Origin: Candidatus Woesearchaeota archaeon
GTDB lineage: Archaea > Nanobdellota > Nanobdellia > Woesearchaeales > UBA11576
Length of the DNA: 64,000 nucleotides
Reading direction: 5' to 3'
Assembly (NCBI GenBank): GCA_018675335.1
Contig: JABGYH010000007.1
Coordinates: forward strand, 47,902 to 111,901
The notes beneath the pieces were generated by a model. That model ran no database searches and was not told the DNA's origin. It saw nothing but the letters and a program-made list of their open reading frames with translations. Both the position numbers and the translations under genes were made by a program. Positions within the stretch are counted from its first letter, which is position 1. The number at the start of each line of letters is the position of its first letter. This document shows, one piece after another, positions 1 through 64,000 of the stretch.

Positions 1-1105
1 CTGGTGGAACTTCTTTTTCACAATCAAAAATTGAAGATCCTAAACTTGGAGCAGGAGTAAACACGCCCAATGATTGAGTTGAAATAATAAATCTACGATT
101 AGGAGGATATGTACCATCAAATAGATCAGTTTCACCTTCACCACTAACAGAAACACTTAATCCAACACCCACTGAATTAATTTCAGACTCAACAGTTTTT
201 GCTCGCCTAGTACTTAAACCAGCATTATGGGATTCACCACCTTCTTTTGATGCGAACCCATAAACATAAACTTGATTTATACCTGCAGCTTTAACTCTTC
301 TAGAAAAATCTGCGATATTACCTTTAGTAACAAAATCAATTGTATCATATTTAAAATTACCATCTAAACGACAAATGCCTTTTTTTACAGGAGTTGTACC
401 ACCTGAGCCTTTGCCATCATCCGAACCAGTTCCACCTAACCCCGCACCAGATGCTCCACCTGAAGTACCAGATCCAGAATCTCCAGATCCACTAGAACTA
501 CCGTCAAACCAACTCGGATTAATCCACTTAGCAAGACCTCTCATTCCTGGAACAAGACCTTCCATACATTGAGGATCATTACGATTAGGTTCCATTAAGC
601 AAACGTAATTAATTGCAATATTGAATAATACAAATGCAAGAATACCTGCAAGAACACCTGCAACTATTTTAGAAGTCCAAGACTCACCACCAATAAGTGC
701 ATCATTACTCAGAATACCATATAATACAAGCCAGAATATAACCAGCATAAAATTCTTTGCGATAGGAAATAAATTAGTAACAGAAAAATTAGTAACAGTC
801 ACAATTGCAAATGAAAGTAAACAACCAATAGCAAAAGATAACCCTATAACTGCACCTTTTGCAGAACCAGCATTACCAAATCCACCACCAAACCATTTTG
901 AAAAAGCAAGAAATGCTGCTGCGAAGAATAACGTGAAAAATAAAAAGAAATCAATCATCTTACTATAATTTTGATATTTTCCTTGCGAAAAAAAACTATT
1001 AATTGAATCAAGTGGACCCGCACTAACTGAAGATGCGAAAATACCAATTAACGAAATAACTAAAACTAGTAATAAAATTGCCTTTAATGCTCCCTTTTTA
1101 TTCAT
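1..1105 (-). CDS. 4-TM membrane protein with OmpA-like domain (3' end outside window)
   Basis: I translated this by eye from the ATG at 1105; the frame stays open to the window edge (about 368 residues), so the C-terminus is missing. It begins MNKKGALKAILLLVLVISLI with a signal-peptide-like segment ending near VSAG. Several hydrophobic segments follow (about residues 45-165), then a Gly/Ser-rich linker, then an OmpA-C-like domain near residues 265-350. That domain shows YGFASKEGG, LSTRRAKTVE and a final NRRFIIST, the pattern that in OmpA/MotB/Pal proteins forms the peptidoglycan-binding fold. Archaea lack murein, so the ligand here is unknown. The TM part resembles the 286-residue protein at 8119-8979. 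It is last in the leftward series and has its own TATA-like box (1139-1150). Function unknown; a role in a cell-envelope assembly is inferred. Confidence 0.75.
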   Translation of the reverse strand, partial: MNKKGALKAILLLVLVISLIGIFASSVSAGPLDSINSFFSQGKYQNYSKMIDFFLFFTLFFAAAFLAFSKWFGGGFGNAGSAKGAVIGLSFAIGCLLSFAIVTVTNFSVTNLFPIAKNFMLVIFWLVLYGILSNDALIGGESWTSKIVAGVLAGILAFVLFNIAINYVCLMEPNRNDPQCMEGLVPGMRGLAKWINPSWFDGSSSGSGDSGSGTSGGASGAGLGGTGSDDGKGSGGTTPVKKGICRLDGNFKYDTIDFVTKGNIADFSRRVKAAGINQVYVYGFASKEGGESHNAGLSTRRAKTVESEINSVGVGLSVSVSGEGETDLFDGTYPPNRRFIISTQSLGVFTPAPSLGSSIFDCEKEVPP

Positions 1106-1138
1106 TTTAACAGCTCTTTTTAAATTCTAATTAATTAT

Positions 1139-1150
1139 GGTATATAAATA
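1139..1150 (-). promoter_or_regulatory. TATA-like box for the OmpA-domain gene
   Basis: On the minus strand the sequence reads TATTTATATACC. It lies about 35 nt upstream of the ATG at 1105, which suits a start with a short or absent leader. The remaining intergenic DNA (1106-1269) is nearly pure A/T and shows no gene. Confidence 0.4.
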
Positions 1151-1269
1151 TTTTTATTTTATAATGTAATATCATAATTTTTTATTTTAAATTTTTAAAT
1201 TTGTATTTTATTTTAATTTAAGTTTTATTTTTTTATTTGATAAATTATTCAACTTTATTATGAATTAAA

Positions 1270-4200
1270 TTAGTTCGAATCTGCTTCGGATTTGGGTTTT
1301 GATCTTTTTAACCTTGCCCACTTTGGCCAAAATGAAGGAGACTCCAATACCTGCTCTTCTTTTGCTTTTCTACCCACAACATAATCTAATGCGTCAAGAT
1401 TTGATTTATTTTCTGAATCAGACGAGGTACTTGCACGATGAATTTGAAATTTACCTTCAGTTGAAATTGCAAGCCACCCCCCATAACTCCTATTATAGAA
1501 ATTAGACATTCCAAAATCAATATTATAACGAGCAGTATCTTTTTGTTTGAATTGCCGATTTGCAAGCGCAATACTTTGAGGCTCAGTATGCCCGTGAACT
1601 AATGCAACATAACCTAATTTCTTAATTGGATTTTGCTCATCAAATAAAGTATTCTTTGTTTTTTTATTTTCAATATTATACCATTCCCACACACGACCAT
1701 TTTCATCACCTGCAAATAACGGAGTTTGTGGTCCAAATACATCACTTACTTGAATATTATCAGCACGTATTCTTGATTGTAATTGCATACAACAATCTAA
1801 AAATTCCCGTCTATCAAAAAATCTTTTTTCTTTTTTAATAACTGGAATTCCCGCATGAACAAATAAAATATTTGAATCAACATGCATAACTTGAATTGAT
1901 TCTTTTAAAAATTTAAAATAATCATTAACAAACAATCCAGAGTACCAAACTTTTGCGTGAAGCAATGCAGGATTTAACCTACTCAAAAATGAAGCATATG
2001 TTCCATCTAATTCTGCAAGAACTGATTGAATCGCAACATATTCTTTTAACCTTACACCATACAAATAATTAAACATCTTTTTACTGCCATTATCTTCTGA
2101 TCTTCTATCATTGACAAACCACTGAGACATCAATTCAATATTATGTGCAGCCATACCACTTAAACCACCTAAAAACATACCTTCATGATTACCACACAAC
2201 ATTACAAATTCATCAGCAGGTGCTTGAGATTTTAAATGCTTAAGCAAATCAAGAACCATAAAGGTTTGCCCTCCACGATCAACATAGTCCCCAATAAAAA
2301 CTACTTTTTTACCACCAATCCAGTCGAGATTATTATTAATTATTTTTGCTTGCTTTAAAACATTAGCTAGACGGAAAAAATCGCCATGAATATCCCCAAT
2401 TGCAACTATTGGTTTTTTAGGAGTTTTATTTTTTATTTCAGATTTAAAATTAATATGAAATTGCTCCCACTCAAAAATATTTGATTTTTTAACTAAATTA
2501 AATACGAACCCAAATTCTCTTTCTGAATCTAACCAAATAACATCTCCATCATTAAGTATGCATTCAGTTTTAACCGAATCAGTATTAATTATCATCCCAG
2601 TTCCTGATTTGTTTTCTAAACAATACCCGTTAGCAGAATGAGTTATACAAAATTGACTAGGAACTAACCCCCTAATAGTTGAAGGTTCTAACTCCTCATG
2701 ATAACGCAGATCTACAAATCTAATAACAACATCAGATTCATTAGATGTTCCAAATGAAATTTCTTTTTTATTTAACAAAATTTCTCGATTTGTTATAAGT
2801 TCAGAATCATCACATAAAAATTCAACATCCTCAACACTACCAATAATAGAATCAGGATGTTTATGAACTGCAACATGCGGGGTCAAAACTCCCACTAACA
2901 CAGGAATTTTCTCAGATTTTAATTTCCTAATATGCACAATAAACTCTTTAATCTGAGTTATTTTTTCATCAGGATACGCAATTTCTTGAGCTAACACAAA
3001 TGCTCTCTCCATTAATACTAATGCAGCATCATATCGCTCATTAAAATACAAACTAACTGCTTGATTTTCAATACCCACTTGCAAAATTTCTTTTTCAGTT
3101 CTTTCTCGTTCATTTTTTAAATTATTCAATTCTAATTCGGTTTGTTTAAATAAAGTTTCTGACATCAATAACTTCCTAGACAAATCACTAATTTGCCCAT
3201 TTAAACGTTCAACATCTGCCTCAATTCTTAGTTTATCAGATTGTTCTTGTGCTAATTTTTCTCGCATACCTCTAAGTTTTGCAACCATCAAAAGACCTAG
3301 CCTGTTTAACCTTATATTCTCTTGACTTGCCATTGCTGCTGTTTGTTGAGACTCAGCTAATTCTCGCCCCATATCGCCAGCAGCAGAATTTGCAACTTGT
3401 GCTTGTCGTTTCAACTCAGCAACAACAACTGCATGAGCCTGCCCTAATTCAGCAATTCTTTGACCTTGCCTAATTTGTAAATCTTCAATCTGCCTCACAT
3501 GATGCTCAGTTAATTTTGTAATTCTTGTTGCAACCGAATCAGATCCATCTGCACTTTGTTCATTTGACTGAGTTAATGCCGCAACACTCAATTCATGTTG
3601 TTGATTCATTCTTGCAATTTCCCCTGCATGAGCCGCAGTTAAATCTGCAAGTTTTGTTTCGTGTTGTTGAGTTAGTGAAGCAATTTTAGATTTATGATCT
3701 TCATTTTGATTATCCAATAATGAAACATAATTATCAATCCCTTCTGATAATTCTTGGATTGTAAGATCACTACTTGCCAAATCACCCCTCAATATAGATA
3801 CATTTTCTCTTAAAAATTTAATTGCTTGACTTTGTTCTAACACCAGTAAACTTACTGAAGACAAAACACTTTGTGCACTTACTTGAGATTTTCTAACTGC
3901 AGATTTCAATTTAGTTCCCATTTGAACTGCATGATCAGACGCTAATTTCATGGAGCGTGCTAAGCGAGATGAATGATCTGATCCTGAACCTAAAGAATTA
4001 TGTGACCCAATTACTTCTGCGCGCAAAAGATCAATCTGTCTAACAACTTCCCCATAATCTTTTTGTGATTTTGCAACTTCACCTTTAGACACGTCAAATT
4101 TGGAATGTTCTTCTTGTAATTGACCCGTCAGTGACGCAATACGCAACATCAATTCACTAATTAAAGATTCATATTCTGAAACTCGTCTTAAAAGCATAAT

Positions 4201-6273
4201 CCTAGTTTTTGTAAATGCTTCAGAAATACTTTTTGTCTCATCGACCAAGCTATCAATTTTTTCTTCGCAAGCACTAATTAACTTAAGCACTCTTTTAATT
4301 TCAGATTTTACAAACGAGATATCATCATTAATTCTCGCTGTTTCTTCCTTAAGAAGATTAGGATCTGAAATTAACTGAGGAAGTTCAACTAATTTTTTAA
4401 AATATAATTTTTCAAAAGAATTTAATTCAGTTAATTGAGAATCTAATTCTTCAAGCAATTCTAATGATGATTTAATTTGAGCAGCAATAGAATTATCTAA
4501 AAAAGATAAATCAAGAACTGCTTCTGAACGCGAAGAAATATCTTGAACTAAAGAAATAAGTTCTCTGTGAATTTGAGCTAATGCAAACTCATAATTTTCT
4601 TTTTCTTCTTTGTGTTTAGCAACAAGTTTTTGAAATGCTTCCACCCAGAAAATATTAGAGTCCTCAGTTTCTGATCTGTTTTGTGCGTAGGCTAACTCTT
4701 TTTCTAATTCAACTTTTTCTTTTTGTAACTCACTAAATCTTTGGTCAAGTTCTGCAAGACGCGCCTTCGCATCTTTTGTTTCTACCCAAAATTTTTCTGA
4801 TGCTCGAGCTAAAATATCAATTAATTCTTTTAATTCTCCCGTAATTTTTGATTGAACTTGTTTTTGTTCGACTAATGTTTTGGATGTTTTACCCTTATTT
4901 TCTTTAATTTTTTGATGCTGCTGTTCCGCTTCCAATCTTTGCTTTGCAAAAAGACCTGATTCAGATTCTAATTGTTCAATAGTTCTTGTAGTAACACTTA
5001 ATTTAGATTTGATAATTCCCAGTTCAATACTTAACTCTCTAATTTTATCTTCATTAGTTTGAGATTTTAAGTTTTCTTTTTTCAACAATTCTTCAACATG
5101 TTTTTCAGATAAATCTAAAACTTCAAAATGAAGATACAATAATTCAGTTAATTTTCTACAAATAAAATCCAAATCAGTTAAAACATAAGTTTTATGCTGA
5201 TACCTAGAATTAACTCTACCCAAAACAGATTCTAATTCAGACAATAAATCAATTAAATTAACAGTTGCGTCAAATTTTGCCTTAATTTTTTTAGATGTAA
5301 TTGATTTGGACTTCAAAGACTTAACAGTTTTTTTAGCTGCAGCAAATAAAGATTTTAATTTATGATCTAACTCGGATTGAGCAGTTAACTCTTCTGCAAG
5401 ACGAGCATTTAAGAATGTAAGTTCATTTTTTTTGAATAACAATAAATCTTCCAACGCATGAATACTTTTTTCTGCTTGTTGATCTAATAACTTATTGCGT
5501 CCACGTTCAAATTCTAAATCTTCTTTTTGAACTTTTAATGATTTAGCAGCTACTGCTTGAACATGCACAATAATTCCACGTAACAACTCTTTCTTTTTTT
5601 CAAATAATGCACTCATTCGAATAGCATTTTCCTTAATTGATCTAAGCTCTGCTGCTCTACTTTTATACGCTGCAGGTTTTTTTGCCTGAGATAAATGTTT
5701 ATTATACGCAACTGAAACATCCTCAACTTGTTTACACAACTCAGTTAGATAACCAAATTGTTGTTCAGTAACAGATAATTCCCCAATTAAATTTATTAGA
5801 TCGTGATCTTCTTGACTTGCCAAATAAACTAATGCTTCTAAGTTGCCATCAAACGAATCAAATGCGACTTTTGACTGATTAAGCTTAGCAATTGTTTCTT
5901 CAAGTTCGGATTTTTTTGCAGAAACTTTTTTTACATCTGCTTGAAGTCTTTTAAAAATTTCCTCTGCAAGTTTTAATTCAACCCTATTGTGCCGCCTAAG
6001 ATCTGAAACATCAGGAGATACTTTTTGTTCTACTTTTGCCACAACCCCTAACTGGTCACCAACAGTTTCAGCAGCTTCTAAATTAGCAGGAACTGCAGTT
6101 AATAAATCATCCACACTAATTTGTTCCGCTGCAGTTTCACGACTAAACTCAGCAGTTTTTCTAGCAATATCCTCTTGATCTAAACTAAGTGGAGGAATAA
6201 CAGTATCGCTTCCACTAGTTTTGCGAGCCTTTTTACCTTTCCCAGGCAATAAATTTTTTAGCCACCTACTCAT
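1270..6273 (-). CDS. giant coiled-coil protein with FHA-like and PPP phosphatase domains
   Basis: The protein has 1667 residues. Residues about 60-1120 are almost continuous charged heptad-type helix. A divergent FHA-like domain follows (about 1150-1265), with ISFGTSNESDVVIR, then LENKSGTGMIIN and LNDGDVIWL, matching the order of FHA phosphothreonine-binding strands. The C-terminal part (about 1283-1640) is a PPP-family metallophosphatase with the full set of metal and catalytic motifs: GDIHGD, GDYVDRG, GNHE, HAGIP and HGHTEP. The enzyme should remove phosphate from Ser/Thr (or bis-phosphorylated small molecules), and FHA modules bind phosphothreonine. No signal peptide or TM segment is seen, so it is probably cytoplasmic. 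The ATG at 6273 follows AAGGTGAC at good spacing and overlaps the previous gene by 8 nt, so it is translationally coupled to it. The domain combination is unfamiliar to me. Domain calls are firm for PPP, moderate for FHA. Confidence 0.85.
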   Translation of the reverse strand: MSRWLKNLLPGKGKKARKTSGSDTVIPPLSLDQEDIARKTAEFSRETAAEQISVDDLLTAVPANLEAAETVGDQLGVVAKVEQKVSPDVSDLRRHNRVELKLAEEIFKRLQADVKKVSAKKSELEETIAKLNQSKVAFDSFDGNLEALVYLASQEDHDLINLIGELSVTEQQFGYLTELCKQVEDVSVAYNKHLSQAKKPAAYKSRAAELRSIKENAIRMSALFEKKKELLRGIIVHVQAVAAKSLKVQKEDLEFERGRNKLLDQQAEKSIHALEDLLLFKKNELTFLNARLAEELTAQSELDHKLKSLFAAAKKTVKSLKSKSITSKKIKAKFDATVNLIDLLSELESVLGRVNSRYQHKTYVLTDLDFICRKLTELLYLHFEVLDLSEKHVEELLKKENLKSQTNEDKIRELSIELGIIKSKLSVTTRTIEQLESESGLFAKQRLEAEQQHQKIKENKGKTSKTLVEQKQVQSKITGELKELIDILARASEKFWVETKDAKARLAELDQRFSELQKEKVELEKELAYAQNRSETEDSNIFWVEAFQKLVAKHKEEKENYEFALAQIHRELISLVQDISSRSEAVLDLSFLDNSIAAQIKSSLELLEELDSQLTELNSFEKLYFKKLVELPQLISDPNLLKEETARINDDISFVKSEIKRVLKLISACEEKIDSLVDETKSISEAFTKTRIMLLRRVSEYESLISELMLRIASLTGQLQEEHSKFDVSKGEVAKSQKDYGEVVRQIDLLRAEVIGSHNSLGSGSDHSSRLARSMKLASDHAVQMGTKLKSAVRKSQVSAQSVLSSVSLLVLEQSQAIKFLRENVSILRGDLASSDLTIQELSEGIDNYVSLLDNQNEDHKSKIASLTQQHETKLADLTAAHAGEIARMNQQHELSVAALTQSNEQSADGSDSVATRITKLTEHHVRQIEDLQIRQGQRIAELGQAHAVVVAELKRQAQVANSAAGDMGRELAESQQTAAMASQENIRLNRLGLLMVAKLRGMREKLAQEQSDKLRIEADVERLNGQISDLSRKLLMSETLFKQTELELNNLKNERERTEKEILQVGIENQAVSLYFNERYDAALVLMERAFVLAQEIAYPDEKITQIKEFIVHIRKLKSEKIPVLVGVLTPHVAVHKHPDSIIGSVEDVEFLCDDSELITNREILLNKKEISFGTSNESDVVIRFVDLRYHEELEPSTIRGLVPSQFCITHSANGYCLENKSGTGMIINTDSVKTECILNDGDVIWLDSEREFGFVFNLVKKSNIFEWEQFHINFKSEIKNKTPKKPIVAIGDIHGDFFRLANVLKQAKIINNNLDWIGGKKVVFIGDYVDRGGQTFMVLDLLKHLKSQAPADEFVMLCGNHEGMFLGGLSGMAAHNIELMSQWFVNDRRSEDNGSKKMFNYLYGVRLKEYVAIQSVLAELDGTYASFLSRLNPALLHAKVWYSGLFVNDYFKFLKESIQVMHVDSNILFVHAGIPVIKKEKRFFDRREFLDCCMQLQSRIRADNIQVSDVFGPQTPLFAGDENGRVWEWYNIENKKTKNTLFDEQNPIKKLGYVALVHGHTEPQSIALANRQFKQKDTARYNIDFGMSNFYNRSYGGWLAISTEGKFQIHRASTSSDSENKSNLDALDYVVGRKAKEEQVLESPSFWPKWARLKRSKPKSEADSN

Positions 6274-8122
6274 TTGTCACCTTCGATTCTCCACCTATTT
6301 TTGGAGTTGGAACTATTGAATCTGAACTAACTGGATTAGAACTTACATTACTAGAATCATCAGGAGTTTCAGATGTACTTGGAAGGAGTTGAGATGGATC
6401 TGTTGATTTTTTGAACTCTGCCTCGCATGCGTTAATCTTATTTGTGCAAAATTCTATCTCCCCAGTACAAAGTTGAATTAAATTATCTAATCGGACAATT
6501 ACTTTTTTTAATTCATTACGACGAACATCAGGATGAATAATTTTATTTGCGACTTCTGCAAAAGATTTGCTATCTTCAAACTGTTTTTTTGCAGTTGAAA
6601 AATACTTAAATGCATCAGCATAAGTTTTTTCTGCGAATTTGGTTTCACCAATTTCTTTTGCTTCAATTGCTGAGTTTTTTAGAGTTACAGATAAACCTTC
6701 AAATGCAATTGCTTTTTCCCCTTCTAAACTTCTTAAATCTAAAATTTTAGAATCCAACTCATTACTTAAACTAACGATTAATTGGAAATAACCATACTTA
6801 ATTCTAAATCTTTGTTCTACATCCAAAGAAGTTGAAACTAAATTTGCAATACCACTCTTTAAATTGACCCAACCCTCGACTTTTTTTAACCCTTCAAATA
6901 AATCTCTAACTTCACTATAAACTTTCTTTAGTCGTTCTTGATTATTAATCCGCTCAGAATGAATAACTTCAAAACTCAGTTCATCAGTAAATTGATCATA
7001 TTTTCTCTTTTTAAAATCTAGAAGTAACTTTAACTGATCAGCATTTATTGCTATTAATTTATATGATTTGTCTAAAGTTCCAAACGCATTTTCAACTTGT
7101 TTTTTTTCTAATAAATCAATTTTTTCAAAAATTTGACTCATCGCAGGAATCCTAGATACTAAAGTATTAATAACATCTTTAATTGCGTTAAAATAGTCTT
7201 TTTCGTCACCACACTTAGTTGGAAGATGTTTAAGTTTAGTGCTAATATTTCTTGATAAATCAAATTCTTTAATTTTTTCTATTACTTTACCAACAACAGA
7301 AAGATCCTCCCGATCAGTTCTTTTATCTTTGACATGTTGGTTTAGCCATTCAAAAGTAACTTTACATCCTGCATCCTTACTAAAAAAATCAGTTTCTTCT
7401 AAAGATAATTGTTCTTTTAATTTTTTTAATTTTGTTTTCAAAACTAAATTTTGATCTTCCAAATATTTAATGAAATCACGAACTCGTTTAAACTCAACTT
7501 CTTCTTCAGCTTTAATTGGATCTGGATCTGACTCGTTTTCGTCCACACCGGTCTTTTTTGAAGAACCATCATTTTCTTTATGTGGTGCACTATCCGCAGC
7601 AGCATTTTCATCATCTTCATTTTCTGAAGCCTTTTTAGAATACCGATTCCTAACTTTACCTGCAATTGCAAGAACAACTAATAACACTAAACATATTGCA
7701 ACACCAATAAAAATCCATTTAATTATATTCCAACCACTCCACGAACTAGAACTTTCTGAGTTAGACGATTCACAATTATTATCTTCACAAGTTTCAGTTG
7801 AAAGACAATCAGAATCAGAATTACACTTAAGATTTTTTGAATTAGATAAAGCTCTTGCTTTATTAATAAATGCATTTTTAACAAGTGCAGTATCTTTTGC
7901 AGCCAAATATGCTGGAGATGATTTTATTTCAATTAATTGATCTCTACTCGCATCTTCAATTGAATTAAATAAAGCAGTATTTCTAAAAGTTTCTAACGAT
8001 TTAATTTTTGAACTAACTTCTTTTGAGGATAACGCAAAAACAAATACTGCAGATGAGATTAACAAAATAGTTAAAACTAGTAAAACCAAACTACCATATT
8101 TTAACATTTTATTTGAAGTCAT
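6266..8122 (-). CDS. two-TM protein with short Cys-rich outer loop and cytoplasmic coiled coil
   Basis: The protein has 618 residues. TM1 is at about 8-30, an outer region follows to about 130, and TM2 is at about 132-155. The outer region holds the motif CNSDSDCLSTETCEDNNC (near residue 99), a four-cysteine pattern that probably forms two disulphides. After TM2 comes an acidic linker and then about 400 residues of helical, coiled-coil-like sequence on the inferred cytoplasmic side, ending in a Ser/Pro-rich tail. The ATG overlaps the stop of the upstream gene (ATGA, 8119-8122) and its 3' end overlaps the phosphatase gene by 8 nt, so the three are a tightly coupled unit. I recognise no family. 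It may tether the giant coiled-coil phosphatase to the membrane; that is inference. Confidence 0.8.
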   Translation of the reverse strand: MTSNKMLKYGSLVLLVLTILLISSAVFVFALSSKEVSSKIKSLETFRNTALFNSIEDASRDQLIEIKSSPAYLAAKDTALVKNAFINKARALSNSKNLKCNSDSDCLSTETCEDNNCESSNSESSSSWSGWNIIKWIFIGVAICLVLLVVLAIAGKVRNRYSKKASENEDDENAAADSAPHKENDGSSKKTGVDENESDPDPIKAEEEVEFKRVRDFIKYLEDQNLVLKTKLKKLKEQLSLEETDFFSKDAGCKVTFEWLNQHVKDKRTDREDLSVVGKVIEKIKEFDLSRNISTKLKHLPTKCGDEKDYFNAIKDVINTLVSRIPAMSQIFEKIDLLEKKQVENAFGTLDKSYKLIAINADQLKLLLDFKKRKYDQFTDELSFEVIHSERINNQERLKKVYSEVRDLFEGLKKVEGWVNLKSGIANLVSTSLDVEQRFRIKYGYFQLIVSLSNELDSKILDLRSLEGEKAIAFEGLSVTLKNSAIEAKEIGETKFAEKTYADAFKYFSTAKKQFEDSKSFAEVANKIIHPDVRRNELKKVIVRLDNLIQLCTGEIEFCTNKINACEAEFKKSTDPSQLLPSTSETPDDSSNVSSNPVSSDSIVPTPKIGGESKVTNE

Positions 8123-8979
8123 TTTTTTGATTGAGTGTTTTGAGCAGGAGTTACCTGAGAGGACGTTTTAGCTTTTAATTCGGATTTTAATTGATTAAGA
8201 GATACAATATGACCTTGCGCTAAATTTGCATCTTCAAGATTTTCAGGAGATGTATCTGACAAAAACTTAGTTGCGGCAACTAATCGAGGATCATTATCAG
8301 ACCCAGGTTCACCAACTTTTGAAGAATCATCTGATTTTGATTTATCATCAGAATTTGAAGAACTAATATCTCCAAGACCTAAATGGCCTAAAATTGAATC
8401 CGATCCAAACATTTTTTTCAAAACTGAATTTGAATTACATGAATTATCATTACAAACAGTGACTATCAGAAAATAAAATATCACACAAGAAAGTATTAGT
8501 GCAAGAACTAATGCAATAATTGCTTTACCCGCACCTTCACCCAGAACTTTTCTAATAACCCAAAATAGCCCCCCCATTAATGCAAAGAATAAAATAATCA
8601 CACTAATTGGAAGAAGTTTAGTCACAGTAATTTTTCCTCCAAAAACAAGTCCACCAGTAAGGGCCGCACCAATTGCTAAAACTGCTAAATAAACTGCAGC
8701 GTTATTTCCCTCTCCCCTAAATTTTTGAAGTCCCATAAATGCTATGAAGCAATAAATAATCATAAAAATAAGAAAATCACCAAATGACGGAGTATCATCA
8801 AATGCGAATAATTTTTTCATTGAATTTCCAACTGCAGCCAAAGGTGCTGCTTCAGCCACTTCTGCAAACAAAGAAAATGCAAATAAACCAATAAGTAAAA
8901 CTAACAAAAACTTCAAACAATTATTTGAACTCAATATTGTATTTATTGAATTTCGTTTTTTTGTTGTTTTTTTATTCAT
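8119..8979 (-). CDS. 4-TM exported-type membrane protein, paralogous to the OmpA-domain protein
   Basis: The protein has 286 residues. It starts MNKKTTKKRNSINTI and has a signal-like hydrophobic stretch ending EVAEAAP, a probable cleavage region. About four TM helices follow between residues 65 and 185, then a Ser/Asp-rich tail. The segment AVYLAVLAIGAAL followed by TVTKLLPISVIILFF parallels AVIGLSFAIGCLLSF and SVTNLFPIAKNFML in the 1-1105 gene, so the two probably share one membrane module with different C-terminal tails. The general layout recalls small pilin-like or channel subunits of secretion systems, but no motif proves this. It lies in the leftward series, 62 nt after the previous gene, and its stop overlaps the next start. 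Confidence 0.75.
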   Translation of the reverse strand: MNKKTTKKRNSINTILSSNNCLKFLLVLLIGLFAFSLFAEVAEAAPLAAVGNSMKKLFAFDDTPSFGDFLIFMIIYCFIAFMGLQKFRGEGNNAAVYLAVLAIGAALTGGLVFGGKITVTKLLPISVIILFFALMGGLFWVIRKVLGEGAGKAIIALVLALILSCVIFYFLIVTVCNDNSCNSNSVLKKMFGSDSILGHLGLGDISSSNSDDKSKSDDSSKVGEPGSDNDPRLVAATKFLSDTSPENLEDANLAQGHIVSLNQLKSELKAKTSSQVTPAQNTQSKK

Positions 8980-9041
8980 TTTTTATGGTTTATTTTTTTG
9001 ATTTTGATTATTTTTGATTTTATTTTTTGAACTTTAGCCGA

Positions 9042-10898
9042 TCATGCTGCTTTTTGATTTTGTACTAAACTTAACTCAGGTTTTGAGTTTGAATCTGACG
9101 AACTATTTTGAGATTTATCTGACGAGCGTGAAACTACATTTGCAGATTTTGCATGTTTTTTTGTAGCAATATCTTTTGCAGAAAAAATACGACTCAATCC
9201 AAATGGCAATCTAAGATAATGTTTTTCTAATGGAGGTTCGCCAAGTTTAACTCTTATTTGCTCATCTTTTAATTTTCTATAAAATGCAATTTTTTGTTTT
9301 AAATTATGAATATCATTCAATAATTGTTTAATTTTAGCATCCCGTTTAGAAACATTCGATTTTATTCTTTTGTCTAATGTAACTATAAAACCAGAATTAT
9401 CATTTGCAGCAGTAAATAACTCAACAACCCGTTCTGGATCTGCCCCTTTAAAATTAGATGTTGCAACACTCCCAATAAAGTCTTCTCGTTTTGATTTTTC
9501 TTGTTGCGCTACAACCGCCAAACTATGATAATGCATAATAACTGATTTCGCAATTGCAAAATTACGATACAACTCACTTTCATCAGTTTGAATTTTTTTT
9601 AATGAATTAAGTTCATGACTCAACCCCTTTGAAAGTTTATGCGCTCTATCACTAATTGATTCAATAAATGCAACTTGTACTTTTTGAGATTTTTTCTTTA
9701 ACTCTTCAAAGTATAATTTAACAATAACCTTAACTTGAGCTACTGCTTCATGCTCAACTTTACTCAACCTATCCCCTGATTTAAGATTTGAAATTAAAGA
9801 ATTTAATAATTCAACAGGATTTCTTTTTGAAAACTGAGTTCTAAAAATAGTTGCATAAGCTTTATCTTTATACCTGCTTTCTAAAATTTGAGCAGTATTT
9901 TCAATTAAATGCGCTAAAACAATATCGGACAATATTGCAATCATGTTATTATCATTATAATTATTATCAAACTTACTCAAATAACTCACAATTGCTTTTG
10001 CAATAATTGTTGACGGTGAATCTTTTAAGTTCAATTGAGCCCAATAATCTGGAACGTTTTCATCAATTCCAAACGCAACTAAATAATCTATAATTTTTTG
10101 CCCATCTTTTTTTGAAAAATCTTGCAATAACTGAGCCAACGGTTTGGAGTTAACACTTGCAAGAATTTTTTTTACTGCAAATAACACAGTTACAAAAGTA
10201 CTTTTCTTATTTGTCAATAAGTCTTTGAAATGTTCTAATGCTTTTACTTCTTCAAACAACTTACCCAAAAATACAATTTTGTCAGATTGAGCTAGTTTTT
10301 TTTCTAACTTACTTTTTGGAAAATGTTTTTCAACATAATCAACAAATTGTTCAAAATACGAAACAAAATGAACAACATCTAAATGAAATACTTCTCCACT
10401 AGCAAGATTGTTTTTTACAGAAGTAAAAAAACCAACATCTTGTTGAGGGGGAATTAACTTTTTAGCTACAAATTTTTTCATTAGTTTCGTTAACTTTGTT
10501 GCCAGCTCAGAATCATGAAAATTTGTGGTCAACCATTTACAATACTCATCTAAATGAGGTAAAAACGTATGGAAAAAGAATTCTGAAACTCTTAAACTTT
10601 TACCTGAATCTGCAAGTAGAGTTTCTAAATGCTCAAGTTCTCTACCCATCAAAGTATGAGCAAATCTTTTTCTAAACCTGCCATATAATTCGAATGTATC
10701 TGAAAATTCAACAAATAAATCATCTAATTCTTTTGCTGCAAGTTTGAAATCAGCAGGAAGATTAGATCTGTTCACCGCAGGAGTATTTTGAGTAACTACT
10801 CTTAAATTCGTTTTGTTACTAGCTGCATTTACTGCACTCGCAGGGTTTATGTTTGATCCAGCTACAGGACATTGATTTGAAATATTTGGTACAACCAT
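9042..10898 (-). CDS. soluble, mostly helical protein of unknown function
   Basis: The protein has 618 residues with no signal peptide or TM segment. The N-terminal 45 residues are Asn/Ser/Ala-rich, residues about 50-540 look mostly alpha-helical with many Lys/Glu pairs, and the last 60 are low-complexity and Ser/Asn-rich. It is probably a cytoplasmic scaffold or adaptor. I recognise no domain. It lies in the leftward series between a multi-TM protein and the 4-TM protein, with gaps of 36 and 62 nt, so it is probably part of the same assembly. No clear ribosome-binding site precedes the ATG at 10898; the next upstream Met alternatives are absent, so the start is accepted by default. Confidence 0.75.
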   Translation of the reverse strand: MVVPNISNQCPVAGSNINPASAVNAASNKTNLRVVTQNTPAVNRSNLPADFKLAAKELDDLFVEFSDTFELYGRFRKRFAHTLMGRELEHLETLLADSGKSLRVSEFFFHTFLPHLDEYCKWLTTNFHDSELATKLTKLMKKFVAKKLIPPQQDVGFFTSVKNNLASGEVFHLDVVHFVSYFEQFVDYVEKHFPKSKLEKKLAQSDKIVFLGKLFEEVKALEHFKDLLTNKKSTFVTVLFAVKKILASVNSKPLAQLLQDFSKKDGQKIIDYLVAFGIDENVPDYWAQLNLKDSPSTIIAKAIVSYLSKFDNNYNDNNMIAILSDIVLAHLIENTAQILESRYKDKAYATIFRTQFSKRNPVELLNSLISNLKSGDRLSKVEHEAVAQVKVIVKLYFEELKKKSQKVQVAFIESISDRAHKLSKGLSHELNSLKKIQTDESELYRNFAIAKSVIMHYHSLAVVAQQEKSKREDFIGSVATSNFKGADPERVVELFTAANDNSGFIVTLDKRIKSNVSKRDAKIKQLLNDIHNLKQKIAFYRKLKDEQIRVKLGEPPLEKHYLRLPFGLSRIFSAKDIATKKHAKSANVVSRSSDKSQNSSSDSNSKPELSLVQNQKAA

Positions 10899-10934
10899 TT
10901 TTTTATTTTTTTTAACTTATGTTCTAACTTAATT

Positions 10935-12431
10935 TTAAGATGAAAAAGCAGGATCTAACTGACCTCCTGAGTTTTTATCATCTTTTGATTCCGAACTTGT
11001 TCCTTCTTTTTTTGCAGGAGTGCTAGGATTTGGTGAATCTGACTTGGCGTTGTTTTTACTACCAAATAAATTTCCAATACCACTTCCGATAAATCCAAAA
11101 CTCCTACGCCAAAGAGGGGGTTTATCAACTAAACCAATAGTATCTTTCATAGAAGTTTTAGTTCGTTTCCAATTATCCATAGAATCTTGAAGATCTTTAA
11201 TCGCTTCAGGATCTTTCATATGCAACTCTCGGAAATATTTTTTAAAATCTCCTTTAACCTTAGATTTAGGAATTCCAAGTTTTTGAGCAACTTGCCCAAT
11301 AATTCCATCTTGAAGTTCTGCATCTAATTTTTCTTCATCAGAATCAAAATTAAGAAGTGGAATTGCCCCAGATAATCTTGCTTTTAGAGGATGACCTTCT
11401 TCAATTAATTGATCAACTCTAGTACGCTCTTTTTCTGATAGATTCTGATAAGTTTCAGACCAATTCTTCCCCACATTTGAAAGAATATTTTTTACATGCC
11501 CAATTAAAATCCCAACAATAATCCAAGTAAGAATTGCCTCTGCTGATCCAGGACCAGGATTTGTTTTGAAGGGATTCCACACAATTAAACTTGAATTCAC
11601 ATCAACATTAGTTATAATAATTTGAACAAATGCGAAAGCTAAACCAAAAATAAATCCACTAGGTTTATCACTATTCATATTTTGGTGAAGATTAAAACTT
11701 AAAGCCATAAGAGCTGCCCACCCACCAATTAAAACTGCAATTGCCCTAGTCATCCCATCATTAGCAAATGAAAATGCAATAAATGCAGGAATAATAAATT
11801 CCATATAAAAACCGTCAGGCAATCCAAGTTTATCTTTAAAAATAACAAACACAAATATTAAACTAACAAATGCTGCGATAAATGCAGGTAACCCTTCACC
11901 ATTCGTTCCAGTCTTTAATACTCCTTGATCAACATCTTTTGGAAAATCGCTTAACACATAAGCTCCAGGACTATTATTAACTTGAGTACAACCAATCTTT
12001 GACTCTCCATTATCACAACCCCAACCCATTACTTTGTATTCGAGGAAAGTTTTTTGCTCCCAAATATATTCTTGAGGCTCAACTAACATTGACTTTGTTA
12101 TCAAAACTGCTACGACAAATACCATTGCCCAAGCAACATACTTACTTGAGTTATCAGAAAATTTACTTCCCAAAAATACCATAAATAACACGAATAAAAC
12201 ACCACAAGTTGCAAGTGTTGAAAGTATGAACTGTTTTGTCAAATAATTTAATTTAAACTCCTTAAACTTAACTTTATACTCTCCAAACTTAGATTTTGCG
12301 CCTGAGAATTTACTTTTGAATGTATCTTTAAAACCTGCTTCAACCGCAAGAGAACAAACGAACATAAATAATACTAATGAGATTAACAAAAACACAATTT
12401 TTCTTTTTTTGTTTTTATTTAGTTTATTCAT
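10935..12431 (-). CDS. multi-TM membrane protein with N-terminal signal and cytoplasmic tail
   Basis: The protein has 498 residues. It starts MNKLNKNKKRKIVFLLISLV, a signal-peptide-like segment ending SLAVEAG. Around eight further hydrophobic segments lie between residues 65 and 310, with a short loop containing two cysteines (WGCDNGESKIGC). About 180 charged residues follow, ending in a Ser/Pro/Lys-rich tail. The pattern of one exported start, many TM helices and a long soluble tail is that of a transporter- or channel-like core subunit, but no family motif is recognisable. It is second in the leftward series, 42 nt downstream of the ATPase gene. Function unknown; a core membrane component of the region's putative apparatus is inferred. 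Confidence 0.78.
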   Translation of the reverse strand: MNKLNKNKKRKIVFLLISLVLFMFVCSLAVEAGFKDTFKSKFSGAKSKFGEYKVKFKEFKLNYLTKQFILSTLATCGVLFVLFMVFLGSKFSDNSSKYVAWAMVFVVAVLITKSMLVEPQEYIWEQKTFLEYKVMGWGCDNGESKIGCTQVNNSPGAYVLSDFPKDVDQGVLKTGTNGEGLPAFIAAFVSLIFVFVIFKDKLGLPDGFYMEFIIPAFIAFSFANDGMTRAIAVLIGGWAALMALSFNLHQNMNSDKPSGFIFGLAFAFVQIIITNVDVNSSLIVWNPFKTNPGPGSAEAILTWIIVGILIGHVKNILSNVGKNWSETYQNLSEKERTRVDQLIEEGHPLKARLSGAIPLLNFDSDEEKLDAELQDGIIGQVAQKLGIPKSKVKGDFKKYFRELHMKDPEAIKDLQDSMDNWKRTKTSMKDTIGLVDKPPLWRRSFGFIGSGIGNLFGSKNNAKSDSPNPSTPAKKEGTSSESKDDKNSGGQLDPAFSS

Positions 12432-12473
12432 TTTTGTTAGTTAATAGAGTAATTGAATTTATTTTATCGAGAG

Positions 12474-13676
12474 TTATCTCAAAAAATCCTCCAGCTCTGC
12501 GAGGCTTGCCAATGAAATTATATCTGAATCCTTAATTGAAATATTATTAAACATCAATTTACACCATATCTTTAGAAGAGGTGTTGCAAAAACAAAGACT
12601 TTACCTTCCTTTTTGATAATATCAACCTCCATTAAACGCTCCAGAAGACTTTTGGTAACTGGCCCCGAACGATAAACTTGACGTGCAATTTCAGTCAATC
12701 TTAAATCAGGATTATGAGTCATAACTTTTAGAACTACTTTTAACAAGGTTGCACCCCTAGCATTAGTTAATGCAGTAGAGTAAGTTTTATTACAAAATGA
12801 ATAAAGAGGCGAAAATTTAGAAGATAAATTTTGAACGAAAAATGCAAATAAATTCTCATTAGAAATTTTAAAAGAGTCTTGTTTTGTTGATTGTTCTTCT
12901 TTAAACTTCAAATATAAAGATTTTGAAAGAGTTCTTACTAAAAAAGGAATCCCTCCCGAAAAATTATAAATTTGAGAAATTACATGCCTATCAAAATTAT
13001 ACTTTAAAACTTTTTCAATATAATGAATAGTTGCATCTTTATCCCAATACTTCATTTCTAATAAATCAACTCTATATTTCAAAAGTCCAGTTAGTTTATT
13101 TGTGAAACTTGATGAAAAAATGTAATTGACATGTTTATGAGAATTCATTCGCGTAAAAAATAAATCAAGTATATCTCTAATCTGCGAATAATTATTAAAA
13201 TCCAGTAAATTTTCAAAATTAAGAAATGCAATAGACATTTTTTGTTTAATATGTTTTGCAAAATATTCCGAAAAATCAAATGCGGACTCTAATAATAAGG
13301 TTTGATCTGGCTTTATTTTTTGTAATTCATTTTGAATTACTCCAATTATTTCTTTACATTGTTTTGATAATGCTTGCTCAATCAAAAAATCTGCATCATA
13401 ATACTTTGAACGCTCAACAGAATTATTTGAAAAATAAGACCAAACAATTGTTCCAACAAATTCAATAGAAAACTGTTCTGGAGAAATACTTAACCTGTTT
13501 AAATCACAAATTAGCGCATGTTTTGGCTTAAGACTTGCAAAATGAGTTTTTATTAATGTCTCCTTACCACAAGAATTAGGCCCTAAAACAGCAATATTTG
13601 AATTTTTCCTAAGTGCATCTAAAAAAATAGAATTATCCCAATACAACACCTCTTTTTCTGACAAAAATTTATGCAT
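12474..13676 (-). CDS. AAA+/STAND-type ATPase with winged-helix C-terminus
   Basis: The protein is about 400 residues. The Walker A loop GPNSCGKETL lies near residue 31, a hydrophobic stretch ending in FLNFENLLDF resembles a Walker B strand, and the C-terminal part (about 300-370) reads like a winged helix (LRLTEIARQVYRSGPVTKSL then LLERLMEVDIIKKEG). This matches the archaeal ATPase group (Pfam ATPase_2-like), whose members are usually NTP-driven switches. I chose the ATG at 13676 because a TATA-like box (13714-13724) places transcription start near 13692; a TTG at 13697 would add seven residues. It heads the leftward series and is divergent from the giant gene at 14.2 kb, so it may energise or regulate the cluster. 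Confidence 0.8.
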   Translation of the reverse strand: MHKFLSEKEVLYWDNSIFLDALRKNSNIAVLGPNSCGKETLIKTHFASLKPKHALICDLNRLSISPEQFSIEFVGTIVWSYFSNNSVERSKYYDADFLIEQALSKQCKEIIGVIQNELQKIKPDQTLLLESAFDFSEYFAKHIKQKMSIAFLNFENLLDFNNYSQIRDILDLFFTRMNSHKHVNYIFSSSFTNKLTGLLKYRVDLLEMKYWDKDATIHYIEKVLKYNFDRHVISQIYNFSGGIPFLVRTLSKSLYLKFKEEQSTKQDSFKISNENLFAFFVQNLSSKFSPLYSFCNKTYSTALTNARGATLLKVVLKVMTHNPDLRLTEIARQVYRSGPVTKSLLERLMEVDIIKKEGKVFVFATPLLKIWCKLMFNNISIKDSDIISLASLAELEDFLR

Positions 13677-13697
13677 CTTTGTTCTCGCAAAACTCAA

Positions 13698-14165
13698 AAT
13701 TATTGTTTTTTTACTATATTTTACTCAAGTCAAGTATTTTTTATACCAATCGGAATATATTCAGAATTGAATACTATTTAAATCTTACTAAAATTTTTAT
13801 ACAAAACCGAATATAAACAAGCTACAAAATATACCGTTCAGCATAATCATATATAAATGTTTTGAAAGTCTAATTCAGATGAATTACAAATCGGAATATA
13901 TACCAAACTGAATAATAAAATAATTAATTAGAAAAAAAATTATTAATTAAAGAATAAAAAAAATGATTAAAAAAATAATAAATAAGTAAGAATTCCCAAT
14001 TATCCTGCGAAAGATTTAAATAATAAAAAAGAAAACAATTTCTAAATATACAATTAAAATATTTTAGTTGTATATATTATGTTTAAATTAAAAAATATTG
14101 TTTTTATTATTCAATAACAAAAATAAATAAATTTAAGCAATTATTTTCAAAAAAAAATTAAAAGG
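13698..14165. promoter_or_regulatory. 468-bp A/T-rich divergent promoter region with repeated CGGAATATA motif
   Basis: No gene is visible here. Copies of TCGGAATATA occur at 13750-13759 and 13891-13900, with a close variant CCGAATATA at 13807-13815. The two full copies are each followed within about 20 bases by a GAAT run. The region separates the ATPase series (leftward) from the giant OmpA/Ig/CnaB gene (rightward) and so should contain both promoters. The repeats may be operators, but this is inference. Confidence 0.45.
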
Positions 14166-17100
14166 GTGATTAACATAAAAAGGGGAAAATTAGTTCTAGC
14201 AACACTATTAATAACAATATTTATTCTATGTTCATTTGGAGCGTACGCATTAACCAACGCACAAATAAAAACAGAATTAAACAAATTAACTCCACCTGCA
14301 GCAGCTGACGTTGATGCGTTACCAGGAAAGATTTGTGAAGTACATGGATTATTTAACTTTAACGAACCCCCTCCAGTTACAGCCCAAAGTAAATTAACTG
14401 ATTACGTATTAGGTAATTCTGAAACATCATTATTAGAATACTTAAACTATTTACACACATTACATTATACTGGCCCAATATACATAAGCGCTTATTCTAG
14501 TATTGATGGATCATCAACTTATAATGTTAAACTCGCACAATCACGACAAGACGCAATTGTAGAATTAATGGTAGACCTCTATATTAGTTCAGGACAATAC
14601 CAATTCCAATCAATAGGATTTGGACCAACACAAGAAACAGACATGTTTTGGCCACTTGCTGAACCACTACGAAGTGAAGTTGACAAAGCAAAAGGACTAG
14701 ATAATTACAAACCATTAGTTGCTAACAGAAGATTTGTTGTTTCAACTTATGAACAACCCCTACTTACAACTGGCGCACAAGAATATGTCCAATACACAGA
14801 AGGATGTGGATTTTATGTTGAAGAAGAAGACATACCAAAACCAGATCCAGTTATTGAAAATCACCCTCCTGAAATTTTTATGATAGGAGAACAAACTACA
14901 TTCCCTGCAAAATTCGAATTTGTAAATAATGCAGCAATTGGTTTAACAATCACAACCAATGATGCAGATTTTCCAAATGAAAGTATTTCTTATAGCCTTT
15001 CTGGTGCCCCTGCTGGAATGACCATCGCAGGATTTAATGATGGAAAACGTGCAGAACTTGATTGGACCCCTCCCGAAGAACCTACCGCAGTAACTTTTAA
15101 AATTATTGCAATCGATTCTGATGGAGAAATTGATGAAGAAGAAGTTCAATTTACATTTAAAATTGATACAGTTCCAGCAGTAATTGATCCAGCCTGCGAT
15201 AAAACAGTTGATGCATATGTTAGCAAAGGTAAAGCATATGTTCCAAATGGCGAAGGACTAACTGCAGAACAAAAAGCAAAAATTGAATCAGGAGAATCCA
15301 ATGTTGATGGTTTTGATGTTTATACCCTTGCATCAGGCAAATCAAAAAATGGAAAACAATATTATAAAGAGGGCAAGGCAGTTGTTTGTATTACTGCACT
15401 CCCATTAAAAGTTACAGAAGATGGAGATGGCACAACAACTCCTGGAACTACTGCAGATGATTGCATCTGCCCAACAAGAACAGTTCTTAATTGGTTTACA
15501 AGCGATGAATTAGCTTCATGGTGCGGACAACCCTTCTGGTTAAAAATATTTACTTGTTGGTTAATTTTATGGATTTGGTTAATATTCCCAATTTGGTGGT
15601 TTAAACGAAAAACATTTAGAAGACTAATCAGAGAGCATAAAAAAGAAGAAGTAGCTGAAATGAAAAATTGCAAAGATGTAATAGGATTTATCAAACTAGT
15701 AAATGATAAAAAAACTAAAACTATCAAAAAAATAGAAGAAATAAATGCAAAAATTTCAAAGCTATCTGAAGAAGAAAAACAAAAATTTGGAGAACTTGTA
15801 AAACAAATAGATAATGCAAATACTTCAAAAATAATATCTCCAGAACAAGTTAAATCCAATTTAGAAGCATTAGATTTAAAACTTAAAAAAGGAAAATCAT
15901 TGAAAGAGTTAATTGAAGACAAAACATTTACCGCAGAAACATTAAAAGAATATTTAACTTCAATGAAAGAACAAACTGGCCTTACAGATTCTGAAATTGC
16001 AATAGTTCTTGAGATTGTTCTAAAACATAAAAAGGATCATGGAAACAAATTTGAAGCAAAACTCGTAATGGAAACAGCATATCATGTGCTACAAAAAAAA
16101 GAATTTCCAGGACTTGTTGAAGCAGGAGAAAATGTTCAAAAGATACTAATGTTGTATTTAGAACTTGTAGAGTTATTAATGGAACTCGATGGAGATGAAC
16201 ATGGAATTGAACTCGTTATTCAAAAAATAGAGAATGGAGATATTAAAATCTGTAATCCCGAAGAAAAATTCAAACAAGGTAATCAGATTATAACTCGAAA
16301 AGAACATCTATTAACAGTATTAACAAAAATTAAAGAATTAATTGTTGAAGTAAGAAAAGAAATAGATTTTATCTTAAAAGACATAGAAACAGAAACAAGA
16401 GAAGGTGGAATTCTATTATCCGGAGTACTTAATTTATTTGGTGGAAACCGCGAACAATGGAAAAAAATGGGCTTTAAAAATTGGCTTACAGACTACAAAA
16501 AAAAATGGAGTCATTTCCACGACATGAAGCGAACACGAAAAGAAGAATGGGGTTATGGAACTGGAATGCAACGAGTTGCTGGCGGAACTAGAGCCTTAGA
16601 AGAAGACTACGGACATGCACCATACAAATACAATGTACTTCAATTATTATTTGGACGACCTCAAAATCCTGGTGCTGCAAGAGATTGGAATCCAGGACTT
16701 GGCGGACAAGGAGACTTGTTTGATACAAAATGGCTTGAATGGACAGGTGTTCGAAAAGAAAATACTACCGCGATGTTTAGATACATACACAAACTATCTA
16801 TGCAAATCTATGTTCAATTGCAAAAAGACAAAACTATTCTTACAGGTCTTGCGCAAAAACTTGAAGCTCAGAAAAAATTATCTGAACGAATCATAGAACT
16901 CATAGAAAAAACACCTAAACTAAAAGCCGAAATAATACATCCAAAACTACCACACACAACTGGTGGAAAAGGTACAAAGAAAAAAGGAGATGCTCCATAT
17001 GTTACTTTGTTAACTGGAAAAGATGTATTAGAACTTACAACCAATAAAGCAAAATTCGAAGGAAGAATTCCTAGAGAAAATGGAATACTACAAGGATGTG

Positions 17101-19001
17101 CACCATTCCAGTACAAATTTATTTGGGGATATAATAGTCGTAACCCAATTGAATTAAGTGTTAGAGCTGACGGTAAGTGGTATGCCAAGGCAGATAATGA
17201 CAAACTAACAACAGAAATTACATGGGAAAGTGTTTCCGAAGAAGTGAAAAAGAAATTTGGAATTACTGAAAACGTCCCAGGAATGGTATTTGATAAGCGC
17301 TTAAGTATAAAAGGTGATGAAAAAGAATTCCAACTAGCACTCGTTGTTAGAGATGAATTTGGACGAGAAGTAATCGTTATTGAAAAATTACGATTTAAGA
17401 AAGTGCCAAATCTCATAATGGGAACAGTAGTTACATTGACTGAAAAATTGGAAGAAACACCATTAAAAGGTGCAAAAGTTTGGTTGCAAGAAGATGGCCA
17501 CGACTATCAAGAAGCAGGTAAAACTGTTGAAGTGATAACTGATAAAGATGGCAAGTTCACATTTAAGGGCAGATTCCATAAGAACTTAGTTGTTTGGGCA
17601 AAAATCAAACCAAAAGGTAAACCTGAAGTTATCAAAAATAATATTGATAGTGGAAAACCTGACAAACCAATTAATCAAAGCCCTCTTGGTGGTGGCACAT
17701 GCACAGATGTAAAAATACTATTGCCAACAACATCAATTGTCCCAGTAGTTCCGCCAATACCAATACAGAACTTAGAAAGTAACTTAAGAGATATTGATGG
17801 ACTATTGCCGTTATTAAACAATAAAGGAAAAGACCACATCATGGCAATAAAAACAGAATTAGAACACCAACTAAACACACTAAATTCCGAATTCCCATTA
17901 AGTGAAAATGATGGTGAGCGAAAATCCAAAAATCCGGCAGGACTAAGAAAAGCATTCGAACAACCACACGTATTTGGAGGTTTGACTGATCGAGGAAATG
18001 TTAATGGAGTTGGAAAATTCTGGGGAACTATCCAAGATGGAAATAGATTACAACTAGCAGGAGTTAAGAAATTTATTTTTGGAACTGAAGCAGTACATGA
18101 TGACTGGTTAAAGTTACAAGAAAAATTAACTCATGAAGAATATAGAAGAGGACTAACTCTTCCTGCAAACAGAAAAAGACTTACTAAAGGAAAGTTCTTA
18201 TACACTGGATGGAGAGGAATTACAAGTGCTGGAAATTTATTTGGTGATTTAAAACCCAGCATAGAAAAAGTAAAAGCACACTTCATTAATTCCGGCGGAA
18301 TTGGTAAATGTAGTTTTGCATATTGTATGATGGGAGAAGACGTTCCAAAGTATTTTGTAGAGATACAAAAAATAATCGATGAGAAAATAAAACTCATGGA
18401 AAAGTATCTTGACCAATACTTAGAAGCTTCAGAAGCATTAACTGAACCCATCCAACAAGCAGAATCAATGAACCACACAGACTTATATGTATTACTTGGA
18501 AACATAAACCAACTACTACTAGAAGTAATGGACTACATTGAAAAACAAACACTACCAAAACTAAAGAGTGCTAAACACGGAGTTGAAAGTTACATCAAAA
18601 TTGTAAAAGCAATGCAAATGGTACGAGAAGGTCGCGAAAGAGACGATAAAATTGAAGACACATTAAGAAACAGTGATGCATTAAAAGAGCTATTACATTG
18701 GATGGAACAAATGAAATCCGAACCTAGTGCAGGAACTTGGGAAGGTGGAGTTAGTTACTTAAATAAACACTATTCCGACTTCCTTGATGAAGTTAAATTA
18801 TTGATCCATCAAGAAACAAAAACCGCAGTGGAAGACATAAAAACCAAGATGGAAGCTGACCATGCAAAGATTGCAAAAGACATAAAACAAATTGATGACG
18901 TGGTTTATGGAAAAAAAGTCGAAGTTAAAGAGGAGAAAAAACCTGACGCGCGAAACTTTGATTATAAACCTGCAAACGCTAGTGGTGGCAAAACTCAATA
19001 A
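14166..19001 (+). CDS. giant membrane protein with OmpA-like, Ig-like and CnaB-like domains
   Basis: The protein has about 1608-1611 residues. It begins with a signal peptide (KRGKLVLATLLITIFILCSF, cleavage near AYA). An OmpA-like region follows (about 75-198) with LAQSRQDAIVELM and VANRRFVVST, then an Ig/cadherin-like repeat (about 235-340; LTITTNDADFPNESISYSLS). A Trp-rich TM segment lies near 455-485, followed by basic residues. The remaining 1100 residues are therefore predicted cytoplasmic: long helices plus a CnaB/carboxypeptidase-regulatory-like sandwich near 1082-1152 (GAKVWLQEDG, then VITDKDGKFTFKG). The start is uncertain: GTG at 14166 lies inside the ribosome-binding site GGGTGAT, so an ATA at 14175 is better placed. 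It is divergent from the ATPase series and shares the OmpA-like domain with the 1-1105 gene, so it is probably part of the same apparatus. Confidence 0.8.
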   Translation: MINIKRGKLVLATLLITIFILCSFGAYALTNAQIKTELNKLTPPAAADVDALPGKICEVHGLFNFNEPPPVTAQSKLTDYVLGNSETSLLEYLNYLHTLHYTGPIYISAYSSIDGSSTYNVKLAQSRQDAIVELMVDLYISSGQYQFQSIGFGPTQETDMFWPLAEPLRSEVDKAKGLDNYKPLVANRRFVVSTYEQPLLTTGAQEYVQYTEGCGFYVEEEDIPKPDPVIENHPPEIFMIGEQTTFPAKFEFVNNAAIGLTITTNDADFPNESISYSLSGAPAGMTIAGFNDGKRAELDWTPPEEPTAVTFKIIAIDSDGEIDEEEVQFTFKIDTVPAVIDPACDKTVDAYVSKGKAYVPNGEGLTAEQKAKIESGESNVDGFDVYTLASGKSKNGKQYYKEGKAVVCITALPLKVTEDGDGTTTPGTTADDCICPTRTVLNWFTSDELASWCGQPFWLKIFTCWLILWIWLIFPIWWFKRKTFRRLIREHKKEEVAEMKNCKDVIGFIKLVNDKKTKTIKKIEEINAKISKLSEEEKQKFGELVKQIDNANTSKIISPEQVKSNLEALDLKLKKGKSLKELIEDKTFTAETLKEYLTSMKEQTGLTDSEIAIVLEIVLKHKKDHGNKFEAKLVMETAYHVLQKKEFPGLVEAGENVQKILMLYLELVELLMELDGDEHGIELVIQKIENGDIKICNPEEKFKQGNQIITRKEHLLTVLTKIKELIVEVRKEIDFILKDIETETREGGILLSGVLNLFGGNREQWKKMGFKNWLTDYKKKWSHFHDMKRTRKEEWGYGTGMQRVAGGTRALEEDYGHAPYKYNVLQLLFGRPQNPGAARDWNPGLGGQGDLFDTKWLEWTGVRKENTTAMFRYIHKLSMQIYVQLQKDKTILTGLAQKLEAQKKLSERIIELIEKTPKLKAEIIHPKLPHTTGGKGTKKKGDAPYVTLLTGKDVLELTTNKAKFEGRIPRENGILQGCAPFQYKFIWGYNSRNPIELSVRADGKWYAKADNDKLTTEITWESVSEEVKKKFGITENVPGMVFDKRLSIKGDEKEFQLALVVRDEFGREVIVIEKLRFKKVPNLIMGTVVTLTEKLEETPLKGAKVWLQEDGHDYQEAGKTVEVITDKDGKFTFKGRFHKNLVVWAKIKPKGKPEVIKNNIDSGKPDKPINQSPLGGGTCTDVKILLPTTSIVPVVPPIPIQNLESNLRDIDGLLPLLNNKGKDHIMAIKTELEHQLNTLNSEFPLSENDGERKSKNPAGLRKAFEQPHVFGGLTDRGNVNGVGKFWGTIQDGNRLQLAGVKKFIFGTEAVHDDWLKLQEKLTHEEYRRGLTLPANRKRLTKGKFLYTGWRGITSAGNLFGDLKPSIEKVKAHFINSGGIGKCSFAYCMMGEDVPKYFVEIQKIIDEKIKLMEKYLDQYLEASEALTEPIQQAESMNHTDLYVLLGNINQLLLEVMDYIEKQTLPKLKSAKHGVESYIKIVKAMQMVREGRERDDKIEDTLRNSDALKELLHWMEQMKSEPSAGTWEGGVSYLNKHYSDFLDEVKLLIHQETKTAVEDIKTKMEADHAKIAKDIKQIDDVVYGKKVEVKEEKKPDARNFDYKPANASGGKTQ

Positions 19002-19014
19002 ACACAAAAAAAAT

Positions 19015-19056
19015 AGTGTAAAAATTTTTTAAATTTTTTATTCTTTTTCTTTCTTA
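19015..19056 (+). terminator. T-rich terminator
   Basis: Several runs of T (ATTTTTTAAATTTTTTATTC, then TTTTTC) follow directly after the stop of the giant gene. Such T-tracts terminate archaeal transcription. Confidence 0.5.
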
Positions 19057-19203
19057 TTTTATACAAAATACAATATAAGTATATTTTTGAAGGCATCTAA
19101 GAAAAATATACCCGAAGAATTTCCGCCATATTTAAAATTTATAAACAATATATACCATTTGCAAACAAGTTATATAAACCTGGATTGCTTAACACACTTT
19201 ATC

Positions 19204-19743
19204 ATGGGGAGACCAAAAAGAAAAGTTATCTCCATAGTTGGATTAACAAGACCAACTCCATATGCAGGAATAATAAACGACATACAGATTTTCTTAAAAC
19301 CTAGCGAAGGACTACAAACAATTGTCGATGCATTAAGTTTAATGCAAATTGAAGCACCCGAATTTTATTTGCCTGTTGAAGAACGCGTACGCAATGTAAA
19401 ACTATCAGAATACGACCGCATAAGTTACGCACACGGAAACTCAGTTTATATGGCAAAAAAAGCAATGGAACGTGGACGAGTTTATTGTGCGACAGTCCTT
19501 GTTCATGAAGTTAAGCATATGGATCTTGAAGGAACACTCACACCAAAAAAAATTGCAGAAAGAATGTGTGATGAACGAGAATTAGACTTGTTAAAACGAC
19601 TAGGGGATGAAAAATATTGGGAAATGAATCCACCATTTACTATGGATACGTATCTTGCTTGGAAAACATATGAACGACTAATATTTGAAATGAATATTAG
19701 GCCTCATAATTCTGATGAAGAACCATCAATACTACAACCATAA
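19204..19743 (+). CDS. small putative zinc metallopeptidase (HEVKH)
   Basis: The protein has 179 residues from ATG 19204. HEVKH at residues 101-105 (context VLVHEVKHMDLEG) is the HExxH zinc-binding signature, and a Glu/Asp-rich helix (MCDERELDLLKR, about 122-133) could supply the third ligand, as in gluzincins. No TM segment is visible, so it is not a classical HtpX-type protease. A longer in-frame start (TTG at 19087) exists, but the TATA box GTTATATAAA (about 19169-19178) is about 30 nt before 19204, which fits a leaderless transcript beginning at MGRPKRKV. The family is not recognised; the catalytic role rests on the single motif. It is monocistronic. Confidence 0.65.
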   Translation: MGRPKRKVISIVGLTRPTPYAGIINDIQIFLKPSEGLQTIVDALSLMQIEAPEFYLPVEERVRNVKLSEYDRISYAHGNSVYMAKKAMERGRVYCATVLVHEVKHMDLEGTLTPKKIAERMCDERELDLLKRLGDEKYWEMNPPFTMDTYLAWKTYERLIFEMNIRPHNSDEEPSILQP

Positions 19744-19963
19744 GCAGACCCCAAGCAAATAACTAGTTCCAATTAAATTAAGCCATATAAAAATAAAACT
19801 GAATATGATTAAAACTGAAAATAATTTAATGTGAAAAACTAATCGCTAAAAAAACATAATCAAAATTTAAAACAATTAATCGCTTTTTAAGCAGAATTAT
19901 AATCACAAAATAAATAGAATAAAATCAAACCAAAACTATATAAGTAAGCCTCAAACTTAAAAT

Positions 19964-20803
19964 ATGATGGTTGCAAAACAAGGAGGCAGAGTACAAAGTC
20001 CAAGTTCGATAAATTTATTTAAACAGTGTCCTCGACGGTATTTCTACTCATACATTCTTAGATTTCCAACAAAACCTAACATACATTTAATAAGAGGGAA
20101 TGTAGTTCATAGTGCTCTTGAAAACTTTTTTGATATAAAATTTAGTACATTAACTCTTGATGATTACAAACTCAAATTAACTAAACATTTAAAACAATTA
20201 TTCAGCCAAAGTTGGCAAAGTAAAAAAAAAGAATTATCAAAACTAGGATTATTACAATCAGAACTAGAATTCTATTATGAAGAAAGCACATTTATGCTCG
20301 CAAATTGGCTTAATGATTATTTACAAAAAATAAAAAAACAACTAGACAAAAATGACAATGATTTAAAATTTGCATTTAATCGAGTAAACCCATTAACTCG
20401 CGAAGAACTATACAAAGATGACGAACTGAAAATAAAAGGATATGTTGACGCAATTCATCGAGACGGAGACTCAGAAGATGTTGTAGTAATCGACTATAAA
20501 ACTAGCAAGAAAGATACTATGACTCCTGCGTATCGATTGCAATTAGGATTATATGCTTTAATGTATCAAAGAAAACATGGAGTAATGCCTAAAAAAGTTG
20601 GAATTTGGTTTTTGAAAACCGGCGAAAAACACATAGATGTCACACAAGAAATGATTCAAGATGCACTTTTTGAAGTTGAACAAATACACGCAGCAACACA
20701 AACTACAGTAATAACTGATTATCCCAAAAAAGTTAGTCCTTTATGCAAATACTCAACAGGTCAATGCGATTTCTACGATATGTGTATGCGCGAGCGAAAA
20801 TAA
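19964..20803 (+). CDS. RecB/Cas4-like PD-(D/E)XK nuclease with Cys cluster
   Basis: The protein has 279 residues. It starts SPSSINLFKQCPRRYFYSYI, the typical opening of RecB-family nucleases, and GNVVHSALENFF follows. The core motif is VVVIDYKTSKKD (near residue 175), with GYVDAIHRDG just upstream and a QLGLYALMYQ helix downstream. Cys residues near the N-terminus (FKQC) and at the end (PLCKYSTGQCDFYDMC) match the four-cysteine iron-sulphur site of AddB/Cas4 enzymes. It should be a Mg-dependent exonuclease or endonuclease acting on DNA ends. No cas genes or CRISPR array are nearby, so a repair role is more likely than adaptation. The TATA box CTATATAAG (19936-19944) implies a leaderless start at the first ATG. 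Confidence 0.85.
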   Translation: MMVAKQGGRVQSPSSINLFKQCPRRYFYSYILRFPTKPNIHLIRGNVVHSALENFFDIKFSTLTLDDYKLKLTKHLKQLFSQSWQSKKKELSKLGLLQSELEFYYEESTFMLANWLNDYLQKIKKQLDKNDNDLKFAFNRVNPLTREELYKDDELKIKGYVDAIHRDGDSEDVVVIDYKTSKKDTMTPAYRLQLGLYALMYQRKHGVMPKKVGIWFLKTGEKHIDVTQEMIQDALFEVEQIHAATQTTVITDYPKKVSPLCKYSTGQCDFYDMCMRERK

Positions 20804-20843
20804 ACGCAAATAATTACACCAATACTAAAACTAATAATAAAAA

Positions 20844-20875
20844 AATAGTTAACAACTATAATAGTTAACAACTAT
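20844..20875. repeat. perfect 16-bp tandem duplication
   Basis: AATAGTTAACAACTAT occurs twice head to tail (20844-20859, 20860-20875) about 80 bp upstream of the zinc-ribbon gene. Each unit is nearly palindromic (TAGTTAACAACTA), so it could be a regulator site or a replication-slippage product. Confidence 0.6.
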
Positions 20876-20953
20876 ATTCGCCATCATAAACTGCAATTTA
20901 ATCAATCTAGATTAGAAAAATTAATAAACAAAAAAAATACTGAAGTAAATAAA

Positions 20954-21346
20954 ATGGCACACTGTAATGAATGTTCAACAAAGGGACTTGCAGGAGATAA
21001 TTACTGCAGACAATGTGGAGAAGACCTACCTGAAGAAGAAGTGATTAAATGTGATTGCGGAGTTGTTGTAAGTGAAGATGACAATTTCTGCCATGCATGC
21101 GGAGCAGGATTTGAAGGCGACATCGAAGAAACTGCAAGATGCGTAGGATGTGGAGAAGAATACGACGAAGGAGCAAAATTCTGCCAAAACTGTGGAGTAC
21201 AACTACCCGAAGTCGAAGAAAGTGATGAAGAGTGCGAAGAAGGGGACGAATCAGAAGAGGAAAGTGAAGACGAACCTGAAAAAATATCACAACCACAAGA
21301 AACTCAATCACAAACACAGCAACAATTTCCACCAAGTGGATTTTAA
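20954..21346 (+). CDS. triple zinc-ribbon protein
   Basis: The protein has 130 residues. It contains three CxxC...CxxC-type zinc ribbons: CNEC/CRQC (residues about 4-21), CDC/CHAC (about 34-50) and CVGC/CQNC (about 62-80). A strongly acidic Glu/Asp/Ser tail and a Gln/Thr/Pro-rich end follow. No catalytic domain is present. Such proteins are common and uncharacterised in archaea; the ribbons probably mediate nucleic-acid or protein binding. The gene is convergent with the methylthiotransferase gene, and the T-rich gap between them (about 21385-21400) probably terminates both. Confidence 0.75.
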   Translation: MAHCNECSTKGLAGDNYCRQCGEDLPEEEVIKCDCGVVVSEDDNFCHACGAGFEGDIEETARCVGCGEEYDEGAKFCQNCGVQLPEVEESDEECEEGDESEEESEDEPEKISQPQETQSQTQQQFPPSGF

Positions 21347-21421
21347 CCATAGCTCATAAAAGGTAGAAATTAACCAAAATTGTTAAATTTTTTATTTTAA
21401 TATCCCCACAATATTTCTAAA

Positions 21422-22807
21422 TTAAATTATTTCACCAATCAAATAATGAGAACTTGAAGAAGTAATTTTAACTTTAACTAAATCACCTAATTGAAGTTTA
21501 TTCTTTTGCAACTTTTTTTGATTAACAATAACTTGAGTATAAGATTCATTATGACCAATAAACGAAACAACAGACTCAGTTGACTTGCCAATACCATCAA
21601 CAATAATTTCTTGAGTTGAACCTACCAACTTAACAAGATAATCTTTACTAATTTTTTTAAACAAATTAGCAATTTTACGAGAACGAGTATTAGTGATTGT
21701 TCCTGCCAATTGTTTTAATTCTGCTGCAGGAGTTCCCGGTCGCGACCAAAATCTCGAGATATTAATAATTTCAGGCTTTGTTATTTTTATTAAATCAAGA
21801 GATTCTTGAAACTCAGACTCAGTTTCTGTTGGAAACCCACAAATAATATCCGTAGCAATAGTCATAGTTGGAACTGCAGATCTTAATTCTTTAACTATTT
21901 GTAAAAAATCTAAACGAGAATATTTTCGATTCATTAAATTTAAAATCCGATCGGATCCTGCTTGCACAGGAATATGAATAAACTTAAACATTTTTTCAGA
22001 CTGAAAAATATCTTTTAGCCCTGGCAAAAATTCTTTTATAAAATTAGGATTTGACATTCCCACTCTTATCTTAAAATCTCCTTCTAACCTAATTAGTTCA
22101 GACAATAATTCAACTATGTTCGTACCTATATCAACCCCATACGCACCACAATCTTGACTAGTAATCCAAATCTCTTTACACCCTGCCGTAATTGCATCTT
22201 TTGCCCTGCGAATTATTGCTTTTGAATCATAAGAAAAAAGTTCTCCCCTAGCAGCTTTAGTTTTACAATAAGAACAATTACCAACACAGCCTTTGCTAAT
22301 TGGAATAATTTCTATAATTTTGTTTTTTCGAACTTTAGGCAGATTAAGCCTATCATCATTTGAATTAAAAAGATCATGACTAGAACCAACACTCATCGAA
22401 CCAAGTACATTTTTTGACTGTGTGCGATCAACTGGTTTTGTCCCAATTAATTGAACAACATTACCATTAAGAGTTTCTTCAACAACAAAACAAACTTGAT
22501 CTAGCATCTCAATACCAATAATAGAATAATCTTTTAATTTAGTTTGAATTAATTCTTTTCTTGCTTGAGGAATACACCCTGCAATTACAACTTTTTTATT
22601 TAGTTTTTTTAACTTGCGAAGCATACGAAAAAACTTAGTCTCTGCAAGTTGTTTAACAACACAAGAATTAACAATAACCAGATCTGCTGATTCAATTGAA
22701 TCTGCTAATTCAAATCCTTCTTTTCTAAGTTGACCTAACAAACACTCAGAATCTGACTTATTCAAAGTACAACCATAAGTTAAAATAAAAACTGAATTCA
22801 TAACCAT
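21422..22807 (-). CDS. mtaB: tRNA methylthiotransferase (e-MtaB/CDKAL1 type)
   Basis: The protein has 461 residues. The UPF0004 N-terminal domain carries YGCTLNKSDSE, VNSCVV and AGCIPQA, each giving one Cys for the second Fe-S cluster. The radical-SAM motif is GCVGNCSYCKTKAARG (near residue 176). A TRAM domain ends the protein (about 400-461; LVKVKITSSSSHYLIGEI). The enzyme makes 2-methylthio-t6A at position 37 of ANN-decoding tRNAs. The motif spacing and length fit the archaeal/eukaryal e-MtaB subgroup rather than MiaB. A TATA-like TTTTTATAAGC (about 22832-22842) suits a leaderless start at 22807 (ATG), with a second ATG two codons on. Confidence 0.9.
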   Translation of the reverse strand: MVMNSVFILTYGCTLNKSDSECLLGQLRKEGFELADSIESADLVIVNSCVVKQLAETKFFRMLRKLKKLNKKVVIAGCIPQARKELIQTKLKDYSIIGIEMLDQVCFVVEETLNGNVVQLIGTKPVDRTQSKNVLGSMSVGSSHDLFNSNDDRLNLPKVRKNKIIEIIPISKGCVGNCSYCKTKAARGELFSYDSKAIIRRAKDAITAGCKEIWITSQDCGAYGVDIGTNIVELLSELIRLEGDFKIRVGMSNPNFIKEFLPGLKDIFQSEKMFKFIHIPVQAGSDRILNLMNRKYSRLDFLQIVKELRSAVPTMTIATDIICGFPTETESEFQESLDLIKITKPEIINISRFWSRPGTPAAELKQLAGTITNTRSRKIANLFKKISKDYLVKLVGSTQEIIVDGIGKSTESVVSFIGHNESYTQVIVNQKKLQKNKLQLGDLVKVKITSSSSHYLIGEII

Positions 22808-23016
22808 CCTTAATTATCAAGAATTAAATATGCTTATAAAAAGATTTCCAAAATTTAAAATCAAAAGCACATTTGAAAATAAATTTTAAATTAAAAAAAA
22901 ATAATAAAATATGACCAAACATTTAAATACTAAAAAAACAATAAATAAAAATATTAGCCGAGAATTAGCCAAGATCAAAAAAAGATTGAAAAGCTAAAAA
23001 TTGGGGTGCAAAATAT

Positions 23017-23370
23017 ATGGAAAACGAGAATGTAGAAACAAATCCTGAACCGGTCCAAGACCAAACAACTGAAGCGATTTCTCTTGGCGGTAGTATTGAA
23101 TTAGTAGGCTTTAGAGACTTAGATAGAAGTACAATGGTTATCCTAAAAAAAATGATAGGCAATCACGTACGAAAAATGACTGAAATAAGCTCAGACTTTG
23201 AAAGTATTTCAATATCAAAGAAAAACATACACGGGTCAAATAAAAAAGTAGAACTTCATGCAAAAGCAATGGTTGCAGGAAGACCAATAACAAGAGATGA
23301 AACTGACTTTAACATATTCTTCACAATTGATAGAGTGTTATCAAGCCTTTCTGAAGAACTAAAAAAGTAA
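23017..23370 (+). CDS. HPF/RaiA-like ribosome-associated protein
   Basis: The protein has 117 residues. After an acidic N-terminal tail of about 25 residues comes a beta-alpha-beta-beta-beta-alpha pattern. Its end (VELHAKAMVAGRPITRDETD, then FNIFFTIDRVLSSLSEELKK) parallels the hibernation-factor signature of a strand, an Asp/Glu turn, and a helix of the form IDxVxxxLExxLxK. HPF/RaiA proteins bind the 30S decoding centre and silence ribosomes; archaeal members are poorly described. The gene starts at ATG 23017 after GGGGTG and is divergent from mtaB. The assignment rests on pattern and secondary structure only. Confidence 0.5.
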   Translation: MENENVETNPEPVQDQTTEAISLGGSIELVGFRDLDRSTMVILKKMIGNHVRKMTEISSDFESISISKKNIHGSNKKVELHAKAMVAGRPITRDETDFNIFFTIDRVLSSLSEELKK

Positions 23371-25683
<2,313 letters not shown>

Positions 25684-25777
25684 ACTAACCAAATTATTTA
25701 ATTTATTTTTTCTAACCTTTTTTTATAAAATATTTATCCAAAAATTTATATAATAAAAAAGAATTTATTCTAATAAA

Positions 25778-25978
25778 ATGGGAAAAGGACATCCAATATT
25801 TTATTTAACAATAATAGGGATAATTGTATTTGTTTGTTGGATCATATACCAAATATTTTCTAGTTGGAAAAGTTACGTGTTCGTAGGAATAATTGCATTC
25901 ATAGGAGTTGGACTTCTCAGACAAAAAGAAGATCGCACACGAAACCAGAAAATAAGAGAACGACAAAGAAAAAAATAA
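25778..25978 (+). CDS. small two-TM protein
   Basis: The protein has 66 residues, with two hydrophobic segments (about 8-27 and 34-47) and a very basic tail ending RERQRKK, so the tail probably faces the cytoplasm. No family is recognised. A TATA-like AATTTATATAATAAA (about 25742-25756) precedes it by about 25 nt, which supports expression as a leaderless gene of its own between gyrB and aIF1A. Confidence 0.55.
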   Translation: MGKGHPIFYLTIIGIIVFVCWIIYQIFSSWKSYVFVGIIAFIGVGLLRQKEDRTRNQKIRERQRKK

Positions 25979-26079
25979 ACAATTCTTATTTAATTATCAC
26001 AATTAAACAACTAATTTAAACTTTTGAAATAGTTTATAACCCCAAAGATTTATAAATCAACCTTCATTTTTTAATAAAC

Positions 26080-26436
26080 ATGCCACCAAGAAAACCATAC
26101 AAAAAAGGCGGAAAAGTTAAAACTGCTACTGAAGAAGAAGATTTTGGCAGAATAAAATTACCGCGAGGATTAGAATCATTCGGAGTTGTAGAACAAAGAG
26201 TTGGTGGAAGCCGTATGTTTGTAAGATGTATGGATGGTAAAAAAAGACTTTGTCGAATACCTGGAAGACTTAAAAAAAGATTATGGGTACGAGAAAGAGA
26301 TTTCATAATTGTAGAACCTTGGGAACTCGGCGGCGATGAAAAAGGAGACGTAATCTTTAAATATCGACCAAACCAAGTAAAATGGTTAAAAACTAAAGGA
26401 TACTTACGTGCACTTGAAGAAGCAGACGAATTCTAA
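26080..26436 (+). CDS. eif1A: translation initiation factor aIF1A
   Basis: The protein has 118 residues. The OB-fold core has GGSRMFVRCMDGKKRLCRIPG, followed by LWVRERDFIIVEPWEL, the hallmark of the IF1/eIF1A S1-like domain; the basic N-terminal tail and acidic C-terminal tail are both present. It binds the A site of the small subunit and promotes scanning or start-codon selection. The TATA TTTATAAAT (about 26048-26056) is about 25 nt upstream of ATG 26080, so it is leaderless and single. Confidence 0.95.
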   Translation: MPPRKPYKKGGKVKTATEEEDFGRIKLPRGLESFGVVEQRVGGSRMFVRCMDGKKRLCRIPGRLKKRLWVRERDFIIVEPWELGGDEKGDVIFKYRPNQVKWLKTKGYLRALEEADEF

Positions 26437-26516
26437 ACATAAAATATTTTAAATTTATTCTATTTTATAATTTGATTGAAACCAGAAAAAAAACAACTAA
26501 ATGAAATTCTAAAAAT

Positions 26517-27035
26517 TTATTTGCGATCAAGTAAATAATAAACAACCAATATCCCAACACCAATACAAAGAGCACTATCCGCAATATTAAAAACAGGCCA
26601 GACCCTAAAATCAAAAAAGTCAATAACAAACCCAAAAAAAATACGATCAATAAGATTTCCAATCGCACCCCCCATAACTAACGCGGACGCTATTAAAATT
26701 ACTTTTTGTTCAACTAATTCTGGAAGAAAATAAATAAACCCCCCAATTAAAACTAAAGCAATGCACACGAATAACCACTGCGCATGTTGTAAAAAACCAA
26801 ACGCAGCACCAAAGTTTTGAACATAAGTTAGATGAAAAATATTATTTATTATTGGAACAGAATGACCAAGACTAAATGAATTTTTTATAAGAAACTTAGA
26901 AATTTGATCAAGCATTAACACAAAAAATGCAATGCCCGCAAATAGTGATACGTTAAACATAAATTTTTTATCTGAAAAATTATGATTAAAAATACTTTTC
27001 AAATTTAAATTTAAAGAATTATTTTTTGATTTCAT
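26517..27035 (-). CDS. lspA: lipoprotein signal peptidase (signal peptidase II)
   Basis: The protein has 172 residues from ATG 27035, chosen because GGTGAT lies 3 nt upstream; the frame is open further upstream but overlaps the previous gene. Four TM helices are clear. The family motifs are DQISKFLIKNSF, NFGAAFGFLQ, GGAIGNLIDR and VFNIADSAL, with the two catalytic aspartates in NLIDR and NIADS. In bacteria this aspartic protease cleaves prolipoproteins after diacylglyceryl transfer. LspA is unusual in archaea, and no lgt is visible here. It is 5 nt downstream of the preceding gene, so the two are co-transcribed. Confidence 0.9.
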   Translation of the reverse strand: MKSKNNSLNLNLKSIFNHNFSDKKFMFNVSLFAGIAFFVLMLDQISKFLIKNSFSLGHSVPIINNIFHLTYVQNFGAAFGFLQHAQWLFVCIALVLIGGFIYFLPELVEQKVILIASALVMGGAIGNLIDRIFFGFVIDFFDFRVWPVFNIADSALCIGVGILVVYYLLDRK

Positions 27036-27039
27036 AAAA

Positions 27040-27789
27040 TCACCACTGATACTTCTGATGATTATTGTTGTTATCTCCCTTAGCAATTCTTTCAATATTT
27101 GAAAGACGCTGATTAATTGATTCAATCGCAGAACGAATAGCATCAAGTTTTGCGTTAACAAGTTCAATATCTTTATGAATATTTTGAGACTGTGCATTAA
27201 AATTAGAATACCCTTGAGGTTGAGATGGTTGTTGAGGCACTTGAGTTACTTGAGGAACTTGAGAATATTGAGGTTGTTGAGGGGCAGTTGCATGTTGAAC
27301 AGAAGGATATCCTGCAGATTGTGATCCGACCGCTTGAGGAGTTGAACCTAAACCTGACAAATCATGTTGAGCTGCTTCATGATCAGAAATAGGTGAAAAA
27401 TTACCTGAAAAATCTGAATTTGAATCAGACGGACTTGATGAAATCGATGGAAGTCCAACAGGAGGATTAGGCGCAGAACCAATAGGATTCATAGTAGACT
27501 GCATAGCCGAAGGATTAGATGAAGGCAAGGTAGACGAAAGATCATTTGAGGGCATTGCCGAAGATTGAGGTAACGGAGAGTTTTGAGAGGAAGGACTTGG
27601 TTGCGCTCCAGGACTTGATTGCGAATTAAAATCAGGAAAACTCATATCTCCAGTACCTGAAGTTCCATTACTAGCTCCAGAAGCATTACCAAAGTCAGAA
27701 CTAAAATCAGAGCCGAAATCTTTACCTAAATCACCCATATTAAAATCGTCTCCGCCGCTTTTATCCCAAAACTTTAGTTTTTCAAACAT
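27040..27789 (-). CDS. Ser/Gln/Pro-rich protein with short C-terminal coiled coil
   Basis: The protein has 249 residues from ATG 27789, which follows AGGTG at normal spacing. It begins MFEKLKFWDK, continues with a low-complexity Ser/Asn/Pro/Gln region (about 20-195) and ends with a short amphipathic coiled coil (NIHKDIELVNAKLDAIRSAI, then LSNIERIAKG). No TM or catalytic motif is present. It may be a cytoplasmic membrane-associated linker. It precedes lspA by 5 nt. Function unknown; similar disordered-plus-coil proteins are common in DPANN genomes, as far as I recall. Confidence 0.65.
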   Translation of the reverse strand: MFEKLKFWDKSGGDDFNMGDLGKDFGSDFSSDFGNASGASNGTSGTGDMSFPDFNSQSSPGAQPSPSSQNSPLPQSSAMPSNDLSSTLPSSNPSAMQSTMNPIGSAPNPPVGLPSISSSPSDSNSDFSGNFSPISDHEAAQHDLSGLGSTPQAVGSQSAGYPSVQHATAPQQPQYSQVPQVTQVPQQPSQPQGYSNFNAQSQNIHKDIELVNAKLDAIRSAIESINQRLSNIERIAKGDNNNNHQKYQW

Positions 27790-27951
27790 AATTAACACCT
27801 AAATAATCTTCAAATACACACCTAATGAATGACCAAATTTAATGGCCAAATAATTCCCAATTAATATTTTATTAATATACGATAAACATTTAATACCAAT
27901 AATTAACATCTGAGTATAAATAATTTTTGATTAAAACAACCTGAAACAAAA

Positions 27952-30849
27952 TTATTTTAAAAAAGGCAATTTATCAGGCTGATTACCTTTTTTATGGAAA
28001 AAATAAAATAAAACAATAATTAATAAAACCAAACCACTAACAATTTTTAACAAAGTAATTGTTTTGTTTGAAAAAGAAGAACTCCCTTCATCTGACAATG
28101 TTTCACCGTTAACTGGTTCAAAATTTGTAATTTCATCAACACCAATAATATCCTCATCAGATAAATTAGTTATTGATGCAGTTTCACTTAATTTTGTACT
28201 TGAATCTAGTTTGGTAAATTTAGGAACATAATTTGCAACATTAACAGTTTTTATATCTGCATGAGAATTAAAAGTCATACTTTGATACTCATATTCTGCA
28301 GATATATTACTAATATTAAAAACTCCCTCGTCATCAAAAACAGTTTTATAATAATAAACTCTAAATGAACTCGCCGGAACAACTCCTTCCCACTCAAATT
28401 TATCTAAACCATCTGATACCAAGGATACTTCAGTTGTAGTTTGTCCCGCATTTCTAATTTTGATAGGAAATGAAACTTCCTCAGACTCAGTAATATTTAC
28501 ATCACCTAAAACTTCAACAAAAATAATTGGCCCTGCAGATTTAGCATAAGAGGGATTAATGCTAATAATTGTGGAATTATCAAAAAATTGATTTTTGTCA
28601 GCATCATAAAACTCAAGAACACTCTTATTAATTTTATGACTACCATTAACTTTAACAAATACATTAAAAATATCTTCAATCTTAACAGATTCTTTTGGAC
28701 CTAACCGATCCAACTTGTGAACCTTTGGACCCACAATATCAATTTCACTTTGTTTTGGTGGACGGATAATCAAATTATACGCAGTCTCTTCTTCATCCGC
28801 ATTAGTAATAGTATAAGACAACGGAATAATATCTCCCACAGTCAACGTAGATTCTGATAATTCTTGAAAAATGGTTACATCAGGAGATTTAGGTTGCACA
28901 ATTATTTCTTCAAACTCAGAAAAATTATAATCAAAAAAAGCATCCCAATCAAAATAATGTGTATTTGTAATAATTTTAAAAGTTGTTTCATTAGAAACTT
29001 TAGGTGCAGTCAAGGTATACGTGTACACAACTGCCTCTGCTTCTTGCTTCAATACCAGCGTTCTACCATGCACTCCTTCAACAGTAAACTCAGGAGGGAT
29101 TAAATCATTAACTTCTAATTTAGGAATTTTAACCAATCTAGGATTTTCAACAGTAGTCGACCAAATAATTTCTTGACCTTCATCAACAGTTAATCCTTCA
29201 GAGCTTTCATGAGTAATTTTTAAATCCTCAAACTTGTTAACTTTAAAATCAACTTCAGTTGAGTTTGAATAAGACTCACCATACTCATTTTTGTAATCAA
29301 CAGTAACATTAAATGCATAAGTTTTATCTGCTAAAACTTTAGGAACAATCATATCTACTTGATGAGTATATTCCGAACCACCTTTTGAAATTTTTTCAAT
29401 ATCAAGTGATTCTAAATCAATCATACTAGTTACAGGTGTTACCACAATATCTTCAATAAACACATAAGGATTTAAATTTTCAACAAAAATTCTTAACAAT
29501 TCAACATTTAATGATTCTAATTGGCCGATTTCACCATCTTCAATCTCTCGACGTGGCTGATGCATCGCATCTTTATCTTGCAAATAAACTCTGAGTTTAA
29601 TACCTGCATCTTTTACAGTAAACCTCTCCCAATAAGTTGACACAAAATTTAAATCATCTTCTTCAGTTGTGTAATCTGCAGTAATTTTAAAATTAATTCT
29701 TCCGCTCTGAGACGTTTTGAAACGCAACACAAACATTTTAGAATAATTAGCAGACCAATCATGATTTGAATACTCAACATAATTAGATTTAATCTCATCA
29801 ATTTTTCCACTAGATTCTACATCCACCAAAGAATTTGATGCGTTCGATTCATTCGCCCAGCGGTACCTAATTTGACCGGTTCCCAAATATTTTAATGAAT
29901 CTGGAAATTCTATTTTAAATGAATTAATTGAAATTTTTTCATCGAATAAATTTGACACATTAAGCACTAAACGAACTTCTTCATTAAGATGGTAATCCTC
30001 ATTGTCGTCTGAAAAATCCAATTCAGACTTAGAATTTTCTAACGGATACTCAGAAATTTCTTCATCTTTACTCAACATTATCCCTTCAACAAAAAATAAA
30101 GGAGATACAGTTAATTTTTTAGACGTTGTTTTTTCTTCATGAATTTTTTTAAATCCATCACCAAACGAATACTCAGCAGATAACGCACCCTCAAATTGAG
30201 ATAATCCCCTAATTGTATATTCACAATCAAATGAAACATCAGTATTCATATACCCTCTAGTAAAAATAATTGAATTTCCAACCTGCTTACAATAACCATC
30301 AACATCAACAATTTCAAACTCTGCAGGAAAATCATCAACATAATTAATATCAAAAGCAGTGTCACCCTCACTAGTAATATTTAATGAAACTTTAGCAAGT
30401 TCACCAGTTATTAAAACTGACTTGTTAAATGTTCTAGTAACTTTTAAATCAGGAACTTGACGAGAAATATTAATATTAGCATAAGTAGTATAAGGCTCTT
30501 CAGTTGTGTCTTGAGAAACATTCGTAAAACAAAAAGTAAAAATTTCTTTTTCAGAACAACCAGTCACAGGAACACTAGCACGAATACTTAATCCATCAAC
30601 AAAAATTCTATCTTGCGCACTGTTCATAGTCACAATAAAAGAATACTCATCAACAACAACGCTCGCACCACTTTTCACATTACCATCAAAAACTATATCT
30701 GAACCGGAAACAAAATTTGTTGCAACCAAAAAAAGAGATACGATAATAATTCCTACAAAAACAATCTTGAACAAAAATTTTACCAACTTAATAAACAAAA
30801 ATGCAACTACAACAAGAATTACTAATACTACTAAAAAAAATGGATCCAT
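27952..30849 (-). CDS. large membrane-anchored surface protein with repeated beta domains
   Basis: The protein has 965 residues. Hydrophobic helices occupy the first 50 residues and one TM (ITLLKIVSGLVLLIIVLFYF, near 930-950) precedes a short basic tail. About 870 residues between them are outside the cell: beta-rich segments of the CARDB/DUF11 kind, such as ITSEGDTAFDINYVDDFPAE and PLSYTITNADEEETAYNLII, with many N-x-S/T sites that could be glycosylated. Such proteins act in surface adhesion or as S-layer accessories. The start at ATG 30849 is supported by GAGGT eight bases upstream. It is monocistronic, upstream of a repeat-rich A/T gap. Confidence 0.75.
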   Translation of the reverse strand: MDPFFLVVLVILVVVAFLFIKLVKFLFKIVFVGIIIVSLFLVATNFVSGSDIVFDGNVKSGASVVVDEYSFIVTMNSAQDRIFVDGLSIRASVPVTGCSEKEIFTFCFTNVSQDTTEEPYTTYANINISRQVPDLKVTRTFNKSVLITGELAKVSLNITSEGDTAFDINYVDDFPAEFEIVDVDGYCKQVGNSIIFTRGYMNTDVSFDCEYTIRGLSQFEGALSAEYSFGDGFKKIHEEKTTSKKLTVSPLFFVEGIMLSKDEEISEYPLENSKSELDFSDDNEDYHLNEEVRLVLNVSNLFDEKISINSFKIEFPDSLKYLGTGQIRYRWANESNASNSLVDVESSGKIDEIKSNYVEYSNHDWSANYSKMFVLRFKTSQSGRINFKITADYTTEEDDLNFVSTYWERFTVKDAGIKLRVYLQDKDAMHQPRREIEDGEIGQLESLNVELLRIFVENLNPYVFIEDIVVTPVTSMIDLESLDIEKISKGGSEYTHQVDMIVPKVLADKTYAFNVTVDYKNEYGESYSNSTEVDFKVNKFEDLKITHESSEGLTVDEGQEIIWSTTVENPRLVKIPKLEVNDLIPPEFTVEGVHGRTLVLKQEAEAVVYTYTLTAPKVSNETTFKIITNTHYFDWDAFFDYNFSEFEEIIVQPKSPDVTIFQELSESTLTVGDIIPLSYTITNADEEETAYNLIIRPPKQSEIDIVGPKVHKLDRLGPKESVKIEDIFNVFVKVNGSHKINKSVLEFYDADKNQFFDNSTIISINPSYAKSAGPIIFVEVLGDVNITESEEVSFPIKIRNAGQTTTEVSLVSDGLDKFEWEGVVPASSFRVYYYKTVFDDEGVFNISNISAEYEYQSMTFNSHADIKTVNVANYVPKFTKLDSSTKLSETASITNLSDEDIIGVDEITNFEPVNGETLSDEGSSSFSNKTITLLKIVSGLVLLIIVLFYFFHKKGNQPDKLPFLK

Positions 30850-30969
30850 TCAAATACCTCTTTTTGCAAAAAAATGAATACTACCCGCACACAACCAATG
30901 CAGCTAATATTTGACTAATAGTTAATTAATACTTATTTAATATTTATAAAGAAAAGATTAAAATCATAT

Positions 30970-31085
30970 TTAAATGTTATGTTTAAAAAAACTAAAATAT
31001 GGTATTTTAGAAAATTAAAATGTCAGGTTTTAGAAAATTAAAAATTATGTTTTAAAAAATTAAAATGCAATATTTAAAAAAAAAA
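30970..31085. repeat. degenerate A/T-rich tandem repeat
   Basis: About five imperfect units of roughly 25 nt end in TTAGAAAATTAAAAT or similar (for example TTTTAGAAAATTAAAATG). They lie between two leftward genes and may serve as a T-rich terminator for the 31.1-31.7 kb gene when read on neither strand as protein. Confidence 0.4.
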
Positions 31086-31090
31086 AACAA

Positions 31091-31666
31091 TCATGACCCA
31101 GTATATGCAGATTTAGATCTAACTTTAGTTTCAACTTTAGTTTCAACTTTTTCTTCAACACGATCTGCCCAAAATTTAAAATGAAGTCTTAACATATGCT
31201 CTGCCATCAGTTCTGGACTCGCAGGAATTCCAAGCTGACCAATATGATCATCAATTGTTGCATAGAATAAACCCACTTCGAAAATATAATTGTTCGGAAG
31301 AACCCAAGTTGCATCATGGTCAGTAACATATAATCGCCCATCTGCTTTTTGTTCTAATGCATATTGTTTAGCTTCCTCTTTTGCACCCACCAAAATCGGC
31401 CAAGTTTCTCTTTCGAGAACTAATTCAAGAGACATCTGTGCGAAAGTGGGATCTACTTCACCTAAACTTGCATCAGTTTTACCTAATTTAGGAACTGGAA
31501 TGCGAGAAATAATTTCATCAGCATAACTACCAATATATTCAAGAGAATCGTGAGTTTGAAGTGAATACCTCGCCAATTCAATAACTTTCCTACGAATATC
31601 AGGAGTGATTTGATCATCCGCAATACAAAAATAAAATTGTCTCTTAACATCGAAAGGAGTTGTCAT
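31091..31666 (-). CDS. conserved-looking hypothetical protein
   Basis: The protein has 191 residues, soluble, without signal or TM. The first 160 residues appear folded (mixed helix and strand, with several Trp, His and Asp, for example LYVTDHDATWVLPNNYIF), and the last 25 are a basic/acidic tail repeating VETKVETKV. A TATA-like TTATAAAATT (about 31688-31697) stands about 25 nt before ATG 31666, so it is probably leaderless. I recognise no family. It is divergent from the EndoIII-like gene. Confidence 0.65.
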   Translation of the reverse strand: MTTPFDVKRQFYFCIADDQITPDIRRKVIELARYSLQTHDSLEYIGSYADEIISRIPVPKLGKTDASLGEVDPTFAQMSLELVLERETWPILVGAKEEAKQYALEQKADGRLYVTDHDATWVLPNNYIFEVGLFYATIDDHIGQLGIPASPELMAEHMLRLHFKFWADRVEEKVETKVETKVRSKSAYTGS

Positions 31667-31804
31667 GAATTTAAATACTGAACGTAATTTTATAATAATT
31701 TAGATTATTGAAAATAACCACTAAATACTATAAAGACAAATAAATTTTAAATAGTTTAAAAAAGAAACAAATTAAGTGGAACCAAACAAGTTAAATTTAA
31801 AAAA

Positions 31805-32689
31805 ATGAATCAAACCAATAAAATAATTCAAATGTATAACTGGTTGTTTAATGAATATGGCCCTCAAGGATGGTGGCCAGTTTCAGACGTCAGCGAAGAG
31901 ACTGAATCTAAGTTTGGAGAGGAGGTCGAGAAAATTTATTTAGGCATTCAGACTTCGGCGAATAACATCGCAAACACAAATAAAAAAAATAAAGGATATC
32001 ACCTCAAAGATTATTCTTATCCAAAAACTAACCAACAAAAATTTGAGATTTGTTTAGGCGCAATACTTACACAAAATACTAGTTGGACTTCTGTTGAAAA
32101 AGCACTTGAAAACTTAAAAAAATTGAATGCACTCAATATTGAGGTCATAACAAAATTAACTGATGAAGAAATCAAAAATACAATCAAACCTGCAGGATAT
32201 TATAATCAAAAAATGACATACATAAGAGAATTCATAAAATTTTTTGATTCAATTATATGTTCACAAAATAAAATACCCTCCAGATCCGAACTATTAGCAG
32301 TAAAAGGAATCGGACCTGAAACTGCAGACTCAATGTTACTTTATGCATTCAATCAGCCAACATTTGTTGTAGACGCATATACAAAACGAATATGTTTGAA
32401 CTTAGGCCTCATTAATGAAACCAGCACTGAAATGAAATACGATCACATGCAAAAATTATTTGAAACTACAATTAAACAAAATATTGAATTAATAAATAAT
32501 AATAATAACAATAATAACAATAAGAAAAGTCGCATAGATAAAAATAACAAAGAGCAAAAAAACACAAAGCAACTAGTTGTAATCTACCAAGAATATCACG
32601 CACTAATTGTCGCACATGCAAAAAAATTTTATCAAAAAAAGGAAATGTGGCAAAACTGCCCACTTAAAAAGCAAACCAAAAGTATTTAA
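31805..32689 (+). CDS. HhH-GPD endonuclease III-related DNA glycosylase
   Basis: The protein has 294 residues. FEICLGAILTQNTSWTSVEK, the helix-hairpin-helix LLAVKGIGPETADSMLLYAF and VVDAYTKR (catalytic Asp) place it in the EndoIII-related group COG2231/MagIII. The position of the usual catalytic Lys after the hairpin is occupied by Glu, as in monofunctional 3-methyladenine glycosylases. The C-terminus keeps only one Cys (WQNCPL), so no 4Fe-4S cluster is expected. A poly-Asn/Lys insertion (about residues 229-255), encoded by an AAT/AAC microsatellite at about 32495-32530, splits the C-terminal helices. It excises damaged bases. Start at ATG 31805. Confidence 0.85.
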   Translation: MNQTNKIIQMYNWLFNEYGPQGWWPVSDVSEETESKFGEEVEKIYLGIQTSANNIANTNKKNKGYHLKDYSYPKTNQQKFEICLGAILTQNTSWTSVEKALENLKKLNALNIEVITKLTDEEIKNTIKPAGYYNQKMTYIREFIKFFDSIICSQNKIPSRSELLAVKGIGPETADSMLLYAFNQPTFVVDAYTKRICLNLGLINETSTEMKYDHMQKLFETTIKQNIELINNNNNNNNNKKSRIDKNNKEQKNTKQLVVIYQEYHALIVAHAKKFYQKKEMWQNCPLKKQTKSI

Positions 32690-32837
32690 AAAACAAGTTT
32701 TCTGTCCCAATAAAAGGACAATTTTAGAGGGAAAAAGTATAAATATGAAATACAAATTGATAACAGATAATAAACAATTATTAAAAAAAATAATGAAAAT
32801 AAAATAATGCTTAAAAATAAAGGTGAGGCAAAACAAA

Positions 32838-33587
32838 ATGGCAAGCAAAACCAAAAAACAAACTCAAACAGACAAAAAAGAACCTTCTAAAAAGAAGAAA
32901 ATTAATGAAAAAACAAAAAATACAATCAAATGGGTTGTTGGATTCGTAATCTTATTACTAATCTTGTTCTTCATTCGACAAAAAATGATGGCAGACCCTG
33001 CAACAGCAGAACCTGAATTCGAACCATTACAACCACTCGAAACACAAGACTTACCAGAACCTACAGAACCAACACCTACAGAATTTGTACCTGAACCACA
33101 AATTGAGATAACACCAACTCCATTTGAAACAGGAGAACAAATTAGTTCTGAAGACGTAGACGACTTAAAAGATAAAGAACTTGCAATTGATGTAACAACA
33201 ACTGACGATACTAGCTTACTTAGCAATGTTGAATGTCAGTATGATGAAGCAAGCGGACTTTTATATGTAAGTTTAGACATGACTAACACCGGAACTGAAA
33301 CATTCACCATCAGTCCAAAAGGAGTTAGTAAAGATTACAACACATATTTTAAAATTAGAGGAATTGTTGATCCAAATCCAGGATGCACACAAGAAGAATT
33401 AACACCTTCTGAGACAACTACATGTACTAAAATCGGATTTGATTCTCCAACATACAGCAATGTAGAAGGAGTAAATAGAATTAGCATTCAAGCACCAGGA
33501 GTTACTGAAGCGCTACTAGTAGAATGTCCTGAAATGCCTGAACTCGTAGAAGAAGTTACTGAATCCGAAGTAGAAATTGTAGAGTAA
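32838..33587 (+). CDS. single-TM protein with extracytoplasmic domain
   Basis: The protein has 249 residues from ATG 32838, which follows AAGGTGAGG at good distance; a GTG at 32823 lies inside that site. A very basic N-terminus (about 25 residues) precedes one TM (WVVGFVILLLILFFI, about 31-47), a Pro/Thr/Glu-rich linker and a beta-type domain (about 115-235) with three or four Cys and the pattern LYVSLDMTNTGTETFTISPK. The topology is N-in, C-out. It resembles small archaeal surface proteins of unknown function. Confidence 0.65.
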   Translation: MASKTKKQTQTDKKEPSKKKKINEKTKNTIKWVVGFVILLLILFFIRQKMMADPATAEPEFEPLQPLETQDLPEPTEPTPTEFVPEPQIEITPTPFETGEQISSEDVDDLKDKELAIDVTTTDDTSLLSNVECQYDEASGLLYVSLDMTNTGTETFTISPKGVSKDYNTYFKIRGIVDPNPGCTQEELTPSETTTCTKIGFDSPTYSNVEGVNRISIQAPGVTEALLVECPEMPELVEEVTESEVEIVE

Positions 33588-33699
33588 TTCGACAAAAGTC
33601 TAATTAAAAAACAAGTGCGAAATTAGCACTAAATTTTTTATTTTTTAAAATTTTTCAAATTCTAACCGAAAAGTGTTGTAACTTACTAGTAATTAAAAA

Positions 33700-33715
33700 G
33701 CGAAAAGCTTATAAG
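33700..33715 (+). promoter_or_regulatory. BRE/TATA promoter of the GHKL gene
   Basis: GCGAAAAGCTTATAA (33700-33714) is identical over 15 bases to the S-layer promoter element at 37433-37447. It lies about 25 nt upstream of ATG 33738, implying a leaderless transcript. Confidence 0.65.
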
Positions 33716-33737
33716 TAGTACAAAATCAAACAAAATT

Positions 33738-34265
33738 ATGACTTTTGTTGATCAAACACTCGAGCAAATGCTCCTAGAAATAAATTCACACACCCAAATA
33801 TTCTCAGAAGAAATCGATAAAATAGATGTTTCCCCCTACGCTCGAAAAATTGCAAAGAAAATAGGAATCGAATTTGAAGCAGATGATGTTGATTTGGATG
33901 ATCCAGCACAACGAATTCCATTTTACATAATTCGCGCACTAATACTCACTTACGAAAATTCAGAAGAGAGAGGTAAATTACCAATCACAACCCAAATATA
34001 TCAAGGCAATCAAGGATACGTAATAAGAATTAGTGACTCAGGAGAAGGATTTGACCACAAAAAAATGTTACTTGGTTTCAATCAATTTCTCGACGAAGTA
34101 GATAAACAAAAATTAATTGCAATAGACAAAGCACGCGCTGCAAAAAAACATTATGCAACCAATTTAGGGCAAGGCACGCAAGCCATCCATTTATCCACGT
34201 TCGAATGTTCATATGAAGGTTGTGGCAACACAATAAACATGAAACTATTAATTCCCAAAAACTAA
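33738..34265 (+). CDS. stand-alone GHKL (histidine-kinase-like) ATPase domain protein
   Basis: The protein has 175 residues. A helical N-terminal part (about 1-75) is followed by a compact Bergerat fold: YVIRISDSGEGFD (G1 box, near residue 97) and NLGQGTQAIHL (G2 box, near 143), then a final beta strand INMKLLIPK. No phospho-accepting histidine, sensor or receiver is present. It may be a small ATP-binding regulator like anti-sigma-type kinases or a degenerate sensor. The N-box Asn is not clear, so activity is uncertain. It shares its promoter sequence with the S-layer gene, suggesting high expression. Confidence 0.6.
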   Translation: MTFVDQTLEQMLLEINSHTQIFSEEIDKIDVSPYARKIAKKIGIEFEADDVDLDDPAQRIPFYIIRALILTYENSEERGKLPITTQIYQGNQGYVIRISDSGEGFDHKKMLLGFNQFLDEVDKQKLIAIDKARAAKKHYATNLGQGTQAIHLSTFECSYEGCGNTINMKLLIPKN

Positions 34266-34340
34266 ACTAAAACGCAATCATAACTACCAATTAACAAAAA
34301 CTTTTTATATGTCCATTAAAAAACACACTAGATTCCAAAT

Positions 34341-34597
34341 GAGGGGGTGCCGGAGCGGTCAATAATAAATAGTATCCAATCATGGTTTTTGACCATAACG
34401 AAACTGTTTATTGACTTGACGGGATAGGCTTAGGCACTTCATAGATGACTACATAGGTAAAGCACACGCATTATTCTATGAATTGAAGACACCTATTGGC
34501 TTAGTGCCTACTAGGGTTCGAAATTAGACATCAAGTAAATCCAGCAAACTACATGCTTGCTAAAAACTGATGTTTGACGATTGTCCCTACCCCCTCA
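34341..34597 (+). tRNA. tRNA-Leu(UAG) with three introns
   Basis: The acceptor arms GAGGGGG (34341-34347) and CCCCCTC (34590-34596) pair perfectly, with discriminator A at 34597. Intron 1 (about 34364-34417) interrupts the D-loop and has a textbook BHB: helix GTCA/TGAC, bulges ATA and TTG, inner helix ATAAATAG/CTGTTTAT. Intron 2 (34435-34490) follows position 37 of loop CTTAGG (anticodon TAG). Intron 3 (34523-34583) lies in the T-loop after TTCGAA, between positions 59 and 60, with a 10-bp inner helix. Anticodon stem ATAGG/CCTAT, variable arm GGC/GCC and T-stem TAGGG/CCCTA all pair once introns are removed. The mature RNA is about 86 nt, and CCA is not encoded. Confidence 0.9.
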
Positions 34598-34784
34598 TAT
34601 TTATATCTTAAATTAGAATATGCCTGCAGAATTCGGAATGCAGCGAAATTCATGAAAATTAACATAATCCACTAATAAATATTACTTAATTAAGTAAAAC
34701 ACAATAAATACAATATTATTAAAATTTATAAAGGGTTAAACTAAATTAAAAAAAGTATTAAAAACAGTTTTAAAAGGATAAAAA

Positions 34785-35165
34785 ATGGGAATTTCACATC
34801 ATAGAAGCAAAAAACAAACAAGTGGCGGAGTATACAAGCGCTACAGAAAACAAAGACAGTTTGAGCTAGGAACAACTCCAAGTTTAACCAAATTAGGAGA
34901 AAAGAAGTTCATAGATAAGAGAACTCTCGGAAACAACACCAAACGAAGCTTACTACAGTGTGAAGAAGCTAGTGTGACAAACTCAAAAACAGGCAAAACA
35001 GTTAAAACTACAATTAAAACAATACTTGAAAGTCCTGCAAATCGACATTATACTAGACGAAACATCATGACTAAAGGCACAATTATTGATACAGAACTTG
35101 GAAAAGCAAGAGTTACATCTAGACCTGGACAAGAAGGCGCAATAAATGCAGTATTAGTAGAATAA
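34785..35165 (+). CDS. rps8e: 30S ribosomal protein S8e
   Basis: The protein has 126 residues. It opens MGISHHRSKKQTSGGVYKRY, which is the family start (xxGxSxRKxTGGxxxxxRKKRxxELG), and ends with the conserved ITKGTIIDTELGKARVTSRPGQ-type segment (IMTKGTIIDTELGKAR, TSRPGQEGAINAVLVE). It is a structural protein of the small subunit. The TATA-like AAATTTATAAAGG (about 34721-34733) lies some 55 nt upstream. It is monocistronic. Confidence 0.95.
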   Translation: MGISHHRSKKQTSGGVYKRYRKQRQFELGTTPSLTKLGEKKFIDKRTLGNNTKRSLLQCEEASVTNSKTGKTVKTTIKTILESPANRHYTRRNIMTKGTIIDTELGKARVTSRPGQEGAINAVLVE

Positions 35166-35306
35166 ACACAAGCATTACGTTTATTAAAATTATTTCAAAC
35201 TTTTTCTTAACGATTTTTTTTAATTACAACTAATAAATTAAAACAAATAGTTGTACTGCATTCAACACTAAAAAAATTTAAATATACGAAAAAATTCTAT
35301 TCAAAT

Positions 35307-36452
35307 ATGACTCCCACAATAAGTTTATGCTTAATTGTGAAAAACGAAGAAGACTATATCGAACAATGCTTAAACTCAGTTCTCGAACTCGTAAATGAAA
35401 TAATAATTATAGATACAGGTTCCACAGATAAAACAAAAGAGCTCGCACTCGACTTTAAAAAAAATAAATTTCCAAATCTTAAAATTCTAGATTTTCCCTG
35501 GGTGCAAGATTTTAGCTCTGCAAGAAATTTTTCCACAAGTTATGCAACAAGCGAGTGGATACTAATTCTTGATGCCGATGAAATAATTGCAAAAGAAGAC
35601 CACAACAAAATCAAAGAATTAATTTTAAAATATAATAAACCAAACACTGCAATGGGACTGATGTTAATTCAAAGAAATTATGCTAACAATTCAAAACTCG
35701 TCGGATGGACACAAAATGATGAAAAATATGTTAGTTTGGAAAAATTTAGTGGATTTTATCCAACTCCAATTACCAGACTATTCAAAAACAAACAAGAGAT
35801 AGTATTTAGAAGTAAAGTCCACGAAAGTGTTGATGATTCAATATTCGAAAAAAAAGGAAAAATAAAATTAACAGAAATACCAATACATCACTTCCAATAC
35901 GAACGTGGAGAAGAATACGTTAAACAAAAACAACTAAACTATTTTGATATATGCAAAGAGATGGTAAAGACTCGAAAACAAGATTTTAAAGTATGGTTTG
36001 ATATGGGCGTGATCTCAGCAAATTATCGAAATTCACCAACCGATTCTGAAAAATTCTTTAAACAAAGTTTAGAATTAAATCCCCACTATCTACTATCATA
36101 TTTACAACTCGCAACAGTTCTTGAAAAACAAAATAAATTGGAAGCTGCAATAACCATATATAAAAAAGCATTAAGCATAGAAAAAAACAATTTTCACCTA
36201 GTTCACAATCTTGCCGTCGCTTTAACTAAAACAAACAAACCAATTTTAGCACTCAAATTTTTTGAACATGCAGCAAAATTAAATCCAAACAACCCTCACG
36301 TTTACACCAATGTTGGATGCATATTTGGACAATTAGGCAAATTTAAAGACGCAACAGAATTTTTTCAAAAATCACTTGACCTAAATCCTAACGATACTCG
36401 AGTTAAAAACTTACTCGAAGGAACAAAAAATAAAATAAATAAGAATAATTGA
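35307..36452 (+). CDS. family 2 glycosyltransferase with TPR repeats
   Basis: The protein has 381 residues. The GT-A domain (1-225) has ISLCLIVKNEEDYIEQCLNS, IIIDTGSTDKTKE and LILDADE, the last giving the metal-binding DxD-type motif. About four TPR repeats follow (about 230-375), for example NPHYLLSYLQLATVLEKQNK and NPHVYTNVGCIFGQLGKF. No TM segments are seen, so it is a cytoplasmic transferase acting on nucleotide sugar and a protein or lipid acceptor; similar GT2-TPR proteins act in surface glycan or glycoprotein synthesis. The start ATG 35307 is about 25 nt after a TATA-like AAATTTAAATATACG. Confidence 0.85.
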   Translation: MTPTISLCLIVKNEEDYIEQCLNSVLELVNEIIIIDTGSTDKTKELALDFKKNKFPNLKILDFPWVQDFSSARNFSTSYATSEWILILDADEIIAKEDHNKIKELILKYNKPNTAMGLMLIQRNYANNSKLVGWTQNDEKYVSLEKFSGFYPTPITRLFKNKQEIVFRSKVHESVDDSIFEKKGKIKLTEIPIHHFQYERGEEYVKQKQLNYFDICKEMVKTRKQDFKVWFDMGVISANYRNSPTDSEKFFKQSLELNPHYLLSYLQLATVLEKQNKLEAAITIYKKALSIEKNNFHLVHNLAVALTKTNKPILALKFFEHAAKLNPNNPHVYTNVGCIFGQLGKFKDATEFFQKSLDLNPNDTRVKNLLEGTKNKINKNN

Positions 36453-36566
36453 ATACAATTTAAAAAGAAAAACACACAATTTAAACAAAGTGATCTGTTA
36501 AAATCAAACATTCTAGAACCTAAAAGTACACCAACATAATAAATTTAGAAAAAAAATTAATAAATC

Positions 36567-36731
36567 TTACTTTTTCTGCCAACTGTAAGATCGAGTTTTT
36601 GCAGATGCGCCGTAGCCACAACTAGAACAAACTTTTTTACTCTTGTGATAAGTGTGCTGACCACATCTACGACAATAAATGTGAGTTTTCTTACCACTCT
36701 TCTTACCCATGCTAGGAGTTCCTTTACTCAT
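36567..36731 (-). CDS. rpl37e: 50S ribosomal protein L37e
   Basis: The protein has 54 residues. It reads [15 protein letters not shown], then two zinc-finger cysteine pairs (YCRRCG and CSSCGYG), and ends RSYSWQKK, the full eL37 pattern. It binds zinc and 23S rRNA. GGTGA lies six bases upstream of the ATG at 36731. It follows the LSm gene by 66 nt; LSm-eL37 is a classic archaeal gene pair. Confidence 0.95.
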
Positions 36732-36797
36732 AATAATTCACCTGAAAATTAATTTAATAACAAATTGATAATGAAAATAAAAAATTTATGATAAATT

Positions 36798-37025
36798 TTA
36801 TGCAGGAGAGATAAATATAATCGTATCTCCTCTAATAAATGTAGTGCCTAATTTACGCTTAAGTGCTCCATCTACGTGTTCTTCGCCTTCATCAAGCACA
36901 ACATTGATATGAATATCAAAAGCTTTTAAAAGTCCAATGAACTGTTTACCATTCTTTAATTCAAGAACAACTCGTTTTCCACGAGCTGCATTAAGAGCGT
37001 CTAACGGTCTTGATGTATTATCCAT
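36798..37025 (-). CDS. Sm-like RNA-binding protein (SmAP/LSm)
   Basis: The protein has 75 residues. Sm1 motif: GKRVVLELKNGKQFIGLLKA followed by FDIHINVVLDEGEE. Sm2 motif: GTTFIRGDTIIFISP with the conserved IRGD-type Arg-Gly. It should form a heptameric ring that binds U-rich RNA. AGGTG precedes ATG 37025 at eight bases. It is the first gene of the LSm-eL37 pair. Confidence 0.95.
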   Translation of the reverse strand: MDNTSRPLDALNAARGKRVVLELKNGKQFIGLLKAFDIHINVVLDEGEEHVDGALKRKLGTTFIRGDTIIFISPA

Positions 37026-37432
37026 AATTTAAGCACCTCAAAATATAATTAAAATCGGTTAATTTAAATTTGGAAAAAAAGGTAGAGGTATTTAAATGTT
37101 ATGTATTTGTAAAAATCACCTAAACAATCAACTAAACAATAAGTAATAAACCCAACATAACACTCCTTAATTTTCACCATAATCACCCAAAATACCCAAA
37201 TTTTACTAAAAATATTTGCAAAAAGATTATAAATATTTCCGAGCTTATAGTAATATACTATATTAGCTAACCGGCAATGCATTTAAAAGGAAGCATCGGA
37301 AATTAATGTTCATTTATAAATAACGGTCAAAAAAAGTTTTTTTTATTATGCAATGACGACAGGCCAAAAATGGCAAATTTTTACAAAAGAAGTCAAATTG
37401 AGACTAATCAAATTAATTCTTAAGACGGTGTT
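37026..37432. other. non-coding stretch between LSm and S-layer promoters
   Basis: No gene is seen. There are two further TATA-like elements (GATTATAAATA near 37216-37226 and CATTTATAAATA near 37312-37323) and an imperfect hairpin (CCG...ATGC / GCATCGG, about 37271-37300). A small RNA is possible but I cannot assign it to a class. Confidence 0.3.
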
Positions 37433-37449
37433 GCGAAAAGCTTATAAAC
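37433..37449 (+). promoter_or_regulatory. S-layer gene BRE/TATA promoter
   Basis: GCGAAAAGCTTATAAAC is a strong BRE (GCGAAAAG) plus TATA box. Transcription should start near 37470, leaving a leader of about 160 nt, long for a genome in which most genes look leaderless. Confidence 0.7.
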
Positions 37450-37540
37450 GATAATCTGTCTTTTCGACGATAATTAGACTTGACTAAAAACGACACAGAC
37501 ATTGCCCGCAGAGACTAACAGAGGCGCAACTATGACTCTT

Positions 37541-37574
37541 TTTTAAGAAGTAAAGAGGTGAACACTTCTTAAAA
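37541..37574 (+). promoter_or_regulatory. perfect 11-bp hairpin in the S-layer mRNA leader
   Basis: TTTTAAGAAGT (37541-37551) and ACTTCTTAAAA (37564-37574) are exact inverted repeats around a 12-base loop that contains a ribosome-binding-like AGAGGTGA. It lies 55 nt upstream of the true start region (GGAGGTG then ATG 37630). A five-codon ORF (ATG ACT CTT TTT TAA, from 37532) ends in the 5' arm. It may stabilise or control the mRNA. Confidence 0.6.
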
Positions 37575-37629
37575 TCAAACAAACCACAAAAATAACTAAA
37601 AACACGTTACAAAACACGGAGGTGTTTTG

Positions 37630-40110
37630 ATGAAAGTTAAAAAAACAGTTAAAAAAATCGTAGCTCTAGGAGTGGGAATTACCATGATGGGAGCAACACT
37701 ATTAGGAGCTATGGCTACACCCTACACATTAGCAGATTATCCACAGCCATTTGTAATGGACGGCGCTTGGAACGGTCTTATGGTAGTAGGAGATGACGCA
37801 GCACCTGCAGATATTATTGGTGTAACAGACATCGCAATGGAACTTCAATACAGTGCAACTGTAACTAAATCTGTTTCAACAGGAACAGCTGGAAGCGCAG
37901 TAGCATTAGAAGGAGATGCATGGGAAGCTAAAACTAGTTCTAAATTATGGGAATTAGGAGAAAACTTAACCGCAATCCAATCAGTTTTAGATGAAACAGA
38001 CCTAAACGCATTAGAAGATGGAACATTTAAAAACAGCAAAGGAACATTCGGATATGAACAAACATTAACATTCTATCCTGCAACTGCACCAAGTGTATCA
38101 TACACAGTAGATGAAGATGATGTAACTGGAGATTTTTTATTATTAGATGATTCAGACGATCCATATGCAAGATATTCTTTTGACTTTACATCTTCTGCAG
38201 AATCAGATGTTGTTGAAAATGAAATGGAAGATTTCCATAACAAAAAAATAACAATGTTAGGCAAAGAATATACTATCGTAGATACTGCAGTAAGCAGCGG
38301 AGAACCAACATTTACCTTAATGGCAGGAGCAGTACAAGATGTTTTAGAAGAAGGCGAAACAAAAACATATACTCTTGGCGGAAAGGAATTTGAAGTAACT
38401 GCATTAATCATATCAGATACTTCAACAAGTGTTAAATTCAAAGTTAATGGAGAAACTACAGATGCTATGACTCCAGGAGATATTGAATTATTAAGCGATG
38501 GAACTCAAATGGGAATTAGAGAAATCTTACCTAATGAAGCAGGAGAAACTGCTGGCGGAGACATTGTAGAATTTTACATCGGAGCTGACAAACTAGTTTT
38601 AGAAAACGGAACTACAATAGAAATCAACGAAGAAAAAATTGAAGAAACATTAGTAACTTTTGACGGAGATTTTACTGCCGCAACATGGGACGGATTCACA
38701 ATAGACTACAACGCAGATGACACATACTATATTCCTGCAGGCGGAAAACTATCTGAATTCTTAGATGAACCAGAAGGTTTAATGAACTGGGATATTGCTT
38801 ATGAAGGTCTAACTGCAGAAGATACAGAAATGATTAAACTAGTAGCATCAGGAGATGACGAGTATAAACTAAAATTAGAAGTTGCAGATGGTGAAGTAAC
38901 AATTCCATTAGCATATTCTGGCGCAGCAGACGTAATGAATCTAGGAGATAAAGCATCCAGTTCAAAAAGAAAATATTTGATTTTGGATAAAACTGAACCT
39001 CTCCAAGAAGACGATTACTTTGTTTTAACAACTGGTGGTGCAGCAGATCAAGGAGATGAATCATTTGTCTTACAATATAAAGGATCTGATAAAACAACTG
39101 GAACTGATAACGGAGTTCTTAAGTTTAAAAACTTAGCTACTGGAGAAACCATTGAACGAAGTTTAGCTAAAACTACTTGCGATGCAACTCTAAGAGTTGG
39201 AGGAGTTAGTTATGCATTTAATGAATCTAGCGCAGCGGGTTGTTTAATAAACGATATTAATGTTAGTTTAAAGAGTGCGAGTCAATCAGATACGACATCT
39301 CAAGTTATTTTATCTAAATATGGAGCTAAACTTTCATTTAACCAGTTAAGATTAAATGACTCTGTAGCAGAAGGAACATTTGACAACTTAAATACTAGCA
39401 GATTTTTAAACGTGGTAGTCGAAGAAGTTAACTCAGACATGGTTGAATCAACAAACAAAGACATTATTTTTAAAATTGGACCACACGTTACAGGAACTGA
39501 TGAATTATCATTAGACTATGATGAAACAGCAACTGCATTACAAGACCATGAAGAAAATGATGACTTACGAACAGGATTTACGCCATACGGAGCATTAATT
39601 AGTTACATGACTAAAGACAATGCACCTGATGAGTTAGAAATTTCATGGCCTAGTGAACAACAATATGCACAAGTATTCGTAACAAGCGGAGCTGTTGAAT
39701 CTTCAATGACTAGCGCTGGCGGAGACGTAACATACGAAGTACCTGTTAAAATTGAAGTTGGTGCAGCTGTATTAGCAAGCCAAGTTCCTGACGTAACAAG
39801 TGCAAATATTGTATCAGTTGGTGGAAGTTGTATTAATGAAGTAACTGCAGCAATTATGGGACTAACATATCCAGCATGTGGAGAAGCTAGTGGACTAAGT
39901 GAAGGAGAAGCTATCGTTAAGCTATACGAAAGTGGCGACAGTGTTGCAATTGTTGTTGCTGGATGGGAAGCTGAAGATACAACCAGAGCTACAAGAGTTC
40001 TAGCTAACTACGAAGAATATCAAGCAGCTGGTCAGTTAGTAGGTTCAGAAGTTAAAGTAACTGGAACAAGTTTAACAGATGTTACTGTTACACCAGTTAC
40101 AAGCCAATAA
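37630..40110 (+). CDS. S-layer protein
   Basis: The protein has 826 residues from ATG 37630, with GGAGGTG upstream. A signal peptide (basic start, then IVALGVGITMMGATLLGAMA) is followed by YPQPFVMDGAWNGLMVVGDD, the S-layer N-terminal signature also seen in methanogen proteins. The C-terminal region repeats it in part: NIVSVGGSCINEV, then VAIVVAGWEAEDTTRATRVL. The mature protein is acidic and Thr/Glu-rich with no C-terminal TM. It forms the crystalline cell coat. It has its own strong promoter, a structured leader and a T-rich terminator. Family assignment is strong; sequence variability is expected. Confidence 0.9.
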   Translation: MKVKKTVKKIVALGVGITMMGATLLGAMATPYTLADYPQPFVMDGAWNGLMVVGDDAAPADIIGVTDIAMELQYSATVTKSVSTGTAGSAVALEGDAWEAKTSSKLWELGENLTAIQSVLDETDLNALEDGTFKNSKGTFGYEQTLTFYPATAPSVSYTVDEDDVTGDFLLLDDSDDPYARYSFDFTSSAESDVVENEMEDFHNKKITMLGKEYTIVDTAVSSGEPTFTLMAGAVQDVLEEGETKTYTLGGKEFEVTALIISDTSTSVKFKVNGETTDAMTPGDIELLSDGTQMGIREILPNEAGETAGGDIVEFYIGADKLVLENGTTIEINEEKIEETLVTFDGDFTAATWDGFTIDYNADDTYYIPAGGKLSEFLDEPEGLMNWDIAYEGLTAEDTEMIKLVASGDDEYKLKLEVADGEVTIPLAYSGAADVMNLGDKASSSKRKYLILDKTEPLQEDDYFVLTTGGAADQGDESFVLQYKGSDKTTGTDNGVLKFKNLATGETIERSLAKTTCDATLRVGGVSYAFNESSAAGCLINDINVSLKSASQSDTTSQVILSKYGAKLSFNQLRLNDSVAEGTFDNLNTSRFLNVVVEEVNSDMVESTNKDIIFKIGPHVTGTDELSLDYDETATALQDHEENDDLRTGFTPYGALISYMTKDNAPDELEISWPSEQQYAQVFVTSGAVESSMTSAGGDVTYEVPVKIEVGAAVLASQVPDVTSANIVSVGGSCINEVTAAIMGLTYPACGEASGLSEGEAIVKLYESGDSVAIVVAGWEAEDTTRATRVLANYEEYQAAGQLVGSEVKVTGTSLTDVTVTPVTSQ

Positions 40111-40133
40111 GCCTGCAAACTTAAGTTAGTTTT

Positions 40134-40178
40134 AAAAAACTAAAATTTTTTCCTTTTTTTTCTTTCTTTTTTAAAATG
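40134..40178. terminator. T-rich bidirectional terminator
   Basis: TAAAATTTTTTCC and the following T runs (TTTTTTTTC, TTTCTTTTTT) end the S-layer transcript, and the A-runs just beyond (about 40177-40192) act as T-tracts for the convergent operon at 40.2-50.1 kb. Confidence 0.5.
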
Positions 40179-40232
40179 ATCAAAATAAAAAATACTTCTT
40201 AGCGTAAGCTAAACTAATACTAAAGTTACAAT

Positions 40233-41903
40233 TTATTTCGAACTAGTCTTTCTTTTTTCAAATCGCTTTTTTACTTGGTAAAAATTAGAATACAAATGTT
40301 TAGATGAATGATTATCCATACGACCACAAACAAAATTAGGATTTGATTTAACTGAAGGTTTCCAAACATAACTTGGCAATAAAACTCTCCAATTACTTTT
40401 GTAATTCTGACTAAACATCCAATAAAAAATATCCGCACTAGACAAATGATTAGTTTTAGAATCAACCCAACCAACCGCTTCAGAATTAGATAACTTGTTA
40501 GGAATACTAATATAACAAAAATTATTATTCAATGCAGAAGTAGGTGCATTCTTGCTTTGAATATTAGTTCCATCCGCAACAGAGTTAGTTAATTGAGATG
40601 GATTTTTAGCCCCATTAATTTCATGATCAATAATTGAATAACCTCCAAACATTAAACCAAATAAAGTGACTCCAACTAATGCTGCTTTTGATGGACTATG
40701 TTTTAATTGTTTAATATCTCTAAACAATCTTGATTGGCCTAATTTACTTATCACCTTTTTTGAACAGTCAGGATTTGTTTCGTAAAAATAAGAATCAGGC
40801 AATGAAGAAATATCAAAAAATGGATCTGTAGGCGAATCTGTTAAAAATATTTCTAAATCAGTATCGTTTATCGCACCTCGATCATCACTTCTAGATTTAA
40901 TATCTAATTTTTTTAATGTTTTTTTAGATGCTAAATTTTTTGGCCTATTTTTCTTTCGTCCAAAAGAATCATTTAACCCATTTTTGTCTAAAGTAGCAAC
41001 TCCAGATTTTGCAGAATGATCAGACTTGTAATTAGACTTATAATCAGTTGCATTTGCAAATAAATTAACCCTAGTTTGAATAGATTCTAGTAAAGAACTT
41101 AATAGATCAGAACAAGACTTAACATCATACCCTGCGTCTTTATCCGAGAATTCGTAATTAAGCTCTACGCCTTGCAAACTTAACTGATCAAGCAACCTAT
41201 CTACAAATAATAATGATTTCAAATCATAAATAGAATTGCAGTCATCCATCCAATAAATCAAGTTAGAGTCATTCAATTCAGACAAGTACCAATCAGCAAG
41301 AAAAAACGCAGATTGATTATGCGCGTATTTTGCATATTTATCATACTTATTTTCACTATTTAATTGATCTGAAATATTCGTTAAATTACATTTAATAGAG
41401 GTGATATTTTCAAATGTTAAACTAATCAATGACTCAAAAAGACTAGTATGCGGATGAGAACTATTCGAATAGAGTAAATATGGCGATTGTTTTGAATGTT
41501 GTGATTCCCCATTCAACTGATCATTTGATAAAATATATTTTACTAACCGACTAATTTCATCCCCTTTACCCGTTAAATCAATTAAATGATCTGTACAAAT
41601 AAGATCAGTTAATCCTCTAGCAGAGTTTGACAAGTTTTTACATTCAGAATAACTAAAATGATTTAATAAAAAAAATGAAACTAAATTTTCTTCTAAAGTT
41701 AAACCTGGTTTTGATACTAGAGAAGATCTAAATAACTCATTAAACCGCACATAAATATATTCTTTATCTACTGCAGTGTCAACCGAAGAGTTAGCCAATT
41801 TAGCTTGATTTGATCCATAGTGCGGGAATTGAATTGAGTTAGTTTGATCTGATTTAGCTTGGTTTGATTTGGATGCTTGTTTAATTAATTGTTTTGTTAA
41901 CAT
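40233..41903 (-). CDS. membrane-anchored protein of unknown function, last gene of the E1/JAMM operon
   Basis: The protein has about 556 residues from ATG 41903, which overlaps the upstream stop by 7 nt and has GGAGG at proper distance. A long Asn/Ser/Asp-rich N-terminal part (1-400) precedes one TM (ALVGVTLFGLMFGGYSI, about 404-425) and a 130-residue outer tail with two or three Cys (NFCYISIPNKLSN, VWKPSVKSNPNFVCGRM). The tail's GWVDSKTNHLSSADIFYWMF could be a small fold. I recognise no family. Translational coupling to the transglutaminase-like gene indicates a shared role. Confidence 0.7.
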   Translation of the reverse strand: MLTKQLIKQASKSNQAKSDQTNSIQFPHYGSNQAKLANSSVDTAVDKEYIYVRFNELFRSSLVSKPGLTLEENLVSFFLLNHFSYSECKNLSNSARGLTDLICTDHLIDLTGKGDEISRLVKYILSNDQLNGESQHSKQSPYLLYSNSSHPHTSLFESLISLTFENITSIKCNLTNISDQLNSENKYDKYAKYAHNQSAFFLADWYLSELNDSNLIYWMDDCNSIYDLKSLLFVDRLLDQLSLQGVELNYEFSDKDAGYDVKSCSDLLSSLLESIQTRVNLFANATDYKSNYKSDHSAKSGVATLDKNGLNDSFGRKKNRPKNLASKKTLKKLDIKSRSDDRGAINDTDLEIFLTDSPTDPFFDISSLPDSYFYETNPDCSKKVISKLGQSRLFRDIKQLKHSPSKAALVGVTLFGLMFGGYSIIDHEINGAKNPSQLTNSVADGTNIQSKNAPTSALNNNFCYISIPNKLSNSEAVGWVDSKTNHLSSADIFYWMFSQNYKSNWRVLLPSYVWKPSVKSNPNFVCGRMDNHSSKHLYSNFYQVKKRFEKRKTSSK

Positions 41904-43252
41904 GCCCCCTTCCTCCAAAGAGTAAACGTATCAACAAAAGAAAAATCAAATTTTGGCTTCATATGTTCATAATACGCATCAAATTGATTCTTGCTTAAAT
42001 CAACATAAATCTTTTTTTTGCCAATACCCAATTCAGACTTGATTTCTACTTGCGCAATTGCATGAGTATACATATCTTCGATTTTACTTTTAACACTAAC
42101 ATATTTAGACTTAATTCCTAATGACCGACACAACGTAATGTATAGAATTGCTTGCTCACCACAAACACCTTGACCAGAATTAAACACTTCTTCTGCAGTT
42201 CTATATCCTACTTTTCCCCTATCAGAGTCACCATAAACTATATTTAGTTTCATCCAATCAAACACTGCTTTTGACTTATGATAATCACTAAACTGCACAT
42301 ATTTTTCAACTTCAGAATACATATCTTTTGTTAACACAAAGGGATTATCTTGCCAGAAAGGAAATACTTGAGACAATACTTTTTTCTTTTCAAACTTAAT
42401 CAAACCAACTTTTTTGGGTCTTTTAATTTTTTTACTTTGTTCACGCTTTTTACTTTTCTTAATTTTTTTAGATTTTTTAGATTTTTTATATTGTTCTGAT
42501 TGTTTAGATTTATTAGATAAAGGCACAATTAATTTGGGTTCATAACTTAATTCTCGACTAACTCCTTCACCCCCATAATCGAACCCATCGACTTTTTGTT
42601 CTAATGAATCTAATTTTTCTTTAGTGAACATAAATAATTTAAAATCAACATCATAGTTTTCACCAATTCTACTTGAGTTTGACTCAATTTGTTGTTCTGC
42701 TGCAGATAATTTTTTTTCAAGCGACTGAAACTTCCAATACACACCACCTAATAAAACTAAAGAAAGAATCCCCACACTCAAATAAGTAAAAAAACTTTTG
42801 TAACTTTTTGAAGAATTAGTTTTATTCAGATTTGAATTAGTTGAATTTGTAGAAGAGGATGAAATACCCACCCCCATTAATTGATCTTGGAATAAATCAG
42901 GACGATCCGGCAGCAACATATTTATTGAAGGGATCTCATCTGAAACATCAATCGATGACCTTGCCACGCCAAGTTTTAATTTATTAGACTCAATTACTTC
43001 ACACGCACTATCATCCACAGAACTAGAAATTAAAATATCCGATATTGTTTTTAATGAAACTGGCTGAATAGGAAATGAACTATCATTTTTTACAACGTAA
43101 TCCTCCTGCGAAGAAGTATCTAAAATAGAACATAAATTCCCCCCACATAATAATCCCCTCTCTTTTTTAATCTTTAATTTAAGATCAACACCCGATAAAC
43201 TAGATTTATTTTTTTTGTTATTCTTGGCAGCATTTTTATCTTTAAAACTCAA
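41897..43252 (-). CDS. membrane-anchored transglutaminase-fold cysteine protease/peptidase
   Basis: The protein has about 451 residues. A single TM (YLSVGILSLVLLGGVYWKF, about 150-170) is followed by a Lys/Ser-rich linker and a TGc domain. The catalytic triad is in order: GVCGEQAILYITLCRSLGIK (Cys near 359), THAIAQVE (His near 395) and YVDLSKNQFD (Asp near 417). Prokaryotic TGc proteins are mostly predicted peptidases or amide hydrolases and occur in ubiquitin-like gene neighbourhoods. The start is uncertain: GTG at 43261 lies within the ribosome-binding site AGGTGAT, so the TTG at 43252 is better placed. It adjoins the JAMM gene, whose stop is at 43254. Confidence 0.85.
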   Translation of the reverse strand: MSFKDKNAAKNNKKNKSSLSGVDLKLKIKKERGLLCGGNLCSILDTSSQEDYVVKNDSSFPIQPVSLKTISDILISSSVDDSACEVIESNKLKLGVARSSIDVSDEIPSINMLLPDRPDLFQDQLMGVGISSSSTNSTNSNLNKTNSSKSYKSFFTYLSVGILSLVLLGGVYWKFQSLEKKLSAAEQQIESNSSRIGENYDVDFKLFMFTKEKLDSLEQKVDGFDYGGEGVSRELSYEPKLIVPLSNKSKQSEQYKKSKKSKKIKKSKKREQSKKIKRPKKVGLIKFEKKKVLSQVFPFWQDNPFVLTKDMYSEVEKYVQFSDYHKSKAVFDWMKLNIVYGDSDRGKVGYRTAEEVFNSGQGVCGEQAILYITLCRSLGIKSKYVSVKSKIEDMYTHAIAQVEIKSELGIGKKKIYVDLSKNQFDAYYEHMKPKFDFSFVDTFTLWRKGAC

Positions 43253-43253
43253 A

Positions 43254-44360
43254 CTAATCACCTCTACAAATAATAGAATTAGATCTTTGCTCTTGCAAAA
43301 ATCCCGGTCGCAAATAATTTCCTAAAATTTTTCCCCCATAAACAACGTTAGAACAAATTTCATCCAAAATTAAATTTAAATCATAATTAGAAAAATAATT
43401 ATCTGCGCAAGGAAATTCATTTGCATTTTTTGAGTTGATTGGACCTGATACATCATAATCCACCAATTCTAAAGTAACATTTTTAATCGAACGTGGAAAT
43501 AAATTCTTAAAATCTTGCTGCACCCTCAATTCACAATAATAATCAGATCCAATGCAAGGATTAAATCCACTTAAAAATGTTTTAGCATAAGTATTTTCAT
43601 TAACAACCAAACTAACTGCAAATGGAATATGTTGAAATTTTTTTACATTAGATTCGACAAATAATTCTAAGAATAATTTTTGAAATTTTTTAGTAAGTTT
43701 ATTTTGCCTATTAGTTCCAGATTTAAACCCCAGCTCAATAAAATAATCTGATGACCAACTTGATTGAGAATTTAGCTTTGACGCATTAAATAAAATAATC
43801 TGGGTTGAGTTATGTTGACTAGTTAAATTTTTATCAGACAACTCGGATGCATTAAAAAATAAGTTAGAATTTGAATTGTTAAACTCATCAAATGAATTAT
43901 TTAAATCAGTTAAGCAACAAACGTCCTCAACTCCAACTAATAAACTATTTTTTAAAACATTTTGGTTATGGTAATAAAGTACATCTAATTGTTCATCATC
44001 ATGTTCAGAATGAAATGCAGGATGTCCCCCATGACTATGCCACATACCTAAAATTTTATGATTATTTAACCTGGCAAGGTTATATGCTTGAGCAATGGAT
44101 GTTTCACTAAATTGACCATCAAAACTTGAAACTGTCTGCTCAGGAAATAAAAAAGCATCACTTGCAACCAAATTAACACTATCTCTCTGCGCAGTTAAAA
44201 CACCTGCAATTTCAATAGGTGAATTAACAATTTCTGAGGCCAATTTAGAATACAAACAAACTTTTTCAAATGCACGTCGAGAAATTTTAACTGGACAAAC
44301 TAATTCATCAATTTTGGATTTTAAAATAGAGCTCTCGCTAATCAAATCATCTAATCTCAT
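43254..44360 (-). CDS. JAMM/JAB-family metalloprotease (deubiquitinase-like)
   Basis: The protein has 368 residues. The JAMM motif is complete: an upstream Glu (SPIEIAGVL, about residue 50) and ILGMWHSHGGHPAFHSEHDD (about 101-120), that is H-S-H-x7-S-x2-D. These enzymes hydrolyse isopeptide or Gly-Gly bonds of ubiquitin-like proteins. The remaining 240 residues are not recognised and may give substrate specificity. GAGGT lies upstream of ATG 44360. It is 8 nt after the E1-like gene, so it is in one operon with the activating enzyme. Confidence 0.92.
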   Translation of the reverse strand: MRLDDLISESSILKSKIDELVCPVKISRRAFEKVCLYSKLASEIVNSPIEIAGVLTAQRDSVNLVASDAFLFPEQTVSSFDGQFSETSIAQAYNLARLNNHKILGMWHSHGGHPAFHSEHDDEQLDVLYYHNQNVLKNSLLVGVEDVCCLTDLNNSFDEFNNSNSNLFFNASELSDKNLTSQHNSTQIILFNASKLNSQSSWSSDYFIELGFKSGTNRQNKLTKKFQKLFLELFVESNVKKFQHIPFAVSLVVNENTYAKTFLSGFNPCIGSDYYCELRVQQDFKNLFPRSIKNVTLELVDYDVSGPINSKNANEFPCADNYFSNYDLNLILDEICSNVVYGGKILGNYLRPGFLQEQRSNSIICRGD

Positions 44361-44368
44361 TTTTTACC

Positions 44369-46330
44369 TCAAACAATTAATTTATGACACTCACACTCAC
44401 AATATCTCGAGCAAAGAATATCATCTGCAACTAAAGAAAATTTATGATCATCACTTTTTTGACAATTATACTCAAACTTATTACCCAATACAGACCCAAT
44501 TTGAGCTGTAAAAATTGACTCAGGAAAATAATCACTTAATAAAATCTTAATTCCCAAACCAACCATAAACGATCCGACAAACGCATTTGGCATCACCACA
44601 TTTGCAACAAGATCTGCGCAAGATGCAACTTCTTCCCCTCCTGCCAAACTATTTACTTCAGAACTAACTACTTCAGAACTAACTAAATCAACATAATCAT
44701 TACAACAATCTAAACATAAAGATTTACCAGGAATAAAAAAATCAGCTTCACAAAAATAAGTTCCAACAGAACCATTAATTAAAGGAACTTTCATTTCCAC
44801 AGCATAATCAGACATTAATTTGCGCGAACTCCAATTATCAACACAAGAAAAAATTAAATCATATTGCCCAGCAATTAATTGAGTTTCTAAAAAAGCCTCA
44901 TCAACAAAAACAGGATGTGCACGAATATAATCTGCTCGCCCAAATACCTCCTCTTCTGCGCACCAAATACCCATTGAATTAGTTGAACTTAATTGTTTGA
45001 GTCGCTCAGATAAAACTAGTGATTTATTTGATCCAATTTTACCAAAATAAAAAATTTGACGATTAAGATTATGCTGCTCAATAATATCCCCATCACAAAG
45101 ATCAATTACCCCTTGGTTTTTTCCAAAACCTGCCAAAACAGAATTTAATGCAACATATGTCCCAATACCCCCTAAACCAACGACCAAAATATTTTTAGAT
45201 GATAAAAAAGAACGAATAAATTTGTCAGGATTTTGGTAAAATTTGAATAAATCTAAATTAACTTTTTTATTGAAAAATTTGGACTTTTTTTTATATGGAT
45301 TTGACTTGACTTTTTTATTAAATTTTTCTTCTAACTTAAAATTAATTTTTGCATTCTTTGATCTAGCACTCAACATTTGATCATATTGGAAAAATGAATG
45401 CATAAATCCTCCAGACATAAAATCAAAAATAATAGGAGCACATAATTTTTTATCTGCCTCCAACAAACAAATCTCTTTACGAATTTCATCAACAACTAAT
45501 GTACCAATTAAACCACTGGTGAAATCTCCTTGAAAACAAGATTCGAATTCTTCAAATAAAATATTTTCCAGATTGAATTGAGTATTAAATTCAGCAGTCA
45601 TTTCAGATGCACCCCCACTCAGATTTACCCCTTCCGCAAATTTACCAATCACAGATTTAAACGTGGAACTCGACGCTGAAATTAAAGGAATTCTTACACC
45701 AAATTTTTGAAAATAAGTTTCACAAGCAGACATACAAGAATATTTAGAGCAAGGATCATTTGTAACATCAATTAATACATCAGGACTTAACAAATCTAAA
45801 AAAGGAAAAGAAATTCCCTGTTCAAATGTAGTTACTGTAATTTTCGGATTAATTTTTTTAATCATTAAATTTAATAAATCCAACTTTGTTTTAACTTCCG
45901 ATTTGATACCTGATTTAACATCAAATTTAACCTTGACTTTATCTTCAAATTTTTTATCTACTTCAAGTTTTTGAGACTTGCAACTAAAATAATTTTTTAT
46001 TTTTTTACGCCTCAACTCATCATTCAAATACCTGCCTAAGTTTAACAGGAATTCCGAAGACATAGTTTGAAATCTATTAGCCCCCTGAGCGGAACTCCCC
46101 TCAACCACATTAATTTCTGGTTCGAATAAAGATAATTTGCCAATTCCTAAACCACACAAATAAGAAATAACAAAATTAGAAATGGTTCCTGATCCTACAA
46201 TTGCAACATGCTTAGAATTAATAGTCTCTTGATCAAACCGACTTCTTAAAGATTCATCAGCACAATGGTTAATTGAAGAAGCTCCATTAATTTTTTCAAC
46301 CAAATTTATTAATTTTTGATTTGATGACAT
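44369..46330 (-). CDS. E1-like (ThiF/MoeB/UBA-type) activating enzyme with two Rossmann domains
   Basis: The protein has 653 residues from ATG 46330, one base after the upstream stop; SD-like GAGGGGAAG lies upstream. An N-terminal Rossmann domain (HVAIVGSGTISNFVISYL, about 37-54) lacks some ATP-site residues and is probably inactive. The second ThiF domain (about 370-600) has all main features: NILVVGLGGIGTYVALNS, the strand-end D of DLCDGDIIEQHNLNRQIF, FSCVDNWSSRKLMSD, and zinc-ligand cysteines CLDCC (near 539) and CSRYCECECH at the end. It should adenylate a C-terminal glycine of a small protein using ATP. The two-domain layout resembles eukaryotic E1 more than MoeB. Confidence 0.9.
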   Translation of the reverse strand: MSSNQKLINLVEKINGASSINHCADESLRSRFDQETINSKHVAIVGSGTISNFVISYLCGLGIGKLSLFEPEINVVEGSSAQGANRFQTMSSEFLLNLGRYLNDELRRKKIKNYFSCKSQKLEVDKKFEDKVKVKFDVKSGIKSEVKTKLDLLNLMIKKINPKITVTTFEQGISFPFLDLLSPDVLIDVTNDPCSKYSCMSACETYFQKFGVRIPLISASSSTFKSVIGKFAEGVNLSGGASEMTAEFNTQFNLENILFEEFESCFQGDFTSGLIGTLVVDEIRKEICLLEADKKLCAPIIFDFMSGGFMHSFFQYDQMLSARSKNAKINFKLEEKFNKKVKSNPYKKKSKFFNKKVNLDLFKFYQNPDKFIRSFLSSKNILVVGLGGIGTYVALNSVLAGFGKNQGVIDLCDGDIIEQHNLNRQIFYFGKIGSNKSLVLSERLKQLSSTNSMGIWCAEEEVFGRADYIRAHPVFVDEAFLETQLIAGQYDLIFSCVDNWSSRKLMSDYAVEMKVPLINGSVGTYFCEADFFIPGKSLCLDCCNDYVDLVSSEVVSSEVNSLAGGEEVASCADLVANVVMPNAFVGSFMVGLGIKILLSDYFPESIFTAQIGSVLGNKFEYNCQKSDDHKFSLVADDILCSRYCECECHKLIV

Positions 46331-46331
46331 C

Positions 46332-47966
46332 CTAAACTTCCCCTCTCTTAGTTTTAGAATCAACTAATAACTGTTTCAAATAACCTATCTCTCCCGCAGA
46401 CAAATGCTCTTTGTTAGTAATATTTTCAAACTCGACTTTATCTGGTGCAACTTGTAAACACGCAAGTTTTTCATCCAAATTAGGAGAATATAAATTATGC
46501 CAAGCACTTCCCCCACTGTCATATCCTTCAACAAAATGAGATCTGATTCTACTCAAATAAATTTTAATTCTAGAACTAAAATCTTGAATTAACTCCAACT
46601 GATGACGAGGAACTCCCGAAACACAAATAGTTTCAAATTTTTTTCCCAAGTTTTTAATAGAGGGATGCGCATAATTTATCATCACACACGCATCATCAAA
46701 TTTAATAAAATCCAAATTTGTTTTATTCGAAGACAAATCTAGCTCACCCCCAATCAAATTATCCAAATAAAGTTTAATCCCAATCTTCACTTCAGGAAAT
46801 TGAAAAAAATTCTTTTTCTTCTTTTCATATAAACAAAAAGAATCAACTAATGTGAATACATAAAAATCACCACCCACAATTTCAAATCCAATATTTTTTG
46901 ATGACTCGTAAAAAAAATTTTTGTCAATTAATTTAAAAATGTGATCCTCCTTGCGTTGTTTTATCAAATTTATCACGACGCCCAATCTAACAACATCTCT
47001 AATTCGAAAATATAAATTCCCAATATATTTCTTAGCCAGATCTCTTGATGATAAATTAGAACAAATAAACTTAGACTGAATAAAATTAGACTGAATAAAA
47101 TTATATCCGTTGAAATTTAATTTAATCCCTTCAGATCCAAAAACATCATAAACTGACTTTTGACAACTAATACCTCCTGAGTTGGACTTTGCAACAGTTA
47201 ATTTACTTAACAACTTGTTAATCTTCCAATTTGAATCTGGCGCAGTTTCAGAATTAAAACTTGGTTTTTTAACTAAACAATTATTAGCTTTTTGTTCGAA
47301 AATAACCTCATAAAATGCTCCCCCAACACAGAATAACTGAAAATCAAATAAAAAACAATTAGTTTTTCTAAATTCTTCCACCACCAACTGAGAAATATTA
47401 TCTTCAGTCTCCAGTAAATTTTTATTTGTTAACTTTGATTCATCTGAAACGTAACTCAGATCATCATTAAAAGAAAATTGAGGTGATTTAAAAGACTCAG
47501 AAAAATAAGAATTACCCCCCAAACTAAAAGTTTGTGGAGCTCTAAAACTAAAATCAACAAAAGGCACAATTTTTTCCAAAACAAACTTAGATAAAAAATA
47601 ATTGCCACCCAAAATGCAAGTTGAATCAAAAGACTCAGAAAAATTAATTTGTTTTACATCGCACAGAGCAATATTTACTAATTTAAAAAAATCTTTGGGA
47701 AAAAAATTTAAAACATAATCATCCAAACAAATAAATTCACTCTCTTCTTCACCTCCGCTCGCGTCTTCACCTCTACTCTCCAGCTCAATGGCAAAAATAT
47801 TCGAATATCCTAAATCATTTAATTTATTATTAGAAAAATTAATTCTTGAAAAATTTATTAACTTACCATTAAAAAAATAACCATAAAAATCAGAAAAAAA
47901 AGACTCTAAAAAACTAAAAAGTCCATTTTTTTCATCAAACAAATAAGACAAATATTTTTCGACCAC
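46332..47966 (-). CDS. candidate E2-like protein of the E1/JAMM operon
   Basis: The protein has 544 residues, starting at GTG 47966 with GAGGT eight bases upstream. Most of the N-terminal 400 residues are unrecognised. Near 405-450 a beta-rich stretch ends VMINYAHPSIKNLGKKFETI then CVSG: an HP-x(n)-C arrangement like the E2/RWD flap and active-site cysteine (in E2 enzymes, HPN...xxxC). Helices follow (about 453-500). The equivalent cysteine would lie near residue 447. The assignment is inference from local motif, predicted secondary structure and position between a possible target protein gene and the E1 gene. It could instead be a non-catalytic adaptor. Confidence 0.5.
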   Translation of the reverse strand: MVEKYLSYLFDEKNGLFSFLESFFSDFYGYFFNGKLINFSRINFSNNKLNDLGYSNIFAIELESRGEDASGGEEESEFICLDDYVLNFFPKDFFKLVNIALCDVKQINFSESFDSTCILGGNYFLSKFVLEKIVPFVDFSFRAPQTFSLGGNSYFSESFKSPQFSFNDDLSYVSDESKLTNKNLLETEDNISQLVVEEFRKTNCFLFDFQLFCVGGAFYEVIFEQKANNCLVKKPSFNSETAPDSNWKINKLLSKLTVAKSNSGGISCQKSVYDVFGSEGIKLNFNGYNFIQSNFIQSKFICSNLSSRDLAKKYIGNLYFRIRDVVRLGVVINLIKQRKEDHIFKLIDKNFFYESSKNIGFEIVGGDFYVFTLVDSFCLYEKKKKNFFQFPEVKIGIKLYLDNLIGGELDLSSNKTNLDFIKFDDACVMINYAHPSIKNLGKKFETICVSGVPRHQLELIQDFSSRIKIYLSRIRSHFVEGYDSGGSAWHNLYSPNLDEKLACLQVAPDKVEFENITNKEHLSAGEIGYLKQLLVDSKTKRGEV

Positions 47967-48001
47967 ATTACTACCTCAATTAAAAATACGGTTTTTCAAA
48001 A

Positions 48002-48427
48002 TTAAACTCCTACCTTGGACCAATATTTAACAACAATATCTAAACAATCAAAAGCAGTACCTTCAACTTCCCTAGTTCGAATATATGGTAAAACTGAATC
48101 ATCCAAACTCAGAACATTAGATTGAGAATCAGAAATATTAGAAATTTCAGACTCCCCATCATAAGCCCACACTCTCAATTTACCCTTATTTTTTGAATCC
48201 AATTCATTCAAATACCCCAAAATTTCATTACGCACATCAACTTCGTCAGCGTCGAAAACATAATCTGAATCATCAACCACATACCGCACAAACTTCATAA
48301 AATTGGACTCTTTTAACATAGCCACATGCGACGCAGGAATAATTCTTGTAATTGCCTGTTTATCTTCACCAACACTAGTTTCTAACATTGACTTAGTAGT
48401 CAAAATACCCACAAATTCATTAGACAT
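48002..48427 (-). CDS. small unknown protein of the E1/JAMM operon
   Basis: The protein has 141 residues, acidic, soluble, with about five strands and three helices. GAGGTG precedes ATG 48427. Size and position would suit a ubiquitin-like modifier or its adaptor, but the C-terminus (KYWSKVGV) lacks a di-glycine and the beta-grasp pattern is not obvious. If it is a modifier it would need processing or use a single Gly near the end. I recognise no family. Confidence 0.6.
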   Translation of the reverse strand: MSNEFVGILTTKSMLETSVGEDKQAITRIIPASHVAMLKESNFMKFVRYVVDDSDYVFDADEVDVRNEILGYLNELDSKNKGKLRVWAYDGESEISNISDSQSNVLSLDDSVLPYIRTREVEGTAFDCLDIVVKYWSKVGV

Positions 48428-48462
48428 AATTTCACCTCACAAAAAAATATTAACAAATCACA

Positions 48463-49797
48463 TTATCCACTCAATTTAGATTCAAACTCTGCCAATTCAG
48501 AATCAAAATCAAACTTAGAAACAACACGATTTGCACGAACATCATCAAATTGATCTCTAGATGATAAAGTATGCAAAACATGAGCAGTATTTGAATCACC
48601 ATTATTCAAAAAAAAATTAGTCACCTTACGATCCAAACCAAACAATTTAAGATTCTTTAACTTTTGAGTAAATGACTGAGTCAAATTATTGATTGCAGTC
48701 TCAGTAGCAAAAACATTTTCAGAAAGTGCTTGAAAACCCCCCAAATAATCTGGAGATACAACAATTAAAGAATACATGGACTTACTTCGCCTAACCGAAT
48801 TCTCAAGATCAACACCCAAATATAATAATTCCTGAACAACTGAAATAGTTTTCCACATAAGTGATTTATATTTTAAAATAAAATCTTTTTCTATGATTTT
48901 CCCATCAAATGAATTATTACTGGAAGAAAAATTCAAAAAATCCCGACGTAATTCATCCTGAGATTCTATAAGTGCATCTTCAATACATAAAACATCGGAG
49001 CTACCACTATTAACACTTGAATGTTGCTTTAATTTTTTACTCAAACCAGAATAAACAAACAATTTTTTCATTAAATCAGACTTATTCTCATCTTTACAAC
49101 TAGAAAAACTTGAAATATCAGAATTCAAAACTTTACGATAACGTTCTAAATTATTAAACTCAGCATTAAACTGAAATAAAATATTAGCTAAAATAAAATT
49201 TAATGCAACAAAATTATTAACCTGCTTTTGAAACAACAAATGTAAATTAAATGAATCGACTTTAGCAACACTATCCAGAAAATCAATAAACTTATACCAC
49301 GTGCTTTTTTTAAAATTAGAAGAAGTCTCTCGCCTAATTTTATTTTTAACTAATTTTTGAGTAAATGTTACTTCTTCCGTGGCAACACCAATATCCCTAA
49401 ATGAAAAATAAGGCTCAGTCGGAAATGGAGAATATGCAACATAATTTAAAATTCCCTCCAGAGATGATTCCGCACCTGCTTGATTTAAAAAAAAAGTATT
49501 TCCTCCAGATCTAAACGTGCAACCAGGTTCATAAATAAACTCTGAATCAAGATTAACTCTAGCAAATGGAACTAATGACTTATCTTTGCAAACCTCCTGC
49601 TCAGGCAGGCTAAGAACAGAATAATGCCCTGCATTTGAAGCTAAATCAAAAAAATCAGAACAACCAGTCCTTTTTTGTATTTTACCGTAATCATCTGACT
49701 TTGAGGAGTAACTGGAACTACAATTCGCTCCAGACCTACAAGATTTTAAAAGTTTTTTTAACTCTGAACTTGAATCATACTTTGAAATAACAACCAC
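48463..49797 (-). CDS. large unknown soluble protein of the E1/JAMM operon
   Basis: The protein has about 441-444 residues, mixed helix and strand, Ser-rich at the start, with several Cys near the N-terminus (CRSGANCSSS) and CIEDALIESQDELRRDFLNF mid-way. It ends FESKLSG, a single Gly. No TM segment or known domain. The first codon GTG (49797) falls within the ribosome-binding site GAGGTGGT; the codon ten bases further (ATT at 49788) has the expected spacing, so the start is unclear. It is 34 nt downstream of the small TM gene and 35 nt upstream of the 141-residue gene. Confidence 0.65.
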   Translation of the reverse strand: MVVISKYDSSSELKKLLKSCRSGANCSSSYSSKSDDYGKIQKRTGCSDFFDLASNAGHYSVLSLPEQEVCKDKSLVPFARVNLDSEFIYEPGCTFRSGGNTFFLNQAGAESSLEGILNYVAYSPFPTEPYFSFRDIGVATEEVTFTQKLVKNKIRRETSSNFKKSTWYKFIDFLDSVAKVDSFNLHLLFQKQVNNFVALNFILANILFQFNAEFNNLERYRKVLNSDISSFSSCKDENKSDLMKKLFVYSGLSKKLKQHSSVNSGSSDVLCIEDALIESQDELRRDFLNFSSSNNSFDGKIIEKDFILKYKSLMWKTISVVQELLYLGVDLENSVRRSKSMYSLIVVSPDYLGGFQALSENVFATETAINNLTQSFTQKLKNLKLFGLDRKVTNFFLNNGDSNTAHVLHTLSSRDQFDDVRANRVVSKFDFDSELAEFESKLSG

Positions 49798-49831
49798 CTC
49801 AAAAAAACTGCAATAACAAAAACTCTAAAAA

Positions 49832-50128
49832 CTATTCTTCAAACTTTAACAAAGAATCAATTGAATCTCCGACTTCATGTTTAATCTTATTTAACCCTCT
49901 GCGAAAAAGTTTATCACCCAATTCATTACCTGAACTAGGTTCAGAATTTAAAAACAAAAAAGAATCAATTTCAACTTGCGAATTATGCTTTTTGTCAATA
50001 AGATATGCAACAGAATACTCCCGTTTAATCTTATATTGCCTATCAGTATTAATGTAATAACCCAAAAAATATCCACAACTTGCCCCCCCAATAAAAAGAG
50101 CTAACGCTACTTTCTTAACTAAACCCAT
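49832..50128 (-). CDS. small membrane-anchored protein heading the E1/JAMM operon
   Basis: The protein has 98 residues. One N-terminal hydrophobic helix (VALALFIGGASCGYFLGYYI) is followed by a charged soluble part. AGGTGAT stands just before ATG 50128. No family is recognised. It is the first gene of the leftward series, so the operon promoter lies between 50129 and 50197. Confidence 0.55.
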   Translation of the reverse strand: MGLVKKVALALFIGGASCGYFLGYYINTDRQYKIKREYSVAYLIDKKHNSQVEIDSFLFLNSEPSSGNELGDKLFRRGLNKIKHEVGDSIDSLLKFEE

Positions 50129-50197
50129 GCAATCACCTAATCAAAACTAAAAAATAAAAATAAAAAACATATAACTAAAATAATATTCTCGCCAAAA

Positions 50198-50620
50198 TTA
50201 ATTAGCAAACATAATATTTTTCTTTTTCACATTAAAAATAGCAGTTTTTTTATCGAACATAATCTCTTGTTCAACCCGCTGTTTCAGATTATATAACATA
50301 CCCATAATAGTATCTAACTTACCCAATATATATGAAACTTCAACTGCTGAAGCATAATCAAGATCAACACACAATTTAACTAGAACTTCAAGCTCTTTTG
50401 CAGAAGCATAAGAATACCCCAAATGATTAAAAAAAACTTTAGTTGAATTACTATTCGCACCTTCTGCAATATTTAACACAATTGATGTGGAGGCACGCCT
50501 AGCTTGATCAATAATATTTCGCTCTTCGCAAGAAGGAAGTTTATTCATTAGCTTATAGATTTCTAAAACTAACTCATATGATTCATTGAATACTTTTAAT
50601 TTCTTAAATTCCCGAGCCAT
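50198..50620 (-). CDS. four-helix bundle protein (23S rRNA intervening-sequence protein, S23 family)
   Basis: The protein has 140 residues. It starts MAREFKKLKVFNESYELVLE and has RRASTSIVLNIAEGA and LGYSYASAKELEVLV, the conserved core of the S23/IVP family (Pfam 23S_rRNA_IVP). Such proteins are typically encoded inside 23S rRNA insertions in bacteria, but also free-standing; their function is unclear. Here it is free-standing, about 115 nt beyond the 23S 3' end and in the same direction as the rRNA operon. It could be read through from the rRNA or the promoter of its own. Confidence 0.85.
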   Translation of the reverse strand: MAREFKKLKVFNESYELVLEIYKLMNKLPSCEERNIIDQARRASTSIVLNIAEGANSNSTKVFFNHLGYSYASAKELEVLVKLCVDLDYASAVEVSYILGKLDTIMGMLYNLKQRVEQEIMFDKKTAIFNVKKKNIMFAN

Positions 50621-50716
50621 AAACCTAGATAGTTAAAACTCATTAATAAACTTTTAATGGAAAAATCCAGAAAAAATAACAAATAAATCGGAAAAAAAGA
50701 AAAAAAAAAAAGAAAA

Positions 50717-50734
50717 CCATACAAAGGAAAGACA
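50717..50734 (-). other. 3' arm of 23S processing stem
   Basis: CCATACAAAGGAAAGACA on the plus strand is complementary (one mismatch/wobble) to TGTCTTTCCTTTGCATGG at 53671-53688. The pair brackets the 23S gene and forms the helix cut by the splicing-type endonuclease. Confidence 0.7.
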
Positions 50735-53670
50735 AAAAACAGAACTATTGGTAACTGCATGCTAAATAACTCGCCGAAGCTCGAAACTTACACACCAGTC
50801 CCATCAAACGAATCTTTTATTCGCGTTCTCAATATCTCTTTTCGCGGCAAACTTCACGCTTAGATGCTTTCAGCGTTTATTTCTTAAGGCGTAGCTGCTC
50901 GGCAATACCTTATCAGATAACCGATCGACCAGAGGCCTCGAACCTTCGTTCCTCTCGTACTAGAAGATCCTTCCACTCAGATATTAAACATTTCCAGTAG
51001 ATATCAAACAAACTGCCTCACAGCGTTCTGAACCCAGCTCACGATCCCTTTTAATAGGTGAACACCCTCACCCTTGGCTGCTTCTGCACAACCAGGATAG
51101 GAAGAGCCGACATCGATGTAGCAAGCCGCGCCGTCGATATACTCGCAATGAATAGAAATATAATTTCAATTCAAAGAATGAGCTCTCGGGCGCGACAACT
51201 CTGTTATCCCCGGAGTAACTTTTCAGTCATTTCCAACCCCCATCAAGGAGAATTTGGAAGTTCGCTAGACCAAACTTTCGTTTTTGGATTTCTTTATGTG
51301 CAAAATCCAATCAGGCTGGCTTTTGCTCTTGCACTCTAAGATGGATTTCTGACCCACCTGAGCCAACCATTGGGCACCATCGATACCTTTTCGACGGTGT
51401 GCCACCCCAGCCAAACTGTCCACTTACTGGTGTCCTCCATTTCGGAGTTAGCAACGTAAATTTTGAAGAGTGGTGTTACATTGGCGTCTATTCACGATCT
51501 GGCGATCGTAACATGACAACTCCCACTTACACTATACAACAAAACTCACGCCGCAGCAACAAGCTACAGTAAAGTTTCACGGGGTCTTCGCTTCCCACTG
51601 GAAATCTCTGGCCTTTGCACCAGAAAAGAGTGTTCAGGGGCTTGTAATTGGGGACAGTGAGGATCTCGTTACGCCATTCATGCAGGCCGTCATTCAAACG
51701 GCAAGGCATTTCGCTACCTTAAGAGAGTTATAGTTACCCCCGCCGTTTACCTGCTCTTAGCTCCCTTGGAAAGGAGTTTCAAGTACAGGCACTGGGCAGA
51801 CGTCACCTCCTGTACGCATCCTTGCGGACTAGCAGGAAGTTATGTTTTTGTTAAACAGTCGGACCCTCTTTGTCACTGCGCCCTATGATCGCAACCATAC
51901 GATTACAAACATAGGGACCCCTTATACCGAAGATACGGGGCTAATTTGCCGAATTCCCTCAATTACATTACACCCTTACACCTTAGGCTTCTCACCTAGG
52001 GGCACCTGTGCCGGTTCTGGGTATAGATATTCAAGATTCTTTTTGATTTCTTTTTCACGGATTCCAGAAATCAACCAAACAGATCAAAAACCTGCTATTC
52101 CTAAGTTTAATCAAATTCTCATTATTACAATTCTCCTTTGACTTACATTAGTTAACACAACAGACAAATTATGTTGGTCTATTCCGAAATGTCAGAAAAC
52201 AAACTTGCGTCGCCGCACGTACTTGAATAGTAAAGGAATCTTAACCTTTTTCCCTTTCCCACAAATCAATTATGAATATGGTTAGGATTAACTTACCCTT
52301 GACTGAACTACATTGTCAAGGAACCCTTGCCCTTTCGGTGGTAGTGAATCTCACACTACTTTGGTCTTACTCTCACCAGGATTCTCATTTCTGTATGGTT
52401 CACGCAATCTTACAATCACGCTTTTGCCCGTACAGAACGCCTACTTACCATAATCCTTTCGGATATCTAAAGTATCGGTAACTAACTTAGTCCCGTCCAT
52501 CTTCAGGGCCTATATTCTTGACAAGTAAGCTGTTACGCACTTATTATAGGGTGGCTGCTTCTAAGCCAACCTCCTCGCTGTCTTTGAATATAGACACCTT
52601 TCACCCGTTCACACTTAGTTAGTATTTTGGGACCTTAACTTTAGTCTGGGTTGTTCCCCTCTCGCGACTCACCCTTACGCCGAGCCGCCGTTTCCTAAAA
52701 TCTACAATACTAAGATATTCGGAGTTGGACAAGAAACCGAGGAATTTCTCCCCCTAAATCTCCAATCCGTATCTCTACCATCTTAGTCATCTCCTTTAAG
52801 ACTTGACTACGGCCAACTTCAGTAGGAACCAGCTATCACCAGGTTCGATTGGCTTTTCACCCCTAGCCCCAAGTTAGAAGAACACTTGTCCGTAGAACCT
52901 CTTCAGGCCTCCACGAAGTATTACCTCCGCTTCACCTTACTCAGGGCTAGATCACCTGGCTTCGGGTCGTATTCAAGTGACTCAAGGCGCTTTCACACCC
53001 AACTCCTTGTTACCTGCGAGTTTCTTGGTTTCCCTTCGGATTCCTTTTTAAGTTATCCTCGCCACTTAAATACACTCCCTGGCACGTTATTCGAAACGCA
53101 CGATAGAACACCGTAATGCCCTATCACACCGTTGCTATTAGGTTTCAGAGTCTTTTAACTCCCTGTCAAGGGTTCTTTTCAACATTCCTTCACAGTACTG
53201 TACGCTATCGGACTCGAAACGTATTTAGGGTTGGAAGTTGATGCCTCCCAAATTCTTGCCTAATATCCAATAGACAATACTCAAGATACTTCTACTTCAA
53301 AATAATTTATCTCTACGGGACTATCACCCTCTATGGTATAACTTTCCAGAAAACTTGAAGTTCATTATTTTGAATAAAAAGAAGTCTTACAACACCACAT
53401 TTCTAAAGTATTACTACTCCAGATTCAGTTTGCCCTATGCTGGTTTCAATCGCCTTTACTAACAGCATCTCAGTTGATTTCTTTTCCTGCAGGTACTAAG
53501 ATGTTTCAATTCCCTGCGTTCCCTATCCTTTCGGATTTAATGAGAAGTCTCATTCAGGAACTTCCGGATCAATGCATACTTGCTACTACCCGGAAGATTT
53601 CGTAGCTTGTCACGCCCTTCATCGGCGATTCGAGCCTAGTCATCCACCTAATAGCGTGTAATTTAATAGA
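50735..53670 (-). rRNA. rrl: 23S ribosomal RNA
   Basis: The minus strand shows the archaeal 23S from AGGTGGATGACTAGGCTC near the 5' end (about 53620-53655) to the GGTTTAGA-type 3' region near 50750. Universal stretches are visible in reverse complement, for example the sarcin-ricin and peptidyl-transferase regions around 51000-51400. I set the ends by the flanking processing stem (below), so they are approximate by several bases. Length about 2.93 kb; no large insertion. No 5S gene follows within the window. Confidence 0.9.
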
Positions 53671-53688
53671 TGTCTTTCCTTTGCATGG
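53671..53688 (-). other. 5' arm of 23S processing stem
   Basis: TGTCTTTCCTTTGCATGG pairs with 50717-50734 across the 23S gene, indicating maturation by a bulge-helix-bulge-type cut. Confidence 0.7.
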
Positions 53689-53783
53689 CATCATAAACAT
53701 GATATAATGAAACGTCATGTCTCACCAGTTATTTGAAAAATTCATTTGCAAATAACTATTATTAAAAATTAATAAATATGAAC

Positions 53784-53885
53784 TGGACCCGGCGGGATTT
53801 GAACCCACGGCCCCCGCCTAACTTGAGATATGGGTATGCCCATTCTTTGCAAGGGCGATGCTCTACCAGACTGAGCTACAGGCCC
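53784..53885 (-). tRNA. tRNA-Ala(UGC) with intron, in the rRNA spacer
   Basis: It runs from GGGCCTG (53885 downward) to CGGGTCC then A (53784). Anticodon loop CTTGCA is followed by a 28-nt intron (53820-53847) after position 37, with a canonical BHB: central helix CTTG/CAAG, bulges CAA and TTA, inner helix ATGGG/CCCAT. The mature RNA has 74 nt. Position between 16S and 23S is typical of archaeal operons. CCA is not encoded. Confidence 0.95.
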
Positions 53886-53910
53886 ATATGAATTAAGGAT
53901 AATAAAAAAA

Positions 53911-53924
53911 GAGAAAGTTTGGAA
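53911..53924 (-). other. 3' arm of 16S processing stem
   Basis: GAGAAAGTTTGGAA on the plus strand is perfectly complementary to TTCCAAACTTTCTC at 55519-55532, bracketing the 16S gene. Confidence 0.8.
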
Positions 53925-53940
53925 ATAAAAAATAAAAAAA

Positions 53941-55410
<1,470 letters not shown>

Positions 55411-55877
55411 TGCTATTATTGAAAAATATCCTTTAATGGTCGTATCGCAATTAAATTAAAACTTAAAGAAATCAAACAAGGTTTTTTCCTTATCACAAGG
55501 TTATTTGGCTTGTTTATATTCCAAACTTTCTCCTTCGTGCTTAATTTTTAAAATCAAGCATTCATTTAATTTTATTTTCTCACTGTGAGAAAATTTGGCG
55601 GTGATTGTTAATTTTTGTGTGTTTTCCTGGAAATTTATTCTGTTTATAAATCTTTGGGTCACTTAAAAATTAAGAGTAAAAATTATGTTCAAAATTGGGT
55701 TTTATTATTAACATCCTGACATTCTCACCCTGCCAACTTAAAAAATCATCAAATATTTAACTCTAATTAATGTTAAATTACACAGATTTAACCCATCAAA
55801 AATAACGCTCTAAATTAGTTCTGCTGTTCATTTTAGAAAGCTTTTTAAAGAACTTCCAAATTTGTGTGAAGTTATAT
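55411..55877 (-). promoter_or_regulatory. rRNA operon leader and promoter, with palindrome
   Basis: On the minus strand, GATTTATAAAC at about 55642-55652 is a good TATA box with CCCAAA upstream, giving a start near 55620. The 5' arm of the 16S processing stem is at 55519-55532 (TTCCAAACTTTCTC on the plus strand). Within the leader a perfect inverted repeat, ATTTTCTCAC-T-GTGAGAAAAT, lies at 55574-55594. The rest up to 55877 holds the rightward tRNA-Gly promoter (CTTTTTAAAG near 55841). No gene is seen. Confidence 0.6.
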
Positions 55878-56042
55878 GCAGCAGTAGTCTAATGGTAGGA
55901 TATCACCCTGCCAACCTTTAAATTGTGATATCAAAATGGTGTAAGCCAAATCATAATAAAGGGATAGAACGGTGGTGATTCGGGTTCGAGAATATATTAT
56001 CAAAAAAATATTTGATATTTATCGAATGTCCCGGCTGCTGCA
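55878..56042 (+). tRNA. tRNA-Gly(GCC) with two introns
   Basis: Acceptor GCAGCAG (55878-55884) pairs with CTGCTGC (56035-56041); discriminator A. Anticodon loop CTGCCA is followed by a 56-nt intron (55914-55969). A second, 38-nt intron (55991-56028) sits in the T-loop between positions 59 and 60, with central helix TTCG/CGAA and bulges AGA and TGT, cut after the second base of each. Stems TCACC/GGTGG and TCGGG/CCCGG form only after removal. Mature RNA about 71 nt; CCA not encoded. Confidence 0.9.
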
Positions 56043-56078
56043 TTTTTCAAACTTTTCAAACACAAATAATAATTAAAA

Positions 56079-56242
56079 GAGCCTGTAGCTTAGCCTGGTT
56101 GGAGCGCTGGTCTTATATGGCGGTGCTTCATACACTCTTAAGACAGCCAGTGGTCCGGGGTTCAAAAACAGAACTCGAAATATATCTGTGTTATTAATAC
56201 CATACAGATCTCAGATTTCTGTGGAAATTCCCCGCAGGCTCA
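56079..56242 (+). tRNA. tRNA-Ile(UAU) with two introns
   Basis: Acceptor GAGCCTG/CAGGCTC is perfect; discriminator A at 56242. Anticodon loop CTTATA gives anticodon TAT (56114-56116); the 27-nt intron (56118-56144) has central helix CTTA/TAAG and places the anticodon unambiguously. A 62-nt intron (56167-56228) lies in the T-loop after TTCAAA, with an inner helix ACAGAA/TTTCTGT. Stems CTGGT/GCCAG and CGGGG/CCCCG pair after removal. Mature 75 nt. Most archaea decode AUA with a CAU anticodon modified to agmatidine, so UAU is unusual. Confidence 0.88.
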
Positions 56243-56388
56243 TTTTTTTTAATAATCACATTTAATTCGACATTAATAACAAACCTGTTGATTAAGCATT
56301 AATTTGCTACCAATACGTAAACGTTATAAATGAGTCCAAATTTTTTAGCAAAAAAGCAAAATATCAAAAGATTATTTTGTTATAATAC

Positions 56389-56463
56389 GCCCCGTTGGTG
56401 TAGTCCGGCCAATCATCCAGCCCTTTCGAGGCTGGGACTCGGGTTCGAATCCCGGACGGGGCA
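56389..56463 (+). tRNA. tRNA-Glu(UUC)
   Basis: Intronless. GCCCCGT/ACGGGGC acceptor, anticodon stem CAGCC/GGCTG, loop CTTTCGA (anticodon TTC), T-arm CGGGTTCGAATCCCG, discriminator A. A TATA-like GTTATAAATG at about 56324-56333 is upstream. CCA not encoded. Confidence 0.95.
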
Positions 56464-56560
56464 CTCATCATCAAATTATGTAATTTAAAATTACAGATTA
56501 CTCAATCATAAACCTATATTGGAGGTTAATTATCTCACATTTGTGGGTGAAGGAATTAGA

Positions 56561-56665
56561 ATGAAAAGAAGCTCAAGACGTTGGAAGAAAAAAGGTCAAA
56601 TGCGTTGGAAATGGCAACGTAAAAGAATGAAGAAAGAGAAGAGAAAGCGCGCTAAATCTAGATAA
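56561..56665 (+). CDS. rpl41e: ribosomal protein L41e with N-terminal extension
   Basis: The protein has 34 residues, extremely basic. From Met14 it reads MRWKWQRKRMKKEKRKRAKS, matching the eL41 pattern (MRxKWxxKRMRRLKRKRRK). The 13-residue extension MKRSSRRWKKKGQ is also basic. The ATG at 56561 follows GGTGAAGG at suitable spacing, favouring the long form; an internal ATG at 56600 would give the classic short form of 21 residues. eL41 bridges the two subunits. The gene follows tRNA-Glu. Confidence 0.8.
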   Translation: MKRSSRRWKKKGQMRWKWQRKRMKKEKRKRAKSR

Positions 56666-56764
56666 AGTTAGAATTTAGTTCTATTATTTTTTTGGAAGTT
56701 CATTACATACTAGTTTTGTTTATTTTACTAAACTTTTTATATGTAGGACTATTTTTGTAAGTAA

Positions 56765-57763
56765 ATGGATAAAAAAATTTATTTTAAACTTGGTAAACAT
56801 AACATCACAAGTCCCGTAGTTCTCGCGCCAATGCTAGGAGTTAATTGTAGCAGCTTTAGATTAATGTGTGCAGAATACGGCGCAGGACTAGTTTATACTG
56901 GAATGATTGATTGTGAAGAATTTGTCAAATTATCTAATTCTGATAAGAAAAAAAAATTAAACATATTAAAAAATGAACAACCTATTTCCGCCCAAATAAT
57001 CGGCTCTGGAGGAGAAAATGTTGTAGAAACAGTTAAATTTTTAGATTCCCTCCCAGAAATTTCTGCAATTGATTTAAATTTTAGTTGTCCCATGCCTGAA
57101 TTTTTATCTCGCAAAATGGGTGCATTTTTTTTGAAACATCCTGAACAAATAGGTAAAATGATTAACTCAGTTATGGATAATACTAACAAACCAATTAGTG
57201 CAAAAATAAGATTGGGCTGGGATAAACATGCAATTAATTGTGTTGACGTAAGCAAAATTTTGAAAGATTTTGGTGTTTGCGGAGTTGCAATTCACGGAAA
57301 AACTCGTCGAGAGGTGTATTCTGGCAGTGCAAATTGGGATCCAATTAAAACTGTTAAAAAAGAAGTTGGTTGTGATTCTTCTGATTCAAGCGAAGAATTT
57401 TTTGTTATTGGAAATGGAGATATTTGCAAACCAGGACATGTTAAATATTATCTTGAACGAGAATATTGCGATGCAGTAATGATTGGACGAGAAGCTAAAG
57501 GGAATCCCTTTCTTTTTCGTCGTTGTGTTGAATTAATGCACAAAGGACAAAATGTTTCCGAACCATCATTTAAACAAAAAAAAGATTTATTTTTAGACTT
57601 TTTAGATAAATACAAAAAATATGAAACTAAAATTAGACTTAGCGAAGTTAAAGATCATGCTAGTTGGTTTTTAAAAGGTTTTGGTAAAAAAAGATATTTA
57701 ATGGACCGTGTCGATCGTGCAAAAACTTTTAATGATATTCTAGATATTGCACAAGATTGTTAA
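56765..57763 (+). CDS. dus: tRNA-dihydrouridine synthase
   Basis: The protein has 332 residues. VVLAPMLGVNCSSFRLMCAE at the start is the FMN-binding TIM-barrel entry; IDLNFSCPMPEFLSRKMGAF holds the catalytic Cys loop (C-P family motif NxxCP), and VMIGREAKGNPFLF is the phosphate-binding end. It reduces uridines to dihydrouridine in tRNA. A TATA-like CTTTTTATATG (about 56731-56741) implies a near-leaderless ATG 56765. It is convergent with the AlaE-like gene, with only 5 nt between them. Confidence 0.92.
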   Translation: MDKKIYFKLGKHNITSPVVLAPMLGVNCSSFRLMCAEYGAGLVYTGMIDCEEFVKLSNSDKKKKLNILKNEQPISAQIIGSGGENVVETVKFLDSLPEISAIDLNFSCPMPEFLSRKMGAFFLKHPEQIGKMINSVMDNTNKPISAKIRLGWDKHAINCVDVSKILKDFGVCGVAIHGKTRREVYSGSANWDPIKTVKKEVGCDSSDSSEEFFVIGNGDICKPGHVKYYLEREYCDAVMIGREAKGNPFLFRRCVELMHKGQNVSEPSFKQKKDLFLDFLDKYKKYETKIRLSEVKDHASWFLKGFGKKRYLMDRVDRAKTFNDILDIAQDC

Positions 57764-57768
57764 GTATT

Positions 57769-59139
57769 TTAAATTACTTTTTCTTCAGGAGTTGAAACAC
57801 CAAATAACTTCCTAAATAAATTCAAGTATAATCCCATCGTTGGCCCAATTATAGGCGAAAGAATAGCCAAAGTTTTCATCCCCTCAACAATATGTTCCAA
57901 ATTAAAACTTGAATCCTTCACACCAGTCAAATAATCAATCGCAGTACCAATTGTTAACGCAATAGAATAAACTGGAAGTTGAAATGTGTTAAATGAAATA
58001 AAATCAGTTATTGTTTTTTTTATTAATGGACTTTCTTTTTTTGTTTTAGTTTTTTTAAACACAAAATCTCGCCACAGACCATAAACTCCCCCAGTTAAAA
58101 TATTTATTATCGATGCAGATGTTCTTGATGCCACAATTCCTGGAACTGCTAAACCTGCAACAATATCAATCCCAATTCCAACCCCTAAAGAATAAGTAAA
58201 ACTTCCCACAGTATCAACTAAGCCCGCACGATAATATTTTTTAAAATTTAATTTTTTATAATGTTTAAATTTAAGTTGAGAATACCAGCTAATAATTTTT
58301 TTAAACGGATTTTTATCACGTTTAAACTGTCCATATGCTTTAACTTTCTTTGAAAGAAAATCTGTTGATTCCACAACATAAATATCCCTGCCCCACATAT
58401 AACTATTTTTTTCTATTGAGTGTTTGTCCCCCGCCAGACATTTTTTTGGAAACAATTGTTCCATAAGTTGCGTTTCTTCAAAAGACATTTGAGTTAATGC
58501 ACCACCACCTTTTTTTAAAATTTGTTTGAGCCAAATCTTACTCAATCTAGCTCGCGCACTAGCATTTTTTGGCTTTCCTGCAAAAATAAAAAAACTATCT
58601 TGTTCAGAAATAAATTCAGGATAACTTGTTTGAATTGTTTGTTCTAAATTCAAAACTTGTGATTTTGTAAATCCTTGAATAGTTTCACCCGCAGACAAAT
58701 ATTTGAATGCCTGTTTTAACTCATGAAACGATGTGTTCCTAATAGGATATAAACAAAGACAGGCTAAAACTTTAGCATCCGCATCAAATCTTTTAATTTT
58801 TATTCTTTGTTTCAAATCAGTTCCAGGTTCATCTTGTTTAGAATCGTAAATTGGCACGTATTTTTCTAAAAAGGGCGCACCTTTAATTGCATACGCACAC
58901 ACTTCATTTTTTTGTAAATCACCAAATGTTCTTGGAGCAGAATATTCAACTAGTTCTCGCAGCACAGTTTGATCTTGCCAATCTCGCATTTCTTGAAGCT
59001 CATCATCAATCTCCCCAGAATCACCCTGACCATAATTTATCCTAAAACAATCTTTAACAGCCACAATCCCTGGCAAAACAGAAACTTGACAGTACTTTTT
59101 TTGAAATGAATTTAATAAATCTTCAAGCACACCAATCAT
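57769..59139 (-). CDS. AlaE-like membrane domain fused to an unknown N-terminal domain
   Basis: The protein has 456 residues. Residues about 300-450 match the L-alanine exporter AlaE layout: GLVDTVGSFTYSLGVGIGID, SRTSASIINILTGGVYGLWR, DFISFNTFQLPVYSIALTI and IIGPTMGLYLNLFRKLFGV, four TM helices. The first 240 residues are soluble with six Cys and no recognised family (WQDQTVLRELVEYSAPRTFG; LCLYPIRNTSFHELKQAFKY). AlaE alone is about 150 residues, so this is an unusual fusion, perhaps a regulated transporter or a different activity. It is divergent from the Lrp-type gene, which may regulate it. Confidence 0.75.
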   Translation of the reverse strand: MIGVLEDLLNSFQKKYCQVSVLPGIVAVKDCFRINYGQGDSGEIDDELQEMRDWQDQTVLRELVEYSAPRTFGDLQKNEVCAYAIKGAPFLEKYVPIYDSKQDEPGTDLKQRIKIKRFDADAKVLACLCLYPIRNTSFHELKQAFKYLSAGETIQGFTKSQVLNLEQTIQTSYPEFISEQDSFFIFAGKPKNASARARLSKIWLKQILKKGGGALTQMSFEETQLMEQLFPKKCLAGDKHSIEKNSYMWGRDIYVVESTDFLSKKVKAYGQFKRDKNPFKKIISWYSQLKFKHYKKLNFKKYYRAGLVDTVGSFTYSLGVGIGIDIVAGLAVPGIVASRTSASIINILTGGVYGLWRDFVFKKTKTKKESPLIKKTITDFISFNTFQLPVYSIALTIGTAIDYLTGVKDSSFNLEHIVEGMKTLAILSPIIGPTMGLYLNLFRKLFGVSTPEEKVI

Positions 59140-59238
59140 AGTTACTTTTTAGTAGTACTTTGTTATTAAATATTTTTATCAATAATTACCACTAAAATAG
59201 CAATATTTATAACTAAAGTTGCAATAAACAGTAAAATT

Positions 59239-60267
59239 ATGTTATTAAACCCACCAATATCGAAATTAGATAAAATAGATAAATTAGATAATAAAGATAA
59301 ATTAATATTATTTGAACTAGATCGAGCAGGAAGACAACCAATAAACGAATTAGCACGCAAAACTAGATTAAGTAGAGATGTTGTAAGATACAGGATAAAA
59401 CAACTAGAAGAAAAAAAAGTAATTACTAACTACATAACACTCATTGATTTTACCAAATTAGGATATAGAATAGTAAGATTATATTTGAAACTTCAATCAA
59501 CTACCAAAACCACCGAAACAGAAATGATAAACTTTTTTTCTAAAATGGATGAAGTTATTGTCTCATACCGCACAGATGGACATTACGACATAGCATTAGG
59601 ATTTCTCGTAAACGATTTAAGAGATTATCAAAAAGCGTATGAACAAATACTAATTAAATATCGAAAATTTATTGTAGAAAAAAACTTCTGCGTATTCACA
59701 AACTTCATACACTATTTTAGAAATTACTTACTATTAGATTCACCCAAATCTAAAAAAGATTTTACTGAACTCACAACTGGAAGCTGGGAAAAATTTGATT
59801 ATGACTTGATGGATTTAAAAATATTAAAAGAAATTTCAGAAAATGCACGCATGTCACTTAGAAATTTATCAACCACACTAAACACCCCATTAACAACAAT
59901 AAAATATCGACTGAAACGACTAGAAAAAGAAAAAGTAATTGTTGCTTATCGGGCACTAATTGACTTCAATAAACTCGGATATAAATATTATAAAGTAGAC
60001 TTAATTTTAGAAGATTTAAAAATAATACCGGGATTGCAAGAATACGTACGAAATAATCCAAACATAATTTATAGAGATGTGGCCGTCGGAGGAAGTGATT
60101 TTGAGTTTGATTGTGAACTCGCAAGCCAAGATAACTTTTACGAAATGATTGAAGAAATAAAACAACTTTTTCCCGGAAAAATTAGATCTTATTTTTATTA
60201 TAAGTCGATAAAAATACACAAATATTTGTTCTTCCCAAAACTAATTATGAAACAAAATAAAATATAA
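59239..60267 (+). CDS. double Lrp/AsnC-type transcription regulator
   Basis: The protein has 342 residues and two copies of the Lrp module. Copy 1: winged helix KLILFELDRAGRQPINELAR and RDVVRYRIKQLEEKKVITNY (about 15-62), then a RAM-like domain. Copy 2: DLKILKEISENARMSLRNLS and TIKYRLKRLEKEKVIVAYRA (about 190-245), then FNKLGYKYYKVDLILED. Single Lrp proteins dimerise and bind amino acids; a tandem fusion would act as one-chain dimer. The TATA ATATTTATAAC (about 59203-59213) gives a leaderless ATG 59239. The neighbouring, divergent AlaE-like gene is a plausible target. Confidence 0.85.
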   Translation: MLLNPPISKLDKIDKLDNKDKLILFELDRAGRQPINELARKTRLSRDVVRYRIKQLEEKKVITNYITLIDFTKLGYRIVRLYLKLQSTTKTTETEMINFFSKMDEVIVSYRTDGHYDIALGFLVNDLRDYQKAYEQILIKYRKFIVEKNFCVFTNFIHYFRNYLLLDSPKSKKDFTELTTGSWEKFDYDLMDLKILKEISENARMSLRNLSTTLNTPLTTIKYRLKRLEKEKVIVAYRALIDFNKLGYKYYKVDLILEDLKIIPGLQEYVRNNPNIIYRDVAVGGSDFEFDCELASQDNFYEMIEEIKQLFPGKIRSYFYYKSIKIHKYLFFPKLIMKQNKI

Positions 60268-60411
60268 AACAAAATATGAAATAATATTAATCATAAAACA
60301 AACTGAATGAAAAACTAACATAAATCATAAAATATAAAATAACACCAACCATAAAATATGAACTGACATTAATTATAACATAAAATATAGAAACTTAGTC
60401 AAGTCAAATCA

Positions 60412-61149
60412 TCATTCAGGCAAATGAATATTTATTTCACCAAAATGATCTTGTTGGCGAAGACCAATTTTTTGAGAATTACTTAAATGAAGAAGAGGAA
60501 TAAATGTAAGCACCTTATCCATCCTCTCCTCTGACGGACAAAGTTCAGTAAATGTTAACATTGAAGGAAAACTCTGATCCTCATCAAAGAACTCGCAAAT
60601 CTTTTGATATAAATCAGTCATAATAACTGAAATATCCACTGTTTTTTTAGGAACATTAAACTTATGAGGTATGTCAATTTCTTTTAACACCCTCCTATGT
60701 GAAACATTAAGTGCAATTGAAAGTGCATCAACGAGATCATAAACCGACACTTTTCTTTTTCTTGGTTGCGGAGTTCTTGGAATTAATTTTAATTGTTCCT
60801 CTGCATTTTCTAATGTCACACCTTGCATATTCATAAGATCTTCTTCAGAATCATAAAGATCTGTTGAATCATCAGATGTTGCTAAAAGACGATCAAACTC
60901 CATCATATCAGAACCAACCAACCTATCAGATTTAATCTTGAGAAGAATTGCTGCTGCAAGAAGAACTTTACCTGAAACTCTTAGATTCATTTCAGTCATT
61001 TTTTTAACAAGAGTAATGTATTTATTTGCAAGCTCAGACACATCAACATCCCAAGGATCCATCTGTTCAGTTTTAATAAGCTCATAAAGTAAACTTTTCC
61101 AAGTAATCTCATCTTGCTCAGTTAGAATACTCATTAATTTATCATACAT
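60412..61149 (-). CDS. scpA: segregation and condensation protein A
   Basis: The protein has 245 residues. It begins with the ScpA/Rec8-kleisin pattern: TWKSLLYELIKTEQMDPWDV then DVSELANKYITLVKKM, RVSGKVLLAAAILLKIKSDR. The C-terminal winged helix ends with VLTFIPLLHLSNSQKIGLRQ and DHFGEINIHL. It bridges SMC heads and helps condense the chromosome. No scpB or smc is in the window. A TATA-like CTTTAAATAC (about 61172-61181) gives a leaderless ATG 61149. Confidence 0.9.
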   Translation of the reverse strand: MYDKLMSILTEQDEITWKSLLYELIKTEQMDPWDVDVSELANKYITLVKKMTEMNLRVSGKVLLAAAILLKIKSDRLVGSDMMEFDRLLATSDDSTDLYDSEEDLMNMQGVTLENAEEQLKLIPRTPQPRKRKVSVYDLVDALSIALNVSHRRVLKEIDIPHKFNVPKKTVDISVIMTDLYQKICEFFDEDQSFPSMLTFTELCPSEERMDKVLTFIPLLHLSNSQKIGLRQQDHFGEINIHLPE

Positions 61150-61284
61150 AGCGATTTAAAAGAAAAATAGTGTATTTAAAGGTTTCTATGGATTGTGAAT
61201 TATTTTTTGAAATTGTGAATTGTTTCTAGAGAGTGTGAATTAAATAATACCCAGAATCTAATAAAAAAATTAAATAAATAAAAA

Positions 61285-61362
61285 GCACAATAAATAAAAA
61301 AAAGTACAATAAATAAAAAAAAGTACAATAAATAAGAAAACGTACAATAAATAAAAAATTGA
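61285..61362. repeat. four-copy 19-20-bp tandem repeat
   Basis: GCACAATAAATAAAA (61285), then GTACAATAAAT at 61304, 61324 and 61343, give a 19-20-bp period separated by A-runs. It lies just beyond the 3' end of tRNA-Val and its T-tracts (minus strand) probably terminate that transcript. Confidence 0.6.
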
Positions 61363-61380
61363 CTTAAAATAAAAAATGAG

Positions 61381-61497
61381 TGGGCCCGCCCGGACTCGAA
61401 CCGGGGATCAATGCCTTTCATCGACAATCAAACTTTGGAATAAACCTAATTTTGATGTCTTGTAAGGGCACTGTCATAGCCACTAGACCACGGGCCC
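61381..61497 (-). tRNA. tRNA-Val(UAC) with intron
   Basis: From GGGCCCG (61497 downward) to CGGGCCC then A (61381). Anticodon stem GTGCC/GGCAT; loop CTTACA followed by a 44-nt intron (61417-61460) after position 37. T-arm CCGGTTCGAGTCCGG is uninterrupted, unlike the Leu, Gly and Ile genes. Mature 73 nt, CCA not encoded. Confidence 0.93.
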
Positions 61498-61647
61498 AAA
61501 TAACTTAAAATAACTAAAAAAAAACGTTAAATTGGGATTTGACTTGTGTTTCATACAAGTATCTTGATTGCAACTGTTTAAAACGTAACTGCAATCAAAT
61601 ACACACAAATACAACAGTGTGTGCTTTTTCAAAAGAGATTATGACTC
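61498..61647 (-). ncRNA. candidate structured RNA or leader upstream of tRNA-Val
   Basis: On the minus strand a TATA box (TTTTATAAAT, 61648-61657) would start a transcript near 61624. In its path lie three consecutive inverted repeats: ACACAC/GTGTGT (about 61601-61622), TTGATTGCA/TGCAATCAA (61564-61572 and 61590-61598) and ACTTGT/ACAAGT (61542-61547 and 61555-61560), followed by a nine-T tract near 61516-61525. No ORF is present. It may be an independent small RNA or the leader of tRNA-Val. No known RNA family is recognised. Confidence 0.4.
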
Positions 61648-61753
61648 ATTTATAAAATTAACGAAAAAAATCAGAATCAAACAAACAAGCTACAGACAAT
61701 ATGAGTTAATACACAGCAAATAACCAGTTTACACAGGGCCAGATAATTAGGCA

Positions 61754-61832
61754 AGATAAGCGTTTTTAATACTCCAAAGATAAGCCGTTTAAATAAAGCC
61801 AGATAAGCTTTTTTTATACACTATAGATAAGC
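61754..61832 (+). promoter_or_regulatory. four AGATAAGC repeats at 23-24-bp spacing in the aIF6 promoter
   Basis: AGATAAGC occurs at 61754, 61778, 61801 and 61825, about two helical turns apart, each followed by a T-rich run. The TATA-like TTTTTTTATAC (about 61809-61819) lies between copies 3 and 4, and the last copy is at the expected start of transcription. It is a likely operator array, or a record of promoter duplication. Confidence 0.55.
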
Positions 61833-61839
61833 TTTTTAA

Positions 61840-62553
61840 ATGAGAGGTTTATCCTATAGAATTATGCATCTTTTAAAAACAGATTTTAATGGAAATCCCA
61901 ATATTGGACTATATGGGTTTTGTACAGATGAATTTTGTCTAATTGGCATGGAAGTCAATGAAAACAAAGCTCAACAAATCTCAGAAGCACTCGGAGTTCC
62001 AGTACATAGAATAACCATGTGTGGAACATCACTAGTAGGCGTTTTTATTGCTGGAAACTCAAAAAAGATTTTAGTCCCAGGAATTGCATTTGATTCAGAA
62101 CTTAAAAAATTAGACAAATTAGGAATTGATTATTCAATTATTAATACTAACTTAACTGCTCTTGGAAACAACATACTTTGTAACGAACAGGGCTGTTTAG
62201 TAAATCCAGATTTCTCTTCAGACGTTAAAAAAAGAATACGTGAAGCACTAATGGTTAGTTTAAAACCAGGAACAATTGCTGAACTCCCAACTGTTGGTTC
62301 ACTTGCAATCGCAAACTCAAACTCCGGTTTGATTCATCCAGACATAACTGAAGAAGAATATGAAAAAGTAAGTTCATTATTATCTGTTAATTTTGAAACA
62401 GGAACAATAAATTTAGGATCTCCATTCTTAAAATCAGGCGTTCTTTGTAACAAAAACGGATTTGTTGTTGGTTCAATTAGTGGCGGACCAGAAATTGCGT
62501 GGATAGATGAAGCACTCGGATATTTAGAACAAAATAATTCCAAAAATAAATAA
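61840..62553 (+). CDS. eif6: translation initiation factor aIF6
   Basis: The protein has 237 residues. NPNIGLYGFCTDEFCLIGME near the start, GTSLVGVFIAGNSKKILVPG and TALGNNILCNEQGCLVNPDF are family signatures of the pentein-fold factor that binds the large subunit and blocks joining. Two starts are possible: ATG 61840 (MRGLSYRI), which is at the expected transcription start, or ATG 61864 (MHLLKTDF), where most homologues begin. It heads the aIF6-prefoldin-ftsY order typical of archaea. Confidence 0.93.
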   Translation: MRGLSYRIMHLLKTDFNGNPNIGLYGFCTDEFCLIGMEVNENKAQQISEALGVPVHRITMCGTSLVGVFIAGNSKKILVPGIAFDSELKKLDKLGIDYSIINTNLTALGNNILCNEQGCLVNPDFSSDVKKRIREALMVSLKPGTIAELPTVGSLAIANSNSGLIHPDITEEEYEKVSSLLSVNFETGTINLGSPFLKSGVLCNKNGFVVGSISGGPEIAWIDEALGYLEQNNSKNK

Positions 62554-62623
62554 ATGAATAATTAATTTAACAATAATAATTAATTTTATAATAATATTTA
62601 ATAGCACAATAATGGTGAACATA

Positions 62624-63091
62624 ATGTCAGACAATAAAGAAAATAACTCCCCCACACAAGAAGTTGGAAAGAGTCAAGAAGAATTACAAAAAATGTTACA
62701 ATCAAAGTATATGGAATATCAAATGATTGAACAACAGATGAAACAAGCACAACAACAAGTGCAAAAAGTTGATTCTCAATTAGGCGAAATTCAAATCATA
62801 ATTAAAGGATTAAAAGATTTACAAGAAAGTTCAAAAGATGACGAAATATTAGTTCCAATATCCAGCGGAATCTTTGTAAAAGGTAAAATTGAAAATCCTA
62901 ATGATTTTTTAGTAAATGTTGGAAGCGGAATTATTGTAAACAAAAATTTTGAAGAAACTGTTTCATTACTTGAAGAACAGTTAGTTGAACTTGAAAAATT
63001 TAGAATTGAAGCTATGAATCAAGTACAACAAATGGCAATAAACTCTCAAAACCTCGAACAAGAACTTAAACTTATGATTGAAGATTCTTGA
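62624..63091 (+). CDS. pfdA: prefoldin subunit alpha
   Basis: The protein has 155 residues from ATG 62624; GGTGA at 62614-62618 is the ribosome-binding site, so an ATG at 62612 inside it is rejected. Two long coiled coils flank a beta-hairpin core (EILVPISSGIFVKGKIENPN then FLVNVGSGIIVNKNF). It forms the hexameric chaperone with prefoldin beta that delivers unfolded proteins to the thermosome. Confidence 0.92.
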   Translation: MSDNKENNSPTQEVGKSQEELQKMLQSKYMEYQMIEQQMKQAQQQVQKVDSQLGEIQIIIKGLKDLQESSKDDEILVPISSGIFVKGKIENPNDFLVNVGSGIIVNKNFEETVSLLEEQLVELEKFRIEAMNQVQQMAINSQNLEQELKLMIEDS

Positions 63092-63191
63092 GCATAACAT
63101 TATTAAAAAGTTATTTTGCACAAAATATTTTTTAAATCAAATTTATTAGATATATATTTATTTAATATTATTCAATAAAAAAGGTGATTAA

Positions 63192-64000
63192 ATGTTTGGT
63201 TTTCTAAAAGATAAATTAAAAAAAGCTGTCAGCAAGTTAAGTAAAGATATTGAAGAAGAAGGTGACGATGCAGTTATCGAAACCACTGAAGTATCTGAAA
63301 AACTAGATGAAACTACTTCTGACGAAAAAGAAACAATTGATACAACTAGTTCTAAAACAGACATAAAACAGCCTGATGAATCTGAAAACGAGTTAAAAGA
63401 CCAAGAAATCACAACAGATGATTCAACTCAAACAAATACTCCTACTGAAAAAGAAAAATCTGAAGAATTACCGGAAGAAAAAAAACCCGAAGAATTATCT
63501 GAAGAAAAAATTGAAGAAAAAAAAATCGAAGAACAAATAATTGAAAAAGAAGAAAGTTCAGATAAAGAAATCTCGGATGAAAAAGGTTTAGATAACGAAC
63601 CAGTTTTAGTAGACACTGCAGAAAAAGAAAATGAAGAAACTCCTATTGAAACACCAAAAGAAAAACCAAAAAAGAAAGGATTTTTTGGACGCTTATTTGG
63701 TAAAAAAACAGACAATATTGAAACTGAGGATGTAGAAACAGACGACACAACTGATGAGACTAAAACTGATGATCTCACACAAACTGATTCTAAAGAAGAT
63801 GACCTTGACGATAAATTTCGGAAAACTGCAGACGAAGTATCAGAAAAACTAGATGATGATATTTCTTACGATGATAAAATAGCACAAGAAATTGAAGAAA
63901 CAGACGATTCAATGAAAGATTATCTTTCCAAAGACTTAGAAGAAGAAAAAGAAATTAAAGAAAAATTACAAGATTTAATGGATAAAACCGATGCGCGAGA
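63192..64000 (+). CDS. ftsY: signal recognition particle receptor FtsY, N-terminal part (3' end outside window)
   Basis: The reading frame from ATG 63192 is open to the window edge (about 269 residues). GGTGAT lies 3 nt upstream. It begins MFGFLKDKLKKAVSKLSKDI, the usual archaeal FtsY start, followed by a very long acidic, Glu/Asp/Thr-rich, low-complexity region in which KKKGFFGRLFGKK (about residue 157) repeats the amphipathic targeting sequence. The NG GTPase domain is not yet reached, so the call rests on the N-terminus and on the gene order. Confidence 0.75.
   Translation, partial: MFGFLKDKLKKAVSKLSKDIEEEGDDAVIETTEVSEKLDETTSDEKETIDTTSSKTDIKQPDESENELKDQEITTDDSTQTNTPTEKEKSEELPEEKKPEELSEEKIEEKKIEEQIIEKEESSDKEISDEKGLDNEPVLVDTAEKENEETPIETPKEKPKKKGFFGRLFGKKTDNIETEDVETDDTTDETKTDDLTQTDSKEDDLDDKFRKTADEVSEKLDDDISYDDKIAQEIEETDDSMKDYLSKDLEEEKEIKEKLQDLMDKTDAR

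Follow-up and report, generated by a model that had tools for sequence, protein, structure and literature searches.

Results

Genes and layout of the operon

The window, that is, the whole stretch of 64,000 nucleotides analyzed here, belongs to a 1.7 Mb genome assembled in 9 contigs and 97% complete. A check of its open reading frames (ORFs) placed eight genes on the minus strand, running from position 50128 to 40233, as listed here from the first gene to the last:

49832..50128, minus strand: 98-aa protein, first gene; N-terminal membrane segment, weakly predicted; may correspond to the 78-aa gene of loci L061-L063
48463..49797, minus strand: 444-aa protein, fold unassigned; might, as a guess, be an adaptor or ligase; its L027 homologue has 353 aa
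48002..48427, minus strand: 141-aa predicted ubiquitin-like modifier (Ubl); beta-grasp model; C-terminus Val139-Gly140-Val141
46332..47966, minus strand: 544-aa predicted E2-like conjugating protein; His434-Pro435 ... Cys448; structural matches to the UBC fold
44369..46363, minus strand: 664-aa E1-like enzyme; degenerate N-terminal and active C-terminal ThiF domain; Cys582 as candidate catalytic residue
43254..44360, minus strand: 368-aa JAMM metalloprotease; Prok-JAB; E50, H108, H110, S118, D121
41897..43261, minus strand: 454-aa membrane-anchored transglutaminase-fold (cysteine peptidase-like) protein; Transglut_core; C367, H400, D421
40233..41918, minus strand: 561-aa protein, last gene, fold unassigned; one membrane segment near residue 412; its L027 homologue has 582 aa

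The spacings between consecutive genes are 34, 35, 35, -32, 8, -8 and -22 nt. An earlier note on this DNA had described a single tight eight-gene operon, and the common strand and the close packing, with no gap or overlap above 35 nt, bear this out. Pfam finds ThiF, Prok-JAB and Transglut_core in the proteins that the note had called E1-like, JAMM and transglutaminase-fold, respectively. The 544-, 444-, 561-, 98- and 141-aa proteins matched no Pfam family above the cut-off, and the first four of these no NCBIfam family either. Matches of operon proteins to B-block_TFIIIC, RPN6_N and Imm12 fell below the cut-off and were discarded. The operon is preceded by rRNA genes on the minus strand (LSU 50728-53670 and SSU 53940-55410, archaeal models), with a gene for a 23S-intervening-sequence protein (50198-50620) in between, and an S-layer-like gene (37627-40110) is convergent with it.

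The E1-like enzyme

The 664-aa protein matches Pfam ThiF in three stretches (3.8e-39). Its TTG start codon is uncertain, and a database copy of the same protein has 653 aa. In an alignment of 62 sequences, including three shorter single-domain ones, the nucleotide-site residues G396, G398, D426, K447 and D509 of the active half are present in 62/62 and R435 in 60/62. Cys582 (60/62) is, judged by its position, the candidate catalytic cysteine. By these residue counts the protein has what is expected of the E1 of a Ubl cascade, namely an intact adenylation site and a conserved candidate cysteine. G57 of the first half is conserved in 53/62 sequences, and a counterpart of the NLNRQ motif is absent from the alignment; we therefore take this half to be inactive. 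A hydropathy peak at residue 392 was rejected as a membrane segment, as it coincides with the core strand of the Rossmann fold in the active ThiF domain.

Among solved structures, the enzyme matched a ubiquitin E1 best (2.7e-37, in two stretches) and ThiF (2.3e-36) and MoeB (1.9e-35) almost as well; its profile scores do not separate UBA1 from ThiF. A tree of the active domain, sampled with no eukaryotic and no Bil E1, split 66 two-domain sequences from 32 others with a support of 0.933, these others all being single-domain except P0009, which carries part of the first half. A grouping with the MoeB/ThiF sulphur carriers, which the earlier note had named among the results that would speak against its reading, was thus not observed, and the enzyme lies apart from the 32 other ThiF-family sequences. 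A database protein search with the E1, in which at most about 8,000 candidates were scored, returned seven further relatives and one distant one; the four of the seven that were checked are all two-domain proteins.

The 141-aa protein as a predicted modifier

The predicted structure of the 141-aa protein consists of one beta-grasp domain (pLDDT 89.8, pTM 0.83). Among the structural matches of this model were ubiquitin folds, two of which laid ubiquitin residues 1-76 on model residues 5-140, and Gly140 of the model stands where ubiquitin has Gly76. Foldseek's own matches for the model were non-significant, and searches of solved structures with sequence profiles did not recover known E2s or Ubls. 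Of the two proteins in which the earlier note had looked for a beta-grasp fold, the 141-aa protein is thus predicted to have it, together with the C-terminal glycine of a Ubl modifier; the 444-aa protein does not fill this role.

Related proteins mostly carry Gly-Gly at this position. In an alignment of 39 of the 42 Ubl matches from our locus survey (see below), column 140 is Gly in 32/39 and column 139 in 25/39. Gly-Gly occurs within the last 25 residues of 25/42 Ubl matches, compared with 17/212 other ORFs of 100-200 aa. A family scan of the 39 aligned members gave scattered matches, with no family hit by more than two members (one Ubl had a ThiS-like match at 0.014). The Ubl profile was the weakest link in the survey: 21 genes directly before E2 were unrecognized, three of which are E1 itself and five of which carry Gly-Gly in the last 25 residues (e.g., L043 and L083).

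The 544-aa protein as a predicted E2

The conserved cysteine sought in the 544-aa protein is Cys448, found in 57/61 family members; in the same alignment His434 is kept in 53/61 and Pro435 in 54/61. At the sequence level, His-Pro preceding Cys448 is the active-site pattern of E2 enzymes. A text pattern, HPx(5-26)C, matched 51/61 members; as this search is greedy and, in at least nine rows, settled on a His-Pro too early or a Cys too late in the sequence (near the N-terminus in L028 and L089), the aligned columns are preferred. The best matches of the structural model were UBC/E2 folds at modest scores, with Cap2 as the top structural row. Together with the aligned His-Pro, they lend some support to the candidate E2 of the earlier note. 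Foldseek's own rows for the model were non-significant, the top ones being unrelated proteins.

A profile alignment, built from 50 of the 61 E2 matches, to archaeal UBC proteins was in register but weak and laid HPN..IC of the UBCs on HPF..IC. One sequence, L041, had been dropped from this profile, as it is a JAMM wrongly placed in the first E2 alignment. The Pfam model UQ_con had no match in the window's genome and none among the 50 members at 0.05; as a control, this model found E2s in all three Aigarchaeota/Lokiarchaeota genomes searched. A scan of the 50 members against protein families yielded scattered matches, at most two members per family. When the 544-aa protein and then its alignment were used for a database protein search (at most about 8,000 candidates scored), only the protein itself was recovered; the sparse yield for E1 and this protein may hint at rarity.

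The two proteases

Prok-JAB was detected in the 368-aa protein at 2.9e-9, and its nearest solved chains are JAMM1 and a 26S proteasome N11-like protein. The JAMM residues E50, H108, H110, S118 and D121 are kept in 59-60 of 62 sequences, so that the active site of this peptidase, described earlier as complete, is intact. In the 454-aa protein, Transglut_core was found at 9.3e-14, and C367, H400 and D421 are invariant across all six transglutaminase-fold proteins compared. A gene of this kind adjoins E1 in 6/61 sources, namely the window, L040, L061, L062, L064 and L070.

Hydropathy analysis predicted one transmembrane segment each in the 454-aa (from residue 156) and the 561-aa protein (from residue 412); the N-terminal segment of the 98-aa protein appeared only at a lower hydropathy threshold. 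Of the six related transglutaminase-fold proteins, only the window's has a predicted membrane segment; the other five have none. Net charges before and after the segment are +3 and 0 in the 454-aa protein and +5 and -2 in the 561-aa protein. This bias faintly suggests that the catalytic domain of the former lies outside and the N-terminal part of the latter inside the cell.

The same gene set in other genomes

Locus L027, from the same genus, carries colinear homologues of seven of the eight genes (97-353-181-435-555-352-582 aa), corresponding to the 98-, 444-, 141- and 544-aa proteins, E1, JAMM and the 561-aa protein; it has no transglutaminase-fold gene. Owing to this colinearity, we do not take the arrangement of the operon to be due to chance. 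Loci L061-L063 represent one genus of another family. The order in L061 is 78 - 358 - (70) - Ubl - E2 - JAMM - E1 - JAMM - transglutaminase - 314 aa, with an additional JAMM between E2 and E1, and L063 ends before the transglutaminase gene.

We compared the three unrecognized window genes, each paired with its L027 homologue, with all accessory clusters. The 98-aa pair matched the 78-aa gene best, at a probability of 12.9, nearly tied with the next match at another position (11.1). For the 444-aa pair, the best match was the cluster of L061-L063 and L088, which includes the 358-aa gene of L061 (146 columns, 23.7; next 2.4), and for the 561-aa pair an eight-member cluster including the 314-aa gene of L061 (46 columns, 66.0; next 6.1). 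Each best match thus falls on the matching position in L061-L063, and these weak matches, taken jointly and in order, likely reflect an inherited gene plan.

An E1 profile built from 19 sequences was used to search 352 genomes of the order at a threshold of 1e-20. It matched in 213/352 genomes, mostly to single-domain relatives. Matches covering both ThiF halves, beginning before position 30 and ending beyond position 430 of 474, were found at no fewer than 55 places in at least 42/352 genomes, some of which have several; per genome, up to four candidates were scored. For the locus survey, iterated profiles were applied to the 1027 ORFs of 60 loci and the window. Within six genes on the same strand of the 59 two-domain E1 genes, the E2 family was present near 53, JAMM near 53, both near 48, and in 32 cases a detectable Ubl as well. 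As loci were picked by E1, these counts describe association with the two-domain E1 type and not genome frequency. L038, at a contig start, is the one of the 59 with no Ubl, E2 or JAMM nearby; L032, L044 and L074 have no long E1 and add nothing to this number. Among ten loci with a single-domain E1 (L116-L125), an E2 or Ubl match was found in none and a JAB match in three.

The cassette recurs in order in two records outside the profile set, a Pacearchaeota record (L110) and an Asgard-labelled contig (L113). When the E2 profile was run on a phylum sample of unspecified class make-up, 42/371 genomes gave a match, all in the window's own class. The window's genome itself has at least four places that span both E1 halves: the operon described here, a copy on C1 (L025) and two in a region of C3 (L026). 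The window operon and L025 each carry Ubl, E2, JAMM and E1, and the L026 region also has two E2-family genes. The L025 operon, a paralogue, additionally contains protein-kinase, cytidylyltransferase-like and pyruvate-kinase-barrel genes. As judged from gene content, a Ubl-E2-JAMM-E1 operon family is present in Woesearchaeota-type DPANN archaea, and some genomes have several copies.

Discussion

A predicted tagging cascade

The operon combines an E1-type enzyme, a JAMM, a predicted Ubl and a predicted E2, and we consider it likely that they form one reversible protein-tagging cascade. A protease, likely the JAMM, would cut off Val141 of the modifier and thereby free Gly140. The C-terminal ThiF domain of E1 would then adenylate the modifier and, given the position of Cys582, likely load it on this residue. 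Motif and fold of the 544-aa protein suggest that the modifier would move to Cys448 and would then be joined to target proteins. The 444- or the 561-aa protein might conceivably act as adaptor or ligase, and no RING pattern was seen. Tags would be removed by the JAMM and the transglutaminase-fold protein.

Comparison with known systems

The earlier note had stated that the gene content does not match known systems, and our tests against Bil, CBASS, PRTRC and the Caldiarchaeum type each turned up features that do not fit. Type II CBASS Cap2/Cap3 and 6A-MBL share the E1, E2 and JAMM chemistry. In CBASS Cap2, however, E2 and E1 are parts of one protein. The window operon has separate E1 and E2 genes plus a free Ubl, and no CD-NTase domain was found in it. 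The same fusion of E2 and E1 is described for 6A-MBL in the available part of PMC1779556. PRTRC (operon type 6d of Iyer) likewise brings Ub-like, JAB, E1-like and E2-like genes together. In its E2, according to the same part of PMC1779556, the classical His is missing and another follows the Cys, whereas the His of the 544-aa protein precedes its Cys. The NCBIfam scores for PRTRC_A (14.7 bits, cut-off 101.8) and PRTRC_ThiF (37.1 bits, cut-off 144.75) were far too low.

The resemblance to Bil lies in one operon with Ubl, separate E2, JAMM and an E1 with an inactive and an active adenylation domain, as given for BilD in the accessible sections of PMC11354881; Ubl and E2 are predicted in our case. 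BilA, however, has two tandem Ubl domains, while the 141-aa model has one. The BilB motif, Cys-Glu-His-His (CEHH) in those sections of PMC11354881, places His after the Cys. The 544-aa protein has His-Pro before Cys448, with Arg, Gln and Gln at C+6, C+8 and C+13 and a His at C+7. Moreover, the window operon adds transglutaminase-fold and membrane proteins. The Caldiarchaeum/Asgard operons are archaeal as well and hold archaeal ubiquitin, E1, E2 and a nearby Rpn11-type JAMM; the portion of PMC5654768 available to us places such operons in Aigarchaeota and Asgard archaea. E2s of such genomes also contain His-Pro ... Cys, but they match UQ_con and the 544-aa family does not. A RING pattern was found in none of the 1027 ORFs of at least 55 aa, by a regular expression that can miss divergent or shorter RINGs. 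By the features tested, the system is likely neither Bil, PRTRC, CBASS nor of the UQ_con type (Caldiarchaeum), and would work like a ubiquitin-type cascade.

Alternative functions

Such a cascade could serve protein turnover, with the tag marking proteins for an unfoldase and the 20S proteasome. Two proteasome-family genes and one match to a PAN-type ATPase are present in the window's genome, and an AAA unfoldase gene opens three related operons, L034, L056 and L058, the proteins of the latter two being 58% and 44% identical to that of L034. The genomes of these three loci each have a further PAN-type match elsewhere (below the cut-off in one, G049) and a long two-domain AAA protein. Because the operon unfoldases are thus separate from the PAN-type and long AAA proteins, and proteasome-family genes occur in the window's genome, tagging may feed unfolding or degradation in some relatives. 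The window operon, however, lacks an AAA gene, and AAA precedes Ubl in only 3/61 sources; for the window we regard turnover as somewhat unlikely. An archaeal counterpart of Bil/CBASS-type antiviral defence, with viral or defence proteins as the targets of Ubl attachment, would be in line with the antiviral members of bacterial E1/E2/JAMM operons (parts of PMC11354881 and PMC13373217) and with the patchy spread of the E2 family over the phylum sample. PADLOC, however, matched the operon E1 to E1-E2 models over the ThiF part (3.8e-16), with weak JAB matches, two weak unrelated matches for Ubl and none for E2. None of the operon proteins, which the defence models covered, has a CD-NTase, nuclease or effector domain by Pfam, and nine scanned neighbours include gyrase B, dihydrouridine synthase and the S-layer-like protein. 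We therefore judge defence to be unlikely.

A sulphur-carrier or small-molecule biosynthesis operon, using Ubl, E1 and JAMM in the manner of ThiS, MoaD or CysO, is highly improbable. By profile score the active E1 domain is about equally close to ThiF, MoeB and UBA1, but the two-domain E1s lie apart from the single-domain ThiF-type sequences in the tree, there is an E2-like protein in which HP..C is conserved, and Pfam detects no biosynthetic gene in the operon.

Implications

We thus favour a reversible protein-tagging cascade. With one membrane segment each, the 98-, 454- and 561-aa proteins faintly suggest that the window copy works at the cell membrane. The earlier note had proposed envelope proteins as substrates. 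Since the anchors are predicted from hydropathy and a segment is absent from five of six transglutaminase-fold relatives, this stays a guess, and nothing in the operon points to a substrate. More broadly, Woesearchaeota-type DPANN cells might run several independent cascades with a UBA1-like two-domain E1 and an E2 with the His-Pro...Cys site known from eukaryotes, the window copy being membrane-tethered, equipped with two unrelated tag-removing proteases and, of all archaeal ubiquitin-like systems, the first dedicated to the cell surface; we put this forward tentatively, as a possibility with the balance leaning against it.

Among the matches listed for the open-licence PMC literature, no paper on a Ubl-E2-JAMM-E1 system of Woesearchaeota, Pacearchaeota or other DPANN was found, and a word search of PMC8204110 and PMC6349945 returned no mention of ubiquitin. 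No transglutaminase-fold tag remover is described in the available parts of PMC1779556, PMC5654768, PMC11354881 and PMC13373217; the transglutaminase-fold partner would bring in another type of enzyme for tag removal. If the family works as predicted, E2-dependent tagging would also be common in a DPANN group with small genomes. This would bear on when the E1-E2-Ubl relay and the His-Pro...Cys site of E2 arose, and would make compact natural cascades available for biochemistry.

Gene neighborhoods and accessory genes

The window operon is flanked by the following two genes:
50198-50620, minus strand (that of the operon), gene for a 23S-rRNA-intervening-sequence protein, 69 nt upstream of the operon and separating it from the rRNA genes
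37627-40110, convergent with the operon, S-layer-like protein gene (PF05124)

In one paralogous operon of the same genome (L025:678-5130), protein-kinase-like, cytidylyltransferase-like and pyruvate-kinase-barrel genes are found downstream of E1.

Three related operons (L034, L056 and L058) begin with a gene for an AAA unfoldase of 493-497 aa, located ahead of the Ubl gene. A proteasomal-ATPase-like OB domain was detected in the L034 protein, the only one of the three that was scanned. Besides the operon AAA unfoldase, PAN-type matches are also present elsewhere in all three genomes, in one of them below the cut-off. The largest accessory family among the related operons is a cluster of 23 proteins of 125-1239 aa (for example L056:7238-8863), mostly encoded by the first gene 3' of E1. 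When three members were scanned against Pfam, no family scored above the cut-off.

Ubl multiplicity and possible wider spread of the cassette

At the related locus L030 (G001:C14:115000-134900), a single operon region with E2 and E1, five genes matched the Ubl profile. One of them (356 aa) also matched the E2 profile and is possibly a Ubl-E2 fusion. A complete Ubl-E2-JAMM-E1 cassette was also observed on a contig labelled Asgard (L113, JALWRR010000131.1), indicating either that this contig is misbinned or that the cassette is more widely spread.
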